Shown here piece after piece: positions 1 to 64,000 of a stretch of DNA of 64,000 nt (positions are counted from its first letter, which is position 1; the number at the start of each line of letters is the position of its first letter). The notes under the pieces are model-generated. The model ran no database searches. It was not told the origin of the DNA and saw only the letters and a list, made by a program, of their open reading frames with translations. Origin of the DNA: Halobacillus litoralis (GTDB lineage: Bacteria > Bacillota > Bacilli > Bacillales > Halobacillaceae); contig NZ_CP026118.1 of assembly GCF_004101865.1 (NCBI RefSeq), positions 3,861,001 to 3,925,000 of the forward strand. The letters are read 5' to 3'. Made by a program: the position numbers and the translations under genes.

Positions 1-740
1 AAGCATTAGCAGCAGAACTGATTCCGACGTCGGGTATCGTAGAAAAATTACGCTTGATTAAGACGGATGAGGAGATTAGTATATTAAAGGATGCTGTTAA
101 GATTGCAGGTGATGCCTTTGAACATATTCTCGGCTACATAAAACCTGGTGTCAGAGAAATCGATGTTTCTAACGAGTTGGAATTCTTCATGCGAAAGCAG
201 GGAGCGACTTCCTCTAGTTTTGATATCATTGTTGCTTCTGGATACCGCTCTGCATTACCGCACGGAGTAGCATCTGAAAAACAAATCCAGTCAGGTGAGT
301 TAGTCACGCTTGATTTCGGCGCGCTATATAAAGGATATTGTTCAGACATAACGCGAACTATAGCCGTAGGTGAAATCAACGATCAGTTGAAAGAAATCTA
401 TGATACTGTTTTACAGGCGCAATTGAAAGGTATGGAAGGAATAAAAGCAGGAATTACTGGCAAAGAAGCCGATGCATTGACGCGTGATTATATCAAGGAG
501 AAAGGGTATGGCGAATATTTCGGTCATTCAACAGGACATGGATTGGGTCTGGATGTTCATGAAGGTCCAGGTTTATCTTTCCGTTCAGATCAAGTCCTCG
601 AGCAAGGTATGGTTGTCACAGTCGAACCGGGAATTTATGTTCCGAATGTAGGCGGCTGCCGCATTGAAGATGATACGATTGTCACGAAGTCAGGCAATGA
701 GCGTTTGAGTCACTCTTCAAAAGAATTGATCACGTTGTAA
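1..740 (+). CDS. papA: Xaa-Pro aminopeptidase / M24 peptidase, 5'-truncated by window
   Basis: The frame is open from base 3 with no start in the window, so only the C-terminal peptidase part of a Xaa-Pro aminopeptidase (YqhT type) is present; an internal TTG at 54 is not the true start. The M24 pita-bread metal ligands are visible: LDFGALY and CSDITRT supply two Asp, [12 protein letters not shown] the His, VTVEPGIY and GGCRIEDD the two Glu. The enzyme removes N-terminal residues ahead of proline using two metal ions, in the cytoplasm. It lies 19 bp upstream of efp, the same order as in B. subtilis, and the two are probably co-transcribed. Confidence 0.93.
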
Positions 741-759
741 TTTTAAAGGAGGAACAAAG

Positions 760-1317
760 ATGATTTCAGTGAACGATTTTCGTACAGGTTTGACAATAGA
801 AGTAGAAGGGGATATTTGGCAGGTCATGGATTTCCAACATGTTAAGCCAGGTAAAGGGGCGGCGTTCGTCCGTTCAAAACTTCGTAACCTCCGTAATGGC
901 AATATCCAGGAAAAAACGTTTCGCGGCGGTGAAAAAGTGGAGCGTGCCCACATTGAAAACCGTAAAATGCAATATTTATATGCAAACGGCGATATGCATG
1001 CATTCATGGACACGGAAACATACGAACAAGTTGAAATTCCTACAGCTACGATTGAAGAGCAGCTGAACTACTTGAAAGAGAATATGGAAGTGCAAATCCA
1101 GTCTTATCAGAGTGAAACCATCGGTGTAGAACTTCCGAAAAACGTTGAACTTGAAGTGACAGAAACTGAGCCGGGAATCAAAGGAGATACAGCAAGCGGT
1201 GGTACAAAACCAGCGACGCTTGAAACAGGCTTGACTGTACAAGTTCCTTTCTTCATTAATGAAGGAGAGAAATTATTGATCAGTACAACAGATGGAAAAT
1301 ATGTTTCACGCGCCTAA
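760..1317 (+). CDS. efp: Translation elongation factor P
   Basis: A 185-residue protein of the usual EF-P length with the three beta-barrel OB-like domains. It binds between the P and E sites of the ribosome and relieves stalling at polyproline stretches. The domain I loop reads KPGKGAAF, with Lys32 at the tip; this is the residue that carries the modification in B. subtilis. The start is fixed by AAAGGAGGAAC a few bases before ATG. The gene ends just before a perfect palindromic terminator. yqhV, which lies between efp and spoIIIAA in B. subtilis, is absent here. Confidence 0.97.
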
Positions 1318-1330
1318 GCGTGGATGATAA

Positions 1331-1374
1331 AAAGAGAGCTTGCCCTGCATATGCAGGGCAAGCTCTCTTTTTAT
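1331..1374 (+). terminator. Rho-independent terminator after efp
   Basis: A perfect 20-base inverted repeat (1331-1350 against 1351-1370) with no spacer, ending in a T-rich tail. Because the arms start with AAAGAGAG and end with CTCTCTTT, it could act on both strands. The rest of the gap to 1641 has no credible gene and holds the spoIIIA promoter. Confidence 0.9.
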
Positions 1375-1581
1375 TGCTTTGGGATTTAAAAATAACTGGC
1401 TGTTTAATCAGGCTGATAAAAAATTTTCTGAAATTCTCCGAATATGTTCTTCTATTTTTGAATTTTTGATCATTGTAATTAGTAGGAAGCTTTTTATTTT
1501 GTTTTTCTATTCCGTCTCTATCATCTCCCATATGACTCACTTTGACTCTCTTAAATTCTTCTATTTTATATCATTCCATCT

Positions 1582-1610
1582 GTCATAAGCATGGAGTATA
1601 GACATACATA
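1582..1610 (+). promoter_or_regulatory. Sigma-E-type promoter of spoIIIA operon
   Basis: GTCATAAG (1582-1589) and CATACATA (1603-1610) are separated by 13 bases and closely match the mother-cell sigma-E pattern (GKCATATT, 13-15 bases, CATACAMT). The start codon of spoIIIAA follows 31 bases after the -10. The B. subtilis spoIIIA operon is known to be sigma-E dependent, so this assignment fits both the motif and the target. Confidence 0.75.
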
Positions 1611-1641
1611 TGAAGTAAACCAATTAAAGGAGTAAGAGAGG

Positions 1642-2619
1642 ATGAAGGAGATTATCCGTTTGTTTCCATCACCTATCCAACATCTCTTAAAAAGCGAGGT
1701 CTGTTGGAAGAGTGTCCAGGAAATCCGCTTGCGAGTCGATCGTCCCATTGAGATCTTAGATTCTTCCCATCATCAAAAATTAAAGGGAACCCTGATGACC
1801 CCTGAAAATCTATCTTTTGTTCTAAACCAGATCAGTCAATTCTCACTCTATCGATTCAAAGACGAATTAAAAGAGGGGTTCATTACAATCGAAGGCGGTC
1901 ATAGAGTTGGTTTGGCTGGAAAAGCGAACACTCATCACAATGAAGTAGATACTTTGAAGCATATCTCTTTCATGAATATCCGAGTCGCTAAGGCTACAAG
2001 TGGACAAGTCGAGAGTTTAGTACCGTATTTGTATAAGGATGGGAAATGGCAGAGCACGTTGATCATTGGTCCACCTCACTCAGGAAAAACGACAGTGCTA
2101 AGGGAACTCAGCAAATATATAGGCTCCCCTCATCGAGGTTATCAGGCTGCAAAGGTAGCAGTGGTAGACGAGCGTTCAGAAATCGCGGCGAGTATGAAAG
2201 GGGTTCCGCAACTAGAAGTAGGAGAGAGGACGGATGTCATGGATGCCTGTCCAAAAGCGGAAGGCATGATGATGATGATTCGATCGATGTCTCCAGATGT
2301 ATTGATCGTAGATGAAATAGGTGGAGAAACCGATGCGCTTGCTGTCCGGGAAGCCACGTTCACAGGGGTGGATGTCATATGCAGTATCCACGGAAACAGC
2401 TTGTCAGGGGTGAGAAAGAGACCTTCTGCCAATCGATTAATTGAAGAGCAGATTTTTGAAAGATACCTTATTTTAGAGCGTATGACACCAGCGAAACGGA
2501 GAGGTTTAACAATTTTGGATCAATCTGGACAAGTTCTTGCTACATGGAAGGGAAGTGATTCAGGTGCAATGGATCGGAGCCGTCATCATACTGACGGTCA
2601 CTACGTTAGCAGGTTTTGA
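1642..2619 (+). CDS. spoIIIAA: Stage III sporulation protein AA, secretion-type ATPase
   Basis: A 325-residue AAA-type ATPase related to type II/IV secretion ATPases. Walker A is GPPHSGKTT at residues 143-151 and Walker B is VLIVDEIGG around 220-228. It is the cytosolic motor of the SpoIIIA-SpoIIQ channel that joins mother cell and forespore. The start has AAAGGAGTAAGAG upstream. The last roughly 20 residues run into the spoIIIAB reading region, and the family normally ends nearer WKGS, so the tail looks like an extension caused by a displaced stop codon. First gene of an eight-gene operon. Confidence 0.95.
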   Translation: MKEIIRLFPSPIQHLLKSEVCWKSVQEIRLRVDRPIEILDSSHHQKLKGTLMTPENLSFVLNQISQFSLYRFKDELKEGFITIEGGHRVGLAGKANTHHNEVDTLKHISFMNIRVAKATSGQVESLVPYLYKDGKWQSTLIIGPPHSGKTTVLRELSKYIGSPHRGYQAAKVAVVDERSEIAASMKGVPQLEVGERTDVMDACPKAEGMMMMIRSMSPDVLIVDEIGGETDALAVREATFTGVDVICSIHGNSLSGVRKRPSANRLIEEQIFERYLILERMTPAKRRGLTILDQSGQVLATWKGSDSGAMDRSRHHTDGHYVSRF

Positions 2620-3073
2620 TATCGCTTCTAGATATAAGCAAAGACCCGGCCACATCCGGCAGTGGAAAAACGCCCTGCAAATGATAGAAGCAGAAATGGT
2701 CTATGGTCAATCCTCATTATGGGAAGTTTGTGAAAGTTTAGCCAGGCATTTGCCAAGACCGATTTCTCAATTTTTCGAGAAAATTGTCCAGGAGCAAGCC
2801 ACATGTGATGATTTCTCTCAGCTTTGGTCCGAACAATTGAAGAAACACTGGTCTTGGAATGCGATGACAAAAACTGAGCTGGAAATATTGATTCAGTTCG
2901 GACGTACATTGGGTCAACACGATTTAGAGCAGCAGCAAAAACAAATTCAATTGACACTCCATCACCTTGACCGTGAACTCCATGAAGCTCTCGAGGCTGG
3001 TGAGCAATACCAAAAGATGGCCAGAGGGATGGGTATCTTGAGCGGGTTGCTCGTAATTATCTTAATTATATAA
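2564..3073 (+). CDS. spoIIIAB: Stage III sporulation protein AB
   Basis: A 169-residue protein with an N-terminal membrane segment (WIGAVIILTVTTLAGF), a helical middle rich in Gln and Glu, and a C-terminal hydrophobic segment (GILSGLLVIILII). This is the GspF-like architecture of SpoIIIAB in the SpoIIIA channel. GTG at 2564 was chosen because AAGGGA lies 10 bases upstream and the product then starts MQWIGAV, in line with the B. subtilis protein; in-frame TTG 2537 and GTG 2555 are alternatives. It overlaps spoIIIAA by 56 bases, which suggests translational coupling. Confidence 0.93.
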   Translation: MQWIGAVIILTVTTLAGFDIASRYKQRPGHIRQWKNALQMIEAEMVYGQSSLWEVCESLARHLPRPISQFFEKIVQEQATCDDFSQLWSEQLKKHWSWNAMTKTELEILIQFGRTLGQHDLEQQQKQIQLTLHHLDRELHEALEAGEQYQKMARGMGILSGLLVIILII

Positions 3074-3090
3074 AAGGGGGAAGGGCAATT

Positions 3091-3297
3091 GTGCTTCAAG
3101 ATGCATCGATCTTGTTCCAAATAGCAGGTGTGGGAATAATTGTCGCTATGATTCACAGTATTTTAAAACAAATGGGAAAAGAGGAAATCGCACAGGTTGT
3201 AACGTTAACAGGCTTTATCATTGTCCTGTTCATCGTACTTCACCGCCTGGCCGATCTTTTTCAGCAGATCAAATCGGTTTTCCTTTATCAAGGGTAG
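3091..3297 (+). CDS. spoIIIAC: Stage III sporulation protein AC
   Basis: A 68-residue protein with two membrane segments, exactly the usual SpoIIIAC length. It starts with GTG behind AAAAGGGGGAAGG. It is a membrane component of the SpoIIIA feeding-tube complex made in the mother cell. The intergenic spacing to spoIIIAD is only 4 bases. Confidence 0.95.
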   Translation: MLQDASILFQIAGVGIIVAMIHSILKQMGKEEIAQVVTLTGFIIVLFIVLHRLADLFQQIKSVFLYQG

Positions 3298-3301
3298 CGT
3301 C

Positions 3302-3694
3302 ATGGACATCATTCAAGTCGTATCCTTAGGATTAGTGGCGGCTTTATTGATTATATTGCTGCAAGAACAAAAATCCTCGGTCGCCTTTCTGCTCCTTTTG
3401 TTCACTGTGATCATCATATTTTTATCTATTCTTGATCAGGTGAAGCATATTTTTTCACTGCTTGCTTATATCGCAGCACAAGCACAAATTGAACCAGTGT
3501 ACTTCAAGACGATTTTGAAAATTATCGGAATTGCTTATATCGCAGAGTTCGGAGCGCAGCTGATCCGAGATGCGGGGTTGAACGCCCTGGCTTCTAAGGT
3601 AGAGCTTGCCGGAAAATTGTTCATTCTCATGCTGGCAATTCCCATTGTCACAGCTGTGATAGAGACAATATTGAACTTCATACCAGGTACCTAG
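3302..3694 (+). CDS. spoIIIAD: Stage III sporulation protein AD
   Basis: A 130-residue polytopic membrane protein starting MDIIQVVSLGLVAALL, paralogous in fold to SpoIIIAC, with about four membrane segments and the conserved AEFGAQLIRDAG stretch before the last. ATG 3302 follows AAGGG about ten bases upstream; a longer in-frame reading from 3221 would overlap most of spoIIIAC and is not supported. The product belongs to the SpoIIIA channel. Confidence 0.94.
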   Translation: MDIIQVVSLGLVAALLIILLQEQKSSVAFLLLLFTVIIIFLSILDQVKHIFSLLAYIAAQAQIEPVYFKTILKIIGIAYIAEFGAQLIRDAGLNALASKVELAGKLFILMLAIPIVTAVIETILNFIPGT

Positions 3695-3713
3695 GAAAAT
3701 CGGGAGGGATGCA

Positions 3714-4880
3714 ATGAAACGATTATTGACGTTGTGCTGCCTAGTCATCGGATTGGTGGGGTCTCCAATAGTCTCCTTCGCTTCTTCTTCCTCTCCCGAT
3801 GCAGTTCCTTCGATGCTGGATCATGTGACGACAGAGGAATTAGAGGAAAGCTGGAAACAATTAAATCACGAGTATGGGGAATACATGCCTACATTCAATA
3901 CAAACAACTTCCGTGAATTCATCGAGAGTGAGAGCTCTGTTAAGTCTTCTGATTGGTTCTCAGGTATTTTGAAATTCTTTTTTCATGAATTGCTGTTGAA
4001 TGGAAAGCTGCTTGCTTCTTTGTTATTTTTGACGTTATTCAGTACGTTATTGCAGTCAGTCCAGTCGGCATTTGAAAACTCTGTTGTCAGCCGGATTGCA
4101 TATATGGTTGTCTATCTCGTTCTACTGACTTTGGCATTAGAAAGTTTCGGCCAGGTAATTGACTATACCTTGAATGCAATCGAACGCATGAGCAGCTTCA
4201 TGATTGGCCTGATTCCGCTTCTATTGGGAATCATGGCATCTTTCAGTCATTTGATGTCGATCTCTTTCTTCCACCCTATTATCGTAGCACTTGTACAGTC
4301 CAGCGGTCTTTTAGTCAAATACCTGCTCATTCCATTATTCGCTTCTTCTGCTTTACTTTTGATTGTTGGAAGTTTGAATGAGACGTATAAGGTCGATCAG
4401 CTTGCTGAATTATTGAGAAAAACAGGGCTTGCCATTATGGGTATTTTCTTGACGATATTTCTCGGCGTCATTTCCGTGCAGGGTACAGTCACTGCCGTTC
4501 AAGATGGGATCACGATGAAAACAGCAAGGTTTGTCACTGGTAATTTCGTTCCTGTCATCGGAAGACTTTTTACAGATGCGACGGACACCATCTTAGGCGC
4601 ATCACTTGTATTGAAGAATACATTAGGTATCGCAGGTGTAGTCATCCTACTGGGGATTGCTGTATTTCCTGCTTTGAAAGTATTAGCGATCGCTATCATA
4701 TATAAAATAGCAGCGGCTTTGCTGCAGCCACTTGGTGATGGTCCAATCATCCAGGCTATGGATGTCGTCAGTCGACATATTATGTATATATTTGCTGCAT
4801 TATTAATGGTCTCGATGATGTTCTTCTTAGTCATCGTTATCATGGTGGCTGCCAGTAATATCACTATGATGGTCAGGTAG
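3714..4880 (+). CDS. spoIIIAE: Stage III sporulation protein AE
   Basis: A 388-residue polytopic protein. A cleavable signal peptide (MKRLLTLCCLVIGLVGSPIVSFASS) is followed by an extracytoplasmic region of about 75 residues and then roughly seven or eight membrane segments. Length and layout match B. subtilis SpoIIIAE. It is predicted to be the large membrane subunit of the mother cell-forespore channel. GGGAGG precedes the ATG. Confidence 0.95.
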   Translation: MKRLLTLCCLVIGLVGSPIVSFASSSSPDAVPSMLDHVTTEELEESWKQLNHEYGEYMPTFNTNNFREFIESESSVKSSDWFSGILKFFFHELLLNGKLLASLLFLTLFSTLLQSVQSAFENSVVSRIAYMVVYLVLLTLALESFGQVIDYTLNAIERMSSFMIGLIPLLLGIMASFSHLMSISFFHPIIVALVQSSGLLVKYLLIPLFASSALLLIVGSLNETYKVDQLAELLRKTGLAIMGIFLTIFLGVISVQGTVTAVQDGITMKTARFVTGNFVPVIGRLFTDATDTILGASLVLKNTLGIAGVVILLGIAVFPALKVLAIAIIYKIAAALLQPLGDGPIIQAMDVVSRHIMYIFAALLMVSMMFFLVIVIMVAASNITMMVR

Positions 4881-4890
4881 GGTGGTGAAT

Positions 4891-5493
4891 GTGCAACTTT
4901 TCATCGAATGGATTACGAAAATCGTCTTATTTCTTATATTAGCGATGATGGCAGATGCATTACTGCCTTCTGGAGTGATGAAAAAATACGCCCGGCTTGT
5001 TATGTCCATTCTGCTGCTTCTTATTTTTCTCGGACCTTTACTTCAGCTTTTGAAGATTGAACCAGAGCGCTTGATCCAACAAGCCGATGATACGATGCAG
5101 GAACAATGGAATACAGAGTTATTGGATGAAAATATAGAATCTAAGAAAAATGAAATACTCGAGGGACAAGATGCATATAAATTAGAACAAGTTACCCAAT
5201 CCTTAGCTGCTGAAATTGAGGAACCTTTGAAAGAAGAGCAGAATCTAGCCCTTATGAATGTAGAAATGAGCTTTCTTCAAGAGCCATACAGTATGGAGAC
5301 ACTGGACAAGCTGACCCTCACAGTATCACGTGACAATCAACCCCATACTGTAGAGGAAGTGGACATTACGGTAATGGAAGATACGAGTCCAGAAGAGGGT
5401 GGAGACGATCCCAAAGTACAAAAATGGGTAGCTGATTTCTTAAACTTGGACAAAGAACAAATCGATATCCGCTGGGAGGAAGAGGATGGATAA
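4891..5493 (+). CDS. spoIIIAF: Stage III sporulation protein AF
   Basis: A 200-residue protein with two N-terminal membrane segments (IVLFLILAMMADALL and LVMSILLLLIFLGPLL) and a soluble ring-building domain. Three in-frame GTG codons occur at 4882, 4885 and 4891; 4891 is preferred because GGTGGTG lies just upstream and the product then starts MQLFIEWITKIV, aligning with B. subtilis SpoIIIAF. Its end overlaps spoIIIAG by 8 bases, a sign of coupled translation. Confidence 0.92.
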   Translation: MQLFIEWITKIVLFLILAMMADALLPSGVMKKYARLVMSILLLLIFLGPLLQLLKIEPERLIQQADDTMQEQWNTELLDENIESKKNEILEGQDAYKLEQVTQSLAAEIEEPLKEEQNLALMNVEMSFLQEPYSMETLDKLTLTVSRDNQPHTVEEVDITVMEDTSPEEGGDDPKVQKWVADFLNLDKEQIDIRWEEEDG

Positions 5494-6112
5494 ATGGTGG
5501 AATAAGCTGTTGCAACCTTTGTCTAGTAAAGAAGGGAGAAAAATCAACAAACCGAAATATTTCATCGGGTTAGGCATAATCGGAATCCTCATCATTTTAA
5601 CGAGTAACTGGTTTTCTTCTGATCCACCCGCACCACAACAAGTGCCGGACCAAGGAGTGCCATCACAAGAGGAAGAATCCGCAGCGCCTAAAACAGGTGA
5701 GATGACGAACTCCATTTCACAGTTGGAAGTGGAATATGAAAAACAACTCAAGCCGTTACTTGAAAACATTCAAGGTGTCAATGCCGTGGATATTATGATC
5801 AACCTGTCCTCTACACATAAAAAAGTGTATGACAAAAACTTAATCATAGGAAAGCAAACAACAAAAGAAAATGATAAGAACGGAGGCGAACGGGAAATTG
5901 AAGATTATTCGAGAGAACAGCAGTTAGTCCTCGTCCGTCAAGGCGATCGCGAAGTACCACTACTCACACAAACGTCCAAGCCAGACGTCAGTGGAGTTTT
6001 CGTGACTGCTGAAGGTGTCGATCAAATGCAGGTGAAAGCGTGGGTGGTTGAAGCTGTCGCTAGAGTATTGGATGTGCCGACACACAGGATTTCCGTCTTG
6101 CCTAAACAATAA
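5486..6112 (+). CDS. spoIIIAG: Stage III sporulation protein AG
   Basis: A 208-residue single-pass membrane protein: a basic cytosolic N-terminus, one membrane helix (FIGLGIIGILIILTSNWF, about residues 27-44), a Pro/Gln/Glu-rich linker and a soluble domain with the EVEYEKQLKPLLENIQGV start of the ring-building motif. The family forms the large oligomeric ring in the intermembrane space. GGAGGAAGAGG within the end of spoIIIAF serves as its ribosome binding site. Confidence 0.94.
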   Translation: MDKWWNKLLQPLSSKEGRKINKPKYFIGLGIIGILIILTSNWFSSDPPAPQQVPDQGVPSQEEESAAPKTGEMTNSISQLEVEYEKQLKPLLENIQGVNAVDIMINLSSTHKKVYDKNLIIGKQTTKENDKNGGEREIEDYSREQQLVLVRQGDREVPLLTQTSKPDVSGVFVTAEGVDQMQVKAWVVEAVARVLDVPTHRISVLPKQ

Positions 6113-6124
6113 GGAGGGGTTACC

Positions 6125-6676
6125 TTGGTTAAAAAGCAAACAGTTTGGTTGTTGACAATGTTGAGTTTGTTGATCGTATTGAGTGTGTATTATATGACAT
6201 CACCGGATAGTGGAGAAATGGCCTTCATACAAGAAGATGAATGGGCGGAAATCACCGATGAAGCGACAGGGGAAGAAGGTGTGGAAACCACTGGAGATGG
6301 GACGGTGATTTCTCAAGTTTCCACAGAGGAACTCTTCTCAGCCATCCGCTTGGATATGCAGCAGGAACGAGACCAAGTAACTGAACAATTATCTGAGATC
6401 ATGGCCTCCAGCGATTATTCTACCGAAGAAAAAAATGAAGCTTTAGAAAAAATGGAGACCATCAAATCGACCCAATCCAAAGAGTCAATCATTGAAAATA
6501 CGATTCTAGCCAGTGATTCTTATGAGGATGTTCTGGTTAGAGCTGAAGATGATGTTGTTCATGTAACCGTCAGAGCAAATGAACTTTCTAAAACGGAAAC
6601 AAACCAAATCATCCAGATGGTATCAGATGAATTCGGCCAAAAAACGGTCCAAGTCCAGTTTCAGCCAACAAGTTAA
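6125..6676 (+). CDS. spoIIIAH: Stage III sporulation protein AH
   Basis: A 183-residue protein with one N-terminal membrane helix (WLLTMLSLLIVLSVYYM) and an extracytoplasmic ring-building (YscJ/FliF-like) domain at the C-terminus. In the known system it binds forespore SpoIIQ to bridge the two membranes. It is shorter than the 218-residue B. subtilis protein, mostly in the acidic linker. It starts with TTG behind AAGGAGGGG and is the last gene of the operon, followed directly by a terminator. Confidence 0.93.
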   Translation: MVKKQTVWLLTMLSLLIVLSVYYMTSPDSGEMAFIQEDEWAEITDEATGEEGVETTGDGTVISQVSTEELFSAIRLDMQQERDQVTEQLSEIMASSDYSTEEKNEALEKMETIKSTQSKESIIENTILASDSYEDVLVRAEDDVVHVTVRANELSKTETNQIIQMVSDEFGQKTVQVQFQPTS

Positions 6677-6683
6677 ATCATTG

Positions 6684-6721
6684 AAAACCTCACCCCTGTT
6701 CCAAAGGGGTGAGGTTTTTTT
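6684..6721 (+). terminator. Terminator of spoIIIA operon
   Basis: A 13-bp stem (6684-6696 with 6706-6718), 9-base loop and a run of T residues, 8 bases after the spoIIIAH stop. Confidence 0.92.
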
Positions 6722-7015
6722 GTATCAATAAAATTAAATGATGGAAAGGGGAAGTGAAAGGTGTGCCATATCTTTAAACAGGGTAAAGATACTGCAGCGG
6801 GTTCTATCACTGACTGCCTAACGACATCGTTATTTAGCAATCGCAGCTTTTGTTAGTTTCAGCCATTTAAGGAGTGCTTTCTTTTGAAATTATTAAAGAA
6901 GATGCTTACGCTTTCATGTGGGAAGTTGCAGGGAAGTGGTATTCTATAATAGAATGTTAAGAGGAGTTATTAGTACCAGTTATAAAAAGTTATTTTACAT
7001 AAAGGGGTGCCACAT
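6722..7015 (+). promoter_or_regulatory. accB leader: promoter, FapR-like site and short leader ORF
   Basis: This 294-base gap precedes accB. TATAAT lies at 6945-6950, without a good -35 at standard spacing (TTGCAG at 6926 is too close). At 6970-6985 the sequence TTAGTACCAGTTATAA keeps the left half of the FapR operator pattern (TTAGTACCTRGTACTAA) and part of the right half, about 20 bases after the -10. Upstream, AAGGAG (6869-6874) precedes a TTG-started 21-codon frame (6884-6949) that ends over the -10 box; its role is unknown. AAAGGGG before ATG 7016 is the accB ribosome binding site. Confidence 0.45.
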
Positions 7016-7522
7016 ATGTTGAAGGTGCAAGAAATTCGTGAAATTATTAAATTGATCGACCAATCCAATATTGATGAATTTTGTTATGAAGCTAATGGAA
7101 CAAAAGTGCAAATGAAAAAACAACAAGGACAAGTTGTAACAGAACCTGCTCAGGCCCCGCAGCCCGTCCAGGCAAAAGCGGAGCCTAAACCAGAGGTGAA
7201 AGAGCAAGCACCGCAACAGCAGCCAAAGGAAGATCCGGCGGAAGAAGAGACTGCCCCCGTTCAGGATTCCAAGAGTGATTATGATGCGGAAGTGACGTCT
7301 CCGATGGTTGGAACGTTCTATCAATCACCATCACCGGATCAAGATGTTTATGTGAAGATCGGGGATCAGGTGAAAGAAGATTCCGTAGTCTGTATTGTCG
7401 AAGCAATGAAATTATTTAATGAAATTGAAGCGGAAGTATCAGGGGAAATCGTCGAGATTCTTGTTAAAGACGGCGAACTGGTAGAATATGGTCAGCCGTT
7501 GTTCCGCGTAAAGTCTAAGTAA
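7016..7522 (+). CDS. accB: Biotin carboxyl carrier protein of acetyl-CoA carboxylase
   Basis: A 168-residue protein. An N-terminal domain (about 1-40) is followed by a Pro/Ala/Gln/Glu-rich linker (about 41-88) and the biotinyl domain, with the biotin-accepting Lys132 in EAMKLFNE. It carries the carboxyl group between biotin carboxylase and carboxyltransferase in the first step of fatty acid synthesis. ATG 7016 sits 8 bases after AAAGGGG; an in-frame GTG at 7007 overlaps that site and is rejected. It is followed after 15 bases by accC. Confidence 0.96.
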
Positions 7523-7537
7523 ACGGGGGATGAGACG

Positions 7538-8896
7538 TTGATTAAAAAAGTTCTGATAGCCAACCGCGGGGAAATAGCGGTCCGGATCATTCGTGCTTGC
7601 AAAGAAATGGGCATCGAAACGGTCGCTGTTTATTCCGAAGCAGATAAAGAAGCGTTGCACGTCCAACTTGCTGATGAAGCATATTGTGTAGGACCGACGC
7701 TAAGTAAAGATAGTTACTTGAATTATACGAATATAATGAGTCTTGCAACATTGACCGAAACCGATGCCATCCATCCAGGTTATGGATTTTTAGCTGAAAA
7801 TGCCGAATTCGCCGAAATGTGTGAGGAATGCAACATTACCTTCATCGGCCCATCTGCATACGCTATCCAGAAGATGGGGACCAAAGACGTGGCGAGAGAA
7901 ACGATGAGAGAAGCTGGCGTCCCTGTCGTTCCAGGTTCTGCCGGGATTATTGAAGATGAAGAGGATGGTCTGAAAGTAGCCGGGGAGATCGGATATCCTG
8001 TTATCATCAAAGCGACAGCCGGAGGTGGCGGTAAAGGGATTCGTGTTGCTCGTAATGAAGAAGATTTGAAAAAAGGAATCCGCATGACCCAACAGGAAGC
8101 TGAAACGGCTTTTGGAAACCCGGGAGTTTACATTGAGAAATTCATTGAAGATTTCCGACACGTAGAAATCCAGGTGTTGGCAGATAACCACGGAAATGCC
8201 GTACACCTGGGGGAACGTGATTGTACGATTCAGCGCCGCCTTCAGAAGCTGATTGAAGAAACACCATCGCCTGCGATTTCAGATGCAATGAGAGAGAAGA
8301 TGGGGGATGCGGCTGTTAAAGCTGCTTTAGCTGTGGATTATTCAGGTGCAGGTACTGTCGAGTTTATTTTCGATAAAGAAGCGGACTCCTTTTACTTTAT
8401 GGAGATGAATACGAGAATCCAAGTGGAACATCCTGTGACAGAGATGGTGACAGGTGTCGATTTGATAAGAGAGATGTTATTGATTGCAAATAACGAACCA
8501 CTTTCCTTTACTCAAGAGGAAATCAAATTTGAAGGCTGGTCGATTGAATGTCGGATAAATGCAGAAAATCCACACAAGGACTTCATGCCCTCTGCTGGGA
8601 AAATCGATATGTACCTTCCACCTGGTGGACTCGGAGTACGCGTGGATTCTGCCGCATATCCAGGGTATATGATCCCTCCCTATTATGATTCGATGGTTGC
8701 GAAACTGATCACATATGGCAGGGATCGTGACGAAGCCATTCGCCGGATGAAGCGTGCATTGGATGAATTCGTGATCGAAGGTGTTTATACAACCATTCCA
8801 TTTCACCAGCGGGTCATGAACCATGAAATTTTCGTTGGAGGAGATTTTAACACGAAGTTCTTAGAGAAATATACTATAATGAAAGATGAATCCTAA
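7538..8896 (+). CDS. accC: Biotin carboxylase subunit of acetyl-CoA carboxylase
   Basis: A 452-residue ATP-grasp enzyme, close to the 450 residues of B. subtilis AccC. It carboxylates biotin on AccB using ATP and bicarbonate. Visible motifs are the N-terminal [14 protein letters not shown], the glycine-rich ATP loop [12 protein letters not shown], and the catalytic [14 protein letters not shown]. It starts with TTG behind GGGGGATGAG. No separate propionyl-CoA carboxylase biotin subunit is seen in the window, so this subunit could also serve the carboxyltransferase at 42373. Confidence 0.97.
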
Positions 8897-8910
8897 AAGG
8901 AGTGGTCATA

Positions 8911-9309
8911 GTGAGTGAAAAGCAATTGTTGAATGTGACGGACGGATCGACATTAGGCAATATAGAGATTGCTCCTGAAGTAATTGAAGTCATCGCCGGG
9001 ATCGCTGTATCGGAGGTTGCTGGTGTTGCCTCCATGCGGGGAAATTTCGCTTCTGGTGTAGCAGAGCGCCTTGGGAAGAAGAACCATGGTAAAGGTGTGA
9101 AGGTTGAGTTGACCGAGAGCGGGATATTGCTCGATGCTTACGTCGTTGTGGATTACGGAATTTCGATTCCCGATACAGCACAGAAAATCCAGGACAATAC
9201 AAGGCAAGCGCTTAAAAATATGACCGCACTCGAAATAAAAGAAATCAATGTGCATATTGTTGGTGTACAGATGGAAAAAGAAGAAGAAATTGAAGTGGAA
9301 GAATTTTAA
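8911..9309 (+). CDS. yqhY: Asp23/Gls24 family envelope stress protein YqhY
   Basis: A 132-residue Asp23-family (DUF322) protein: GNIEIAPEVIEVIAGIAVSEVAGV at the start of the domain and an acidic C-terminal tail. In Bacillaceae it regularly follows accBC and is thought to affect acetyl-CoA carboxylase activity. GTG 8911 is chosen because AAAAGGAG lies 8 bases upstream; the frame also reads from GTG 8902, which overlaps that site. A terminator follows. Confidence 0.9.
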   Translation: MSEKQLLNVTDGSTLGNIEIAPEVIEVIAGIAVSEVAGVASMRGNFASGVAERLGKKNHGKGVKVELTESGILLDAYVVVDYGISIPDTAQKIQDNTRQALKNMTALEIKEINVHIVGVQMEKEEEIEVEEF

Positions 9310-9314
9310 ATGAT

Positions 9315-9350
9315 AATCAGAAAGGGGATTCCCTTTCTGATTTTTCTTTT
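9315..9350 (+). terminator. Terminator after accB-accC-yqhY
   Basis: A 12-bp stem (9315-9326 with 9331-9342), 4-base loop and a T-rich tail, five bases beyond the yqhY stop. Confidence 0.88.
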
Positions 9351-9452
9351 TTATGAAAGAATTCACTATGATTGGTTCTACCCTATCATCATAGCTTTTA
9401 TTCCGCTAAAATGTTATTATTCTAACGGATATTACCTTAAAGGAGAATGAAC

Positions 9453-9830
9453 ATGAAACGACGCACAGCACGAGAAAAAGCACTACAGGCGCTTTTTCAA
9501 ACGATTACGAGTGAAATAGACACAGATGAAGCAATCGAGCATGTAGTCGAAGGGCATGAAGTGGATGATTTCCTTTATGATCTTGTACATGGAGTTATGA
9601 AGTACCGGGAGGAATTGGATCAATGGATTTCTGACAATCTGGATCATTGGACATTGGCACGTCTGGCTAAAGTAGAGAAAACAGTCTTGCGAATGGCAGC
9701 ATATGAAATGAAGTACAAAGAAGATGTACCGACACAGGTGGCTATCAACGAAGCTATCGAATTAGCCAAAATCTTCGGGGAAGAAGATTCAGGGAAGTTT
9801 GTCAACGGCGTTTTATCAAAAATGGTATAA
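9453..9830 (+). CDS. nusB: Transcription antitermination factor NusB
   Basis: A 125-residue all-helical protein starting [16 protein letters not shown]. NusB binds boxA RNA with NusE (ribosomal protein S10) in rRNA antitermination. The C-terminal [20 protein letters not shown] and GKFVNGVL stretches are family hallmarks. ATG 9453 lies 7 bases after TAAAGGAG; the ATG at 9447 is too close to that site. Confidence 0.95.
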
Positions 9831-9853
9831 AATTTTGAAGGGGGAATGGAGAA

Positions 9854-10705
9854 ATGTCAGCAGAAGTGATTTACGGAAAACCATTAGCTGAAGAACTACG
9901 TCAAGAGATGAAAGAAGAAGTCAGTGCTTTACATGAGAAGAAAATTCATCCGAAATTGGTGGTCGTGATCATAGGAGAAGATCCTGCATCCATGTCCTAT
10001 GTTAAAGGCAAACAGCGTGCTTCTGAAAAAGTTGGCCTTGATTCCGAATTGATTGAACTACCTGTAGATACTTCAGAGCAATATCTTTTGGATTTAATCG
10101 ACCGTTTGAATCAGGATGATGAGGTACATGGCATTCTCGTTCAGCTGCCAGTACCAGAGCATATATCTGACCAGAAGATCATTGAATCAATCGATCCCAG
10201 AAAAGATGTCGACGGTTTTCACCCTATGAATGCGGGCAGAATGTTGACTGGACAAGATACATTTTATCCTTGTACCCCTTACGGAATTTTAGTGATGCTC
10301 AAGCGTGCATCTATCTCTTTGGAAGGGAAGCATGTTGTAATCGTGGGCAGAAGTAACCTTGTCGGTAAACCAGTCGGCCAATTGTTGTTGAATGAAAACG
10401 CAACAGTTACACATTGCCATTCAAGGACGAAAGATCTGCGTCATCATACTAAACAGGCAGATATATTGATTGTAGCAGCTGGTAGACCATCTCTTGTATC
10501 TGGAGAAGATATTAGTGAAGGGACAGTGGTCATTGATGTCGGTGTAAATCGTGTGGATGGTAAGTTGACGGGAGATGTCGACTTTGATTCTGCCAAAGAA
10601 GTAGCATCCTACATCACCCCGGTCCCTAAAGGAGTTGGGCCGATGACGATTACGATGCTGCTCCATAATACGATTGAAGCCGCCAAACGAATTCACGGCC
10701 AGTAA
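9854..10705 (+). CDS. folD: Bifunctional methylene-THF dehydrogenase / methenyl-THF cyclohydrolase
   Basis: A 283-residue FolD. It interconverts 5,10-methylene-, methenyl- and 10-formyl-tetrahydrofolate with NADP. The catalytic YVKGKQRASEKVG (Tyr and Lys), the DVDGFHPMNAG substrate segment, and the Rossmann motif VIVGRSNLVGKPV are visible, and the conserved TPVPKGVGPMTITML lies near the end. Its start follows GAAGGGGGAATGG. Same position between nusB and xseA as in B. subtilis. Confidence 0.97.
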   Translation: MSAEVIYGKPLAEELRQEMKEEVSALHEKKIHPKLVVVIIGEDPASMSYVKGKQRASEKVGLDSELIELPVDTSEQYLLDLIDRLNQDDEVHGILVQLPVPEHISDQKIIESIDPRKDVDGFHPMNAGRMLTGQDTFYPCTPYGILVMLKRASISLEGKHVVIVGRSNLVGKPVGQLLLNENATVTHCHSRTKDLRHHTKQADILIVAAGRPSLVSGEDISEGTVVIDVGVNRVDGKLTGDVDFDSAKEVASYITPVPKGVGPMTITMLLHNTIEAAKRIHGQ

Positions 10706-10718
10706 GGGGGAATAGTTG

Positions 10719-12068
10719 GTGCAGGACCAATATTTAACAGTTACAGCCTTGACGAAGTATATCAAGCGGAAGCTCTCCGGTGATCCACACTTGAAAACCG
10801 TGTGGCTCCGGGGAGAGGTCTCTAATTTTAAACACCATAGCCGAGGGCATATGTACCTTTCTCTTAAAGATGAACAAGCCCGCATTCAGGCTGTTATGTT
10901 TGCCGGAAACAACCGATCGTTGAAATTCGTCCCCGAAAATGGAATGAATGTGTTGGTCAAGGGTGAGGTGAATGTGTACGAACCGATGGGGCAGTACCAG
11001 TTATACCTTAAAGAAATGCAACCTGATGGAATCGGTGCCCTATACTTTGCCTTTGAACAATTAAAAGGAAAGCTTGAAAAAGAAGGGCTGTTCGCTTTCG
11101 ATCGGAAAAAGCCCCTCCCTACATATCCGCAGCATATTGGGGTTATCACTTCGCCGACTGGCGCTGCCGTCAAGGACATATTAACGACCATTGAACGTCG
11201 GTATCCGATTGTCCCTGTCTCGATTCTTCCTGTCCTTGTGCAAGGGGAAAGAGCGGCGAATTCAGTGGTCAATGCCATTCAATATGCGAATGAACATTTA
11301 GATTGCGACGTTCTTATCGTCGGTCGAGGCGGAGGTTCTATCGAAGACTTGTGGGGGTTCAATGAAGAGGTGGTCGCAAGGGCGATCGCCGAATCTGAGA
11401 TCCCAGTGATTTCTGGTGTCGGTCATGAAACGGATACCACGATCAGTGATTTTGTGGCGGATGTAAGGGCAGCGACCCCGACTGGAGCAGCTGAATTGGC
11501 AGTACCATCGATAATTGAATTGAAGGACCAGGTTCATGCTTATAATCAACGCTTGATTCGAGTAATGGCTGGAATTCAGTCGGAAGCCAAGCAAAAGTTG
11601 ACTAGATTGCAAAAGTCATACGCTTTTAAATATCCCGAACAATTGATGCGTCAGAAAGAACAAGACCTTGATCGGATATTAGAACGGATGAACCGGCAGA
11701 TTGAACGGAAACATTCCCAGCACCAGGAACAGTGGTCTTATTTGACCAAAAGGCTGCGTCAGCAAGGACCGGAAACGAAGATGAAAGAAGGGGCGGAAAC
11801 GTTGGAAAAGCAGACGAAGCAGCTCCAACTAAGGTTTCAGCATCTTTTGCAACACAAAAAGGAACGTTTCCATACCACAATTGATAAATTGACCCTTTTA
11901 AATCCACTTGACATTATGAAGCGCGGTTATGCCATTCCTTTTACTGAAAAAGGAAAAGTCATCAAAAAAGCAAGCAGCGTGAAGTCAGGGGATCCGATCT
12001 CGTTGAAAGTGCAGGATGGAACAATCGACTGCCATGTAACAGGCGTGAAGGAGGAAGAAAATGACTGA
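10719..12068 (+). CDS. xseA: Exodeoxyribonuclease VII large subunit
   Basis: A 449-residue XseA: an N-terminal OB-fold ([15 protein letters not shown] to about residue 100), the catalytic domain with [29 protein letters not shown] and [28 protein letters not shown], and a long coiled-coil region before the C-terminus that binds XseB. It degrades single-stranded DNA to oligonucleotides. GTG 10719 is 8 bases after TAAGGGGG; TTG 10716 is an equally open alternative. The 3' end overlaps xseB by 8 bases. Confidence 0.96.
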
Positions 12069-12297
12069 TAATAAAGAAGAAATCAGCTTTGAAGAAGCAA
12101 TGAAGCAATTGGAAGAGATAGTAGAGAAACTTGAAACAGGCGAAGTACCTTTGGAAAAAGCGATCCAATTTTATCAAGAAGGGATGAAACTTTCCAAATT
12201 ATGCAGTGAAAAGCTCGGCAATGTAGAAACACAAATGCAAAAGATCATGAATGAGCATGGTGAATTCGAGCCGTTTTCGGTGCAGGAGGAAGAGTGA
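12061..12297 (+). CDS. xseB: Exodeoxyribonuclease VII small subunit
   Basis: A 78-residue helical hairpin protein with the family start [25 protein letters not shown]. It packs on the XseA coiled coil to form exonuclease VII. Its ribosome binding site GAAGGAGGAAG lies inside the end of xseA, so translation is coupled. Only three bases separate it from ispA. Confidence 0.95.
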
Positions 12298-12300
12298 ATC

Positions 12301-13179
12301 GTGCAATTATCGGAATATTTGAACCAAAAACGCCGATTAATTAATGAACAGCTGAAACTCTATGTGCGGGATTATTCCGTACCCGGAAGAATCCAGGATG
12401 CCATGATGTATTCTATCGAAGCGGGAGGTAAACGTCTTCGGCCGATTTTACTTATGGCTACGGCGGAAGCTTTTGGGGCTGATGAGCAAAAAGCAATAGG
12501 GGTGGCTTCCAGTCTTGAAATGATTCACACGTATTCACTTATCCATGATGATTTGCCAGCAATGGATAACGACGATATGCGAAGAGGCATGCCTACAAGT
12601 CATAAGCAGTTCGATGAGGCGACGGCCATTTTAGCTGGTGATGCATTATTGACATTGAGCTCCCAAATAATTGCAGAAGATTCCAGTCTTGATGCTCATG
12701 AGCGGGTATATTTGATTCGCGAACTCTCTAAGGCGAGTGGGGCGACAGGAATGGTCGAAGGGCAAATGCAGGATATGCTGAGCGAAAATAAAAAAGTTTC
12801 CCTGGAACAGCTGGAAAGCATTCATAAGAATAAAACTGGCCAATTATTACGTTTCTCCATTATAGCTGGAGCGTACCTTGGTAAAGCTGCAGGTGATTCT
12901 AAAGAAGAAATCACCAAAATGGCGGAAGCAATTGGGCTCATTTTTCAAATCCAGGATGATATTCTTGATGTTACTGGAGACGCAGATAAAATCGGTAAGC
13001 CGATTGGAAGTGACGAAGACAATCTGAAGAGTACCTATCCGCAACTGTTGGGAGTGGAAGGGGCTAAGAAACAAAAAGAGAAATATGTCTTGACGGCCCA
13101 GGAATCTTTGAAAAATGCCGGCGTCGAAGGGACTTATCTTTCTGCATTAATCGATTATCTCAGCAGCCGTGATTACTGA
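12301..13179 (+). CDS. ispA: Farnesyl/geranyl diphosphate synthase
   Basis: A 292-residue short-chain isoprenyl diphosphate synthase. The first Asp-rich motif is DDLPAMDNDDMRRG and the second is DDILDVTGD; GGKRLRP supplies the diphosphate-binding residues. It condenses IPP with DMAPP and GPP. It begins with GTG behind GAGGAAGAG at the end of xseB. The OLE RNA starts about 50 bases after its stop. Confidence 0.96.
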   Translation: MQLSEYLNQKRRLINEQLKLYVRDYSVPGRIQDAMMYSIEAGGKRLRPILLMATAEAFGADEQKAIGVASSLEMIHTYSLIHDDLPAMDNDDMRRGMPTSHKQFDEATAILAGDALLTLSSQIIAEDSSLDAHERVYLIRELSKASGATGMVEGQMQDMLSENKKVSLEQLESIHKNKTGQLLRFSIIAGAYLGKAAGDSKEEITKMAEAIGLIFQIQDDILDVTGDADKIGKPIGSDEDNLKSTYPQLLGVEGAKKQKEKYVLTAQESLKNAGVEGTYLSALIDYLSSRDY

Positions 13180-13193
13180 TTAGAATGTTTCGA

Positions 13194-13222
13194 TTGAGGA
13201 CGACATTATAATATGATATATT
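13194..13222 (+). promoter_or_regulatory. Promoter for OLE RNA / oapA-dxs
   Basis: TTGAGG (13194-13199), a 17-base spacer and TATATT (13217-13222), with TGA directly before the -10 (extended -10). A start near 13229 would place the OLE RNA 5' end at the first conserved paired region. Read-through from ispA is also possible. Confidence 0.6.
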
Positions 13223-13228
13223 AGGATT

Positions 13229-13820
13229 ACAAAAGGAATGGTGCAGTATTCTAGTCGGCCCTCCGTTCCTGAAGGCGGGCCTAAAAATCCGCCAAAGGGC
13301 ATATCGATGAAGTTCCTTGTGTTGGCTTGAGGCGCCCAGCCTTGGGTCGATGCTGGGAGTTAAGGTCGCAGGGCGATCCACAAAGGCATGTGGGCGTTGA
13401 CCCTGCTTCCGCGGAGGCCCATTCTTGTGATGGTATCTGAGCCAGATACCGTTATGAAATGGGGTATGAACCTGCAGCATATGGAGTAACATCTATATGC
13501 GCAGCGTAGCCTGCCTTGAGTGGTTTTTGAGGGGATTATAGTCATTGAACACCAAGCAGCTTCAGATGGCCACTGAGGTGCTGGTGCGTAAACTATATGA
13601 AATCAATACTGCAAAAGAGGCTAAGGAACGGTTAAAGGCTGTCGGGGAAATCCCCTAGACTGTTCAGAAATGGACATGGAATAAGAATTATAGTGTGGAC
13701 TAAGTGGCAATCTAGTCCAACTTTCGGAAACGGAGTTGAGTCGAGTTTAAAGGGGAACCGCCAGAGTGGTGACACTCGGTACTCGATTGGGAAAACCTAC
13801 TAGACCTAAGCCGCAATTTT
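13229..13820 (+). ncRNA. OLE RNA (ornate, large, extremophilic)
   Basis: About 590 bases without coding potential but rich in GC helices and GNRA-like loops in an otherwise AT-leaning region, for example the stem 13432-13439 with 13443-13450. Position identifies it: OLE RNAs of about 600 nt lie between isoprenoid genes of extremophilic Firmicutes, next to the gene for their membrane partner OapA, here immediately downstream. The known RNA forms an abundant membrane-bound complex linked to Mg2+, cold and alcohol stress in Bacillus halodurans. The ends are inferred: the 5' end from the promoter and the 3' end from loss of structure near AAGCCGCAATTTTT. No strong terminator follows. Confidence 0.88.
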
Positions 13821-13886
13821 TACTTGTTCCATGACCATTCCTTTCGAATACATACATTCCTTAATTTTAAGATATAGAGGTAAAGA

Positions 13887-14486
13887 ATGGACAATAAATT
13901 AAAAAGAGCTGTACAATTCAGTTTAAGTATTGCCGTTATCACATTTGTGTTAGCGGCTATTTTTTCAGTTATATCTTCTTCCGTATTGAGCGGGGTCATT
14001 TGGATTTTCGGCCTCGTCATTGTATTCATCATCGTTTTTACAGGTGTGGTTTTTGACATGCTCGGTATTGCGGCTACGGCTGCTCAAGAGAAGCCGTTTC
14101 ACGCGATGGCATCTGAAAAAGTGCCTGGTGCCAAGGAAGCGATTGCTATTGTCAGAAATGCAGACCGATTCGCAAGTTTCTGTAACGACGTTATCGGGGA
14201 TATATCTGGTATAGTGAGTGGGACGGCTTCTGCAGTCGTCGTCATTCAGCTGGCCAACAGTTTCGGTTACAGTGACGGATCTACCGTTCAAATCGTCATT
14301 TCTGTAGCCCTGACAAGTATTGTGGCGGCTTTGACGGTCGGAGGGAAAGCGCTGGGGAAATATTTTGCTATTCATTCATCAACGAAGATCATCTTTTTTG
14401 CCGCTAAAGTAATCTCATGGTTAGAAAAAAGGCTGAAAGTAAGAATAGTAACAAGTGCCGCGACATCCACAAAAAAATCAAGATAA
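13887..14486 (+). CDS. oapA: OLE-associated membrane protein OapA
   Basis: A 199-residue protein with about four membrane segments (roughly residues 9-30, 33-57, 115-135 and 140-160) and basic stretches at both ends (MDNKLKRA; KRLKVRIVT...TKKSR). The loop between the membrane pairs has the ATAAQEKPFHAMASEKVPGAKEA motif, resembling the DUF21-type Mg2+ transporter region. In the characterised system OapA binds OLE RNA and anchors it in the membrane. The weak GAGGT site precedes ATG 13887. It is co-directional with ispA and lies 18 bases before dxs. Confidence 0.88.
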   Translation: MDNKLKRAVQFSLSIAVITFVLAAIFSVISSSVLSGVIWIFGLVIVFIIVFTGVVFDMLGIAATAAQEKPFHAMASEKVPGAKEAIAIVRNADRFASFCNDVIGDISGIVSGTASAVVVIQLANSFGYSDGSTVQIVISVALTSIVAALTVGGKALGKYFAIHSSTKIIFFAAKVISWLEKRLKVRIVTSAATSTKKSR

Positions 14487-14504
14487 CTACAAGGGGGTCC
14501 TTTA

Positions 14505-16397
14505 ATGGATCTGTGTAAAATCAAAGACCCTTCGATACTGAAGGACATGAATATGAATCAACTGGAAGACTTTGCTGAGGAAACGAGACAGTTTCTTATT
14601 GAAAATTTAGCTACGACAGGCGGACACTTAGGTGCGAACCTTGGTGTAGTGGAACTTACATTGGCCTTGCACAAAGTGTACAAGAGCCCTGAAGACCGAT
14701 TTTTATGGGATGTCGGACATCAATCCTATATTCATAAAATTTTGACGGGCCGCGGCGGTAAATTCGATACGCTACGCCAATACCAGGGTTTGTGCGGATT
14801 CCCGAAACGGGATGAAAGTGAACATGATATTTGGGAAACAGGACATAGTTCAACATCCCTGTCAGCTGCGATGGGAATGGCTATCGCCCGTGATTTGAAG
14901 AAAGAAGATCATTCGATTTTACCGATTATCGGTGATGGTGCTTTGACAGGTGGAATGGCCTTAGAAGCGCTCAACCACATCGGCCATGAGAAAAAAAATG
15001 TAACCGTTATCCTCAATGATAATGAAATGTCAATTGCTAAAAACGTGGGAGCATTGCACGGAGCACTCGGACGTATGAGAAGTGCAGGAAAATACAACAG
15101 AGCGAAAGATGATCTTGAATGGTTATTGAAAAAAATACCGGCAGTCGGAGGCAAAATTGCTCAAGCGGCTGAGCGTCTGAAAGATAGCATGAAGTATTTT
15201 GTTGTGCCGGGTATGTTTTTCGAAGAACTTGGGTTCACCTATTACGGTCCGGTTGATGGCCACGATTTCAATGATTTGATTGAGAACTTGAACTATGCGA
15301 AAAAGACGGACGGGCCGGTAATCGTCCACGTCATGACTAAAAAAGGAAAAGGATACCACCCAGCCGAAACCGATGTGAAGGATAAATGGCATGGAGTAGG
15401 ACCTTATAAGATCGAGTCTGGAGAAAAGATTAAACCAGCGGATGCTCCACCTGCATGGAGTTCTGTCATCAGTGATGCCTTAAGAGTGGAGGCGCGTCAG
15501 GATGATCGGATTGTAGCTGTTACACCTGCTATGATTCTCGGCTCGAAGTTAGAGAAGTTCGGGGAAGAGTTCCCGGATCGTTTGTATGATGTGGGAATCG
15601 CAGAACAGCATGCGACCACTTTGTCTGCAGGTTTAGCTACCCAAGGTATGAAACCGTTTTTAGCCATCTATTCCACGTTTTTACAACGGGGATATGATCA
15701 AGTGATCCACGATGTCGCCAGGCAAAAATTGAATGTCACATTCGGTATCGATCGTGCGGGTCTCGTCGGTGCGGATGGGGAGACCCATCAGGGAGTTTTT
15801 GACGTAGCGTTTCTAAGATCCGTACCCAATATGATCATCTCAATGCCGAAGGATGAAAATGAGGCGCAGCATCTTGTACACACAGCAACACAGTATGATG
15901 ATGGTCCATTCGCCATCCGCTACCCGCGCGGAAACGCAAAAGGTGTCGAGTCAGATCAGAAACTACAAACGATTCCCATCGGCAGCTGGGACGTGCTCAA
16001 AGAAGGTTCCGATGCTGTTGTTTTGACATTCGGTACTACCATTGACATGGCATTGGAAGCAAGTGAGCGCATGGAAAAAGAGGGACGTTCTGTCCGGGTC
16101 GTAAATGCACGCTTCATTAAACCATTGGATGATAGCATGTTGCACGATATTATGAAAGAAGGCCTTCCGATTTTGACAGTGGAAGAAGCTGTGTTACAAG
16201 GTGGTTTTGGCTCAAGTGTCTTGGAATTTGCTGAAGAAAACAGCTATACCTCCCAGTGGGTGAAACGCATGGGGATTCCTGACCGGTTCATTGAACATGG
16301 CAGTGTACCTAAGCTTTGGGAAGAAATCGGTTTGACAGCTGAAAATATGGTTCACTATTTGAAAGAAATGACACCGACTAAGAGGCAAAGGGCTTAA
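14505..16397 (+). CDS. dxs: 1-deoxy-D-xylulose-5-phosphate synthase
   Basis: A 630-residue ThDP enzyme making DXP from pyruvate and glyceraldehyde 3-phosphate, the first step of the MEP isoprenoid pathway. N-terminal [14 protein letters not shown], the ThDP motif [35 protein letters not shown], and the C-terminal pyrimidine-binding domain with [16 protein letters not shown] are visible. AAGGGGGT precedes the ATG. Its products feed ispA, encoded just upstream of the OLE RNA. Confidence 0.97.
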
Positions 16398-16402
16398 TTG
16401 AT

Positions 16403-17227
16403 ATGAGCAGAAAAGTCAGATTAGATGTTTTATTAGTGGAAAAAGGTTATATAGAAACACGGGAAAAAGCGAAAAGGTCTATCATGGCGGGCTTAGTTTT
16501 TCACGACCAGGTCCGGTTGGATAAGCCGGGTCAGAAGGTAGAGGAAGATGTTGAGCTGACTGTCAAAGGAAAAGCGATTCCTTATGTCAGCAGGGGTGGT
16601 CTGAAGCTCGAAAAGGCCTTGAGGGAATTCGATCTTAGCGTAGAGGACAAACTGATGATCGATATCGGGTCTTCAACAGGCGGTTTTACGGATTGTGGGT
16701 TACAAAATGGTGTGAAATTAAGCTATGCCATTGATGTGGGGTATAATCAGTTAGACTGGACGTTGCGTAATCATGAGCAAGTCATTGTGATGGAGCGGAC
16801 GAATTTCCGTTACGTTACGAAAGAAGATTTAACAGCAGGAAGTCCACAATTCGCTTCAATCGATGTTTCTTTCATATCGTTACGCATCATCTTGCCGGTG
16901 CTTGCGACAATCCTGGAAGAACAGGGAGATGTCGTCGCTTTAATAAAACCCCAGTTCGAAGCCGGTCGTGAGCAGGTTGGTAAGAAAGGAATTGTCAAGG
17001 ACCCGCGTATTCATAGCCAGGTCGTTGAAACGATTCTTGATTTTGCAGCAGATCATGGCTATTCTGTTTATGGACTTACTTTTTCTCCAATTACCGGAGG
17101 GGACGGAAACATAGAGTTTCTTGTACACCTTCGTCTGACTGGCGAAAAAAGAGGAAATACAATGGATGGCGTCGATATCGGGGCGGTAATAGCCGAAGCG
17201 CATGATGTGCACAGCAAAAACGCATAA
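16403..17227 (+). CDS. tlyA: TlyA family rRNA 2'-O-methyltransferase / YqxC
   Basis: A 274-residue protein: an N-terminal S4 RNA-binding domain (RLDVLLVEKGYIETREKAKRSIMAGLV) followed by an FtsJ-like Rossmann methyltransferase with SAM motif LMIDIGSSTGGFTDCGL. TlyA homologues methylate rRNA. It starts 5 bases after dxs. Its usual place between dxs and ahrC is kept. Confidence 0.93.
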   Translation: MSRKVRLDVLLVEKGYIETREKAKRSIMAGLVFHDQVRLDKPGQKVEEDVELTVKGKAIPYVSRGGLKLEKALREFDLSVEDKLMIDIGSSTGGFTDCGLQNGVKLSYAIDVGYNQLDWTLRNHEQVIVMERTNFRYVTKEDLTAGSPQFASIDVSFISLRIILPVLATILEEQGDVVALIKPQFEAGREQVGKKGIVKDPRIHSQVVETILDFAADHGYSVYGLTFSPITGGDGNIEFLVHLRLTGEKRGNTMDGVDIGAVIAEAHDVHSKNA

Positions 17228-17234
17228 TGTATGT

Positions 17235-17262
17235 AAAAGGGCTGTTAAGAGGCCCTTTTCTT
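17235..17262 (+). terminator. Weak terminator after tlyA
   Basis: An 8-bp stem AAAAGGGC / GCCCTTTT with a 9-base loop and a short T-rich end, seven bases after the tlyA stop. Confidence 0.6.
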
Positions 17263-17290
17263 ATGGAAGGACTTGAAACGGAGGATGGTC

Positions 17291-17740
17291 ATGAATAAAG
17301 GACAACGGCATATCAAAATCAGGGAACTCATAACGAACGACGATATTGAAACTCAAGATGAATTAGTCGATCGATTGAAGGGTATGGGATATAATGTCAC
17401 TCAGGCTACAGTTTCCCGTGACATAAAAGAACTGCATCTTGTCAAAGTGCCAATGATGGATGGACGCTATAAGTACAGCCTTCCTGCGGATCAGCGCTTT
17501 AACCCTTTTGAGAAGTTGAAGCGTTTGATGATGGATGCATTTGTCAGTATTGACAGGGCAGGGCACTTCATCATTTTGAAGACTTTACCGGGAAACGCCA
17601 ACGCCGTCGGTGCATTAGTGGACAACCTGGAGTGGGATGAAATCATGGGCACAATTTGTGGTGATGATACATGCTTGATTATTTGCCGGAGTGAAGAACA
17701 GACAGAAACGATTAGTGACCAATTGCTAAATATGCTATAA
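17291..17740 (+). CDS. argR: Arginine repressor ArgR/AhrC
   Basis: A 149-residue protein, the same length as B. subtilis AhrC and very similar along its whole length. The winged-helix DNA-binding domain ([21 protein letters not shown]) occupies the first half and the hexamerising, arginine-binding domain with [12 protein letters not shown] the second. It represses arginine synthesis and activates catabolism when arginine is bound. ATG 17291 is 6 bases after CGGAGG; the upstream in-frame TTG overlaps that site. A rocB-like arginine-catabolism gene lies in the same window at 56139. Confidence 0.97.
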
Positions 17741-17757
17741 CTGAGGTGGTTAGTTTC

Positions 17758-19482
17758 ATGCTGACAGAATTGTCTATTCGTGATTTTGCAATTATTGATC
17801 GAATTTCAATCACGTTCAAAGAAGGGTTGACCGTCTTGACAGGGGAGACCGGTGCAGGAAAGTCGATAATCATCGATGCAATCCAATTGCTGGCTGGAGG
17901 ACGGGGATCCGTCGAATTTGTTCGTCATGGAACAAAAAAAGCCGAAATCGAAGGGTTGTTTACGATCGATCCGGATCACCCGATTTATAAAACGGGGGCA
18001 GAGTTCGGAGTGGACATCGATGAGGACGGAATGGTAGTTCTGCAAAGAACGATTACCCATCAAGGAAAAAGCATTTGCCGGGTTAATGGCAAACTTGTCA
18101 CTCTTGGCATAATGAAGGAATTCGGAAGAACACTCATCGACATCCATAGTCAACATGAAACCCAGTCATTGATGGACCCTGAGCGGCATATCGAGTTACT
18201 GGATGTTTTCTCCAGCAGTGATTTAAAGCCTTCCCTCGAGGAATACCGCCGTGTCTATGATAAATATCGCAGCTTAGTGAAACGCTATAAAGAATTAAGT
18301 GAAAATGAGCAGGAGATGGCTCAACGCTTGGATCTTTTGGAGTTTCAACTTCGTGAACTGCAAGAAGCTGAATTGCAGCCTTTAGAGGACGAACAGTTGG
18401 AAGAAGAACGAAGTAAACTTATGAATTATGAAAAGATCTATCAAGGTATCCATGATGCGTACTATTCATTGTATGGTGAGCAGAGGGGTTTGGACTGGCT
18501 CAGTCATGCAATGACATCGCTTGAAAGCACAGCGGATGTAGATGAACAGTTAGCGAAATTGTCCGAAGAACTTTCGAACTCTTATTATTTGATTGAAGAA
18601 ATGACTTTTCAACTGAGCAATCAAATGGCTGAGCTTGAATTCGATCCGGAGCGATTAAACTCAATTGAGTCACGACTTGATGAACTGAACCGTTTGAAGA
18701 AAAAGTATGGTGCCAAAGTTGATGACATGTTGCAATATGCCTCGAAGATCGAAGAAGAAATCGATGAAATTCGCAATAAGGATTCACACTTAAATAAAAT
18801 GGAGAATGAAATCCACGAATTGGCGCAGGATGCTGTGTTGGAAGCTAAGACTATGCATGATATCCGCACGCATACAGCAGCGACACTTTCAGATTATATA
18901 CATGAAGAGTTAAGAGGCCTTTACCTGGAAAAAGCATCGTTTGCTGTTGATATTCAAATGAAAGAAGGACGATCCTCCGATCCTGCGTTAGATGGTAAGC
19001 CAGTACAACTGCTTCCAAACGGATTCGATATCGTTAAGTTCTTAATTACCACTAACCCGGGTGAACCACTCAAAGAATTACATAAAGTGGCTTCCGGTGG
19101 AGAAATGTCACGTATCATGCTCGCATTGAAACGGATTTTTTCACGTCATCAAGGTGTAACCAGTGTAATTTTCGATGAAGTCGACACTGGTGTCAGTGGG
19201 CGGGTAGCTCAAGCGATTGCTGAAAAAATTCATGGCATCTCCGAAGGTTCCCAAGTTCTTTGTATATCTCACTTGCCACAAGTAGCGGCTATGGCAGATA
19301 CACATGTACGAATCGAAAAACGAGTAGATAATGAACGTACTCAAACCGCAGCTGCAGAACTGAATGATGAGGAAAAAGCAGACGAAATTTCACGGATGAT
19401 TACAGGTGCAGAGTTGACAGAAACGACAGTCGAGCATGCAAAAGAATTGCTTGTAATGGCAGGAAAACATAAAAATAAATAA
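17758..19482 (+). CDS. recN: DNA repair protein RecN
   Basis: A 574-residue SMC-like ATPase. Walker A GETGAGKSIIIDAI lies at residues 30-43, a coiled-coil middle spans about 160-370, and the C-terminal half has the signature VASGGEMSRIMLALK and Walker B SVIFDEVDTGVSGRVA. It acts early in double-strand break repair. ATG 17758 is 8 bases after GAGGTGG. A very long perfect hairpin terminates the transcript. Confidence 0.96.
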   Translation: MLTELSIRDFAIIDRISITFKEGLTVLTGETGAGKSIIIDAIQLLAGGRGSVEFVRHGTKKAEIEGLFTIDPDHPIYKTGAEFGVDIDEDGMVVLQRTITHQGKSICRVNGKLVTLGIMKEFGRTLIDIHSQHETQSLMDPERHIELLDVFSSSDLKPSLEEYRRVYDKYRSLVKRYKELSENEQEMAQRLDLLEFQLRELQEAELQPLEDEQLEEERSKLMNYEKIYQGIHDAYYSLYGEQRGLDWLSHAMTSLESTADVDEQLAKLSEELSNSYYLIEEMTFQLSNQMAELEFDPERLNSIESRLDELNRLKKKYGAKVDDMLQYASKIEEEIDEIRNKDSHLNKMENEIHELAQDAVLEAKTMHDIRTHTAATLSDYIHEELRGLYLEKASFAVDIQMKEGRSSDPALDGKPVQLLPNGFDIVKFLITTNPGEPLKELHKVASGGEMSRIMLALKRIFSRHQGVTSVIFDEVDTGVSGRVAQAIAEKIHGISEGSQVLCISHLPQVAAMADTHVRIEKRVDNERTQTAAAELNDEEKADEISRMITGAELTETTVEHAKELLVMAGKHKNK

Positions 19483-19494
19483 AAGTTCTTAATT

Positions 19495-19555
19495 AAGGGT
19501 AAAATAAATAAACGCATGGAACTGTTCCATGCGTTTATTTATTTTACCCTTTTAT
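19495..19555 (+). terminator. Very long perfect hairpin terminator after recN
   Basis: A perfect 28-base inverted repeat (19495-19522 with 19524-19551) around a single central base, followed by TTT. The AT-rich base plus a GC-richer tip (ACGCATGGAAC) gives a strong, probably bidirectional stop. The rest of the gap to 19824 has no recognisable gene or confident promoter. Confidence 0.85.
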
Positions 19556-19824
19556 AAATGGTTAAACCAAAATCAGGCAGAATAATAATCCCCTCATGAA
19601 CCCAATTCCTTCAGAAAAACCCACTTTCGCAGGCTCCTTCCATTTTTCAGCCACTTCCTATTCCTGAATATTATCCAATGTTTTCATATACGTTGGAGAA
19701 TGTTTCAAGTCAAGGGAATCGGTACTATATTTACTGTGATTATGCTCGTTTAAAAAAGGCTCCTGAAGACCACATTATAAGTAAGCCATTTAAATGGTAC
19801 TGGAGTGATAAGGAGTGTGAACCC

Positions 19825-21072
19825 GTGATTCATCAAAAAACATTTAAATATATATGTGGTTCTGTTCTCCTGCTGTTCATGCTCATTTTACCTTTGATAG
19901 CACCTGTGCAAAAATATCTGTCCATCCCTACAGAAGTTAAGGTCACTGCTACAGCAGATAAGGAAGTAGATGCTGGCGGGGATGATTCAGAAGCTTTGAC
20001 TGCCTTTTCTTCGACCGATGATCATCAAGTGTTTTACGAATTCGCTGGGGTTCCCCTGAAGAAAACGGAACTGAAAACGATGAAAGATATTCGTTTGGTC
20101 CCAGGCGGGCAGTCAGTTGGCGTCGAGCTGCATACTAAGGGTGTACTCGTAGTGGGACATCATTTAGTGAATGTGGATGGAGAAGAGAAATCTTCCCCGG
20201 GAGAAGAAGCGAATGTCCTAGTCGGTGATATCTTACTGAAGGGTAACGGCAAAGAACTCAATAGTATGGAAGAACTTTCATCCATTGTCAAAGACTCTGG
20301 AGAAGATGAGCAAGCCATTGACTTGACTATCAAGCGAGGCGAAGAAATTATTAAGACATCTTTAACACCTGCATTCAATGCGCAGGAAGATGAATATCAA
20401 ATTGGTTTATATATCCGTGACTCGGCTGCGGGAATTGGAACAATGACCTTTTTTCATCCGGAAAGTAAAAAATATGGTGCTTTAGGACATGTCATTTCTG
20501 ATATGGATACAAAAAAACCTATCGAAATTCACGAAGGTACAATCGTCAGGTCTCATGTCACCTCAATAGAAAAAGGGAGCCAGGGAATTCCGGGTGAAAA
20601 GAAAGCGAAATTTTCGATGAGAGACGATCGATTAGGTAATATCACAAAGAATACGCCATTCGGCATTTTTGGGAAACTTGATGGAGATATGGAAAATTCC
20701 TCTTATCCAGATGGTTTGCCGATTGGATTCGCTGAACAAGTAGAAGAAGGACCTGCTCAAATCATGACTGTGTTAGATGGAGAAGAAATGCAAAGTTTTG
20801 ACGTAGAAATAGTCAGTAATATGCCGAAGAAATCCGCTGTTACTAAGGGTATGATCGTTAAAATTACAGACAAGGAACTGCTCGCCAAAACGGGCGGCAT
20901 CGTCCAGGGTATGAGCGGCAGTCCGATCATTCAAAATGGAAAAATAATCGGTGCAGTCACTCACGTTTTCGTCAATGATCCGACTAGTGGATATGGCGTA
21001 CACATCGAGTGGATGCTACAAGAAGCCGGAATTGAATTATCAGAGACAAAAGAAGGTCAAAAAGCAAGTTAG
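19825..21072 (+). CDS. spoIVB: SpoIVB serine peptidase (sporulation signalling)
   Basis: A 415-residue protein: N-terminal membrane anchor (YICGSVLLLFMLILPLIAP), a PDZ domain (about residues 100-190) and an S55 serine peptidase domain. Family signatures include RDSAAGIGTMTF, KKYGALGHVISDMDT (catalytic His) and GGIVQGMSGSPIIQNG (catalytic Ser). It is secreted from the forespore and cleaves SpoIVFA to trigger sigma-K activation. GTG 19825 is chosen because AGGAG lies 9 bases upstream and the product then begins at the membrane anchor; the open frame upstream to 19678 has no such support. Confidence 0.94.
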   Translation: MIHQKTFKYICGSVLLLFMLILPLIAPVQKYLSIPTEVKVTATADKEVDAGGDDSEALTAFSSTDDHQVFYEFAGVPLKKTELKTMKDIRLVPGGQSVGVELHTKGVLVVGHHLVNVDGEEKSSPGEEANVLVGDILLKGNGKELNSMEELSSIVKDSGEDEQAIDLTIKRGEEIIKTSLTPAFNAQEDEYQIGLYIRDSAAGIGTMTFFHPESKKYGALGHVISDMDTKKPIEIHEGTIVRSHVTSIEKGSQGIPGEKKAKFSMRDDRLGNITKNTPFGIFGKLDGDMENSSYPDGLPIGFAEQVEEGPAQIMTVLDGEEMQSFDVEIVSNMPKKSAVTKGMIVKITDKELLAKTGGIVQGMSGSPIIQNGKIIGAVTHVFVNDPTSGYGVHIEWMLQEAGIELSETKEGQKAS

Positions 21073-21103
21073 AAGAGCTCAAAAAAGAGCTCTTCTTTTT
21101 TTT
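21071..21103 (+). terminator. Terminator after spoIVB
   Basis: A 10-bp stem AGAAGAGCTC / GAGCTCTTCT with an A-only loop and eight or more T residues; the stem starts inside the spoIVB stop codon. Confidence 0.92.
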
Positions 21104-21137
21104 GGGGAAAATTACTGAGGGTTTAGTCATGGATGCA

Positions 21138-21281
21138 TTCGACAAATTTCGACAATAGAGAATAAAGATTGTCGAATTACTGCGATTTTCAAAGTATTTA
21201 AAAGCATTTTGAAGATAATATAAAATATTGGATTTTATTTGTTATAATAAAAAAGGGATGAATTTCCTTTGTGTCGAATAT
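21138..21281 (+). promoter_or_regulatory. spo0A control region: four 0A boxes and sigma-H-like promoter
   Basis: The Spo0A-binding core TGTCGAA occurs at 21170-21176 and 21272-21278 on the plus strand and as its complement at 21138-21144 and 21148-21154. A sigma-H-like promoter is seen as AAAGGGATG (21252-21260), a 12-base spacer and GTCGAATAT (21273-21281), which contains the last 0A box. The start codon of spo0A lies 47 bases on. This matches the autoregulated layout known for B. subtilis spo0A. A vegetative sigma-A promoter could not be assigned. Confidence 0.75.
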
Positions 21282-21327
21282 ATGAGTTACAGTAAGAAAG
21301 AGGACTATTTTGTAAGGAGGAAGATAA

Positions 21328-22107
21328 ATGGAAAAAATTAAGGTGTGTTTGGCTGATGATAACCGCGAGCTTGTAAAGCTTCTTGAGGAATATTTTGGTG
21401 ATACCCATGACATTGACGTAGCCGGTACTTCGTATAACGGGAAAGATTGTTTGCAAATGGTTGAAGAGAAGAACCCTGATGTATTGATTCTTGATATTAT
21501 CATGCCTCATTTGGATGGCCTTGCAGTTTTGAATAAGTTGAAGGATTTGGACAAGCAGCCGGAAGTTATCATGTTGACAGCGTTCGGTCAGGAAGAAGTG
21601 ACGAAGAAAGCGGTGGAATTAGGAGCTGCCTACTTCATGATGAAACCATTTGATCTTGACCATTTAGGAGAGCAGGTACGTCAAATCAAACACGCAGGTG
21701 ACCCAATCAACCGTGCCCTAGGAAACAGCTACACTTCGACGAAGTCAAGAAAACCTGATTTGGATACAAGTATCACTCACATCATTCACGAAGTCGGTGT
21801 TCCAGCTCATATTAAAGGTTATCAATACTTACGTGAAGCAATCACTATGGTTTATCGTGATCTCGAATTGCTGGGTTCCATTACAAAAGTCCTCTATCCA
21901 GATATTGCAACGAAATATAATACTACTGCTTCAAGGGTGGAACGAGCGATACGTCACGCCATTGAAGTAGCTTGGAACCGTGGGAACATCGATGCGATTT
22001 CATCTTTATTCGGTTATACGATTTCAACGACCAAAGCGAAACCTACGAACAGCGAATTCATTGCAATGGTTGCAGACCGTTTGCGATTGGAGCACAAAGC
22101 AAGTTAA
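21328..22107 (+). CDS. spo0A: Sporulation master response regulator Spo0A
   Basis: A 259-residue response regulator. The receiver domain (1-about 125) has Asp10, Asp11 and phospho-acceptor Asp56 in LILDIIMP, then a Thr in MLTAFG and Lys in MMKPFD. After a short hinge the C-terminal DNA-binding domain contains [31 protein letters not shown]. Phosphorylated Spo0A starts sporulation by binding TGTCGAA boxes. TAAGGAGGAAG precedes ATG. A terminator shared with the opposing small gene follows. Confidence 0.98.
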
Positions 22108-22136
22108 TAGCATTTCGTTGAATCATAAAACATTTC

Positions 22137-22174
22137 AGAAAGCGCGAGGGGCAAGAACTCTCGTGCTTTCTTTT
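22137..22174. terminator. Terminator between spo0A and convergent gene
   Basis: Stem of roughly 12 bp with one G-T pair (AGAAAGCGCGAG with CTCGTGCTTTCT) followed by TTTT on the plus strand. It lies between the spo0A stop and the stop of the leftward small gene. Confidence 0.8.
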
Positions 22175-22445
22175 ATTTCATAAGGGCTGTGATTTTCTTG
22201 GCCAATTGAGGGTCATCGTAATATCCTTCATCGATTTTTGTGACTTCATTTAACAAAAATTCACAGACCTGCTCTTCCAGTAAGAGTATGCCGTCCCTGT
22301 TTATGAGGCGGTAACTGAAAGGAAGGTCCAAATATCGAATGATTACATATCTGTAACCTGTATTAATATAGGTACATAGGACAGTTATTTCACTGTTTTC
22401 AGGATAAAATCTTGATCCACCGAACCCATCTCTGCGTAAAACCAT
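22173..22445 (-). CDS. Small protein of unknown function, convergent to spo0A
   Basis: A 90-residue predicted protein with no function I can recognise. It starts MVLRRDGFGGSRFYPENSE and is rich in aromatic and acidic residues, with no membrane segment or signal peptide. Support for its reality is a good ribosome binding site (GAAAGGAAGG, 8 bases before ATG 22445), an intact frame and placement against the shared terminator. A longer start at 22472 would overlap this site. The 205 bases between it and the aspartokinase gene hold the divergent promoters. Confidence 0.6.
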   Translation of the reverse strand: MVLRRDGFGGSRFYPENSEITVLCTYINTGYRYVIIRYLDLPFSYRLINRDGILLLEEQVCEFLLNEVTKIDEGYYDDPQLAKKITALMK

Positions 22446-22597
22446 AGTACCATCCTTCCTTTCACCTACCATATTAAAGGAAAAGCAGAAAAGATGTAAT
22501 AGATATACATAATTAATGTAAAAATTCCCAATATCACGTCGAAATTCCGTATTAAAATGTTTTTTTATATTTGGTGTTCATTTTTTTGTATGATTTG

Positions 22598-22606
22598 TGA
22601 TACAAT
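22598..22606 (+). promoter_or_regulatory. Extended -10 promoter of aspartokinase gene
   Basis: TGATACAAT is an extended -10 (TG, one base, TACAAT) 44 bases before the start codon. The -35 region (TTCATTT) is weak, as is common with extended -10 promoters. Confidence 0.45.
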
Positions 22607-22650
22607 TCTTAATTATTAATAACTTTGTTCACTAGCGGGGTGTTTTACAT

Positions 22651-24003
22651 ATGAAGGTCGTAAAATTTGGAGGCAGCTCACTTGCCGATGCAAGTCAAAT
22701 AGCCAAAGTGAGAAGCATTATTGAAGCAGATGAGAATCGAAGAGTGGTCGTTGTATCCGCACCAGGTAAAAGAAGGGGTGAGGATACTAAGGTTACGGAT
22801 TTGTTGATTCAATTAGGGGACTCCATTCAAACAGACGGTACAATGGATATGGATACTTATATGAAAATCATTGACCGTTTCAGAACAATGGCAGAAGAAT
22901 TAGCTCTGCCAATCGGGGTTCTGGAAACAGTGAAGGATCGCATCGATCAGGCAATCGATTTAGTGAAAGAACAGAGCAACAATGCTTTGGATACATTAAA
23001 GGCGTGTGGAGAAGATGGGTCTGCGTTGATTGTCAGCTCCTATCTTCAGCAAAGCGGGTTACAATCTTCTTACGTAAACCCGAAAGAAGCGGGTATCCTC
23101 GTCTGTGATCAACCAGGTGGAGCAATAGTACTTGAAGAGAGCTTTGAGCGCTTGTACGGGCTCAGAGAGCGTAATGAAATTCTTGTTATCCCAGGATTCT
23201 TCGGATTTACCCCTGAAGGACAGTTGGTTACCTTCTCAAGGGGTGGGTCGGATATTACAGGTTCCATCGTAGCAGCTGGATTGAAAGCGGATATGTATGA
23301 GAACTTTACCGATGTGGACTCTGTTTATTGTGTGAATCCGATGTATGTGGAATCACCGAAACAATTGACATCATTGACCTATAGAGAGATGAGGGAACTG
23401 TCGTATGCAGGATTTTCAGTCTTCCATGATGAAGCTTTGATTCCTGCATTTAAAGAAAAGATACCGGTCTGTATCAAGAACACGAATAATCCTTCAGCTC
23501 AAGGGACGATGATCGTGGCTGAGTTACCGGAGCGAGAATCGCATGTAGTGGGCATTGCAAGTGACAAAGGATTTTTGAACTTATATGTAAGCAAATTTTT
23601 GATGAACCGAGAGATTGGCTTCGGAAGAAAATTGCTGCATATCCTTGAAGATGAAGGAGTTTCTTTTGAACATGCACCTTCTGGAATCGATGATATGTCC
23701 GTGATTATCCGTGACCATCAGTTGCCACCGGAAAAAGAACAGGTTGTAGTTCAGCGGATCAAGGAAGAGTTAGAAGTGGACATGGTCATGATTGAAAGAG
23801 ACATGGCGATGATTATGATTGTCGGTGAAGGAATGAACCAGACCGTTGGCATAGCAAGTAATGCCGCGTGTGCTTTCCGTGAGGCTGGGGTGAATATTGA
23901 GATGATTAACCAGGGATCATCGGAAGTCTCGATGATGTTCGGAGTCAAATCTTCAGAATTATCAAGTGCAGTTGAATCTTTATACAGAACATTTTTTGAA
24001 TGA
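22651..24003 (+). CDS. thrD: Aspartate kinase (class III, YclM/ThrD type)
   Basis: A 450-residue aspartokinase: KFGGSSLAD at the N-terminus, catalytic kinase domain to about residue 290 with SRGGSDITGSIVA, then two ACT domains (LYVSKFLMNREIGFG..., MIMIVGEGMNQTVGIAS). It makes aspartyl phosphate for lysine, threonine and methionine. The single-chain length and sequence style match B. subtilis YclM rather than the two-subunit LysC or DapG. It stands alone, with its own promoter and terminator; no riboswitch was seen in the 205-base upstream gap. Confidence 0.92.
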   Translation: MKVVKFGGSSLADASQIAKVRSIIEADENRRVVVVSAPGKRRGEDTKVTDLLIQLGDSIQTDGTMDMDTYMKIIDRFRTMAEELALPIGVLETVKDRIDQAIDLVKEQSNNALDTLKACGEDGSALIVSSYLQQSGLQSSYVNPKEAGILVCDQPGGAIVLEESFERLYGLRERNEILVIPGFFGFTPEGQLVTFSRGGSDITGSIVAAGLKADMYENFTDVDSVYCVNPMYVESPKQLTSLTYREMRELSYAGFSVFHDEALIPAFKEKIPVCIKNTNNPSAQGTMIVAELPERESHVVGIASDKGFLNLYVSKFLMNREIGFGRKLLHILEDEGVSFEHAPSGIDDMSVIIRDHQLPPEKEQVVVQRIKEELEVDMVMIERDMAMIMIVGEGMNQTVGIASNAACAFREAGVNIEMINQGSSEVSMMFGVKSSELSSAVESLYRTFFE

Positions 24004-24045
24004 GAGTATAGGAAAAAAGAATAATACTATATGGGAACAAAATGC

Positions 24046-24084
24046 AAAAAAGCGAAGCAGTCAGGATTTCTGCTTCGCTTTTTT
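24046..24084. terminator. Bidirectional terminator
   Basis: A 15-bp stem (24046-24060 with 24070-24084) with A and T runs on opposite sides. It serves both the aspartokinase gene and the leftward exonuclease gene, whose stop codon lies in the loop. Confidence 0.88.
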
Positions 24085-24810
24085 TTGCTGTTCCAAAATT
24101 TTATGAAGTTCTGCAAATGTGTGAAGTCCTTGATCGGTCGTTTTCCTCAAGAGATACCGGAATAGCTCAGCCGTCATAATTGCATCGTTCAGCGCATGGT
24201 GGCGATCTCGCTTGTCAATGCCGACATATTTTAATAATGGATCCAATTGATGTCTCACTTCAGGTAAAAGCCATTGGGCCATCAATTGAGAATCAATAAC
24301 AGGGGGGTCGTAGTCAGGCAGCTGCCAGCGTCGGAGCATAGCTTTTAAAAAACGCATATCGAACTTTGCTGGGTGGGCGACCAGTACTGATCCTTCGCTG
24401 AAATCCATGAAGTTTTGAAATCCTTCAATGAATGGGCTGGCATTTCTCAAACGCTCTTTAGTTAAGCCTGTCAGTCGAAGTGTTTGTTTATTCACCGGGC
24501 GGATCGGCTGTATGACTTGGTGGAATTTCACATTATGACAAGCATTCATTCCTTGCAGCCGTATCGCACCAATGGAGATGATCTCATGGCCGATTTCAGG
24601 AAGGAAGCCAGTCGTTTCCAAATCAAAAATAGTATAGTCCAAGTTTTTCAATGGTTGTTCATCAAGTCGTGAATCTTTTTCATAATTACTCAGCTGTTCT
24701 TCAAGCTTATGATAAGTATTCCATTTCAAATAAGGCTTGATTTTGTAATGGTACATCGGCTTTTCGAAGAGAAGGTATTTTATGATTTGTAAGTCTACTG
24801 GTAACATCAT
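24061..24810 (-). CDS. DEDDh 3'-5' exonuclease (DnaQ/PolC-epsilon-like)
   Basis: A 249-residue protein whose DEDDh exonuclease domain starts near residue 58: ExoI YTIFDLETTGF, ExoII VLVAHPAKFDMRFL, ExoIII HHALNDAIMTAELF (His and Asp). The first 55 residues are an extra N-terminal segment. The family trims 3' ends of DNA or RNA; the substrate cannot be told. It overlaps the DUF294 gene by four bases (ATGA), so the two are translationally coupled. Stop and terminator overlap at its 3' end. Confidence 0.88.
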   Translation of the reverse strand: MMLPVDLQIIKYLLFEKPMYHYKIKPYLKWNTYHKLEEQLSNYEKDSRLDEQPLKNLDYTIFDLETTGFLPEIGHEIISIGAIRLQGMNACHNVKFHQVIQPIRPVNKQTLRLTGLTKERLRNASPFIEGFQNFMDFSEGSVLVAHPAKFDMRFLKAMLRRWQLPDYDPPVIDSQLMAQWLLPEVRHQLDPLLKYVGIDKRDRHHALNDAIMTAELFRYLLRKTTDQGLHTFAELHKILEQQKKAKQKS

Positions 24811-26714
24811 ACCACCCGATTTCGGTTGTAGCTCAATTCCAGGACTTGCTGCAGGCGTTTAGCAATGATCAAGGATTCCCTCAATGATCGTCGTTCTTCT
24901 TTTTTGAGAGGGATGAGTTTTAAATCATTGGATAATGGCTCGTTTTCTTCTAACTGCTCTAAGTTTGCTTTCAATCGGAATAGCATCAAGCGATGGAGAG
25001 CAGTTTTAGCGTTTTCGACATCCCGTGGGTGAAAACGTTCTTGCTCAGCTAGTGCGTCAAGACGGTTGACAGTATTGATCTCTTCGATGCCATATTTCAT
25101 ACTGTAAATACGGATGGCATTGACGATTTGCATGATTGCAGATTTCTTCAAATTGAGTGTACGTTTTTTTCCGATTCCGGAGATACGTCCAAACGGCTGG
25201 ACTGGCACACGGAAGCGTAATGTATCTTTCATTAGGAGCTGATGAAGGTTCAGAGACTTTTGTACCCGTTTAGTCACGTGCTTTTTTAAGTCGTATGCCA
25301 GGGAGTAATCTCCGAAGATCGGGCGGAAGTCCATGAAAATGGTAAAGTCACGTATTTCTTCAGCATCCATTTTTCGGATCCAGCGATCGATGCTTTCATG
25401 CCACTCCGTTGTCTGTTGCCGCCATTTTTCTTCTTTTGCCATGATGCCTCCTGTGCAGTAAGGAAAGCCGCATTCATCAAGCATATCGTTGATCTTTTTT
25501 GTAAAAATAGAAAAGAATTGTTCAATTTTCGCTTTATTTTTAGACCCTTCATAATCGGCAAGGATCATTGCGTTGTCCTGGTCAGTGGAGAAGGCCTGCT
25601 CTTTACGGCCTTCACTGCCCATTACCAAAAAACAATAGTTGATCGGAGGTACGCCATAGCCATCCTTGATCATCTCGTCTTCTGCAATCTGGACGATTTG
25701 CTTATGGATCCGGTCATTGTAATTCGTCATCAGTTCCGCGATATCGTAGGCAAACATATGATCCTTGATCAAGCTGGCTATGAACTGCTGGAACCTGGTG
25801 TTATGGATCGGTGACAAAGGTTTGATTTCATCGATGTTGGTAGCATTTGAAATTTTATAGGTCAAATCAAAGTAAACGGAATTCTTAATCGTGAAAAAGG
25901 ATGACTGCCTTAATATCCCTACAATTTTGTCTTTGTGTAGAACAGGGATGATTTCAGTTGGATGGTGCTTTAAGTAACTGAGGGCATCATAAATGAACTC
26001 TTGCTCATTGATTTCATAGGCTTCCTCGGCCATATACGCTTTGACCGGGTTGTTATGGTCGTTTTCAAAATAAGCCCGCAGAATTTCACCGTATCCGATC
26101 ATCCCAAGCATCGTTTGCTGATCTTCACTGACGATAAGCGCCTCAATCTTTTGTTGCTGCAGCATACGAGCTGCTTTTTCAATCGAAGCTTCAGGATGAA
26201 TAAATGTCGGCGGCTCCATATAAGCGTCCGCACGCTTTTTATATAGTTCACGATCATCCTGTTCATCTGTGGTGGAGCTTTTATATTTCACTTCATCATA
26301 TAAACTTTTCATTAAATGGCTGATGCCGTCCATAACCACCTTTGAGAAAAGGTTATTGTTGGACATTATTTTCAAAAAAGATTCTCTGTTAAAACGCACG
26401 GTTTTGATGGGTTCTAAGGCTTGTACAGAAAATCTCATTTCACCACTAGTCAGGAGAATCATGACACCGACCAGGTCACCAGGGTAATAAAACCTTACCG
26501 ATAATTGGCGGCCATTGGATCTGTGCATGATGTTCTTTGCTAATCCCGACACCATGAAGTGGATATCAATCATGTCATCATCCTCATCTTCGTGGATGAT
26601 GAACTCATTTGTCCCGTATTCTTTTACAACAGCGTCACCGAATACTTCCTCAAACTCTTCATCAGAAAGTAAATCGAATGGGTACTGCTTTCTGAATAAC
26701 TCAAACTCTGTCAC
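24807..26714 (-). CDS. cNMP-binding / CBS-pair / DUF294 nucleotidyltransferase-like protein
   Basis: A 635-residue protein with four parts: a cyclic-nucleotide-binding-like domain (about 20-130, FYYPGDLVGVM), a tandem CBS pair (about 165-285), a GlnD-like nucleotidyltransferase domain with GSEGRKEQAFSTDQDNAMI, and the DUF294 C-terminal domain. Family members are annotated as putative signal-transduction nucleotidyltransferases; no substrate is proven. GTG 26714 is chosen because AAGGAG lies 9 bases upstream, whereas ATG 26732 has no site and contains that AAGGAG. It is encoded between DUF2627 and the exonuclease gene. Confidence 0.87.
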   Translation of the reverse strand: MTEFELFRKQYPFDLLSDEEFEEVFGDAVVKEYGTNEFIIHEDEDDDMIDIHFMVSGLAKNIMHRSNGRQLSVRFYYPGDLVGVMILLTSGEMRFSVQALEPIKTVRFNRESFLKIMSNNNLFSKVVMDGISHLMKSLYDEVKYKSSTTDEQDDRELYKKRADAYMEPPTFIHPEASIEKAARMLQQQKIEALIVSEDQQTMLGMIGYGEILRAYFENDHNNPVKAYMAEEAYEINEQEFIYDALSYLKHHPTEIIPVLHKDKIVGILRQSSFFTIKNSVYFDLTYKISNATNIDEIKPLSPIHNTRFQQFIASLIKDHMFAYDIAELMTNYNDRIHKQIVQIAEDEMIKDGYGVPPINYCFLVMGSEGRKEQAFSTDQDNAMILADYEGSKNKAKIEQFFSIFTKKINDMLDECGFPYCTGGIMAKEEKWRQQTTEWHESIDRWIRKMDAEEIRDFTIFMDFRPIFGDYSLAYDLKKHVTKRVQKSLNLHQLLMKDTLRFRVPVQPFGRISGIGKKRTLNLKKSAIMQIVNAIRIYSMKYGIEEINTVNRLDALAEQERFHPRDVENAKTALHRLMLFRLKANLEQLEENEPLSNDLKLIPLKKEERRSLRESLIIAKRLQQVLELSYNRNRVV

Positions 26715-26728
26715 ACAGCAAAACTCCT

Positions 26729-26974
26729 TCATTCCGGGTGGTCATTTTGTTTAAAACGCCCCTTTGTCAAATTCCTCTTCCGGTCTCTATGTAAGATGAA
26801 TCCACCGATGAACGCGATTCCGCCGACCACGAACAATATTCCGAGGATCCCTTGAATGGCGATGTGAAAAAAAACTTCGTGGAATTCACCAAATAGGGCA
26901 TCACGGATCAATTTTATCCCATAAACGGCGATGAGTCCCGGGGTGACTAATAGTAATAAAGCAATTAATCGCAT
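26729..26974 (-). CDS. yqzF: DUF2627 membrane protein (YqzF-like)
   Basis: An 81-residue protein with two membrane segments (LIALLLLVTPGLIAVYGIKLIRD and AIQGILGILFVVGGIAFIGGFIL) and a basic tail (HRDRKRN). It matches YqzF, which also sits beside bkdR in B. subtilis; function unknown. ATG 26974 follows AAAAAAGGAGTTACGA; the longer reading from 26995 includes that site. It is divergent from bkdR with a 132-base gap holding both promoters. Confidence 0.85.
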   Translation of the reverse strand: MRLIALLLLVTPGLIAVYGIKLIRDALFGEFHEVFFHIAIQGILGILFVVGGIAFIGGFILHRDRKRNLTKGRFKQNDHPE

Positions 26975-27106
26975 ATTCGTAACTCCTTTTTTCAATCAAT
27001 GATTAGTATATCAAATGCAGCGTCTATAGGGAACATCCATACACTTGCTAAAACCTGCAGAATAGTATAGGATGAAGATGCGCAAAATATTGCAGGGTGT
27101 GATGAA

Positions 27107-29182
27107 ATGAAACGTGTGTTGATTGTCGGTGCAGGGAAAGGTGGAACCGCCCTGTTGAAATTGCTGAATGAAATCGACCGTATGCAAATAGTCGCTGTCA
27201 CAGATATAAACCCTGGGGCTGCTGGGCTATCTATCGCAAAAAGTTATGGAATCCCGACAGATCGGAATTGGAAAGATTGGATACATAAAGACATTGATAT
27301 CATTATTGAAGCGACAGGTGAAGAGGAAGTATTCAATGCAATCAGGGAGACTCGTCATCGATCAACCGTCGTTATTCCTGGATCGGTTGCATATGTAACC
27401 GCTGAGCTGCTGGAAGAAAAAGAATCACTTGTTCAAGAACTGAAGCAGCAGGCAGAAAATCAACATCTCATTCTGAACAGTATCCACGACGGTATGATTG
27501 TCATTACAGAGGAGGGAAAGGTTTCTTTTCTCAATCGCAGTGCCGAACGGATTTTAAGCAGGAAAAGATCTTCGATGATCGGTGAACCGATCAATGAGAT
27601 CATCCCTGCATCGAGACTGCCGCAGATATTGACCTCACGAAAAAAAGAAGTCAACCAAAAGCTCGAATTGGATAATGGAAAAAAGGTAATTACTACGAGG
27701 ATACCGATGATCGGACAAGACCAAAAAGTCATTGGAGCTTATGCTGTTTTTAAAGACATCACAGAAGTTGTCAATTTAGCAGAGGAAATCACGGACTTGA
27801 AAGAAGTTAAAACAATGCTTGAAGCCATCATTCATTCATCAGATGAGGCGATTTCAGTAGTAGATGAAAATGGAAGCGGTTTAATGATAAATCCTGCTTA
27901 TACAAGAATTACAGGTTTATCAGAGAGTGAAATCGTAGGGGAGCCTGCTACGGTTGATATCTCTGAAGGGGAAAGCATGCACATGAAAGTACTGCGCACA
28001 AGAAGGCCGGTACGTGGGGTGAGAATGAAAGTTGGGCCGTCGAAGAAAGATGTCCTCGTCAATGTTGCTCCCGTGATTGTAGATGGAAAACTGAAGGGGA
28101 GTGTCGGGGTCCTTCATGATGTCTCGGAAATTCAATCATTAACGAGTGAATTGAAGCGTGCCCGTCAAATCATCCGAAGCCTTGAAGCGAAATACACCTT
28201 TGATGATATCATTGGTGACTCGCCGGAAATGACCCTTGCTTTAGAACAGGCCAAAGTCGGTGCTCGTACGCCGGCGACCGTTCTTCTCCGCGGAGAGTCA
28301 GGGACAGGGAAAGAGCTTTTCGCCCATGCGATTCATAACGAAAGTAAGCGGCGCCATAATAAGTTTATCCGTGTCAATTGCGCAGCCATTGCGGAATCAC
28401 TTCTGGAGAGTGAACTTTTCGGTTATGAAGAAGGTGCTTTCTCCGGAGCGAAGCGGGGCGGGAAAAAGGGACTGTTTGAAGAGGGCAATTATGGCAGCAT
28501 TTTTCTTGACGAAATCGGAGAACTGACTTTACCGATGCAGGCTAAACTTCTACGCGTATTACAAGAAAATGAAATTATGCGGGTGGGGGGCACAAAACCG
28601 GTCCACGTGGATGTACGCGTAATAGCTGCAACGAATATTAATTTAGAAAAGGCAATTATGAACAAAAAGTTCAGAGAAGACTTGTATTACCGTTTAAACC
28701 GGCTGCCAATTTATATCCCGCCTCTCAGGGAGCGGAGAGGAGACGTCCATCAGCTGACAGAACACTTGATTCAGAAACTGAATGAAGATTATGGGCGCCA
28801 TGTCATTTCAGTCAATGATCAAGCATTCCAACAGTTGAAGGACTACGATTGGCCTGGTAATGTCCGTGAGTTAGAAAATATCATCGGACGGGCAATGATC
28901 TACATGGAGAACGTAGAAGATACCATATTACCAGGGCACCTCCCTCATTTGAAAAAAGCAGCAGCAGATGCAGCTAGTGAGGAAAAAGACACGCCTTGGC
29001 TGGGGGAAACTCTGCAACAAGCAGTTGATGAATATGAAAAGAAATTGCTCGCAGACGCTTACCGGTCTCATAATTACAACAAAACGCAAACAGCGAAAGC
29101 GTTAGGGATCTCCATTAGGAATTTGTATTATAAATTGGAAAAATATCATTTGGACAAAAACAGCATGCAAAATTTTTCATAA
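27107..29182 (+). CDS. bkdR: Sigma-54-dependent activator of the bkd operon
   Basis: A 691-residue enhancer-binding protein, the same size as B. subtilis BkdR (692). An N-terminal Rossmann-like domain ([17 protein letters not shown]) is followed by two PAS domains (about 115-230 and 240-350), an AAA+ domain with Walker A GESGTGKE and the sigma-54 contact loop GAFSGA, and a Fis-type helix-turn-helix ([22 protein letters not shown]). It activates transcription from the -24/-12 promoter at 29241. The sensory ligand is not visible from sequence. Confidence 0.95.
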
Positions 29183-29204
29183 TGCAAATGTTTGCAATGT
29201 TGCA
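29183..29204 (+). promoter_or_regulatory. Likely BkdR upstream activating sequence
   Basis: TGCAAATGTTTGCA (29183-29196) is a perfect palindrome with a 2-base centre and overlaps a second one, TGCAATGTTGCA (29193-29204). The pair lies 37 bases before the -24 element, directly after the bkdR stop, where an activator of sigma-54 would bind. Assignment to BkdR is inference. Confidence 0.6.
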
Positions 29205-29240
29205 CAAGCCTTTATTATAGTGTTTTCTAGAAAAGGTTAG

Positions 29241-29257
29241 TTGGCATGAAACTTGCA
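29241..29257 (+). promoter_or_regulatory. Sigma-54 (-24/-12) promoter of bkd operon
   Basis: TTGGCATGAAACTTGCA matches the consensus TTGGCACNNNNNTTGCW in all but one position, with the correct 10-base distance between the GG and GC dinucleotides. Transcription should begin near 29268 and run through ptb to bkdB. Confidence 0.92.
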
Positions 29258-29284
29258 AGTATAACAGTGGGAAGAGGTGACAAC

Positions 29285-30184
29285 ATGAAATCATTAGACG
29301 ATTTAATTGAAGGCGTCGATCGTACGAACCTTAAAACGGTCGCTGTCGCTCAAGCAGTAGATGAAGAAGTCTTGAAAGCCGTCAAAAAAGCGCGCGAAAC
29401 GAACCTGGCGAATTTCTTCCTTGTCGGTGAAGAGGATGAAATAAGCCGTTCAGCTTCGGCGATCGGCTTAGATTTACATCAAGATGGGATCCATGTAATC
29501 CAATCCTCAAAGGAAGAGAGTGCCTCTATTGCCGTAAAATCGGTTCATGACGAAAAAGCGCATGTACTCATGAAAGGCAATATCGATACGAAATCGTTGT
29601 TGAAAGCGGTGCTGGATAAACAGTATGGTTTACGCAGAGGGAACGTCTTATCCCATGTATCTTTGTTTGAAATACCTGGGCGTGAAAAATTGATCTTCCT
29701 GACAGATGCAGCTATGAACATCGCCCCGACATTAGAAGAAAAAGTACAAATCATTAATAATGCGGTCGAAGTTGCCAGACAGGCAGGATGGGAAAAGCCT
29801 AAAGTTGCTCCATTGGCAGCTGTTGAAGTCGTCAACCCGGCAATGCCGGCGACACATGACGCAGCAATACTTACTCAAATGAATAGGCGGGGCCAAATCA
29901 AAGATTGTATTGTCGATGGGCCACTAGCTTTTGATAACGCGGTCGATCTGAAGGCTGCTAAGCAAAAAGGTGTTGAGTCGGAAGTGGCTGGACAAGCAGA
30001 CATACTTGCAGTACCAACGATTGAAGTAGCCAACGCCTTATATAAATCATTCATGTATTTTGCCAATGCTAAAGTAGCTGCCGTGATAAGCGGAGCGAAA
30101 GCACCGATCGTTTTAACGTCTCGTGCTGACGATGCAGAAAGCAAAATAAATTCATTGGCTTTAGCTCTTAAAGCCAGTCATTAA
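29285..30184 (+). CDS. ptb: Phosphate butyryltransferase
   Basis: A 299-residue Ptb, the same length as in B. subtilis. It converts branched or linear acyl-CoA and phosphate to acyl phosphate and CoA, working with Buk. Visible family segments include HVLMKGNIDTKSLLKAVL and a C-terminal nucleotide-like fold (SGAKAPIVLTSRADDAESK). ATG 29285 lies after AGAGGTG; the in-frame ATG at 29246 falls inside the sigma-54 promoter and cannot be used from it. First gene of the bkd operon. Confidence 0.95.
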   Translation: MKSLDDLIEGVDRTNLKTVAVAQAVDEEVLKAVKKARETNLANFFLVGEEDEISRSASAIGLDLHQDGIHVIQSSKEESASIAVKSVHDEKAHVLMKGNIDTKSLLKAVLDKQYGLRRGNVLSHVSLFEIPGREKLIFLTDAAMNIAPTLEEKVQIINNAVEVARQAGWEKPKVAPLAAVEVVNPAMPATHDAAILTQMNRRGQIKDCIVDGPLAFDNAVDLKAAKQKGVESEVAGQADILAVPTIEVANALYKSFMYFANAKVAAVISGAKAPIVLTSRADDAESKINSLALALKASH

Positions 30185-30199
30185 AGAGGAGGATTCATC

Positions 30200-31303
30200 A
30201 TGGAAATTTTCAGTTATATGCAAGAATACGATTACGAGCAATTGGTATTTTGTCAAGATGAACAATCAGGGTTGAAAGCGATTATCGCGATTCATGATAC
30301 AACATTAGGGCCTGCATTGGGTGGAACACGGATGTGGACTTACGCATCAGAAGACCATGCCGTTGAAGATGCATTGCGTCTCGCCAAAGGGATGACCTAT
30401 AAGAACGCTGCAGCAGGTTTGAACCTTGGAGGAGGAAAGACTGTTATCATCGGAGATCCGAAGCAGGATAAGAATGAAGAAATGTTCCGTGCATTCGGTC
30501 GTTATATTCAAGGGTTGAATGGCCGTTACATCACTGCAGAGGATGTAGGGACAACAGTTCAGGATATGGACTTGATCCACGAAGAAACAGATTACGTGAC
30601 AGGTATTTCTCCAGCTTTCGGTTCTTCTGGTAACCCTTCACCCGTTACAGCTTATGGGGTTTATCGCGGCATGAAAGCAGCAGCGAAAGAAGGGTTCGGT
30701 TCTGATTCCCTGGAAGGAAAAACCGTAGCTGTTCAAGGTGTCGGAAATGTCGCTTTCACTCTGTGCCGGCACTTGCATGAAGAAGGGGCGAATTTGATTG
30801 TCACAGACATCAACAAAGAAGCTGTTCAACGTGCGGTCGATGAATTTGGAGCAAGAGCTGTAGACCCTGATGATATTTACAGTGTTGATTGTGATATTTA
30901 TGCACCATGTGCCCTTGGTGCGACAATCAATGACGAAACAATTCCTCAATTAAAAGCGAAAGTTATAGCTGGTGCTGCAAACAATCAACTTAAAGATACA
31001 AAACATGGTGACATCCTTCATAAAAAAGGCATCGTTTATACACCAGATTATGTTCTTAACGCAGGTGGAGTCATTAACGTAGCCGATGAGCTTCATGGCT
31101 ATAATAAAGACCGGGCGATGAAACGTGTCGAAACGATTTACGATAATGTCTCTCGCGTATTTGATATTTCACGCCGAGATGATCTTCCAACTTACGCAGC
31201 GGCAGACCGAATGGCCGAGGAACGCATAGAGCGCATGCGCCGTTCACGCAGCCAGTTTTTACAGAATGGCCATCATATTTTGAGCAGAAAACAGAACGGA
31301 TGA
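30200..31303 (+). CDS. bcd: Leucine (branched-chain amino acid) dehydrogenase
   Basis: A 367-residue Glu/Leu/Phe/Val dehydrogenase. [25 protein letters not shown] with the catalytic Lys, and the NAD motif VQGVGNVAF are visible. It deaminates leucine, valine and isoleucine to the 2-oxo acids used by the downstream dehydrogenase. AAAGAGGAGG precedes the ATG. Operon member between ptb and buk. Confidence 0.96.
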
Positions 31304-31318
31304 CGGGGGTTTAGGGAA

Positions 31319-32404
31319 TTGCAAACACATCGAATCCTTGTCATCAATCCTGGGTCCACATCAACTAAAATAGGAGTCTTTGATGATGTGGAAGTGGTTT
31401 TTGAAAAGACAATCCGGCACAATGCGGAAGAAATCAATCAGTACAAACGAATCATCGATCAATATGAATTCAGAAAACAAGTCATTCTGAATGAACTTGA
31501 TCAAGAGGGTATAAACATCAGCAAGCTGAGTGCTGTATGTGGACGAGGCGGCCTTCTGCGTCCGATAGAAGGCGGCACTTATGAAGTGAACGAAGCGATG
31601 CTTGAAGATTTGAAAAATGGTTACAATGGTGAACATGCTTCCAATCTGGGTGGAATCATCGCACATGAGATTGCCAGAGGATTGAATATCGGAGCTTATA
31701 TCGTCGACCCGGTCGTCGTAGATGAACTGCAGGAGCTTGCCCGGGTATCAGGTGTTCCTGAAATTCCGCGAAAAAGTATTTTTCATGCACTGAATCAAAA
31801 GGCTGTTGCACGCAGAGCTGCTGCTGATTTACAGAAGTCCTACAAAGACGCGCGGTTGATAGTCACTCACATGGGCGGGGGGATTACAGTCGGAGCGCAT
31901 GCAGATGGACGTGTCATCGATGTGAATAATGGCCTCCATGGTGACGGTCCATTTTCACCGGAACGTGCGGGCACTGTTCCAGCAGGGGATCTTGTATCAC
32001 TCTGTTTCTCTGGACAATACTATCGTGATGAAGTCATGAAGAAATTGGTCGGTCAGGGCGGGCTCATGGCGTATTTACATACCAATGATGCTCGCGAAGT
32101 CGAACAAATGGTGGAAAATGGTGATCGGAAAGCGAAAGTCGTCTTTGATGCGATGGCTTACCAGATTGCCAAAGAAATCGGCAGCATGAGTGCTGTTTTG
32201 GAAGGAAGAGTCGATGCTGTGGCATTGACTGGTGGACTGGCTTACGGTAAAGGATTCGTTGAAGAAATTTCTAAGAGGATACATTGGATTGCAGATGTCC
32301 TTGTCTACCCGGGTGAAAATGAATTAGAAGCATTGAATGAGGGAACATTGCGTGTGCTGAATAATGAAGAAGCACCGAAACAATATCCTAATTTTGCAGA
32401 ATAG
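31319..32404 (+). CDS. buk: Butyrate kinase
   Basis: A 361-residue acetate/butyrate kinase family protein with the phosphate-binding motif [14 protein letters not shown] at the N-terminus and [19 protein letters not shown] in the middle. It makes ATP from butyryl or branched acyl phosphate produced by Ptb. It starts with TTG, with GGGGG 9 bases upstream. It is encoded 14 bases before lpdV. Confidence 0.95.
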
Positions 32405-32418
32405 GAAGGAGAGTCCAA

Positions 32419-33840
32419 ATGGCACAAGAATACGATTTAGTCGTCCTCGGAGGCGGAACTGGTGGCTATGTAGCTGCTATTCGAGCTTCGAAACTTGGAC
32501 TTAAAACAGCGATCGTTGAGGAGCGGGAATTAGGCGGGACGTGTCTGCATCGCGGATGCATCCCTTCTAAAGCATTACTCCGGAGTGCGGAGGTTTTCCG
32601 ACAGACGAAGGAAGCCGATGCGTTTGGAGTGAGCACGGAATCGCCGACATTGAATTTCACTAAAGTGCAAGAACGAAAGCAATCCATCGTGGACACATTA
32701 CATAAAGGTGTTCAAGGACTGATGAAAAAAGGCAAAGTCGACATTTATGAAGGGTTTGGACGTATTCTGGGTCCATCGATTTTTTCACCTACAGCGGGGA
32801 CAATCTCTGTTGAAATGAACAATGGTGAAGAAAACGAAATGCTCATTCCTAAAAATGTGCTGGTTGCAACAGGTTCCAGCCCGAAATCACTGCCAGGACT
32901 TGAAGTTGACGGCGAATTAGTGATGACTTCTGATGAAGCTCTTTATATGGAGGAACTGCCATCTTCCATTGTTATCGTAGGTGGAGGTGTAATCGGAATC
33001 GAATGGGCATCAATGCTTGCTGACTTTGGTATTGAGGTTACCGTCCTTGAATACTTACCGCACATTTTACCGACTGAGGACGAAGATGTCTCTAAGGAAA
33101 TGTTGAAGCAAATGAAGAATAAAGGTGTGAACGTCGTCACAGGTGCAAAAGTGATGGCTGATACCCTTGAAAAAGGGGAAGGGGTCACTATTCAAGCTGA
33201 GGTCGATGGAGAGACTTCGACTTTTCAGGCAGACCGTATGCTTGTGTCTGTGGGGCGCTCTGCGAATGTAAAGAATATCGGTCTTGAAAACACAGATATA
33301 GTCGTTGAGAATGGGGTCATCCAGACGAACAAGTTTTACCAGACGAAAGAGAGTCACATTTATGCGATCGGTGATGTCATCGGAGGAATGCAGCTTGCTC
33401 ATGTCGCTTCACATGAAGGGATGATTGCCGTTGAACATATGGCAGATGGTTCTCCTCACCCGATGAACCCGGAACAAGTGCCGACATGTATTTATTCCAA
33501 TCCTGAAGTGGCAAGCGTCGGCTTGACAGAGACAGGGGCCAAAGAAAAAGGTTTTGAAGTCAAGGTTGGGAAGTTCCCATTCAAGGCAATCGGCAAAGCA
33601 CTCGTATACGGCGAGACAGATGGCTTCGTAAAGATTGTCGCTGACAAAGAAACAGACGATTTGTTAGGAGTCCATATGGTCGGTCCTCATGTCACCGATA
33701 TGATTTCAGAAGCAGGGCTTGCAAAAGTATTGGATGCTACTCCATGGGAAATTGCAGAAAGCATCCACCCGCACCCGACACTTGCAGAGGCGATCGGCGA
33801 AGCGGCAATGGCTGTTGATGGTAACCAAATCCACGGTTAA
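32419..33840 (+). CDS. lpdV: Dihydrolipoyl dehydrogenase (E3) of branched-chain complex
   Basis: A 473-residue FAD-disulfide oxidoreductase. FAD motif VVLGGGTGGYVAAIRA, redox pair GGTCLHRGCIPSKAL, NAD motif IVGGGVIGIEWA, and the active-site HPHPTLAEAIGEA (His and Glu) are present. It reoxidises dihydrolipoamide of the branched-chain 2-oxoacid dehydrogenase with NAD. GGAAGGAGAG precedes ATG. Confidence 0.96.
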   Translation: MAQEYDLVVLGGGTGGYVAAIRASKLGLKTAIVEERELGGTCLHRGCIPSKALLRSAEVFRQTKEADAFGVSTESPTLNFTKVQERKQSIVDTLHKGVQGLMKKGKVDIYEGFGRILGPSIFSPTAGTISVEMNNGEENEMLIPKNVLVATGSSPKSLPGLEVDGELVMTSDEALYMEELPSSIVIVGGGVIGIEWASMLADFGIEVTVLEYLPHILPTEDEDVSKEMLKQMKNKGVNVVTGAKVMADTLEKGEGVTIQAEVDGETSTFQADRMLVSVGRSANVKNIGLENTDIVVENGVIQTNKFYQTKESHIYAIGDVIGGMQLAHVASHEGMIAVEHMADGSPHPMNPEQVPTCIYSNPEVASVGLTETGAKEKGFEVKVGKFPFKAIGKALVYGETDGFVKIVADKETDDLLGVHMVGPHVTDMISEAGLAKVLDATPWEIAESIHPHPTLAEAIGEAAMAVDGNQIHG

Positions 33841-33860
33841 AGAACAAAGGAGGGAATCAC

Positions 33861-34853
33861 ATGGCTGAAAATCGCCATAAATCTTTAGGTTTAAGTGATG
33901 AACAAGTGTTAGACATGTTTCGCACGATGTTACTAGCAAGGAGAATCGACGAACGGATGTGGCTGTTAAACCGGGCAGGTAAAATTCCATTCGTGATCTC
34001 ATGTCAAGGACAAGAGGCGGCGCAAGTGGGTGCATCTTATGCCCTCGATCGCGAAAAAGACTACGCACTACCTTATTACAGGGACATGGGTGTCGTTCTT
34101 TCTTTCGGTATGACACCACAAGATCTGATGTTGTCCGGGTTTGCAAAATCCGAAGACCCGAACTCTGGTGGTCGTCAAATGCCAGGGCACTTCGGGCAGA
34201 AGAAAAACCGTATCGTAACAGGTTCTTCACCTGTTACCACACAAGTTCCGCATGCGGTCGGTATCGCCTTGGCAGGTAAAATGGAGAAAAAAGATTTCGT
34301 TTCTCTTGTCACTCTCGGAGAAGGATCTTCTAACCAGGGAGACTTCCATGAAGGTGCAAACTTTGCAGGCGTGCACAAACTTCCGGTCATTTTCATGGTA
34401 GAAAACAATAAATATGCGATTTCAATACCTGTATCAAAGCAACTTGCATGTGAAAAAGTATCTGACCGTGCAATCGGGTATGGTATGCCGGGTTATACGG
34501 TAGACGGAAATGATCCACTAGCTGTCTATGAAGCAGTCAAAGCAGCAGCTGATCGCGGGCGTGACGGTGAAGGACCGACTTTGATTGAAACCGTTTCTTA
34601 TCGACTTACACCTCACTCCAGTGACGATGATGATCGTACTTACCGTGAACGTGAAGAAGTCGATGAAGCGAAGAAGAAAGACTCGATCGTTACATTTGCC
34701 AACTACTTACGTGAGCAAGGCATCTTGACAGAAGAAAAAGAGACAGCCATGAATGACGAAATTAATCAAATCGTCAATGAAGCGACTGATTATGCAGAGG
34801 ATGCTGCATATGCGGAAGCTGAATCTGCACTGAAATATGTGTACGAAGAGTAA
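33861..34853 (+). CDS. bkdAA: Branched-chain 2-oxoacid dehydrogenase E1 alpha
   Basis: A 330-residue ThDP-binding E1 alpha subunit. The ThDP motif begins GEGSSNQGDFHEGANFAG and ends ENNKYAIS; the phosphorylation-loop-like HSSDDDDRTYR lies near residue 250. With BkdAB it decarboxylates 2-oxoisovalerate, 2-oxoisocaproate and 2-oxo-3-methylvalerate. AAAGGAGGG precedes the start. A second E1 alpha gene begins at 63274. Confidence 0.95.
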   Translation: MAENRHKSLGLSDEQVLDMFRTMLLARRIDERMWLLNRAGKIPFVISCQGQEAAQVGASYALDREKDYALPYYRDMGVVLSFGMTPQDLMLSGFAKSEDPNSGGRQMPGHFGQKKNRIVTGSSPVTTQVPHAVGIALAGKMEKKDFVSLVTLGEGSSNQGDFHEGANFAGVHKLPVIFMVENNKYAISIPVSKQLACEKVSDRAIGYGMPGYTVDGNDPLAVYEAVKAAADRGRDGEGPTLIETVSYRLTPHSSDDDDRTYREREEVDEAKKKDSIVTFANYLREQGILTEEKETAMNDEINQIVNEATDYAEDAAYAEAESALKYVYEE

Positions 34854-34868
34854 GGAGGGGGAGAAACT

Positions 34869-35852
34869 ATGGCAGTTATTTCATATATTCAAGCCGTAAC
34901 TCAAGCGTTGAAAGAAGAAATGCAGCGGGATGAAAAGGTTTTCGTACTTGGTGAAGATGTCGGAAAACGCGGAGGGGTATTCCGTGCAACCGACGGCCTT
35001 TACGATGAATTCGGTGAAGATCGTGTGTTAGATACGCCGCTTGCTGAATCAGCTATAGCCGGCGTTGGAATTGGTGCAGCTATGTATGGCATGCGTCCTG
35101 TGGCGGAAATGCAGTTCGCAGACTTCATCATGCCTGCGGTTAACCAAATCATTTCAGAGGCAGCGAAAATCCGTTATCGTTCGAATAATGACTGGAGTGC
35201 CCCACTTACCATTCGTGCTCCTTATGGCGGGGGAGTCCATGGTGCCTTATATCATTCTCAGTCCGTGGAAGCGGTGTTCGCTAATCAGCCAGGCTTGAAA
35301 ATCGTCATGCCGTCAACTCCGTATGATGTCAAGGGATTATTGAAAGCATCCATACGCGATAACGACCCTGTCCTGTTTTTTGAACATAAGCGTGCCTATC
35401 GTCTGATTAAAGGTGAAGTGCCAGATGAGGATTATACATTGCCGATTGGAAAGGCGGATGTCAAACGGGAAGGTTCAGATATTACCGTTATCACTTATGG
35501 TCTTTGTGTCCATTTTGCCCTCCAGGCGGCAGAAAAGCTTGCTGAAGAAGGCATAGATGCACACATCCTCGACCTTCGAACTGTATATCCGTTAGATAAA
35601 GAAGGAATCATTGAAGCGGCTTCAAAAACGGGTAAGGTATTGCTCGTTACAGAAGACAATAAAGAAGGCGGCATTATTTCAGAGGTTTCTGCGATCATCA
35701 GTGAAAACTGCTTATTCGATCTTGATGCACCTGTTCAACGTCTGGCAGGACCTGATGTGCCATCAATGCCATACGCGCCGACGATGGAAAAATACTTTAT
35801 GATGAATCCAGATAAAGTTGAAAAAGCGATGCGCGATCTTGCGGAATTTTAA
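34869..35852 (+). CDS. bkdAB: Branched-chain 2-oxoacid dehydrogenase E1 beta
   Basis: A 327-residue transketolase-like beta subunit: VFVLGEDVGKRGGVFRAT, DTPLAESAIAGVGIGAAMYG and the C-terminal domain with DLRTVYPLDKEGI. It forms the heterotetrameric E1 with BkdAA. AAGGAGGGGGAG precedes ATG, 15 bases after the bkdAA stop. Confidence 0.96.
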   Translation: MAVISYIQAVTQALKEEMQRDEKVFVLGEDVGKRGGVFRATDGLYDEFGEDRVLDTPLAESAIAGVGIGAAMYGMRPVAEMQFADFIMPAVNQIISEAAKIRYRSNNDWSAPLTIRAPYGGGVHGALYHSQSVEAVFANQPGLKIVMPSTPYDVKGLLKASIRDNDPVLFFEHKRAYRLIKGEVPDEDYTLPIGKADVKREGSDITVITYGLCVHFALQAAEKLAEEGIDAHILDLRTVYPLDKEGIIEAASKTGKVLLVTEDNKEGGIISEVSAIISENCLFDLDAPVQRLAGPDVPSMPYAPTMEKYFMMNPDKVEKAMRDLAEF

Positions 35853-35870
35853 TCAAAGGAGGAATTCCTG

Positions 35871-37196
35871 GTGGGTTTAGAAAAAATCAATATGCCTCAA
35901 CTCGGTGAAAGTGTAACCGAAGGAACAATAAGCACTTGGCTTGTCCAGCCTGGCGATAAAGTGAATAAATACGATCCAATTGCTGAAGTCATGACTGATA
36001 AAGTAAATGCCGAAGTACCATCTTCTTTTACAGGGGAAATTAAAGAACTTGTAGCATCTGAAGGAGATACGATTTCTGTAGGTGATTTGATGTGCCATAT
36101 CGAAGTCGAAGGTTCCGGTCCTGCTGAAAAGCCTGAGCAAGAAGAGAAAAAAGAAGAAGTACCACCAGAAAAAGAAGCGCCGAAAACAGCTGCTTCTGAA
36201 AAAACGGCAGGCTCTGCACCGAAACAGGACAAAGGAAGTAAAAAACGCTATTCTCCTGCAGTAATGACACTTGCTCAAGAGCATGATATTGACCTGAATC
36301 AAGTAGAGGGTTCAGGGCGCGGGGGCCGGATCACTCGAAAAGATATCGAGAAAATCATTGAAAGCGGGAGCATTCCTACTGTCGATCAGGAACCTGCGGA
36401 AGGCAGCGGACCTGCTCAAGAACCAGCAGCACAACCAGAAGCACCGTCCCAAGCACCAACCCAGCAAACTACCGCTGCTCCTGCTCAAACAGGCGAAGGT
36501 GATGTAGAGATTCCTGTGACAGGTGTGCGTAAAGCGATTGCAGCAAACATGGTGAAATCCAAAACGGAAATTCCTCATGCATGGATGATGGTTGAAGTCG
36601 ATGTAACGAACTTGGTAGAACTGCGTAATGCCAAGAAAAACAAATTCAAGCAGCAGGAAGGCTTCAGCTTGACTTATTTCGCATTCTTTGTGAAAGCTGT
36701 CGCCCAAGCATTGAAAGAATATCCACAATTGAACAGCATGTGGGCAGGCGACAAGATCATTCAGAAGAAAGCAATTAACTTGAACATAGCTGTAGCGAAA
36801 GACGACCAGTTGTTCGTGCCGGTGATCCGTGATGCTGACGAAAAAAGTATCAAAGGCATTGCCAAGGATATTACAGATCTTGCAGGAAAAGCCCGACAAG
36901 GCAAGCTGACTTCTAAAGACATGGAAGGCGGTACATTTACGGTGAATAATACCGGTTCATTTGGTTCTGTACAATCCATGGGCGTCATCAATCATCCGCA
37001 ATCGGCGATTCTGCAAGTGGAATCGATCGTGAAGAAGCCTGTTTATCAGAACGGGATGTTCGGTGCGCGTGATATGGTGAATCTCTGTCTATCTTTAGAT
37101 CACCGCGTATTGGATGGGCTTGTTGCCGGTAACTTCTTAGCACGAGTAAAAGAAATATTAGAAAAGATGTCTGAAGATAATACTTCTGTTTATTGA
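35871..37196 (+). CDS. bkdB: Branched-chain 2-oxoacid dehydrogenase E2 (acyltransferase)
   Basis: A 441-residue E2 with a lipoyl domain (Lys44 in VMTDKVNAEVP), an acidic and Ala/Pro-rich linker, an E3/E1-binding domain (RYSPAVMTLAQEHDIDLNQV, about 122-160), a second Pro/Gln/Ala linker and the acyltransferase domain ending with the catalytic DHRVLDG. It transfers the branched acyl group from lipoamide to CoA. It starts with GTG behind AAAGGAGGAA and is the last gene of the operon. Confidence 0.96.
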   Translation: MGLEKINMPQLGESVTEGTISTWLVQPGDKVNKYDPIAEVMTDKVNAEVPSSFTGEIKELVASEGDTISVGDLMCHIEVEGSGPAEKPEQEEKKEEVPPEKEAPKTAASEKTAGSAPKQDKGSKKRYSPAVMTLAQEHDIDLNQVEGSGRGGRITRKDIEKIIESGSIPTVDQEPAEGSGPAQEPAAQPEAPSQAPTQQTTAAPAQTGEGDVEIPVTGVRKAIAANMVKSKTEIPHAWMMVEVDVTNLVELRNAKKNKFKQQEGFSLTYFAFFVKAVAQALKEYPQLNSMWAGDKIIQKKAINLNIAVAKDDQLFVPVIRDADEKSIKGIAKDITDLAGKARQGKLTSKDMEGGTFTVNNTGSFGSVQSMGVINHPQSAILQVESIVKKPVYQNGMFGARDMVNLCLSLDHRVLDGLVAGNFLARVKEILEKMSEDNTSVY

Positions 37197-37203
37197 TTTA
37201 AGG

Positions 37204-37236
37204 GCTGTCTTCCTAGTTTGGAAGGCAGTTTTTGTA
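37204..37236 (+). terminator. Terminator of bkd operon
   Basis: Stem CTGTCTTCC / GGAAGGCAG with one G-T pair and a T run, seven bases after bkdB. Confidence 0.8.
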
Positions 37237-37287
37237 TTTGAAACAATCAAAAAATGTCAGCTTGAGATTATATTAAAGCCAATTCAA

Positions 37288-37316
37288 TTGAAAGCCTGCT
37301 GATATCTTGGTAAAAT
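37288..37316 (+). promoter_or_regulatory. Sigma-A promoter of brxB
   Basis: TTGAAA (37288-37293), exactly 17 bases, TAAAAT (37311-37316). The brxB start codon follows 35 bases later. Confidence 0.75.
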
Positions 37317-37351
37317 GTTCATAGTATTTCTAAAAAAAGGGGCCATGTGAT

Positions 37352-37783
37352 ATGGATTTCAATATTTTTATGAACGATGTGGTTACAAAAGCACGTGAAG
37401 AAATTACCCAAGCCGGTTATTCTGAGCTGACAACTGCAGAAGAAGTCGAGCAATCCTTGAATAAAGAGGGGACGACTCTTGTCATGATCAACTCAGTTTG
37501 TGGTTGTGCAGGTGGAATCGCACGTCCTGCAGCTGCGCACGCAATTCATTATGACAAGCGTCCAGATCAGCTGGTAACTGTATTCGCTGGTCAGGATCGC
37601 GAGGCGACCGAACGTGCAAGAGAATATTTTGAAGGGTACCCACCATCTTCTCCTTCTTTTGCGCTTTTGAAAGACGGTAAAATCCAAACGATGGTCGAGC
37701 GTCATGATATTGAAGGGTTTGAGCCGATGGAAGTGATCGGAAAGCTTCAACGCAGTTTTGAAGAGTACTGTGAAGAAGTATAA
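37352..37783 (+). CDS. brxB: Bacilliredoxin BrxB
   Basis: A 143-residue DUF1094 protein (YqiW). The active-site CGC motif is in [16 protein letters not shown], near residue 51. Bacilliredoxins remove bacillithiol from mixed disulfides on proteins after oxidative stress. AAAAAGGGG precedes ATG. It has its own promoter and terminator, and sits between bkdB and yqjA as in B. subtilis. Confidence 0.95.
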
Positions 37784-37798
37784 TTGAATCATTAGCTC

Positions 37799-37831
37799 AG
37801 GATCTTTGTTGAGAAGCAAAGATCCTTTTTT
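37799..37831 (+). terminator. Terminator after brxB
   Basis: A perfect 10-bp stem AGGATCTTTG / CAAAGATCCT with an 8-base loop and six T residues. Confidence 0.92.
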
Positions 37832-37922
37832 CGTCCAGGAATCAATAAAGTTACGGCTTATTGTTGAACGTTTTGTAATCGGTGAAATCGTTAATATATA
37901 GTAGAGCGAGGTGAGGTTGGCA

Positions 37923-38873
37923 GTGAAAATCGGATATCGGACGATTAAAACAGCATTAGGTACACCTTTGGCCATATGGATTGCACAATTGCTTCAATTG
38001 GAAAATTTCGCATCGGCAGGTATTTTGACAATCCTTTGTATCCAAATTACGAGAAAGCGGTCATTCTTGAGTGCATGGCATCGGTTCTCAGCCTGTTTGG
38101 TCGCGATGGTTTTCTCTTTTACTTTCTTTGAACTTCTTGGTTACAACCCCATCTCGATCGGTTTGATGTTGTTTGCCTTTATACCTGTTACAGTCTGGAT
38201 GCGGATCACACCTGGAATAGTTACTAGTTCAGTCATTATCCTACATTTGTATGGGTCAGGCGCTATCGACTGGGGAGTAATTTGGAATGAAATGGTGTTG
38301 ATCACAGTCGGGATAGGAACTGCACTAATACTTAATTTATATATGCCGAGTTTGGAAAATAAGTTGAAGAAATACCAAAAAGAAGTGGAAAGCAACTTTT
38401 CCATCATTCTGAAGGAAATAGCTGAGTTCATGCGTGAAGGTGATCATGATTGGACAGGGAAAGAACTGACAGATACAGCCGCATTATTAGAAAAGGCAAA
38501 GTCGCTTTCCTTCCGTGATGTTGAAAACCATCTGCTTCGTTCCCATAACCATTATTATCATTATTTCCATATGCGGACAAAACAATTTGAGCTTCTTGAA
38601 CGCATGTTGCCGCTTGTCAGCCGGATCTCCAGTTTGGATATCCATGGTCAAAAAATTGCTGATTTTTTCGAAGACTTAGCTGAAGGAATCCATCCAGGGA
38701 ACACAGCTTTGATTTACTTAGGAAAATTAAAGGAAATGAAAGAGGAATTTAGAGAAGACAGGCTTCCTGAGACACGGGAAGAATTTGAAGTTAGAGCAAG
38801 TTTATTTCACTTGCTGAACGAAATCGAGGAGTATTTGATCATTAAACGCTCCTTTAAAAAGAGTGATGTATAG
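37923..38873 (+). CDS. yqjA: Aromatic acid exporter family membrane protein YqjA
   Basis: A 316-residue protein with about four to five membrane segments in the first 140 residues and a long cytosolic helical domain after it (LKKYQKEVESNFSIILKEI onward). This is the DUF939/ArAE layout of YqjA. A role in export is inferred from the family; the substrate is unknown. GTG 37923 lies after GAGGTGAGG, and the product then starts MKIGYRTIKTALGT, as in B. subtilis. Confidence 0.87.
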   Translation: MKIGYRTIKTALGTPLAIWIAQLLQLENFASAGILTILCIQITRKRSFLSAWHRFSACLVAMVFSFTFFELLGYNPISIGLMLFAFIPVTVWMRITPGIVTSSVIILHLYGSGAIDWGVIWNEMVLITVGIGTALILNLYMPSLENKLKKYQKEVESNFSIILKEIAEFMREGDHDWTGKELTDTAALLEKAKSLSFRDVENHLLRSHNHYYHYFHMRTKQFELLERMLPLVSRISSLDIHGQKIADFFEDLAEGIHPGNTALIYLGKLKEMKEEFREDRLPETREEFEVRASLFHLLNEIEEYLIIKRSFKKSDV

Positions 38874-38918
38874 AGGCTGTGTACGAGGGGAAACTTTGAC
38901 TAAAAGAGGATGACTCTT

Positions 38919-39440
38919 ATGAAAATTATTGCTTTCGTACTTTTTCTTGTCAGCCCACTGCTGCCGCCGAACGTCAATGGAGAGCCGGTCATTGTTGTAA
39001 ATAAAGCTACCCATGAGGTCGTACTTTTCTCGGATGGAGAAGAAGTATTCAAAGCTCCCGCAGCTATCGGAAAAACAAAAGAATTGACGCCGGAAGGACG
39101 CTTTCACATCAAAGTGAAAGCGAAAGATCCTTATTATCGAAAGAAAAACATCCCCGGAGGTGATCCCGATAATCCTTTAGGGAGCCGCTGGATCGGTTTC
39201 GATGCTCTTGGCACTGATGGAAGAATCTACGGAATACACGGTACAAACCGCCCGGAATCGATCGGAAAGTCTGTTTCTGCAGGGTGTATCCGCTTGAATA
39301 ATGAAGATGTGGAAAAACTGTACGAACTTGTCCCTGTGGAAATGGATGTCATTATTGTTGACTCCGATGAAGAACTGAAAACTATTTATCAAGTCTGGGA
39401 AAAAGAGAAATTGGACAGAATGCTGAATCCGGCAACGTGA
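38919..39440 (+). CDS. L,D-transpeptidase (YkuD domain), secreted
   Basis: A 173-residue protein with a signal peptide (MKIIAFVLFLVSPLLPPNVNG) and a YkuD domain. The catalytic set is visible in IHGTNRPESIGKSVSAGCIRL, with the His and the nucleophile Cys. Such enzymes make 3-3 crosslinks or related links in peptidoglycan outside the membrane. ATG 38919 is 8 bases after AAGAGGA; ATG 38910 overlaps that site. It has no LysM domain, unlike YkuD itself. Confidence 0.92.
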   Translation: MKIIAFVLFLVSPLLPPNVNGEPVIVVNKATHEVVLFSDGEEVFKAPAAIGKTKELTPEGRFHIKVKAKDPYYRKKNIPGGDPDNPLGSRWIGFDALGTDGRIYGIHGTNRPESIGKSVSAGCIRLNNEDVEKLYELVPVEMDVIIVDSDEELKTIYQVWEKEKLDRMLNPAT

Positions 39441-39449
39441 ACATAATAA

Positions 39450-39492
39450 GAAAGCCGATAGAGAGGGGACTCCCCAATCTATCGGCTTCTTC
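39450..39492. terminator. Terminator after L,D-transpeptidase gene
   Basis: An 11-bp stem AAGCCGATAGA / TCTATCGGCTT enclosing a 15-base loop with a small inner GGGGA/TCCCC stem, then a T-rich end. It may serve both strands. Confidence 0.8.
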
Positions 39493-39582
39493 ATTGTATG
39501 GAATGTACCATATGCTTAAAAAGTGTCGCCCCTAAAGCAATCCAAACACTAGGTTGTATGCTTCAGGGGTGCTGGATATTTC

Positions 39583-39705
39583 TTATAGGAAGAAACTTGC
39601 GCCTGCCAATACGGTAGATAATACCATAGAAAGAATCATGATATAAATGATGACTTTCATGCGGCGTTCACGTTTCGAGCGTTTTTTTGTTTTTGTCTCA
39701 GCCAA
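39583..39705 (-). CDS. Prli42-like stressosome-associated membrane miniprotein
   Basis: A 40-residue frame with sequence MAETKTKKRSKRERR followed by one membrane helix (VIIYIMILSMVLSTVLAGAS) and the end FFL. A basic N-terminus and a single C-terminal helix of this type match Prli42, the miniprotein that ties the stressosome to the membrane in Listeria and is widespread in Bacillaceae. TTG 39705 is preceded, with 7 bases between, by the perfect ribosome binding site AAGGAGGTT. Assignment is from recall of the family pattern, not a search. Confidence 0.72.
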   Translation of the reverse strand: MAETKTKKRSKRERRMKVIIYIMILSMVLSTVLAGASFFL

Positions 39706-39820
39706 GGTGTGTAACCTCCTTCTCAGTCAATCCTACAAACATTCTACCGAAAAAAGAGAAATTGGACAAGGGCGTGAAATCATTTACAATATAATTGTGA
39801 ATTCTAATAATTTTTAGATA

Positions 39821-39851
39821 GGTAAGCGCTTCATTTCTGGTATGCTAGAAT
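39821..39851 (+). promoter_or_regulatory. Promoter of the methylmalonyl-CoA cluster with CRE-like core
   Basis: TGCTAGAAT (39843-39851) is an extended -10, 31 bases before the mutase start codon. The -35 region contains GGTAAGCGCTTCA (39821-39833), whose AAGCGCTT centre resembles a catabolite-responsive element but deviates at the outer positions. Carbon catabolite control of propionate use would be sensible; this is inference. Confidence 0.4.
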
Positions 39852-39882
39852 AGAGTATGGACTGAATAAGGAGGCCTTTCGT

Positions 39883-41538
39883 ATGACCCTTTCATCAAAT
39901 GATCAACATTCTAAACAAAATTGGGAAAAAGACGTCGAAAAAACGACGCAGCGTTTTCCAGAACGGAAAGATTCGTTTCAAACGAGTTCAGAAATTCCGG
40001 TGGAAAGACTTTATACACCTGAAAATATCAATGAAGATTACATAAAGGAGATAGGGTTTCCCGGCCAGTACCCTTATACCAGGGGGATTCAACCCACAAT
40101 GTACCGCAGTCGTTATTGGACGATGCGCCAGTACGCAGGTTTTGGATCGGCGGAAGAGACCAACCAAAGATTCCGCTATTTACTGAAGCAAGGTCAAACC
40201 GGTTTGTCGGTCGCCTTCGACCTGCCCACACAAATCGGCTATGACTCGGATGACGCGATGGCTGATGGGGAAGTAGGCAAGGTCGGTGTCGCTATTGATT
40301 CATTAAAGGATATGGAACAACTTTTCGATCGGATCCCATTGGATCGAGTGAGTACATCGATGACGATCAATGCACCGGCAAGTATTCTTTTAGCTATGTA
40401 TATTGCAGTCGGAGAGAAACAGGGGGTTTCACCTGAAAAATTGACAGGAACCATCCAAAACGACATATTGAAAGAATACATTGCACGCGGGACGTATATC
40501 TATCCGCCTAAACCATCAATGCGGCTGATTACAGATATTTTCGGATATTGCCAGGATCATTTACCGAAATTCAACACAATCAGTATCTCAGGATATCACA
40601 TTCGTGAAGCAGGATCGACAGCTGTCCAGGAGGTTGCCTTTACGATTGCCAATGGTATGGCATATGTGGATGCAGCGATAGAGGCTGGTCTGGAAGTGGA
40701 TCAATTCGCTCCCCGTCTTGCCTTTTTCTTCAATGCTCATAATCAATTCTTTGAAGAAGCAGCCAAATTCCGGGCCGCTCGGCGGATGTGGGCGAAAATC
40801 ATGAAAGAGCATTATGGTGCAGTAAACCCGAAAAGCTGGAAACTCAGGTTCCACACGCAGACCGGTGGGAGTACATTAACGGCTCAGCAGCCGGATAACA
40901 ATATCGTCCGCGTAACTTTGCAAGCGCTTGCTGCTGTCATGGGAGGGACCCAAAGTCTTCATACAAATTCCCGTGATGAAGCGCTCGCTTTACCGACAGA
41001 AGATTCTGCCCGGATTGCCTTAAGAACACAACAAATCATTGCTAATGAGAGTGGGGTGGCGGACACAATCGATCCACTTGCAGGTTCTTATTATGTCGAG
41101 TCACTTACAGATGAAATCGAAAAAGAAGCAAATGACTACTTGGAACGTATCAAAGAATATGGTGGAGCGGTCCAAGCAGTGGAAGAAGGGTATATGCAGC
41201 GGGAGATCCATAAGGCAGCCTATGAAGCTCAAAAACGGATCGAGTCGAATGAAGAAATTGTCGTCGGCATGAATGAATACAAGTTAGAAGAAGAAATCCA
41301 TGCCGATTTGTTAAGGGTGGATGAAGCTCTTGAACAAGCTCAAATTGAAAAAACAAATGAAGTGAGATCTTCACGTGATCAAAAGAAAGTGGACACTTGC
41401 CTGGCAGATCTGCGTCGGGCTGCGAAAGGGACCGATAATGTGATGCCGCACATTGTCGATGCCGTAAAGGTGTATGCAACTGTTGGAGAAATCGCAAATG
41501 TATTACGTGATGAATTTGGAGAATATACCGGAATGTAG
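39883..41538 (+). CDS. Methylmalonyl-CoA mutase, large catalytic subunit
   Basis: A 551-residue catalytic TIM-barrel subunit. [41 protein letters not shown] and [42 protein letters not shown] are hallmarks. It lacks the C-terminal B12-binding domain found in the fused enzyme; that domain is in the next gene. It isomerises (R)-methylmalonyl-CoA and succinyl-CoA. A closely related isobutyryl-CoA mutase cannot be fully excluded, but the neighbouring epimerase and carboxyltransferase favour methylmalonyl-CoA. AAGGAGGCC precedes ATG. Confidence 0.9.
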
Positions 41539-41553
41539 GAAGGGATGAAGAGG

Positions 41554-42366
41554 ATGAAACCAATACGTGTACTCATAGCTAAACCAGGGCTGGATGGACA
41601 TGATCGAGGGGCTTTGATTATCGCCCAGGCGCTCAGGGATCATGGTATGGAAGTGATCTATACTGGTCTGCGTCAATCAGCCATCCAGATTGCTCGAGCA
41701 GCTATACAGGAAGATGTCGATGTCGTCGGCCTCTCGTCTTTATCTGGAGCCCACAAGTCGTTATTTCCAAAAGTGGTAGAAGCACTTGCAGAGGAAGGAG
41801 CAGCGGATATTCCAGTTATCGGCGGAGGAGTCATCCCAGCTGAGGATATTCCTTATTTAGAAGAAAAAGGGGTCAACAAGATTTTCACGAGTGGCTCGCC
41901 AACAGATGCGATTGCCATTTATATTAAACAGATGATGGAAAAAGAAATAATCGCAGAACCAAAGAAAGTCGCGCATATCGGAATTGCTGTCGAGAGCATC
42001 GAAGCTGTGATTCCTTTCTACCAAAATATATTAGGCCTTGAACTTGAAGCCGTCGAGCGTGTTGAAGCGGAACAAGTCCGTGTAGCTTTCCTAAGAATAG
42101 GGGAAACGAAGTTTGAATTGCTGGAACCGCTCAGTGAAGAGTCTGCGATTCAGTCCTTTTTAACGAAAAAGGGTGAAGGGGTCCATCATATAGCGCTTGA
42201 AGTCGATGATATCCATACCCGACTGAAACAATACAAAGACCAAGGCATACGCATGATAAATGAGGAACCGAAATTAGGCGCGCGCAATAGTCAAATCGCT
42301 TTTTTGCATCCGAAAGCAGCCAACGGTGTCTTGTTCGAGCTATGCCAGCAGGGTGAGGAGGAGTGA
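41554..42366 (+). CDS. Mutase B12-binding subunit fused to methylmalonyl-CoA epimerase
   Basis: A 270-residue two-domain protein. Residues 1 to about 130 are a cobalamin-binding domain with the DxHxxG motif (GLDGHDRGA), GLSSLSGAH and VIGGGVIP. Residues from about 138 to the end are a VOC/glyoxalase domain ([47 protein letters not shown]) of the methylmalonyl-CoA epimerase type; the metal ligands HIG, HHIA and FELCQ (His, His, Glu) are kept. ATG 41554 is 9 bases after AGGAAGGG; ATG 41545 is too near. The fusion puts mutase cofactor and epimerase in one chain. Confidence 0.9.
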
Positions 42367-42372
42367 TTGTAA

Positions 42373-43920
42373 ATGGACATTTTCGATAAGATTAATGAAC
42401 TGTATGATAAACGTCGCCAGGTTGAAATGGGCGGTGGTGATGAGCGAATTGAGAAACAGCATGAAAAAGGCAAGTGGACCGCACGTGAACGGATCGACTA
42501 TTTGCTAGATGAAAGCTCATTCATTGAGCTGAATCCATTCACAGAACACCGTCATGATGCATTTGGCATGGATGGTAAATCAGCCCCCGGTGAAGGGGTC
42601 GTTACCGGTTTTGGAAAAATTGGCGGACGTGATATTTATTTGTTCGCACAGGATTTCACAGTGTATGGCGGAGCCTTGGGAGAAATGCACGCGAAAAAAA
42701 TTGCAGCAGTCATGGATTTAGCGGCTAAGAATGGTACACCATTCATCGGTCTGAATGATTCTGGAGGAGCGCGGATACAAGAAGGCGTTTCCTCGTTAGA
42801 TGGTTATGGTCAGGTTTTCTATCGTAACTCGATATACTCAGGGGTTATCCCGCAAATATCAGTCATTATGGGCCCATGTGCCGGTGGTGCGGTTTATTCT
42901 CCTGCCATTACTGATTTTGTCATCATGGTTGAGAAAACATCGCAAATGTTTATAACAGGACCGAAAGTCATTGAAACAGTGACAGGAGAACAAATATCAG
43001 CTGAAGACCTGGGTGGCGCAGGGGTACATAATTCATTGAGCGGTAATGCTCATCTGAAGACGAATGATGAAGCTTCTGCTCTTGAAGCAGTAAAGGACCT
43101 CGTCAGTTATCTGCCCCAAAATAATCAAGAAAGAACACCAGTAGCAGAGATAGAGAAAACGGATGATTTCCGACCAGATATCACGGACAAAATTCCGTTT
43201 GACCCGATTCGTCCTTATGATGTCAGAATCATCATTGATGAAGTAGTCGATCCAGATTCATTTTTTGAAATCCATAAAGATTTCGCAAAGAACATCGTCG
43301 TCGGCTTTGCCCGTTTGCAAGGCAAAACGGTAGGACTTGTATGTAATCAGCCGAAATATATGGCCGGGGGTCTCGACATCGACTCAAGCGATAAAGCAGC
43401 TCGTTTTATCCGTACATGTGATTCATTCAATATTCCTTTGATCACATTTGAAGATGTGACAGGCTTTTTCCCTGGTATTAAACAGGAGCATGGAGGTATT
43501 ATCCGTCACGGAGCAAAAATACTTTACGCCTACTCGGAAGCTACTGTTCCCAAGCTGACTGTAATTACAAGAAAAGCCTATGGTGGGGCATATGTGGCAC
43601 TTAATAGTAAGTCGATTGGTGCTGACCTCGTCTATGCATGGCCGAATGCTGAAATCGCTGTGATGGGCCCTGAAGGCGCAGCAAATATCATTTTTGCCAA
43701 AGAAATCCGTGAGAGTGATACTCCAGAAGAAACACGGCAGAACAAAATCAATGAATATCGTGAGCGCTTTGCCAACCCATATGTAGCGGCAGGTTTAGGA
43801 ATGATTGATGATGTGATCGATCCGAGGGAAACGCGTTCGACACTGATAAATGCTCTTTATATGCTGAAGAACAAACGTGAGGATCGTCCTTATAAAAAAC
43901 ATGGGAACATCCCTCTCTGA
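42373..43920 (+). CDS. yqjD: Propionyl-CoA carboxylase beta / carboxyltransferase (YqjD)
   Basis: A 515-residue acyl-CoA carboxyltransferase with N- and C-terminal crotonase-fold domains: LNDSGGARIQEGVSSLDGYG, MGPCAGGAVYSPA and DVTGFFPGIKQEHGGIIRHGAK. It transfers CO2 from carboxybiotin to propionyl-CoA, giving methylmalonyl-CoA. Same family as the sodium-pumping decarboxylase alpha subunit, but no membrane beta subunit is nearby. No dedicated biotin carboxylase is in the cluster. AGGAGGAG lies before ATG 42373. Confidence 0.91.
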   Translation: MDIFDKINELYDKRRQVEMGGGDERIEKQHEKGKWTARERIDYLLDESSFIELNPFTEHRHDAFGMDGKSAPGEGVVTGFGKIGGRDIYLFAQDFTVYGGALGEMHAKKIAAVMDLAAKNGTPFIGLNDSGGARIQEGVSSLDGYGQVFYRNSIYSGVIPQISVIMGPCAGGAVYSPAITDFVIMVEKTSQMFITGPKVIETVTGEQISAEDLGGAGVHNSLSGNAHLKTNDEASALEAVKDLVSYLPQNNQERTPVAEIEKTDDFRPDITDKIPFDPIRPYDVRIIIDEVVDPDSFFEIHKDFAKNIVVGFARLQGKTVGLVCNQPKYMAGGLDIDSSDKAARFIRTCDSFNIPLITFEDVTGFFPGIKQEHGGIIRHGAKILYAYSEATVPKLTVITRKAYGGAYVALNSKSIGADLVYAWPNAEIAVMGPEGAANIIFAKEIRESDTPEETRQNKINEYRERFANPYVAAGLGMIDDVIDPRETRSTLINALYMLKNKREDRPYKKHGNIPL

Positions 43921-43990
43921 TTGACACCATTCCCGAGTTCCGCTAACGTACTAAGGGGAATGGGTTTACATATGAAGGAGGATAATATTT

Positions 43991-45115
43991 ATGGTAGCGA
44001 TTAATAAAGAACGCCTGCTTGAAGAGTTTCTTGAATTGGTGCAAATCGATTCAGAAACGAAATATGAATCTGAAATTGCTAAGGTTTTGAAGGAGAAATT
44101 TGAAGACCTTGGTCTTGAAGTATTAGAAGATGAAGCCGCATCTGTGACAGGTCACGGAGCCAATAATCTGATTTGTAATTTGAAAGGGTCTAAAGAAGCA
44201 GCAGATACCATCTACTTCACTTCCCACATGGATACGGTAGTACCAGGGAACGGCATCAGCCCTGTTGTGGAAGATGGATATATTGTAACGGATGGTACGA
44301 CAATTCTTGGAGCAGATGATAAAGCGGGAGTCGCGGCAATCTTAGAAGCGATCCGTTCGTTAAAAGAGCAAAACGTTGAACATGGCGATCTCCAGTTCGT
44401 TATAACTGTAGGTGAGGAAAGTGGTCTTGTAGGTGCTAAGGCACTTGACAGCTCATTATTGAAAGCGAAATTCGGCTATGCCATCGATAGTGATGGTCAA
44501 GTAGGAAACATTATCATTGCAGCCCCGACTCAGGCTAAGATTAATGCAGTAGTGAAGGGGAAGACCGCTCATGCAGGTGTCGCTCCTGAGAAGGGGATTT
44601 CTGCGATTACACTGGCATCTCGTGCGATAACTAAAATGCCTTTGGGACGAATCGACGATGAAACAACAGCGAACATCGGTCGATTTGAAGGTGGTCAGAA
44701 AACGAATATTGTTTGCGATCATGTGGAGGTTTTAGCCGAAGCACGTTCATTGAATCCAGATAAGATGGAAGCCCAAGTAGAGAAAATGAAAAAAGCATTC
44801 ACAGAAACTGCGGAAGAGATGGGTGGAGAAGTAGATATTGATATCGAAATCATGTACCCTGGTTATAAACAGCAGGCAGGTGATGAAGTTGTAGAAGTAG
44901 CTCGTTCTGCTGCTGCACGAATCGGTCGTGAAAGCCAATTGCTTACAAGCGGTGGCGGCAGTGATGCAAATGTAATTGCTGGACACGGAGTTCCGACTGT
45001 CAACCTAAGTGTTGGCTATGAAGAGATTCATACGACAAATGAGCGGATGCCTGTCGGTGAACTTGAAAAAATTGCGGAATTTGTGACAGCGATTATCGAA
45101 GAAGTCGCACAATAA
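43991..45115 (+). CDS. yqjE: M20/M25 peptidase, tripeptidase T-like (YqjE)
   Basis: A 374-residue zinc peptidase. Metal-binding segments are TSHMDTVVPG (His and Asp), LGADDKAGVAAI (bridging Asp) and TVGEESGLVGAK (catalytic Glu-Glu); GGGSDANVIAGHG is near the end. A dimerisation domain lies in the middle (KINAVVKGKTAHAGVAP). The substrate is likely small peptides. GAAGGAGGAT precedes ATG. Same place relative to yqjD as in B. subtilis. Confidence 0.92.
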   Translation: MVAINKERLLEEFLELVQIDSETKYESEIAKVLKEKFEDLGLEVLEDEAASVTGHGANNLICNLKGSKEAADTIYFTSHMDTVVPGNGISPVVEDGYIVTDGTTILGADDKAGVAAILEAIRSLKEQNVEHGDLQFVITVGEESGLVGAKALDSSLLKAKFGYAIDSDGQVGNIIIAAPTQAKINAVVKGKTAHAGVAPEKGISAITLASRAITKMPLGRIDDETTANIGRFEGGQKTNIVCDHVEVLAEARSLNPDKMEAQVEKMKKAFTETAEEMGGEVDIDIEIMYPGYKQQAGDEVVEVARSAAARIGRESQLLTSGGGSDANVIAGHGVPTVNLSVGYEEIHTTNERMPVGELEKIAEFVTAIIEEVAQ

Positions 45116-45124
45116 CAGATGATG

Positions 45125-45154
45125 GATGCCTCCAGGTAATGGGGGCATTTTTTA
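45125..45154 (+). terminator. Terminator after yqjE
   Basis: Stem ATGCCTCC / GGGGGCAT with one G-T pair and a run of T, about ten bases after the stop. Confidence 0.75.
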
Positions 45155-45254
45155 AATAACCTAGGAAATGATAAATTCACTAAGTATGTTACAGGAAAAC
45201 TCGAGGACAATTGCGTTCGATGGGACTCCTATTGGACAGAGGAAAGGAACCTCA

Positions 45255-45276
45255 TGTTATAATAGAACAAATGTTC
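45255..45276 (+). promoter_or_regulatory. polY promoter overlapped by LexA/DinR box
   Basis: TGTTATAAT (45255-45263) is an extended -10. GAACAAATGTTC (45265-45276) has exact GAAC-N4-GTTC symmetry, the core of the Gram-positive SOS box (CGAACRNRYGTTYG), and sits just after the -10, where LexA would block initiation. TTGGAC at 45232 is a possible but too distant -35. The ribosome binding site TGGAGG follows directly. Confidence 0.72.
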
Positions 45277-45294
45277 CAATGGAGGAAGAAGAGT

Positions 45295-46542
45295 ATGGAG
45301 TCCAGGTGGTATCCGAAAAAAGGCCGTGTTATTTTCCATGTTGATATGAACAGTTTCTATGCGTCCGTAGAAGCGGCTTTCGACCCGAGTTTGAAAGGGA
45401 AACCTCTCGCAATCGCAGGGAACCCCGAAGAACGTCGCGGAATCGTTGTCACAAGCAGCTACGAAGCAAGAAAATACGGAGTGAAAACAACGATGCCTGT
45501 CGGTGAAGCAAGACGTTTGTGCCCTGATCTGCTCGTCATGCGTCCGAATTTCGAACGGTATCGGATGGCTTCCAAAGAGATTTTCAAAATTCTTGCAGAC
45601 GTAACATCTCTCATCCAGCCTGTTTCGATCGATGAGGGTTATATGGACATAACAGCTTGTGAAGACCAGGGTTCTCCCCCGGTCATTGCTGAGCGCATTC
45701 AACAGCGGATTGCAGATGAACTGGATTTGCCCTGCAGCATCGGAATTGCTCCAAACAAATTTTTAGCGAAGATGGCCTCTGACATGAAAAAACCGATGGG
45801 GATTACAATCTTGAGAAAACGGGACTTACGCCATAAGTTATGGCCTCTTCCCATCGAAGAGATGTATGGTGTCGGATCAAAGACAGCAGAAAAATTGCGG
45901 AAAATGGAAATAGAAACGATCGGGCATTTAGCGGATCATCCTGTACTTGACTTGAAACAAGTGCTGGGAATAAACGGGGAACGGTTGCAAAACAGAGCAA
46001 ATGGAATAGATGACAGGCATGTAGATCCCGATGCTGTCCACGAATTCAAAAGCATCGGTACATCTACGACCCTCCCTGAAGATACCACCGAAGATGCAGA
46101 AATCCAGGCGGTTCTGCGTCGTTTATCCAATAAAGTAGAAGCCCGTATGAAAAACAAAAAAGTACTTGCGAGAAATGTGCAGCTGATGATTCGTTACTAC
46201 GATCGTAAAACTGTCACAAGAAGCCGGCAATTGCAGGAATTTGTCCATACATCCGAGGATCTTTTTCAAACGGCAATGCAGCTCTTTGATGAACATTGGA
46301 ACCAGCAGCCCGTGAGACTCTTAGGTGTGACAGCAAGTGATTTGGCGGAGAAATCAGAGGTGACACAGCAGCTGGATTTATTCAACTACCAGAAATATGC
46401 AAGTAAAGAAAAACTTTATAAAACCATTGATGATCTTACTGAAAAATATGGAAGTAATCCTTTCCGCAAATTAAGTAATCCTAATGAAAACCAAGTGACG
46501 ACAAGCTTTCAAAAGGATTTTATCGATGATTTCAAAAAATGA
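45295..46542 (+). CDS. polY1: Y-family DNA polymerase IV (YqjH/DinB-like)
   Basis: A 415-residue translesion polymerase. Catalytic motifs are FHVDMNSFYASVE and PVSIDEGYMD with the metal-binding Asp and Glu; a helix-hairpin-helix thumb (EEMYGVGSKTAEKL) and the little-finger domain follow, and the C-terminus has QLDLFNY, a clamp-binding motif (consensus QxxLF). ATG 45295 has GGAGG 9 bases upstream; the open frame upstream to 45211 contains the promoter and LexA box, so it is not coding. Confidence 0.94.
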   Translation: MESRWYPKKGRVIFHVDMNSFYASVEAAFDPSLKGKPLAIAGNPEERRGIVVTSSYEARKYGVKTTMPVGEARRLCPDLLVMRPNFERYRMASKEIFKILADVTSLIQPVSIDEGYMDITACEDQGSPPVIAERIQQRIADELDLPCSIGIAPNKFLAKMASDMKKPMGITILRKRDLRHKLWPLPIEEMYGVGSKTAEKLRKMEIETIGHLADHPVLDLKQVLGINGERLQNRANGIDDRHVDPDAVHEFKSIGTSTTLPEDTTEDAEIQAVLRRLSNKVEARMKNKKVLARNVQLMIRYYDRKTVTRSRQLQEFVHTSEDLFQTAMQLFDEHWNQQPVRLLGVTASDLAEKSEVTQQLDLFNYQKYASKEKLYKTIDDLTEKYGSNPFRKLSNPNENQVTTSFQKDFIDDFKK

Positions 46543-46549
46543 TTACCAG

Positions 46550-46579
46550 GCATGACTCCTCCTTTCTTGTTTCATACTA
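46550..46579 (+). promoter_or_regulatory. Sigma-G/sigma-F-type promoter of ypzI-sspP
   Basis: GCATG (46550-46554), 18 bases, CATACTA (46573-46579) fits the forespore pattern GHATR, 17-18 bases, CATNHTA. It is placed just before two small spore-type genes. The -10 is the loop of the polY terminator-like hairpin. Predicted start near 46586. Confidence 0.6.
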
Positions 46580-46601
46580 AACAGGAAGGGAGGAGTTTTT
46601 T
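46555..46601 (+). terminator. Terminator-like hairpin after polY, containing ypzI ribosome binding site
   Basis: Arms ACTCCTCC-TTTC-TTGTTT and AAACA-GGAA-GGGAGGAGT pair along about 18 positions with one or two bulges and are followed by six T residues. The right arm contains GGGAGGAG, the ribosome binding site of ypzI, so a transcript reading through from polY would hide it. Confidence 0.75.
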
Positions 46602-46730
46602 ATGGGTAGAGATCGTCAAGAGAAAAAATTGAAACGATCCGGAAAAGTTGAATCTGATCGTGACCAGAAATTGAGCTATAATGGGGCGACTATGTTGGAA
46701 GGCCCAGAAGAAGCTCGTAAACGCAGATAA
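46602..46730 (+). CDS. ypzI: YpzI family small protein
   Basis: A 42-residue, highly charged protein starting MGRDRQEKKLKRSGKVESDRDQ and ending LEGPEEARKRR. The pattern is that of the YpzI family of spore formers, whose role is unknown. GGGAGGAG lies 6 bases before ATG. It is followed after 20 bases by sspP, probably in the same forespore transcript. Confidence 0.8.
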   Translation: MGRDRQEKKLKRSGKVESDRDQKLSYNGATMLEGPEEARKRR

Positions 46731-46750
46731 GCTGAAGGAGGCGGATTCTT

Positions 46751-46903
46751 ATGGGTGGACGACGCATGGGACCGAAACAGCAGGAACAACCAAATTTACC
46801 TCTTGGGCCGAAGCAATCCTATGGCGAGCCGGCGCAAGGTTCTCATAAAGTGAAGAATGCCAATCATTCGCGTCAAAAACAAAAATCTTCTCACGATATG
46901 TAA
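46751..46903 (+). CDS. sspP: Small acid-soluble spore protein P
   Basis: A 50-residue basic, Gln/Pro-rich protein starting MGGRRMGPKQQEQ. The C-terminal KVKNANHSRQKQKSSHDM matches the conserved end of SspP (48 residues in B. subtilis). Minor acid-soluble protein of the spore core, made in the forespore. AAGGAGG lies 9 bases before ATG. Confidence 0.88.
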   Translation: MGGRRMGPKQQEQPNLPLGPKQSYGEPAQGSHKVKNANHSRQKQKSSHDM

Positions 46904-46908
46904 ACAGA

Positions 46909-46934
46909 AGGCAGCCTGAAAGGGCTGTCTTTTT
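46909..46934 (+). terminator. Terminator after sspP
   Basis: Stem AGGCAGCC / GGCTGTCT with one G-T pair and TTTTT after it. Confidence 0.75.
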
Positions 46935-47032
46935 AGCATTGACGGCTAGTGGAACTATTGTCAGTTAAATTAACTTAGTGTAACCGTATAATTTCTTCAT
47001 CACTTCACACACTATCACTGAGGAGGTTGAGA

Positions 47033-47260
47033 ATGATGCCAGAACGAATTGTCGCTGTTAGAAAAAATGGCCAAGGAAGCATTGTAGAGATGCAGCTGTC
47101 GTCAGGGCAGGTGGTCGACTACAAACGAGCTCATGACATGGCGCGCAGTGGTGACCTGGAACACGTGAATTTAATTCGAGGCAAAGATGGGGAAGACCAT
47201 CTACGCAGTGAACCAGATGGCATTCAATCCAACAATTTGGACAACCTTCCATCTTTTTAA
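47033..47260 (+). CDS. DUF3892 family protein
   Basis: A 75-residue protein with the DUF3892 pattern: an N-terminal RIVAVRKNGQGSIVEMQLSSGQ, a helix (YKRAHDMARSGDLE), then LRSEPDG and the terminal NNLDNLP. Function unknown; no membrane segment. AGGAGG is 6 bases before ATG 47033 and 9 before ATG 47036, so either may be used. A terminator follows. Confidence 0.85.
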   Translation: MMPERIVAVRKNGQGSIVEMQLSSGQVVDYKRAHDMARSGDLEHVNLIRGKDGEDHLRSEPDGIQSNNLDNLPSF

Positions 47261-47268
47261 TTATGGGG

Positions 47269-47305
47269 CCCAGGAAGAGCATCAGCTCATCCTGGGTTTC
47301 TTCTT
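47269..47305 (+). terminator. Terminator after DUF3892 gene
   Basis: Stem CCCAGGA / TCCTGGG with an inner GAGC/GCTC pairing, then a T/C-rich tail. The rest of the gap to 47562 is AT-rich and shows no supported gene. Confidence 0.75.
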
Positions 47306-47562
47306 TTGTTTTATTCTTAAGTTTAAAAAACTCTGACCAAATACTATTTTTCATACCCTTTTTTCAACTTAGAAATTCCTTCTACAATAAGTCGGTTTCG
47401 AAAATCTCTTATGGCAAGCGACCTTTTATTCCACACAAACATTTTAAAACTGAGTCTTCTGGATATGGGTGCTTTTGTGGGGTAGGGAAGGTTTGAATTA
47501 ACAGTAGTAAGTTATTTCTTAATAAATAATGAAATATATTAATGTAAATAATTCAAAAATTA

Positions 47563-47606
47563 TTGACTTATCTTTTTCTTGATGTAAACTGAAAATGAAA
47601 TATATG
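47563..47606 (+). promoter_or_regulatory. Promoter of ABC transporter operon
   Basis: TTGACT (47563-47568), 16 bases, TAAACT (47585-47590). The direct repeat AATGAAATATAT occurs upstream at about 47528-47540 and again just after the -10 at about 47594-47605; this could be a pair of regulator sites. No adjacent regulator or two-component system is seen. Confidence 0.6.
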
Positions 47607-47644
47607 TTGCAAATGATTTCAAAACTTTCAATGGGGATGATGTT

Positions 47645-48346
47645 ATGATGATCTTCGCAAACAAGGTCAATAAAACGTATGAAAGCGGAGAGATAACGGT
47701 TCAAGCACTGAAACAAGCGTCTCTTACAATTCCTGGTCAGAAAATCGTGACTATTCTAGGACCTTCCGGATCGGGAAAATCAACGTTACTTAATGTCATT
47801 GGAGGAATCGATCGTTACGATTCAGGCTCTATTACTATAGGTGATCAAGTGTTAGAAAAATTAAAAGATCGCCAACTGACGGAATACAGGAGAAATTTTG
47901 TCGGTTTTATATTCCAACAGTATAATTTGATACCAACTCTGACGGTCGAAGAAAATGTTGAGGTGGGGCGGGAACTGAGTAAACAACCACTTGAAATGAA
48001 AGACATATTATTAAAGGTCGGGATGTGGGATAAAAAAGACAAATTCCCTTATCAATTAAGTGGGGGTGAACAGCAGCGGGTGGCCATTGCGCGTGCCCTG
48101 ATCAAAAATCCGCAGATTCTTTTATGTGATGAACCTACAGGGGCATTGGATGAAGAAACAGGTAAAAATATTCTGCGTCTATTGAAATATGTCAACGAAA
48201 ATTACGGTACGACGGTTTTAATCATTACTCACAACCAGGGTATCGGAGAAATGGCCCACACTGTCATCCGGATGAGCAGTGGAGAGATAGTCGATACGTA
48301 TCAAAATGAGCAGCCGATTGACCCGGAGAAGGTGACTTGGTCATGA
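47645..48346 (+). CDS. ABC transporter ATP-binding protein (MacB/LolD type)
   Basis: A 233-residue ATPase: Walker [10 protein letters not shown]-loop [10 protein letters not shown], signature [15 protein letters not shown], Walker [17 protein letters not shown] and H-loop IITHNQ. It is of the MacB/LolD/FtsE subfamily that pairs with large FtsX-like permeases. It overlaps the permease gene by ATGA. GGGGATG precedes its first ATG. Confidence 0.93.
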
Positions 48347-50586
48347 TTTTAAAAAAGACGATTCGCCGAACCTTGAAGGATAAGAAGTTTCAATATGCCG
48401 GCGTTATTGTTTTACTCATGTTAGCGGTCATGCTATATGTTTCGTTATCTATGGCAATCACAACGCTGGAAGAGAGAAATGAGCAATTTTCTGAGGAATA
48501 TAAACAGGAGTCCTTTCATTTTGTCACCGGTGAGGAAGTTCCAGAGAGCCACCTTTCTTCATGGGAAGAACAATTTTCATTGACCCTCGAAAAAAGGAGG
48601 TACACCGATCTCTCTTTGGGTGAGGAGCGCATTTTAAGACTTTTTTCCATAACAGATGAAGTGAACCTTCCATATATTTCTGAAGGGGATATGCCTGATC
48701 AGGAAGGTGAGATAGCCATTTCTAAGGTGTTTGCCGATAAACATGGGTATGAACTCGGAGATGCGATCGACCACGCCGGATATGAGGCAACCATAACGGG
48801 ATATGTTTTTCTTCCTGACTATATTTATATGGTCCAACAACAGACCGACTTATTGGCAGATGCTGAGAAGTTTGCAGTCGGGATAGCTGCGGAAGCGACT
48901 ATAGAACAGATAGCAGGGGATGGTCAGACAGAAGTTTTGGGTCTGTCTGAGGGAGGTGTAACGGAAGAGTTCCGATCGACAGTAAGCGAAGAAGCGACAA
49001 TTCTTCAATTTGTAAATAGCGAAGAAAATGCGAGAATTCAATTTGTAGAGACCGAAATTGAAGGGGCCAAAGGGATGATCACGACCTTGCCTCTCTTCAT
49101 TCTCGCTTTGTCCTTAGCTATGGTCCTGATGCTCATGAAGCGTCGCATTGATATGCAGCGTAAAGAAATTGGAACATTGATGGCGCTCGGTTATCGTAAA
49201 GGGGAGCTGCTCAAAAACTACTTGGGGTATGCGTGGTTTATTGGATTGACAGGAACATTGCTCGGTCTTGCAGCAGGTGCAGGTCTTTCTGTCCCTTTAT
49301 CAGACGTCTACGCCACCTATTTCAATCTCCCGGCTATTTCCCTGTTTGACTGGGACCCGATGGTACTCGTCATCGGCTTAGTCATTCCAATTACGCTGCT
49401 TGTTCTGTTGACAGCACTCGTTGTTTGGCGTTCACTGAACACGGACCCACTGACACTATTAAGACCGAAAGAAATGTCTAGTGGTCAAAAATCCTGGCTG
49501 GAAAAATTGCCCGGTATTGACCGTGGAGGATTTGTCCGGCGTTTCCGAATTCGCTTGTTAGTTCGGAGCAAAGCGCGTAGTTTATATGTTTTCTTAGGTG
49601 TCATGTTTTCGACTGTCTTACTGTTGTTCGGCTTGATTACGTTCAACAGTATGGATCAGCTTGTTGAGACAACATATCAGGATATACAAACCTATGATTA
49701 TGCTGTCCATTATAAATCTCTTCAAACCGAAAGAACTGAAGCAGGTGCTAGCCCTTTTACAATGAATGAACTGACAGCTGCAGAACAGGATGTTAAAGTC
49801 ACGGCATTTGGTATGGAACCGGATACAGATTATATTCATCTGCTTGCTGATGGCGAACCACTTAATTCGGAATTAAAAGACGGTGCTGTCATCAGTGCCC
49901 CCTTATCAGTTGTATTGGATGTGAAGAAAGGGGATACCATTACTTTAGAGAATAGACTTAACGATGATACGCTCTCAGTGAATGTGGCAGGGGTTGCAGA
50001 TGTGTTTATCGGGCATCATCTTTATTTGCCGAGAGAGCAGCTGAACGAATTTCTCGGATTTCCTGAAATGGCCTACACCGCTGTTTGGCAGGAAGAGGAA
50101 CCAGGCTCTTCTGAGGAGATCTATATGGTTGAAGACAAACAAAAAGCAATCAGCAGCTTCGAGGCTACAACAGGCGCGACACGTGGGTCTGTTCTGGGAA
50201 TGGCCGTGTTTGCTGTCTTGATCGGAGTCATCATTCTTACATTGCTGACAAACTTGATTGTTGAAGAGAACTCGCCATCTATTTCTCTTTTCAAAGTGAT
50301 GGGATATCATGATAAAGAAGTATCAAAGCTTGTTTTGAGCGTCTACACTCCGATTGTGTTAATTTCATATTTTGTATCCATACCACTGGCAAGCCTCGGT
50401 TTAGAACAAACTATGAATACTCTCGTGCAGGAAACAGGCTTTCTTATGCCGACTGATATAGCCTGGTGGATGATTTTTGTAGGCTTTGTCGTCATTATGG
50501 TGACCTATTGGTTTTCTTTGACATTGTCGAAACGTAAATTAAAGCAAATATCCTTGCAGGAAGCATTGAAAAAACAGCAGGATTAA
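48343..50586 (+). CDS. FtsX/MacB-like ABC permease
   Basis: A 747-residue permease: an N-terminal membrane helix (GVIVLLMLAVMLYVSLSMAI), an extracytoplasmic domain of about 190 residues, three membrane helices around 245-365, then a second copy of the pattern (helix near 415-435, extracytoplasmic domain, three helices in the last 130 residues). This is the duplicated FtsX arrangement of peptide or lipid exporters and of antimicrobial-peptide resistance transporters. The substrate is unknown. ATG 48343 overlaps the ATPase stop. Confidence 0.9.
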   Translation: MILKKTIRRTLKDKKFQYAGVIVLLMLAVMLYVSLSMAITTLEERNEQFSEEYKQESFHFVTGEEVPESHLSSWEEQFSLTLEKRRYTDLSLGEERILRLFSITDEVNLPYISEGDMPDQEGEIAISKVFADKHGYELGDAIDHAGYEATITGYVFLPDYIYMVQQQTDLLADAEKFAVGIAAEATIEQIAGDGQTEVLGLSEGGVTEEFRSTVSEEATILQFVNSEENARIQFVETEIEGAKGMITTLPLFILALSLAMVLMLMKRRIDMQRKEIGTLMALGYRKGELLKNYLGYAWFIGLTGTLLGLAAGAGLSVPLSDVYATYFNLPAISLFDWDPMVLVIGLVIPITLLVLLTALVVWRSLNTDPLTLLRPKEMSSGQKSWLEKLPGIDRGGFVRRFRIRLLVRSKARSLYVFLGVMFSTVLLLFGLITFNSMDQLVETTYQDIQTYDYAVHYKSLQTERTEAGASPFTMNELTAAEQDVKVTAFGMEPDTDYIHLLADGEPLNSELKDGAVISAPLSVVLDVKKGDTITLENRLNDDTLSVNVAGVADVFIGHHLYLPREQLNEFLGFPEMAYTAVWQEEEPGSSEEIYMVEDKQKAISSFEATTGATRGSVLGMAVFAVLIGVIILTLLTNLIVEENSPSISLFKVMGYHDKEVSKLVLSVYTPIVLISYFVSIPLASLGLEQTMNTLVQETGFLMPTDIAWWMIFVGFVVIMVTYWFSLTLSKRKLKQISLQEALKKQQD

Positions 50587-50649
50587 AAAGGACGGGAAGC
50601 ATCAAACTCAAAAAAGCGAAGGGCATCGGTAGGCCACTGAAAAACCTTT

Positions 50650-50835
50650 TCAATCAAGAGAGAGGAGCTGTTAACGTTTGTTGTTGCTTCTCACGAATCG
50701 CTTGTCGGTGGATGCTTGCCGCGGGCACGGCCTCAGCTAACTTGGTCAAGAAGAGCACTTGACCAAGTGGATCTTCGGCTCGCGCTGTTCCCACAGGCGT
50801 CACCACCGAACGCTCCTCGTGGAAGCACCGAGGCG
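50650..50835. repeat. GC-rich interspersed fold-back repeat, long form
   Basis: The left part (50650-50721) and right part (about 50799-50827) are nearly identical to the inverted complement of 53868-53986. The central 77 bases here are extra and contain their own hairpin ACTTGGTCAAG / CTTGACCAAGT (50740-50769). The ends CACGAATCGCTTGTCGGTGG and CCACCGAACGCTCCTCGTGG are imperfect complements, so the whole element can fold. Open frames within it have no ribosome binding site. No transposase is linked. Confidence 0.8.
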
Positions 50836-50937
50836 CTTCTAAAAGAATGATTGGCCCGTTGGCGATATTCACTCTCCCTATAAAACGAATATTAATGACT
50901 TGGAGGAGTACGAACCCGAATATTTCATCGCAATAAA

Positions 50938-50983
50938 GAAGCCGAGTTGAACGAGAAAATCGTCCTACTCGGCTTTTTCTTTG
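50938..50983. terminator. Terminator-like hairpin before aldehyde dehydrogenase gene end
   Basis: AAGCCGAGT / ACTCGGCTT with a 22-base loop containing a small inner stem, followed on the plus strand by TTTTTCTTT. Useful for rightward transcripts from the ABC operon. The remaining sequence to 51061 shows no gene. Confidence 0.7.
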
Positions 50984-51061
50984 CTTGATAATTCAGGATG
51001 TTGCAGTTCTTCAGTAGACTCAACGTCGGTCTTGTTTTTTTCGCGAGTGGAGACCACTTCT

Positions 51062-52423
51062 TTATCCAAATATGCGTTTCATTACTGCTAGCCTAAAAGG
51101 GGAACCGGGATAGCGGAAGCTCTGATCGAATTTCGTGGTTTGCTTCGTAATACTTTTCTCATGTGTGAACGTATCAAAGCTTGCTCGACCATGATAGCTG
51201 CCCATTCCACTTTCCCCGACACCGCCGAAGGGGAGATGTGGATTGATAATATGGTAAAGAGTATCATTGATACAACCGCCGCCAAAGGAAATCGAATCCA
51301 TAATTAGCTGTTGATCCTCATCTTTCTCACCAAAGTAATAGAGAGCGAGCGGTTTCGGGCGTTCGTTGATTTGAGTAATGACCTCATCAAGATCAGCATA
51401 GGTCAAGACAGGGAGTACAGGGCCGAAGATTTCATCTTGCATGACAGCATCACTCCAGGTGACTTGGTCCAATATAGTCGGTTCAATTTTATGGACTTGA
51501 TCATCTGTTGTACCACCTGAAACCACTGTGCCGGATTCGAGGTACGAAGTGAGTCGGTTGAAATGGCTATGATTGACGATTTTGGTGTACTCAGGATTTT
51601 CAAGTGGTCTGTCGCCGTAAAACTCTCTGATATACTTCTTCAGAGCTTGGATCAAGTCAGCTTTTACTTCATGGTGTACATAAAGGTAATCAGGCGCAAT
51701 ACACGTCTGTCCTGCATTGGTGAATTTCCCCCAGACGATTCTTTTGGCAGCAAGGTCAATGGAGGTGTCCTTATGGATGATAGCAGGGCTCTTCCCACCG
51801 AGTTCCAGAGTAATTGGAATCAGTCGTTTACTCGCTTTTTCCATAATGACTTTTCCTACTGGGACGCTTCCTGTGAAAAAGATATAGTCAAGGGGCTGAT
51901 CGATAAGTTCCTGGGTAACATTTTTATCGCCTTCAACGACAGCGATGTAATGAGCGGGGAAATATTGCTCGATCATTTTTTTCAGGACCCACGAAACCGT
52001 CGGTGTGAGTTCAGACGGTTTAATAATAACGGTGTTTCCCGCTGCTACAGCCCCGATAACGGGGGCTAATGCCAGTTGTATCGGATAGTTCCAAGGAGCA
52101 ATGACGAGCACTGTGCCGTAGGGTTCTTTACGAATGAAATTTTTAGACCCTGTGTGGGTGAGAGGTGCCTTTACTTTTGTCGGCTGCATCCAGGATTTCA
52201 ATTGCTTAAGGTGATGATCGATCTCGCTTTTTAGAAATGCGATTTCAGATGCATAAGCTTCATATTCAGATTTGTTCAAATCAAACTTCAACGCGTTGAT
52301 GATAGGCTTTTCGAATGTAGTCAGCATTTTCTTCACCTTTACCAGTTGTTCTTTTCGGAAGTTATAGCTTTTCGTATGGCCTTCTTTGAACCATGATTTT
52401 TGCAGTTTGACAGTTGCGTTCAT
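51062..52423 (-). CDS. Aldehyde dehydrogenase, class 3 type (YwdH-like)
   Basis: A 453-residue NAD(P)-dependent aldehyde dehydrogenase. VIAPWNYPIQLAL, the nucleotide loop FTGSVPVGKVIM, the catalytic Glu in TLELGGKSP and the catalytic Cys in NAGQTCIAPDY are all present. Such short-type enzymes oxidise medium- or long-chain and aromatic aldehydes. ATG 52423 is 7 bases after AAGGAGG; ATG 52426 is the close alternative. It follows rnz on the same strand by 12 bases and is probably co-transcribed. Confidence 0.94.
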   Translation of the reverse strand: MNATVKLQKSWFKEGHTKSYNFRKEQLVKVKKMLTTFEKPIINALKFDLNKSEYEAYASEIAFLKSEIDHHLKQLKSWMQPTKVKAPLTHTGSKNFIRKEPYGTVLVIAPWNYPIQLALAPVIGAVAAGNTVIIKPSELTPTVSWVLKKMIEQYFPAHYIAVVEGDKNVTQELIDQPLDYIFFTGSVPVGKVIMEKASKRLIPITLELGGKSPAIIHKDTSIDLAAKRIVWGKFTNAGQTCIAPDYLYVHHEVKADLIQALKKYIREFYGDRPLENPEYTKIVNHSHFNRLTSYLESGTVVSGGTTDDQVHKIEPTILDQVTWSDAVMQDEIFGPVLPVLTYADLDEVITQINERPKPLALYYFGEKDEDQQLIMDSISFGGGCINDTLYHIINPHLPFGGVGESGMGSYHGRASFDTFTHEKSITKQTTKFDQSFRYPGSPFRLAVMKRIFG

Positions 52424-52435
52424 CATGAAACCTCC

Positions 52436-53362
52436 TTAGCGTTTTCGTTCGATTGGATGCTGATAAAAATCGTGGGCGATGGTCGTGCTTGGGAAAATGG
52501 CAGCAGCTTCGTTGCGGAGTTCAGCCACGGCATCTCCTTGATAACGGGAAGAGAGATGGTTGAGAATCAATTCGCCTGCATCTGCCTCTTTTGCTAACAT
52601 GGCTGCCTGCTTAACAGTCGAATGGAAATATTCATAGGCCATCTCTTCCTCATCACCAGCGAATGTCGCTTCATGGACAAGGACATCGGTGTTTTTCAAA
52701 AGGCCGGCGAGCTCAGGTATGTATCGTGTATCACCGAGAATCGCAATTTTTCTACCTTTCTTCGGTGGTCCGATAACATCTTCTCTCCTAATGATGCGAC
52801 CATCTTCCAGCTCTGTTCGTGATTGGCTTTTGATCTGCTGATAGATGGGTCCTGGTTTTATTCCGAGTGCCTTTAATTTATCAGGTTGCAGCTCACCCAA
52901 TTTGTCTTTTTCCTTCAAGATATACCCGAAGCTGGCAAGGCCATGCTTCAGCTTGACAGCTTCTACGATGAACTGTTCATCTTCAAAAAGCAGCCCATCT
53001 TCCACTTCTTCAACATAGAGGGGATAGCGCAAATGTGTGCCGCTAATACGCAGGCTTATATCGAGGTATTCTTTTAATCCGCGTGGACCGTAAATGGTAA
53101 CAGGGGTTTCGCCACCTTGGAAGGAGCGGCTGCTCAGCAACCCCGGAAGACCGTAAATGTGATCCCCATGCAAGTGGGTGATGAAAATGACTTCAATTCT
53201 GCGCGGTCGTATATTCGTATTTAAAATTTGTTGTTGGGTTCCTTCGCCGCAGTCGAACACCCATGTGGTACCGCGTTCTTCTAAAATGCGGAGGACAAGA
53301 GAGGATACGTTACGCTCTTTTGACGGCACCCCTGAACCTGTACCTAGAAAAAAAAGTTCCAT
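52436..53362 (-). CDS. rnz: Ribonuclease Z
   Basis: A 308-residue tRNase Z (short form). Metal-binding motif FITHLHGDHIYGLPGLL, further ligands in LGDTR (Asp) and the FHST (His), and the exosite arm in the middle are visible. It trims the 3' end of tRNA precursors that lack encoded CCA. ATG 53362 follows AGGAGTG with 8 bases; the upstream frame to 53371 lies over that site. Confidence 0.96.
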   Translation of the reverse strand: MELFFLGTGSGVPSKERNVSSLVLRILEERGTTWVFDCGEGTQQQILNTNIRPRRIEVIFITHLHGDHIYGLPGLLSSRSFQGGETPVTIYGPRGLKEYLDISLRISGTHLRYPLYVEEVEDGLLFEDEQFIVEAVKLKHGLASFGYILKEKDKLGELQPDKLKALGIKPGPIYQQIKSQSRTELEDGRIIRREDVIGPPKKGRKIAILGDTRYIPELAGLLKNTDVLVHEATFAGDEEEMAYEYFHSTVKQAAMLAKEADAGELILNHLSSRYQGDAVAELRNEAAAIFPSTTIAHDFYQHPIERKR

Positions 53363-53431
53363 AGAAAACACACTCCTATTATTCCCATCATACCACCAGT
53401 TGGCATGGAAAACACTTCAAAAGGAATGAAA

Positions 53432-53460
53432 AAAACTGCTGGTTACGATCCAGCAGTTTT
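53432..53460 (-). terminator. Leftward terminator upstream of rnz
   Basis: A perfect 11-bp stem AAAACTGCTGG / CCAGCAGTTTT with a 7-base loop. Read on the minus strand it is followed by seven T residues, so it ends a leftward transcript coming from the 53.5-53.8 kb region. Confidence 0.8.
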
Positions 53461-53482
53461 GAAGTATTGGAAACTGAAAGAG

Positions 53483-53773
53483 TTATCGTGAGGGAGGAGG
53501 TAACTGAGAGTTGAATTTTTTAATTACATTTGAGAAATACCGCCAGCAAGTAAACTGATTATGAAACTGATAGTTGTTAAAGCGGCAACAGGTGTAGCAA
53601 AAGCCTGCGTTTCTAAATTCATTAATTGCTGCAATACTTCCTACGATGCAAAGTGCCCACCATAAAGGAACAAATATTTGATCGGCAACATTTACAGGTA
53701 ATAAAGAGTAAGCATTTGCACACTGTAAATGCAAAAAGGAAGCAGCTACAGCGAGGGCAATGAAGAACTGCAA
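53483..53773 (-). pseudogene. Possible frameshifted small membrane protein gene
   Basis: The frame from TTG 53773 encodes two membrane-like segments (FFIALAVAASFLHL and IFVPLWWALCIVGSIAAI) and then turns into a cysteine- and asparagine-rich, non-membrane sequence. In another frame over the same stretch (53524-53622, from ATG 53622) the sequence reads METQ-like hydrophobic protein, MNLETQAFATPV then ALTTISFIISLLAGGI, a clear third membrane segment. This suggests one gene of about 80 codons broken by a frameshift, or two tiny genes. No ribosome binding site is seen at the TTG. A terminator in the right direction follows. I do not recognise the family. Confidence 0.35.
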
Positions 53774-53817
53774 CTTTTTGAATTATGCATCAAATCGGCT
53801 TCTTTCAATGTACTAGG

Positions 53818-53866
53818 AAAAAGAGTGATTTTCTTTGATTTAAAAACAAAGAAAATCACTCTTTTT
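53818..53866. terminator. Bidirectional perfect hairpin
   Basis: A perfect 20-bp stem (53818-53837 with 53847-53866), 9-base loop, A run at one end and T run at the other. It abuts the interspersed repeat and could stop transcripts from either side. Confidence 0.8.
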
Positions 53867-53867
53867 A

Positions 53868-53986
53868 GGGGGCCTTGTTTCCACGATAAGCGTTCGGTGG
53901 TGATGCTTGCGGCAAGCACCCCCCGACAAGCGATTCGTGAGAAGCAACAACAAACTTTAACAACTCCTCTAGATTGAGAAGTGTTT
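53868..53986. repeat. GC-rich interspersed fold-back repeat, short form
   Basis: Inverted copy of the element at 50650-50835 lacking its central 77 bases. Read on the minus strand, CACGAATCGCTTGTCGGGG and the later CCACCGAACGCTTATCGTGG are imperfect complements that fold around GCTTGCCGCAAGC. The flank with GAGTTGTTAAAGTTTGTTG matches GAGCTGTTAACGTTTGTTG of the other copy, so similarity extends beyond the hairpin. The AT-rich rest to 54068 shows nothing. Confidence 0.8.
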
Positions 53987-54068
53987 TTTTGTGCCCCCAG
54001 CTGCTCCCTTTTTTTATAATGATTACTTTGTTAACTCTTTTCTTGCAAAATAAGAAAATGATTAAACT

Positions 54069-55088
54069 CTATTGCCAAGCTCTCGTGTACTGCCTCGGTC
54101 CTTCAAGTTCGTGACCGAGTTCGTCAGCCGCTTGTTTCGGCCAGTATGGGTTTTTCAGCAGTGCTCGCGCGAGGAAGATGAGATCAGCACGATCATTTTG
54201 CAGAATTTCCTCTGCCTGGTTGCCGCTTGTAATCAAACCGACAGCCCCGGTATTAATTTTCGCACCTTCTTTGATTTGTTCTGCGAATTTCACCTGGTAT
54301 CCTGGATACGGTTCAATGGCAGCAGGAACAACGCCTCCTGAGCTGACATCAATCAGATCCACGCCTTGGTCCTTCATTTCGGAAGAGAAGTAAACGAAAT
54401 CTTCCATAGTATTTCCGCCTTCGTGGTATTCGGCTCCAGATATGCGTACGAACAAAGGCCCATCCCACTCTTTCTGAACAGCAGTGATCGTGTCCGCTAA
54501 GAATCGATAACGATTTTTCCGAGAACCTCCATATTCATCTGTGCGTTTGTTCGTCAACGGGGATAGAAATTGATTGATTAAATAACCATGGGCTCCATGA
54601 AGTTCAACAATATCAAAACCTGCTTTTTTTGAACGAGCAGCTCCTTTTTGAAAGGATTTAATGGTACGTTGGATATCTTCTTTTGTCATTTCTGACGGTA
54701 CTTTCATGGCATCACTGAAAGCTTCCGCACTAGGCGCGAAAATTTCATCACGCAAATTGGCCTTTCTACCTGCATGAGCAAGCTGGATCCCTGCTTTAGC
54801 ACCATGCCTGTGGATGCCTTCATTTATACTTTTCAACCCTTCGATATGAGAATCATCCCAAATGCCAAGGTCTTCATGTGAAATCCGGCCTTCGGGCAGA
54901 ATTGAGGTAGCCTCTGTAAAAACCAGGCCGACTTGCCCTGCAGCACGGCTCTCATAGTGGGCGAAATGAAAGGGTTGAGCATGTCCATCTTGATCATAAG
55001 CCGAGTACATGCACATAGGAGACATGACGATACGGTTTTTCAACGTTACATTTTTTACAGTATAGGGTTCAAATAGTTTGAGTTTCAC
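54069..55088 (-). CDS. namA: NADPH dehydrogenase NamA (old yellow enzyme, YqjM)
   Basis: A 339-residue FMN-dependent ene-reductase, one residue different in length from B. subtilis Yqj[14 protein letters not shown] has the regulatory Cys and Tyr, the substrate-binding pair is in [10 protein letters not shown] (His, His), and the FMN phosphate site is [10 protein letters not shown] / [11 protein letters not shown]. It reduces activated C=C bonds of enals, enones and nitro compounds. GTG 55088 lies 8 bases after GAGGAGG; the longer reading to 55166 has no site. Confidence 0.95.
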
Positions 55089-55308
55089 TTGTTGTCCTCC
55101 TCGGATAGTTGGTAAAATTGTTTTAATTATTGTAGGGAATAATGGTTTCCTAGCAGGTTCAAGCATAAGCCCCCTCCCTAATGGATGGATGGATGGAAAG
55201 GAGAGCGAGAACCATTGCTTTTGTATTGCGTAACCCGAGTGGTAAAGCTATATAAGCGCAATAACAAAAGGGGATTATTTGCGCTCATTCATCCTTTGCC
55301 CATGGTCT

Positions 55309-56058
55309 TTAGCCCTTTCTGCGCTTTTTCCAAAGGTCACGGTACTCGATGGCCTGATGCGGAACATCCGTAAAAATGCCATTCACCCCGAGTTGATAGC
55401 ACTTTTTCATCATCGCAGGGCGGTTGACAGTATAGATCCTCAGTTCTAACTCTTGCTTGTGACATCGTTTCATGAGTTTTTTATCAAGTAAGCGATGCTT
55501 CACATGCAATGCATTGCAGTCCAGTGATTTGGCATATTGAGGCAGGCTGCGCATGTTTGTAGAGGTGAGGAACGCGGTCTGGACAGACGGATTGATTGAT
55601 TTCATACGGACAAGTGAGTCGGAATTGAAACTGGAGATGACTGACCGTTCCAGGACATGATACCGCTTCAAAGATTCATAGACGATGCGTTCGATATTCT
55701 TATATTCAATGACATTCGTTTTCAGTTCAATATTCAAAAACATCGGCTGCTCATGGAACCAGCGAAGGAACTCGTCCAGTGTTACAATATAAGTGTCAGA
55801 AAATTTAGGAGAAAACCAGCTTCCTGCATCAAGCAGACGAAGCTGAGCATATGTATAATCTTGTACGAACCCTGTTCCATTCGTGGTGCGGCGGAGATTC
55901 TCATCGTGGATGAGTACGGGAATCTGATCTTTCGTCAACTGGACATCGGTCTCGATTCCTTCCGCTCCAGCTGCTCGTGCCAGTTCAAACGCAGGCATTG
56001 TATTTTCAGGGGCCAGTTTACTAGCTCCTCTGTGAGCATATATCAATGTTTTCACCAA
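55309..56058 (-). CDS. Glycerophosphodiester phosphodiesterase, cytosolic
   Basis: A 249-residue GDPD-family TIM barrel without a signal peptide. Catalytic motifs are IYAHRGASKLAPENT (His-Arg), EGIETDVQLTKD (Glu, Asp), VLIHDENLRRTTNG (second His) and NIELKTN (Glu-Lys). It hydrolyses deacylated phospholipids to glycerol 3-phosphate and alcohol, as YqiK does. TTG 56058 is 9 bases after GAGGTG; GTG 56055 is the neighbour alternative. It diverges from rocB. Confidence 0.91.
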   Translation of the reverse strand: MVKTLIYAHRGASKLAPENTMPAFELARAAGAEGIETDVQLTKDQIPVLIHDENLRRTTNGTGFVQDYTYAQLRLLDAGSWFSPKFSDTYIVTLDEFLRWFHEQPMFLNIELKTNVIEYKNIERIVYESLKRYHVLERSVISSFNSDSLVRMKSINPSVQTAFLTSTNMRSLPQYAKSLDCNALHVKHRLLDKKLMKRCHKQELELRIYTVNRPAMMKKCYQLGVNGIFTDVPHQAIEYRDLWKKRRKG

Positions 56059-56138
56059 AAGACATTCACCTCTTCCAGATAGGCTTTAAGTTTGATTGTG
56101 TTTGATAATTCAGGAAAAGTCAATAAGGAGTGTTTTAT

Positions 56139-57773
56139 ATGAGTCTATGGCAAACGAAAGATCAGTTGACAGATTTATTGTGTTCCCTCGTAGAATACCC
56201 CAGTATTACAAACAGCAATGAGGAAATCGCAATCATCGAATACTTATATTATATTTTAGAAGATCGTGATTATTATAAAAAACGCCCCGAACAATTGAAT
56301 TTGCATCCATTGGATGATGGGCGTCAGCTGCTGACAGCTTTGGTGAAAAAAGACGAAGCAAAAGAGACGCTTGTTCTGCTTGCTCATGTAGATGTCGTCG
56401 GTGTCGATGACTATGGGTCTTATCAGAATTTAGCATTTTACCCTCGTGAGCTTACACAGGAGCTGCAGAAAAATCTCCAGGACTTACCAAAGGAAGCAGC
56501 AAGAGATCTCCAAACGGGGAACTGGTTGTTCGGACGCGGAACGATGGACATGAAAGCGGGGTTGACCGTTCATCTTTCGCTGTTGGAAAAAGCGATGGCG
56601 GGGGAGTTCGATGGTAATCTGTTGTTGGTTGCCGTGCCGGATGAAGAAGTCAATTCAGAGGGGATGTTAGCAGCTTTACCTGCCCTTGCAGAAATTAAAG
56701 AAAAGCAGAACCTCACCTTCAAGGGCGCACTGAATGGCGAGCCGATGTTCAGTAAATATCCAGGCGATTCTGCTTATTATCTTTATACAGGATCGATCGG
56801 CAAAACGCTTCCGGGCTTTTTATGTTATGGAAAGGAAACCCACGCAGGAGAACCATTCGGAGGATTGAACGCGAATTTGATGGTCAGTTACCTGGCTCAA
56901 GAGATGGAATTGAACGAGGCTTTCATTGAAAAAGTGGGGGGAGAGCGGACACCGCCGCCTCTCAGTTTAATGCTGCGCGATTTGAAACATGAATATTCCG
57001 TCCAGACGCCCCAGGCAGCAGTGGCGATGTACAACGTCCTGTATATGAAACAGACGATTCAAGAACTGAATGAAAAGTTGCTGTTAGCAGCACAGCGGGC
57101 CAAGGCGAAAATCATCAACCATTATCACCATCAAGCATCGTTTTATTTAGAGGGAACTCAAACATCAGCCTTTCACCCAGACATAACTATCTTATCGTAT
57201 GAACAACTATACAAGGAGGCAGTCGATCGGTACGGGAAAAAGGAAGTCGAACGAAGGCAGAACCGGTTAGTGAATTTAAGAGACCAGGGGGACCGTGATT
57301 TCTCCACGACCCTCGTCCAGAGTCTTGCTTCATTATGTAAAGATATCAGTCCGATGATCGTTCTGTTCTATAGTCCTCCATTTTATCCATCGGTTTCTTC
57401 ACACAACGATCCGTTCATCAAGCATGGCGCTAAAGTGGCAATGGATTATGCAAAAGAAAATTTTGATGAAGAACTTGAGGTCGTCGAGTATTTCACGGGG
57501 CTTTCGGATTTAAGCTTCATCGGCCCGTCTTCAACGGCATCGTCGCTTTCTGATTTGACTAAACAAATGCCGATCCACGGGAATGGTTTCGAGTGGCCGG
57601 CAGAAGTGATGGAATCGATTACGATGCCGATTATCAATATCGGCCCGTTAGGCAGAGACCCCCACCAATGGACTGAACGCTTGGAACTTTCTTATAGTTT
57701 TGAGAAACTCCCACAGATATTGACGAGGACGATTCACGAGCTGTTCAAGACAGAGCGCTCTTCTACAGTTTAA
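56139..57773 (+). CDS. rocB: M20 family peptidase, RocB-like (arginine utilisation)
   Basis: A 544-residue M20 metallohydrolase. Metal-binding motifs are LLAHVDVVGVDDYG, GRGTMDMKAG and PDEEVNSEG. The length is close to the B. subtilis RocB (566), linked to arginine catabolism, but its reaction there is not settled. It stands alone here, without rocA, rocD or rocF nearby. ATG 56139 has AAGGAG 8 bases upstream. Confidence 0.88.
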   Translation: MSLWQTKDQLTDLLCSLVEYPSITNSNEEIAIIEYLYYILEDRDYYKKRPEQLNLHPLDDGRQLLTALVKKDEAKETLVLLAHVDVVGVDDYGSYQNLAFYPRELTQELQKNLQDLPKEAARDLQTGNWLFGRGTMDMKAGLTVHLSLLEKAMAGEFDGNLLLVAVPDEEVNSEGMLAALPALAEIKEKQNLTFKGALNGEPMFSKYPGDSAYYLYTGSIGKTLPGFLCYGKETHAGEPFGGLNANLMVSYLAQEMELNEAFIEKVGGERTPPPLSLMLRDLKHEYSVQTPQAAVAMYNVLYMKQTIQELNEKLLLAAQRAKAKIINHYHHQASFYLEGTQTSAFHPDITILSYEQLYKEAVDRYGKKEVERRQNRLVNLRDQGDRDFSTTLVQSLASLCKDISPMIVLFYSPPFYPSVSSHNDPFIKHGAKVAMDYAKENFDEELEVVEYFTGLSDLSFIGPSSTASSLSDLTKQMPIHGNGFEWPAEVMESITMPIINIGPLGRDPHQWTERLELSYSFEKLPQILTRTIHELFKTERSSTV

Positions 57774-57821
57774 AGGCTATTAATGCGGGAAGACTCAGTT
57801 TCGATATTTTTGTATGAGGCA

Positions 57822-57915
57822 ATGGTGGATGGAAAAACGAATCGCTTTCCGCGGGGATGGCGGCAAGCCTGCCCATCCATTCCCGCAGGAGTCTCACCGT
57901 TTTCCCATCCACCAT
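57822..57915. repeat. GC-rich interspersed repeat, short form, with 11-bp terminal inverted repeats
   Basis: Bounded by perfect inverted ends ATGGTGGATGG (57822-57832) and CCATCCACCAT (57905-57915). Read on the minus strand it contains GGTGAGACTCCTGCGGGAA and CCGCGGAAAGCGA, both also found in the copy at 58050-58168, which is in the opposite orientation and has a longer middle. Resembles the Bacillaceae GC-rich intergenic repeats. The stretch to 58049 has no gene. Confidence 0.75.
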
Positions 57916-58049
57916 ACTTAAGAACGAGCTCGAAACTACCTTCATGGTTAGGAGCATTTTTTGCTGAAAATGCTATAGTCACGAGACAGAATGATACATG
58001 CTCATCAATGCTGCTTATACCTAATGTTTTCGAGAACATTTTATCGCAA

Positions 58050-58168
58050 GGGTCGGCGGGGAATGGTGAGACTCCTGCGGGAAGAGAGTGCTTGGTGAGA
58101 TCCCGGAAGGCGAAAGCCTGAGGAAGCTCACGGCGCTCCCGCGGAAAGCGAGCTATTCCCCGGCGATC
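58050..58168. repeat. GC-rich interspersed repeat, long form
   Basis: Ends GGGTCGGCGGGGAAT and ATTCCCCGGCGATCC are near-perfect complements. The middle (GCTTGGTGAGATCCCGG... to AAGCTCACGGCGCTC) forms further arms. Shares its outer core with 57822-57915 in inverted orientation. Frames across it on both strands have no ribosome binding site. Confidence 0.78.
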
Positions 58169-58252
58169 CGATCCACTCATCAAACATCTCGAAATCAAAT
58201 CTTTAGGGTGAGGGGGCTTTAGTTGAAATGTGATGAGCGTAACGGGAATACA

Positions 58253-58288
58253 AAAAAGAGTCGGGACTTCGATGTCCCGACTCTTTTT
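58253..58288. terminator. Bidirectional terminator after AbgT gene
   Basis: A perfect 15-bp stem (58253-58267 with 58274-58288) with loop TTCGAT and A/T runs on the two sides, just beyond the stop of the leftward transporter gene. Confidence 0.9.
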
Positions 58289-58296
58289 ATGAATGA

Positions 58297-59820
58297 TTAA
58301 CCATTATAGTAAAACTCTGCTCCTGGGCCGATCGGTAGTCCTGTCAGCATCCAAATTAACAGCATGATGATCCAAACAACGGAAAATGCGATGGAATAAG
58401 GAAGCATCGTGGAGATCAATGTTCCGATTCCGACTTTTCTGTCATACTTCTGAGCAAAAGCGATAACGATTGCGAAGTATGGCATCAACGGTGAAATGAT
58501 GTTCGTCGTTGAATCTGCAATCCGGTAAGCGAGTGTAGTCAGCTCCGGAGAGTAGCCAAGCTGCATCATCAATGGAACAAATACAGGCGCCATGATCGCC
58601 CATTTGGCTGAAGAACTCCCGATGAACAAATTGATAAATCCAGCGACGAAAATAAAGGCAATGATCAAACCGATTCCTGTGAACCCTACAGAATCAAGAA
58701 ATTCAGCTCCGCTGACAGCAATGACTTTTCCTAAATTCGTATGGTTGAAGTAGGCTACGAATTGTCCAGCTGTGAAGGCAAGTACAATGTAAATGCCCAT
58801 TGAAGCCATCGTATCAGACATTTGATTGGCAACATCTTTATCACTCTTGATTTCATCCGTAATTTTTCCGTACACATACCCTGGAATCAGGAACATGATT
58901 AAAATGACCGGGACGAGACTATGGAAAAATGGAGAAGCTAAGAAATCATCCGGATTGCGCAACGGCCCCCAAGTCGGCACTACTAAGAGAGACAGCACAC
59001 CGACCGTAACGATGAAGGCGATCAGAGCACCGATCATCCCTTTTTTCTCTAGTGGAGTAACGTTCTGAGCTTCCTCTTTAATTCCACCTGTGTATGTGCC
59101 AAGACGCGGCTCGACAATTTTATCAGTGACGAGTGTACCGATGATCGTCAGTACGAAGACAGAAACAATCATGAAATAATAGTTCATTGTGTACAAGATC
59201 GTATCTGCATAGGCAGGGTCGATGGTCGCGGCTGCCTGTATCGTTAAGTCACCAAGTAATGGGTCAAGCGATGTCAAAAGCAGGTTGGCACTGAAACCTG
59301 CAGACACACCGGCGAATGCGGCGGCTAAACCAGCTAGCGGGTGACGTCCGAGTCCGGCGAATAATACAGCACCAAGAGGAGTCAATACGACATAACCTGC
59401 GTCAGCGGCCATACTGGACATGATTCCGCCGAATACCAGGGCAGCTGTCATTAATGAACGAGGGACGGATGTGACTAATCCACGAAGCATCGCACTGATT
59501 AACCCGGAACGTTCGGCAACTCCTATACCGAGCATCGTGACCAGGACAGTTCCAAGTGGTGCGAAGCCTACGAAATTCTCTACCATACTTTCAAAGATGT
59601 ATTGAATGCCGTCACTTGATAATAGGTTGACGACTTGCAGGGTTTCGCCTGTAGCCGGGTCTTCTACTTCTACATTCAATGTAGAGAAAACCCAAGAAGC
59701 GACGATTACCATAAGAGCAAATATTGCGAACAATGTGACAGGGTGAGGCAATTTGTTCCCGATCCGTTCAATCCAGTCGAGAATGCGCATTGTCAGCCCC
59801 TTCTTTTCTTGATGTTCCAT
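58297..59820 (-). CDS. AbgT family transporter
   Basis: A 507-residue polytopic protein with about eleven to thirteen membrane segments. It matches AbgT/YdaH: MSSMAADAGYVVLTPLGAVLFAGLGRHPLAG, and NLFIGSSSAKWAIMAPVFVPLMMQLG toward the end. Family members export or import p-aminobenzoyl-glutamate or sulfonamides, driven by proton flow; the local substrate is unknown. ATG 59820 has GGAGGAAG 6 bases upstream, and the longer reading to 59847 has none. No p-aminobenzoyl-glutamate hydrolase is adjacent, although an M20 protein (rocB-like) lies next to it. Confidence 0.92.
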   Translation of the reverse strand: MEHQEKKGLTMRILDWIERIGNKLPHPVTLFAIFALMVIVASWVFSTLNVEVEDPATGETLQVVNLLSSDGIQYIFESMVENFVGFAPLGTVLVTMLGIGVAERSGLISAMLRGLVTSVPRSLMTAALVFGGIMSSMAADAGYVVLTPLGAVLFAGLGRHPLAGLAAAFAGVSAGFSANLLLTSLDPLLGDLTIQAAATIDPAYADTILYTMNYYFMIVSVFVLTIIGTLVTDKIVEPRLGTYTGGIKEEAQNVTPLEKKGMIGALIAFIVTVGVLSLLVVPTWGPLRNPDDFLASPFFHSLVPVILIMFLIPGYVYGKITDEIKSDKDVANQMSDTMASMGIYIVLAFTAGQFVAYFNHTNLGKVIAVSGAEFLDSVGFTGIGLIIAFIFVAGFINLFIGSSSAKWAIMAPVFVPLMMQLGYSPELTTLAYRIADSTTNIISPLMPYFAIVIAFAQKYDRKVGIGTLISTMLPYSIAFSVVWIIMLLIWMLTGLPIGPGAEFYYNG

Positions 59821-59994
59821 GATCTTCCTCCTTATTGACTCTAACACTACCTAAAAATTGCAATAACGCGTTAAAGTATAATGAAAAATAATTTTATTTT
59901 GAAGTCTTTTGGAAAAAGTCCCACTAGAAAAATAATTAAGAATAATAAGAGGAATAGCAATTTTTTATGAATTAGGGAAAATAGTTGGGAACCA

Positions 59995-60026
59995 TGCTAC
60001 AATAGTAATAAATGAATGATCATTCA
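59995..60026 (+). promoter_or_regulatory. Promoter with perfect palindromic operator upstream of yqjP
   Basis: TGCTACAAT (59995-60003) is an extended -10. TGAATGATCATTCA (60013-60026) is a perfect 14-base palindrome near the predicted transcription start, typical of a TetR-family operator. Its half-site TGAATGA is that of the FadR fatty-acid regulator of B. subtilis, but the spacing is four bases shorter. Confidence 0.6.
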
Positions 60027-60041
60027 GTATGGAGGAAGTGT

Positions 60042-61004
60042 ATGAAAACATTGAAGGATACTATTGCTCAAATAACTTTGCCGACCCCATTTGCTGTTGG
60101 TGATGTCCATGTATATGTATTGAAGGGAGACCGGTTATCCTTGGTCGATGCCGGTGTGAAAACAAAGGAAGCTTGGGAGGCACTCTGTGCTCAACTGAAA
60201 ATGATCGGGTACCGGCCGGAAGATATTGAACAAGTGATTCTCACTCATCACCACCCTGATCACATGGGGTTCCTCGAAGAGTTCCCGAATGTTGATACAA
60301 TCGCCGCCCATCCGAAATTACGGCCATGGCTAGAGCGGGAGGAAGATTTCTTTGTACGTTATGAACAGTTTTATTTGGAAATGTACAAACAATCTGGTGT
60401 TCCGGACCGCTTTTACAAGCTTTTAAAAGGATTGCGCAAGCCTTTAAAATGGACGGCTAAAGGCACTATCACACATGAATTAGGGGAAGGAAGCAAACTT
60501 CCTGGACACGAGGAATGGTTGACGACCGAAACCCCTGGCCATGCTCAGAGTCACGTGTCATTTTTTCGTGAGGAGGATGGAGCGTTGATCGGTGGCGATC
60601 ACTTACTTGGCCATATTTCTTCAAATCCTTTGCTTGAACCGCCATTCCTAGAAGGTGGAGAGCGTCCGCGTCCACTACTGCAGTACCGTGATTCAATGGA
60701 AAAGTTATTAAAAATGGAAATCGGTGACGTTTACCCTGGACATGGGAAAATATTCGACCACGCCCATGCCCTTGTACATGACAGATTGAAAAAGCAAGAG
60801 CAACGAGCAAATAAAGTATATGGGATGTTTAGTGAGGGGACATTGCGTGCATATGATGTATGCGAGCGGTTGTTTCCTAAACATGTGGAAACACAGTTCG
60901 GGTTGACGATGTCTGAGACGATTGGACAGCTTGATTACTTAGAACACATAGGAAAACTGGAGACGTTTACGGATCAAAACCAAACATTTTATAAGGTGAA
61001 ATAG
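60042..61004 (+). CDS. yqjP: MBL-fold metallohydrolase YqjP
   Basis: A 320-residue metallo-beta-lactamase-fold protein. THHHPDHMG is the zinc motif, TPGHAQSH adds a His, GGDHLLGH the bridging Asp and YPGHGK a last His. A C-terminal winged-helix-like domain (TLRAYDVCERLF...) follows. The substrate is unknown; family neighbours suggest a thioester or lipid-related hydrolase. ATG 60042 has GGAGGA upstream; the reading from 60012 runs through the palindromic operator. It is 8 bases before yqjQ. Confidence 0.9.
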   Translation: MKTLKDTIAQITLPTPFAVGDVHVYVLKGDRLSLVDAGVKTKEAWEALCAQLKMIGYRPEDIEQVILTHHHPDHMGFLEEFPNVDTIAAHPKLRPWLEREEDFFVRYEQFYLEMYKQSGVPDRFYKLLKGLRKPLKWTAKGTITHELGEGSKLPGHEEWLTTETPGHAQSHVSFFREEDGALIGGDHLLGHISSNPLLEPPFLEGGERPRPLLQYRDSMEKLLKMEIGDVYPGHGKIFDHAHALVHDRLKKQEQRANKVYGMFSEGTLRAYDVCERLFPKHVETQFGLTMSETIGQLDYLEHIGKLETFTDQNQTFYKVK

Positions 61005-61012
61005 GTGATGAA

Positions 61013-61807
61013 ATGAACAAACAAGTCAAAGGGAAAAAAGTATTAATTACAGGGGCTTCCGGCGGAATCGGCGAATACTTGGCTATCCATGTAGCAAGAG
61101 AGGGAGGTATTCCGATTCTTGTTGCACGGTCGGCAGGCAAGCTTGATATTATCGCAGAAAAGATTGAAGCAGCATTCGGTGTGGAGTGCCCGTGGTACAA
61201 AGCGGATCTTTCTATGGATGCGGAGTGGAAAGATGTGATCGATCGGATCTGCTATGAACACGGATCTATTGACGGGCTCATTAATAATGCTGGAATAGCA
61301 GTGTTCGATCTTGTTGCTGAATCCAACTGGCAGGATATTGATCGGATGCTTTCTGTTAATGTGAAGTCATTATTTCGCACAACCCATCAGTTGCTTCCTC
61401 ACTTTTTACAAAAAGGGGAAGGTCATATTGTTAACATCGCTTCGCAAGCAGGTAAGATTGCAACACCTAAGTCCGCCGTCTATTCAGCGACCAAGCACGC
61501 TGTTATCGGGTTCACAAATGCTTTGAGAATGGAAGTCGAACCTAAGGGCGTTCATGTCACCTCGGTAAATTTAGGCCCTGTCCGGACGAACTTCTTCCAG
61601 CAGGCAGACCCGACCGGAAGTTATGAAAAGTCAGTGGACAAAATCATGCTCGACCCGAACCGAGTTGCTCGCACGGTCGTTGGTCATTTATTCACAAAGC
61701 AACGGGAAATAAACCTTCCTTCCTGGATGGATTCAGGAAGCAAAGTATATTCCATTGCTCCAGTATCAATGGAGAAGCTTATGCAAAAACAATTCAACAA
61801 AAAATAA
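61013..61807 (+). CDS. yqjQ: Short-chain dehydrogenase YqjQ
   Basis: A 264-residue SDR: cofactor motif ITGASGGIGEYLA at the start, NNAGIAV in the middle, catalytic Ser in NIASQAGK and YSATKHA with Tyr and Lys. The substrate is unknown. It follows yqjP in the same order as in B. subtilis, likely in one transcript governed by the palindrome upstream. The start lies after AGGTG. Confidence 0.92.
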   Translation: MNKQVKGKKVLITGASGGIGEYLAIHVAREGGIPILVARSAGKLDIIAEKIEAAFGVECPWYKADLSMDAEWKDVIDRICYEHGSIDGLINNAGIAVFDLVAESNWQDIDRMLSVNVKSLFRTTHQLLPHFLQKGEGHIVNIASQAGKIATPKSAVYSATKHAVIGFTNALRMEVEPKGVHVTSVNLGPVRTNFFQQADPTGSYEKSVDKIMLDPNRVARTVVGHLFTKQREINLPSWMDSGSKVYSIAPVSMEKLMQKQFNKK

Positions 61808-61816
61808 GTACAAAAA

Positions 61817-61852
61817 ATCCCTCTTTCATTAAAAAGGAAGAGGGGTTTTTAT
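61817..61852 (+). terminator. Terminator after yqjP-yqjQ
   Basis: Stem AATCCCTCTT / AAGAGGGGTT with one G-T pair and loop, ending in TTTTTATTT. Confidence 0.82.
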
Positions 61853-62010
61853 TTGGAAAATATTGTTATACCTGAGGTGGGAATATATGGTTCACTTGAG
61901 GTGGGGAAAATTGGAAGTATAGGACGTTTATCGTGTTTTTCTATATGATTTTGGTATGGACGCTATATGATAAACGCTTGGCCCTCTTGAAAGACCTTTT
62001 ATATAAAGGT

Positions 62011-62102
62011 TTGACAGATAGTTACAAACTTTTATTTTAGCGCGTAAAAGTGATATTGCTTTAAATAAGGTTCTTGATAGAAAATTTCGATAATTCTAAA
62101 CT
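62011..62102 (+). promoter_or_regulatory. Two candidate sigma-A promoters upstream of hisC
   Basis: TTGACA (62011-62016), 16 bases, TATTTT; and nearer the gene TTGATA (62074-62079), exactly 17 bases, TAAACT (62097-62102). Farther upstream the direct repeat CCTGAGGTGGGA (61871) and CTTGAGGTGGGGA (61895) is spaced 24 bases. The rest of the 61853-62149 gap has no gene. Confidence 0.6.
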
Positions 62103-62149
62103 TAAGCTGATACAGTTTTTTACATATTGAGATAGAGGAGGAATGTTTG

Positions 62150-63262
62150 ATGATAGATCCACGACCACAGCTTGACGGAATATCGATGTATTCCCCGGGG
62201 AAACCGATTGAAGAAGTGAAACGGGAGAAAGGCCTGACAAAAATATATAAAATGGCTTCCAATGAAAATCCGTTTGGCTGCTCACCATTAGTAGAAGAAG
62301 CGATCAAAAATGAAATGATAGAAATGACGCGCTACCCTGAGACTACATCTCCCGCACTAGCAGCAAAATTAGCTCAACGTCTTAGACTGAAAGCCGATCA
62401 GCTTATCTTCGGTAATGGCTCTGACGAAATTATTCGTTTGCTGACCCGTTCCTATATAAATCATGGAGATGAGGTGGTCATGGCACGTGTCACTTTCCCA
62501 CGTTACCAAACAAATGTATTGATTGAAGGTGGTGTGCCTGTTCAGGTTGATATGACAAATGGCTGTCATGATCTTGATGGCATGCTTGCTGCAATCACAA
62601 ATAAAACGAAAATGGTCTTCGTTTGCAACCCTAATAATCCGACGGGGACCATCGTGGAACGACAAGCTCTTTTGAATTTCATTGAGCAAGTGCCTTCCCA
62701 CATCCTTCTCGTTATAGACGAAGCCTATTTCGAATATGCAGATAGCGATGAGTATTTAGATACTCGCCCATTGCTGCCTCAATATGAAAACATGGTCATT
62801 TTAAGGACTTTCTCTAAGGTTTATGGTCTGGCAGCGCTCAGAATCGGTTACGGTATGATGGATCGTGAAATCGTCCATCAATTACAAAAAGTAAAGGACC
62901 CGTTCAATGTGAATCGTTTAGCATCTGCTGCAGCATATGCATCTTTGGATGATGAATCGTTTTTGGAGGAGACGATCGCCAAAAACCGCGAAGGGAGAAA
63001 CTTTCTTCTCCGAAATTTTGAGGAGATGAACCTCTATTATTTCCAAACCCAAACGAACTTCATCATGGTAGATGTCAATCGACCGGCAAAAGAGGTTTAT
63101 GAATCTCTGCTGGAGGAAGGAATCATTGTCCGTCCTGGTCACCTGATGGGGTATCCGGAAATGATCCGAGTCACTATCGGTCAACAAGAGGAGAATGCAG
63201 CATTCATACAGAAATTACAGGCCATTTTAAATAGGCCTGCTTCAAACCTGCAGAATCATTGA
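62150..63262 (+). CDS. hisC: Histidinol-phosphate aminotransferase
   Basis: A 370-residue class I/II aminotransferase. SNENPFGCSP, NPNNPTGT, DEAYFEY and the PLP lysine in RTFSKVYGLAALRIGY mark HisC. It converts histidinol phosphate with 2-oxoglutarate; HisC enzymes of Bacilli may also work on aromatic amino acids. It is outside any his operon here and may be a second copy. ATG 62150 is 7 bases after GAGGAGGA; TTG 62147 is the alternative. Confidence 0.93.
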   Translation: MIDPRPQLDGISMYSPGKPIEEVKREKGLTKIYKMASNENPFGCSPLVEEAIKNEMIEMTRYPETTSPALAAKLAQRLRLKADQLIFGNGSDEIIRLLTRSYINHGDEVVMARVTFPRYQTNVLIEGGVPVQVDMTNGCHDLDGMLAAITNKTKMVFVCNPNNPTGTIVERQALLNFIEQVPSHILLVIDEAYFEYADSDEYLDTRPLLPQYENMVILRTFSKVYGLAALRIGYGMMDREIVHQLQKVKDPFNVNRLASAAAYASLDDESFLEETIAKNREGRNFLLRNFEEMNLYYFQTQTNFIMVDVNRPAKEVYESLLEEGIIVRPGHLMGYPEMIRVTIGQQEENAAFIQKLQAILNRPASNLQNH

Positions 63263-63273
63263 GGAGGATGGAT

Positions 63274-64000
63274 ATGAATATGGAAAAACAGTTTCCAATT
63301 GTACAATATGTTGATGAAGATGGACAGTTGGTGAAGGACGATGCACGATTAGATAAGGAACAGCTTTACCAATTTTACCGGGCAATGCTTCGGGCAAGGA
63401 TGATGGATAAAAAGTGTTTGAATTTGCAAAGGCAAGGTAGGATTGGGACATATGTTCAATATGAAGGCCAGGAAGCCGCCCAAGTCGGCAGTGCTTTAGC
63501 TGTAGAAGATGGAGACTGGATGTTTCCGACCTACCGTGATCATGCTGCAACAATGACGTTCGGTCACTCTTTAACAAACCTTTTCCTTTATTGGAAAGGG
63601 CGTCTGGAAGGAAGCATTCCCCCAGAAGGGAAAAATATTTTTCCACCGGCTGTGCCGATTGCATCTCAGCTCCTCCACGCAACAGGAACCGCGTGGGCGG
63701 AGAAGAAAAAGAAGAGTGATCGGGTCTCTATCGCCTATTTCGGAGATGGCGCGACATCTGAAGGAGATTTTCACGAAGGGCTCAATTTTGCAAGCGTTTT
63801 CAATATACCTGTCGTCTTCTTTAACCAAAACAATGGGTATGCCATCAGTGTCCCGATGGAGAAACAGATGAAGTCTAAAACGATCGCGCAAAAAGGCCTC
63901 GCCTATGACATTCCAAGTATAAGGGTGGATGGGAATGATATTCTGGCGGTTTATTTTGAAACGGAGAAAGCGGTCGAACGTGCACGAAGCGGAGGAGGAC
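63274..64000 (+). CDS. 2-oxoacid (pyruvate-type) dehydrogenase E1 alpha, 3'-truncated by window
   Basis: The first 242 codons of an E1 alpha subunit: MNMEKQFPIVQYVDEDG, LQRQGRIGTYVQYEGQEAAQVGSA, the ThDP motif GDGATSEGDFHEGLNFAS and FNQNNGYAISVP. It is distinct from BkdAA at 33861 and closer in style to PdhA (N-terminal PIVQYVDEDG segment). Starts 11 bases after hisC behind GAGGAGG, so the two may be co-transcribed. E1 beta and E2 genes are expected just beyond the window. Confidence 0.9.
   Translation, partial: MNMEKQFPIVQYVDEDGQLVKDDARLDKEQLYQFYRAMLRARMMDKKCLNLQRQGRIGTYVQYEGQEAAQVGSALAVEDGDWMFPTYRDHAATMTFGHSLTNLFLYWKGRLEGSIPPEGKNIFPPAVPIASQLLHATGTAWAEKKKKSDRVSIAYFGDGATSEGDFHEGLNFASVFNIPVVFFNQNNGYAISVPMEKQMKSKTIAQKGLAYDIPSIRVDGNDILAVYFETEKAVERARSGGG

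Follow-up and report, generated by a model that had tools for sequence, protein, structure and literature searches.

The window (the whole 64-kb stretch of DNA analysed here) was confirmed to contain an OLE RNA that is intact, of full length, and an ordinary representative of this known class. We consider it, with a probability of about 0.85, to be an OLE RNP component that has a sigma-A-type promoter of its own and is probably cotranscribed with the surrounding operon as well. RF01071 (OLE) matched positions 13222-13854 of the plus strand along model positions 1-616 of 616 (506.4 bits, E = 1.4e-145; gathering score, 50), which is the full-length plus-strand covariance match predicted in the earlier note, and OLE was the sole Rfam family at or above its gathering score in the 64 kb. 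A single OLE match was obtained when the whole host genome was scanned. The proposal that OLE RNA and OapA are located between ispA and dxs was borne out, with oapA at 13887-14486 and both flanking genes confirmed (Table 1). Note that a promoter-like -35 box begins at 13194, previously given as the start, and that the RNA model begins at 13222. The description of this copy as "another natural variant" was too strong: by score it is a standard full-length OLE, because 506.4 bits exceeds the published full-length cut-off of 390 bits, which was set on another model version (PMC11332333). The OLE literature consulted comprised PMC12265935, PMC11332333, PMC12286853, PMC9723947, PMC12054373, and PMC10898510. 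OLE ranks with the largest of those conserved RNAs of bacteria to which no biochemical act has been assigned; a GTDB-wide survey has counted 2,822 Bacillota genomes with OLE (PMC11332333), and the window copy contributes no new kind of element. No paper naming both OLE RNA and Halobacillus was found in our literature search. As for the stress-adapted host suggested previously, the host may be so adapted, judging from its relatives, namely Halobacillus.

Table 1. Positions of the features described in the text (window numbering unless a locus or contig is given).
Feature	Position	Strand	Details
ispA (farnesyl diphosphate synthase), upstream neighbour	12301..13179	+	NF045485, 388 bits
Promoter	13194..13222	+	TTGAGG, 17-base spacer, TATATT, TG before -10
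OLE RNA	13222..13854	+	RF01071, 506.4 bits
P3/P3.1 5' strand (as drawn here)	13243..13254	+	nine pairs and three-base bulge, partner 13655-13663
P3/P3.1 3' strand	13655..13663	+	pairs with 13243-13254
L4, A-rich dimer loop	13280..13288	+	CCTAAAAAT 88/93, GCTAAAAAT 5/93
L5 loop GCCCA	13334..13338	+	93/93
P6 arm (published bS21 region)	13364..13410	+	L6 loop AAGGCA at 13383-13388
L9.3, self-complementary kissing loop UGGCCA	13567..13572	+	core GGCC 93/93
Domain 2 stem, putative OapB site (P12.2/P13 region; naming of this analysis)	13739..13788	+	helix pairing
oapA, 199 aa	13887..14486	+	ORF; DxxxD codons 14187-14201
dxs, downstream neighbour	14505..16397	+	TIGR00204, 911.8 bits
Host MpfA-type proteins (L118, L119)	G000:C1:522072-522650 and 1414545-1415072		CNNM, CBS, and CorC domains
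Short OLE of G159	L130 3144-3632 (G159:C1)	minus	253.3 bits
rpoC-rpsL gap of G159	L175 11372-11632		261 bases, no oapC
OapA-like paralogues	L125 5373-5957, L126 5191-5808, L127 5285-5914, L128 5043-5675	+	open frames
OapA-like paralogue, split frame	L129 4923-5595	minus	
OapA-like paralogue	L149		

For the analysis of the secondary structure, 118 OLE loci, which were brought in by OapA (80 named loci) or came from further genomes, were reduced to 93 distinct sequences, the 25 identical copies being kept outside the counts. The other distinct sequences were 72-94% identical to the window copy. When the Rfam helices were projected from the window onto the 93 sequences, 94.4% of the cells were standard-paired, versus 40.2-44.0% in the control in which the partners were slid by 1-3 bases, and double-sided changes were seen in 94 of the 157 pairs, versus 41-56 when slid. 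Since the paired cells and the double changes far exceed those of the slid controls, the conserved structure of OLE is not due to chance, and its secondary structure covaries. P3, which the Rfam structure line omits, was drawn separately with nine pairs, below the about 12 described for it (PMC12265935); as drawn, it was paired in 99.9% of the cells, and almost no covariation is obtained from it because it hardly varies. Weaker pairing was found in P6 (78.9% of the cells), the P9 arm (78.1% in its outer part, a figure affected by a poorly aligned loop), and P8 (89.5%), where the helix names follow the mapping made here. The domain 2 helices 13739-13788 and 13760-13780 were paired in 99.5% and 97.0% of the cells, respectively.

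In published cryo-EM structures, two OLE RNAs are joined via loops, L5 of one chain pairing with L6 of the other (PMC12286853), and all the loops of that dimer were found in the window copy. The L4 sequence was CCUAAAAAU in 88 and GCUAAAAAU in 5 of the 93 OLE sequences, and AAGGCA of L6 was kept in all 93. In the window, seven of the nine P6 pairs are standard. A copy of the anti-Shine-Dalgarno sequence (CCUCCU) has been proposed in P6 of Halalkalibacterium halodurans (PMC12054373); exact CCUCCU was present in P6 of only 1 of the 93 sequences, the window having CCUGCU (region 13398-13412), and the G-C pairs of 13371-13373 with 13401-13403 were invariant. According to the same source, bS21 was bound by mutants in which the mimic sequence was changed and the pairing kept, and was not bound when the conserved G-C pairs were inverted; the inverted pairs are presumably the invariant ones found here. 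Poor conservation of CCUCCU together with invariant G-C pairs would thus agree with the published mutants, and the comparison weakens the literal reading of the bS21 site as an anti-Shine-Dalgarno mimic. The poor conservation of this proposed copy is counted as new.

An extended -10 element was found upstream of OLE in 82 of the 93 loci (mean 3.6 and maximum 8 in 100 shuffles), and a TTGA-type -35 element accompanied it in 58 loci, with a spacing of 17 in 55 and of 18 in 3 (shuffle control for the combination: mean 0.1, maximum 1). The H. halodurans OLE has likewise been described with its own promoter in addition to the operon (PMC9723947). The gene order in the window is xseA, xseB, and ispA upstream and dxs, tlyA, argR, and recN downstream, and ispA is located upstream in all 80 named loci.

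The identification of the 199-residue protein as OapA, also made in the earlier note, held up, and the ORF product is supported as OapA by its sequence and its predicted fold. The DxxxD motif (D101 and D105) was kept in 81 of 81 sequences. Against CNNM (PF01595) the protein scored 24.7 bits, under the curated cut-off of 28.4, and PF01595 matched 18 of 29 family members at E <= 0.01; such weak CNNM similarity has already been published for OapA. CNNM was the sole domain matched, with no CBS or CorC_HlyC domain found in OapA, no match of the NCBIfam models to the 199-residue protein, and no resembling PDB sequence at E <= 10. A first structural model, built on 42 close homologues, had a pLDDT of 61.1 and was of insufficient quality for structure searching, and the model used was based on an alignment of 29 sequences, a broader set. 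Four long membrane helices and a CNNM-like fold were both predicted, the best structural matches being CNNM transmembrane domains over residues 37-183. OapA would therein share the transmembrane fold of the CNNM/CorC (MpfA) Mg2+ transporters, but it is set apart by an additional N-terminal helix, by DxxxD, and by the lack of CBS and CorC domains, and MpfA, unlike OapA, functions without any known RNA. The closest named relatives are from Halobacillus species, at most 91% identical (92% across 188 residues), in a list that may omit the host's own record; the host accordingly belongs to Halobacillus or stands very close to it.

The partner genes (OapB/YbzG, OapC/YbxF, bS21, and YlxQ-like) were named from their sequences. 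The OapB/YbzG gene is located between map and infA (PDB 7k9b, 'OLE-associated protein B', E = 2.4e-31) and the OapC/YbxF gene between rpoC and rpsL (PDB 3v7e, E = 2.2e-21); bS21 and a YlxQ-like L7Ae paralogue are also encoded in the host genome. The OLE RNP partner set (OapB, OapC/YbxF, and bS21) is complete there.

The locus fits published OLE biology, from which the following mechanism may be proposed. Transcription of OLE would start at a dedicated sigma-A-type promoter and probably also reach it from the surrounding operon, and two OLE RNAs would pair via L4, L5-L6, and L9.3, as in the work on H. halodurans and Clostridium. OapA would anchor OLE beside P3 at the membrane, the P5/P6 region would be the target of OapC and bS21, and domain 2 would be that of OapB. 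The particle might then tune the balance of metal ions, energy, and membrane under cold, alcohol, high Mg2+, or a poor carbon source, a function that would overlap with that of the all-protein MpfA transporters. With the H. halodurans OLE, the window copy shares the whole model, the operon setting, its own promoter, the dimer loops, and the partner genes; it differs in ordinary divergence, in CCUGCU instead of CCUCCU in P6, and in a host with two MpfA-type transporters. Counted against the main reading were the nine pairs of P3, the 78.9% pairing of P6, the inexact anti-Shine-Dalgarno copy, and the two coexisting MpfA-type proteins.

Within the genus (21 of 22) and the family (43 of 44), OLE was found in every genome but one, which in both sets was G018 (about 1000 contigs, 6% contamination). 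Among 199 genomes drawn from the order, OLE was present in 126, and OapA matches were obtained in the same 126, in agreement with the near-perfect OLE/OapA pairing already published; the OLE search took at most four candidates per genome under strict filters, so that a second, diverged OLE could escape it. All 80 named oapA loci had OLE, and an OapA-type match was obtained in 289 of 398 genomes drawn from the phylum (OapA search alone). In two loci (G216:C9:94712-95282 and G145:C95:79151-79721), oapA is split into two frames beside a full-scoring OLE, by decay or sequencing error. As for viral spread, 12 stretches from viral_contigs matched the peptide pattern, none of which encoded an OapA relative.

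MpfA has been proposed as a functional stand-in for OLE-OapA, OLE hosts typically having at most one (PMC11332333), and two CNNM-CBS-CorC proteins are encoded in the present host together with OLE-OapA. For the order, strong CNNM matches were counted as domain matches at E <= 1e-20 (CBS and CorC were checked in the host's two proteins only). Their mean number was 2.06 in OLE-positive and 3.25 in OLE-negative genomes (Mann-Whitney p = 1.7e-11, relatedness uncorrected); none or one was found in 42 of 126 OLE-positive versus 0 of 73 OLE-negative genomes, and two or more in 84 of the 126. The means were 1.78 in the 25 families wholly OLE-positive versus 3.17 in the 9 wholly OLE-negative (p = 0.0005), and within the 13 mixed families the contrast did not reach significance (lower in 6, higher in 4, equal in 3; p = 0.084). 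The counts thus reproduce the published OLE/MpfA trade-off, and it is common in the order for the two to coexist. OLE-OapA with two MpfA-type transporters in one host makes the proposed equivalence testable within a single cell.

Since two MpfA-type proteins coexist with it, OLE may be partly redundant in the host. That OLE-OapA is present but largely redundant, the two transporters doing the same work, would be in line with the CNNM-CBS-CorC pair of the host and with the 84 OLE-positive genomes just mentioned; we regard it as unlikely, however, for the structure, partners, and promoter of OLE are retained without decay, and OLE is present in nearly the whole family (43/44). The block, instead of forming a free RNA particle, might chiefly be a cis-acting leader, large and structured, with control over oapA and dxs. 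OLE ends 32 bases before oapA, and because no terminator-like site was found between them on the plus strand, read-through into oapA is likely. The conservation of the loops that pair two RNA chains speaks against such a leader, as does H. halodurans, in which OLE is abundant as an RNA in its own right, about 630 nt long (PMC9723947). Moreover, dxs was located downstream in 54 of the 80 named loci and was not found within the covered flank in 26, so a role as a dxs leader is not general; the chance of the leader reading appears slim to us.

Readings of the block as a group II intron, as some other RNA, or as a coding remnant can be set aside as practically impossible. The ORFs in the block are short, overlapping, and on the minus strand only, and the gathering score was exceeded by no Rfam family other than OLE, whose pairs covary; the intron and the coding remnant were rejected by the full-length RF01071 match. 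Neither of the outcomes named beforehand as contrary to OLE, a missing covariance match or such an element in its place, occurred.

Apart from the OLE RNP of the host, a short OLE was found in one genome of the same order (G159), with 489 bases and 253.3 bits, the next lowest score of the 126 being 456.6. In the alignment, neither P5 with its flank nor P8 is present, P6 is reduced to a small hairpin that has lost L6, and P7 is shorter; P3 (its strands), L4, the UGGCCA loop, and domain 2 are kept. It is preceded by an extended -10 promoter, oapA is open (201 aa), ispA and dxs flank the locus, and OapB, encoded before infA, is 57% identical to the host OapB. No oapC was found by tblastn with the host protein in the 20 kb containing rpsL plus the next 100 kb, that is, in 120 kb of the 3.16 Mb of one genome that is 83% complete, and none of the ORFs of the rpoC-rpsL region resembled oapC. 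It is possible that the short OLE is an assembly fault. According to the text of Fernando and Breaker 2024 (PMC11332333), variant 1 has short P7-P9 and often no OapB site, and variant 2 is without P7 and P8, whereas the window copy is lacking none of these parts; the G159 OLE, compared with both by that text alone, lacks other parts (P5, L6, and P8). The wording 'lacking P5' is absent from the available text of PMC12054373, and our literature search gave nothing beyond PMC11332333. The short OLE with oapC missing from its usual place is counted as new, as a single case. Tentatively, and at somewhat less than even odds, the P5/P6 arm (OapC k-turn, bS21 site, and L5-L6 bridge) may be a detachable module lost together with its protein partner. 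If so, the minimal particle would consist of OapA with P3, the L4/L9.3 dimer, and domain 2, and OapC and bS21 would form an added regulatory layer; the short OLE offers a natural route to asking which OLE parts are essential.

OapA-type matches were also obtained in 226 of 397 genomes drawn from the order, and six of the 397 (G075, G118, G192, G199, G205, and G683) had a second OapA-like protein of another subtype, with its frame open in five and split in G075. An ordinary OapA match was present in all six and OLE was confirmed in five, G683 being outside the OLE search. No second OLE was detected beside the paralogues at Rfam E <= 0.1 in L125-L129 (within about 5 kb), and the four translated paralogues had no Pfam match at E <= 0.01. 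In the available main text of PMC11332333, "paralog" is applied to MpfA and YbxF only, and no further paper on OapA paralogues was found in our literature search. The four translated paralogues are 44-48% identical to the window protein and keep DxxxD, and these putative OapA-like paralogues away from OLE are counted as new.
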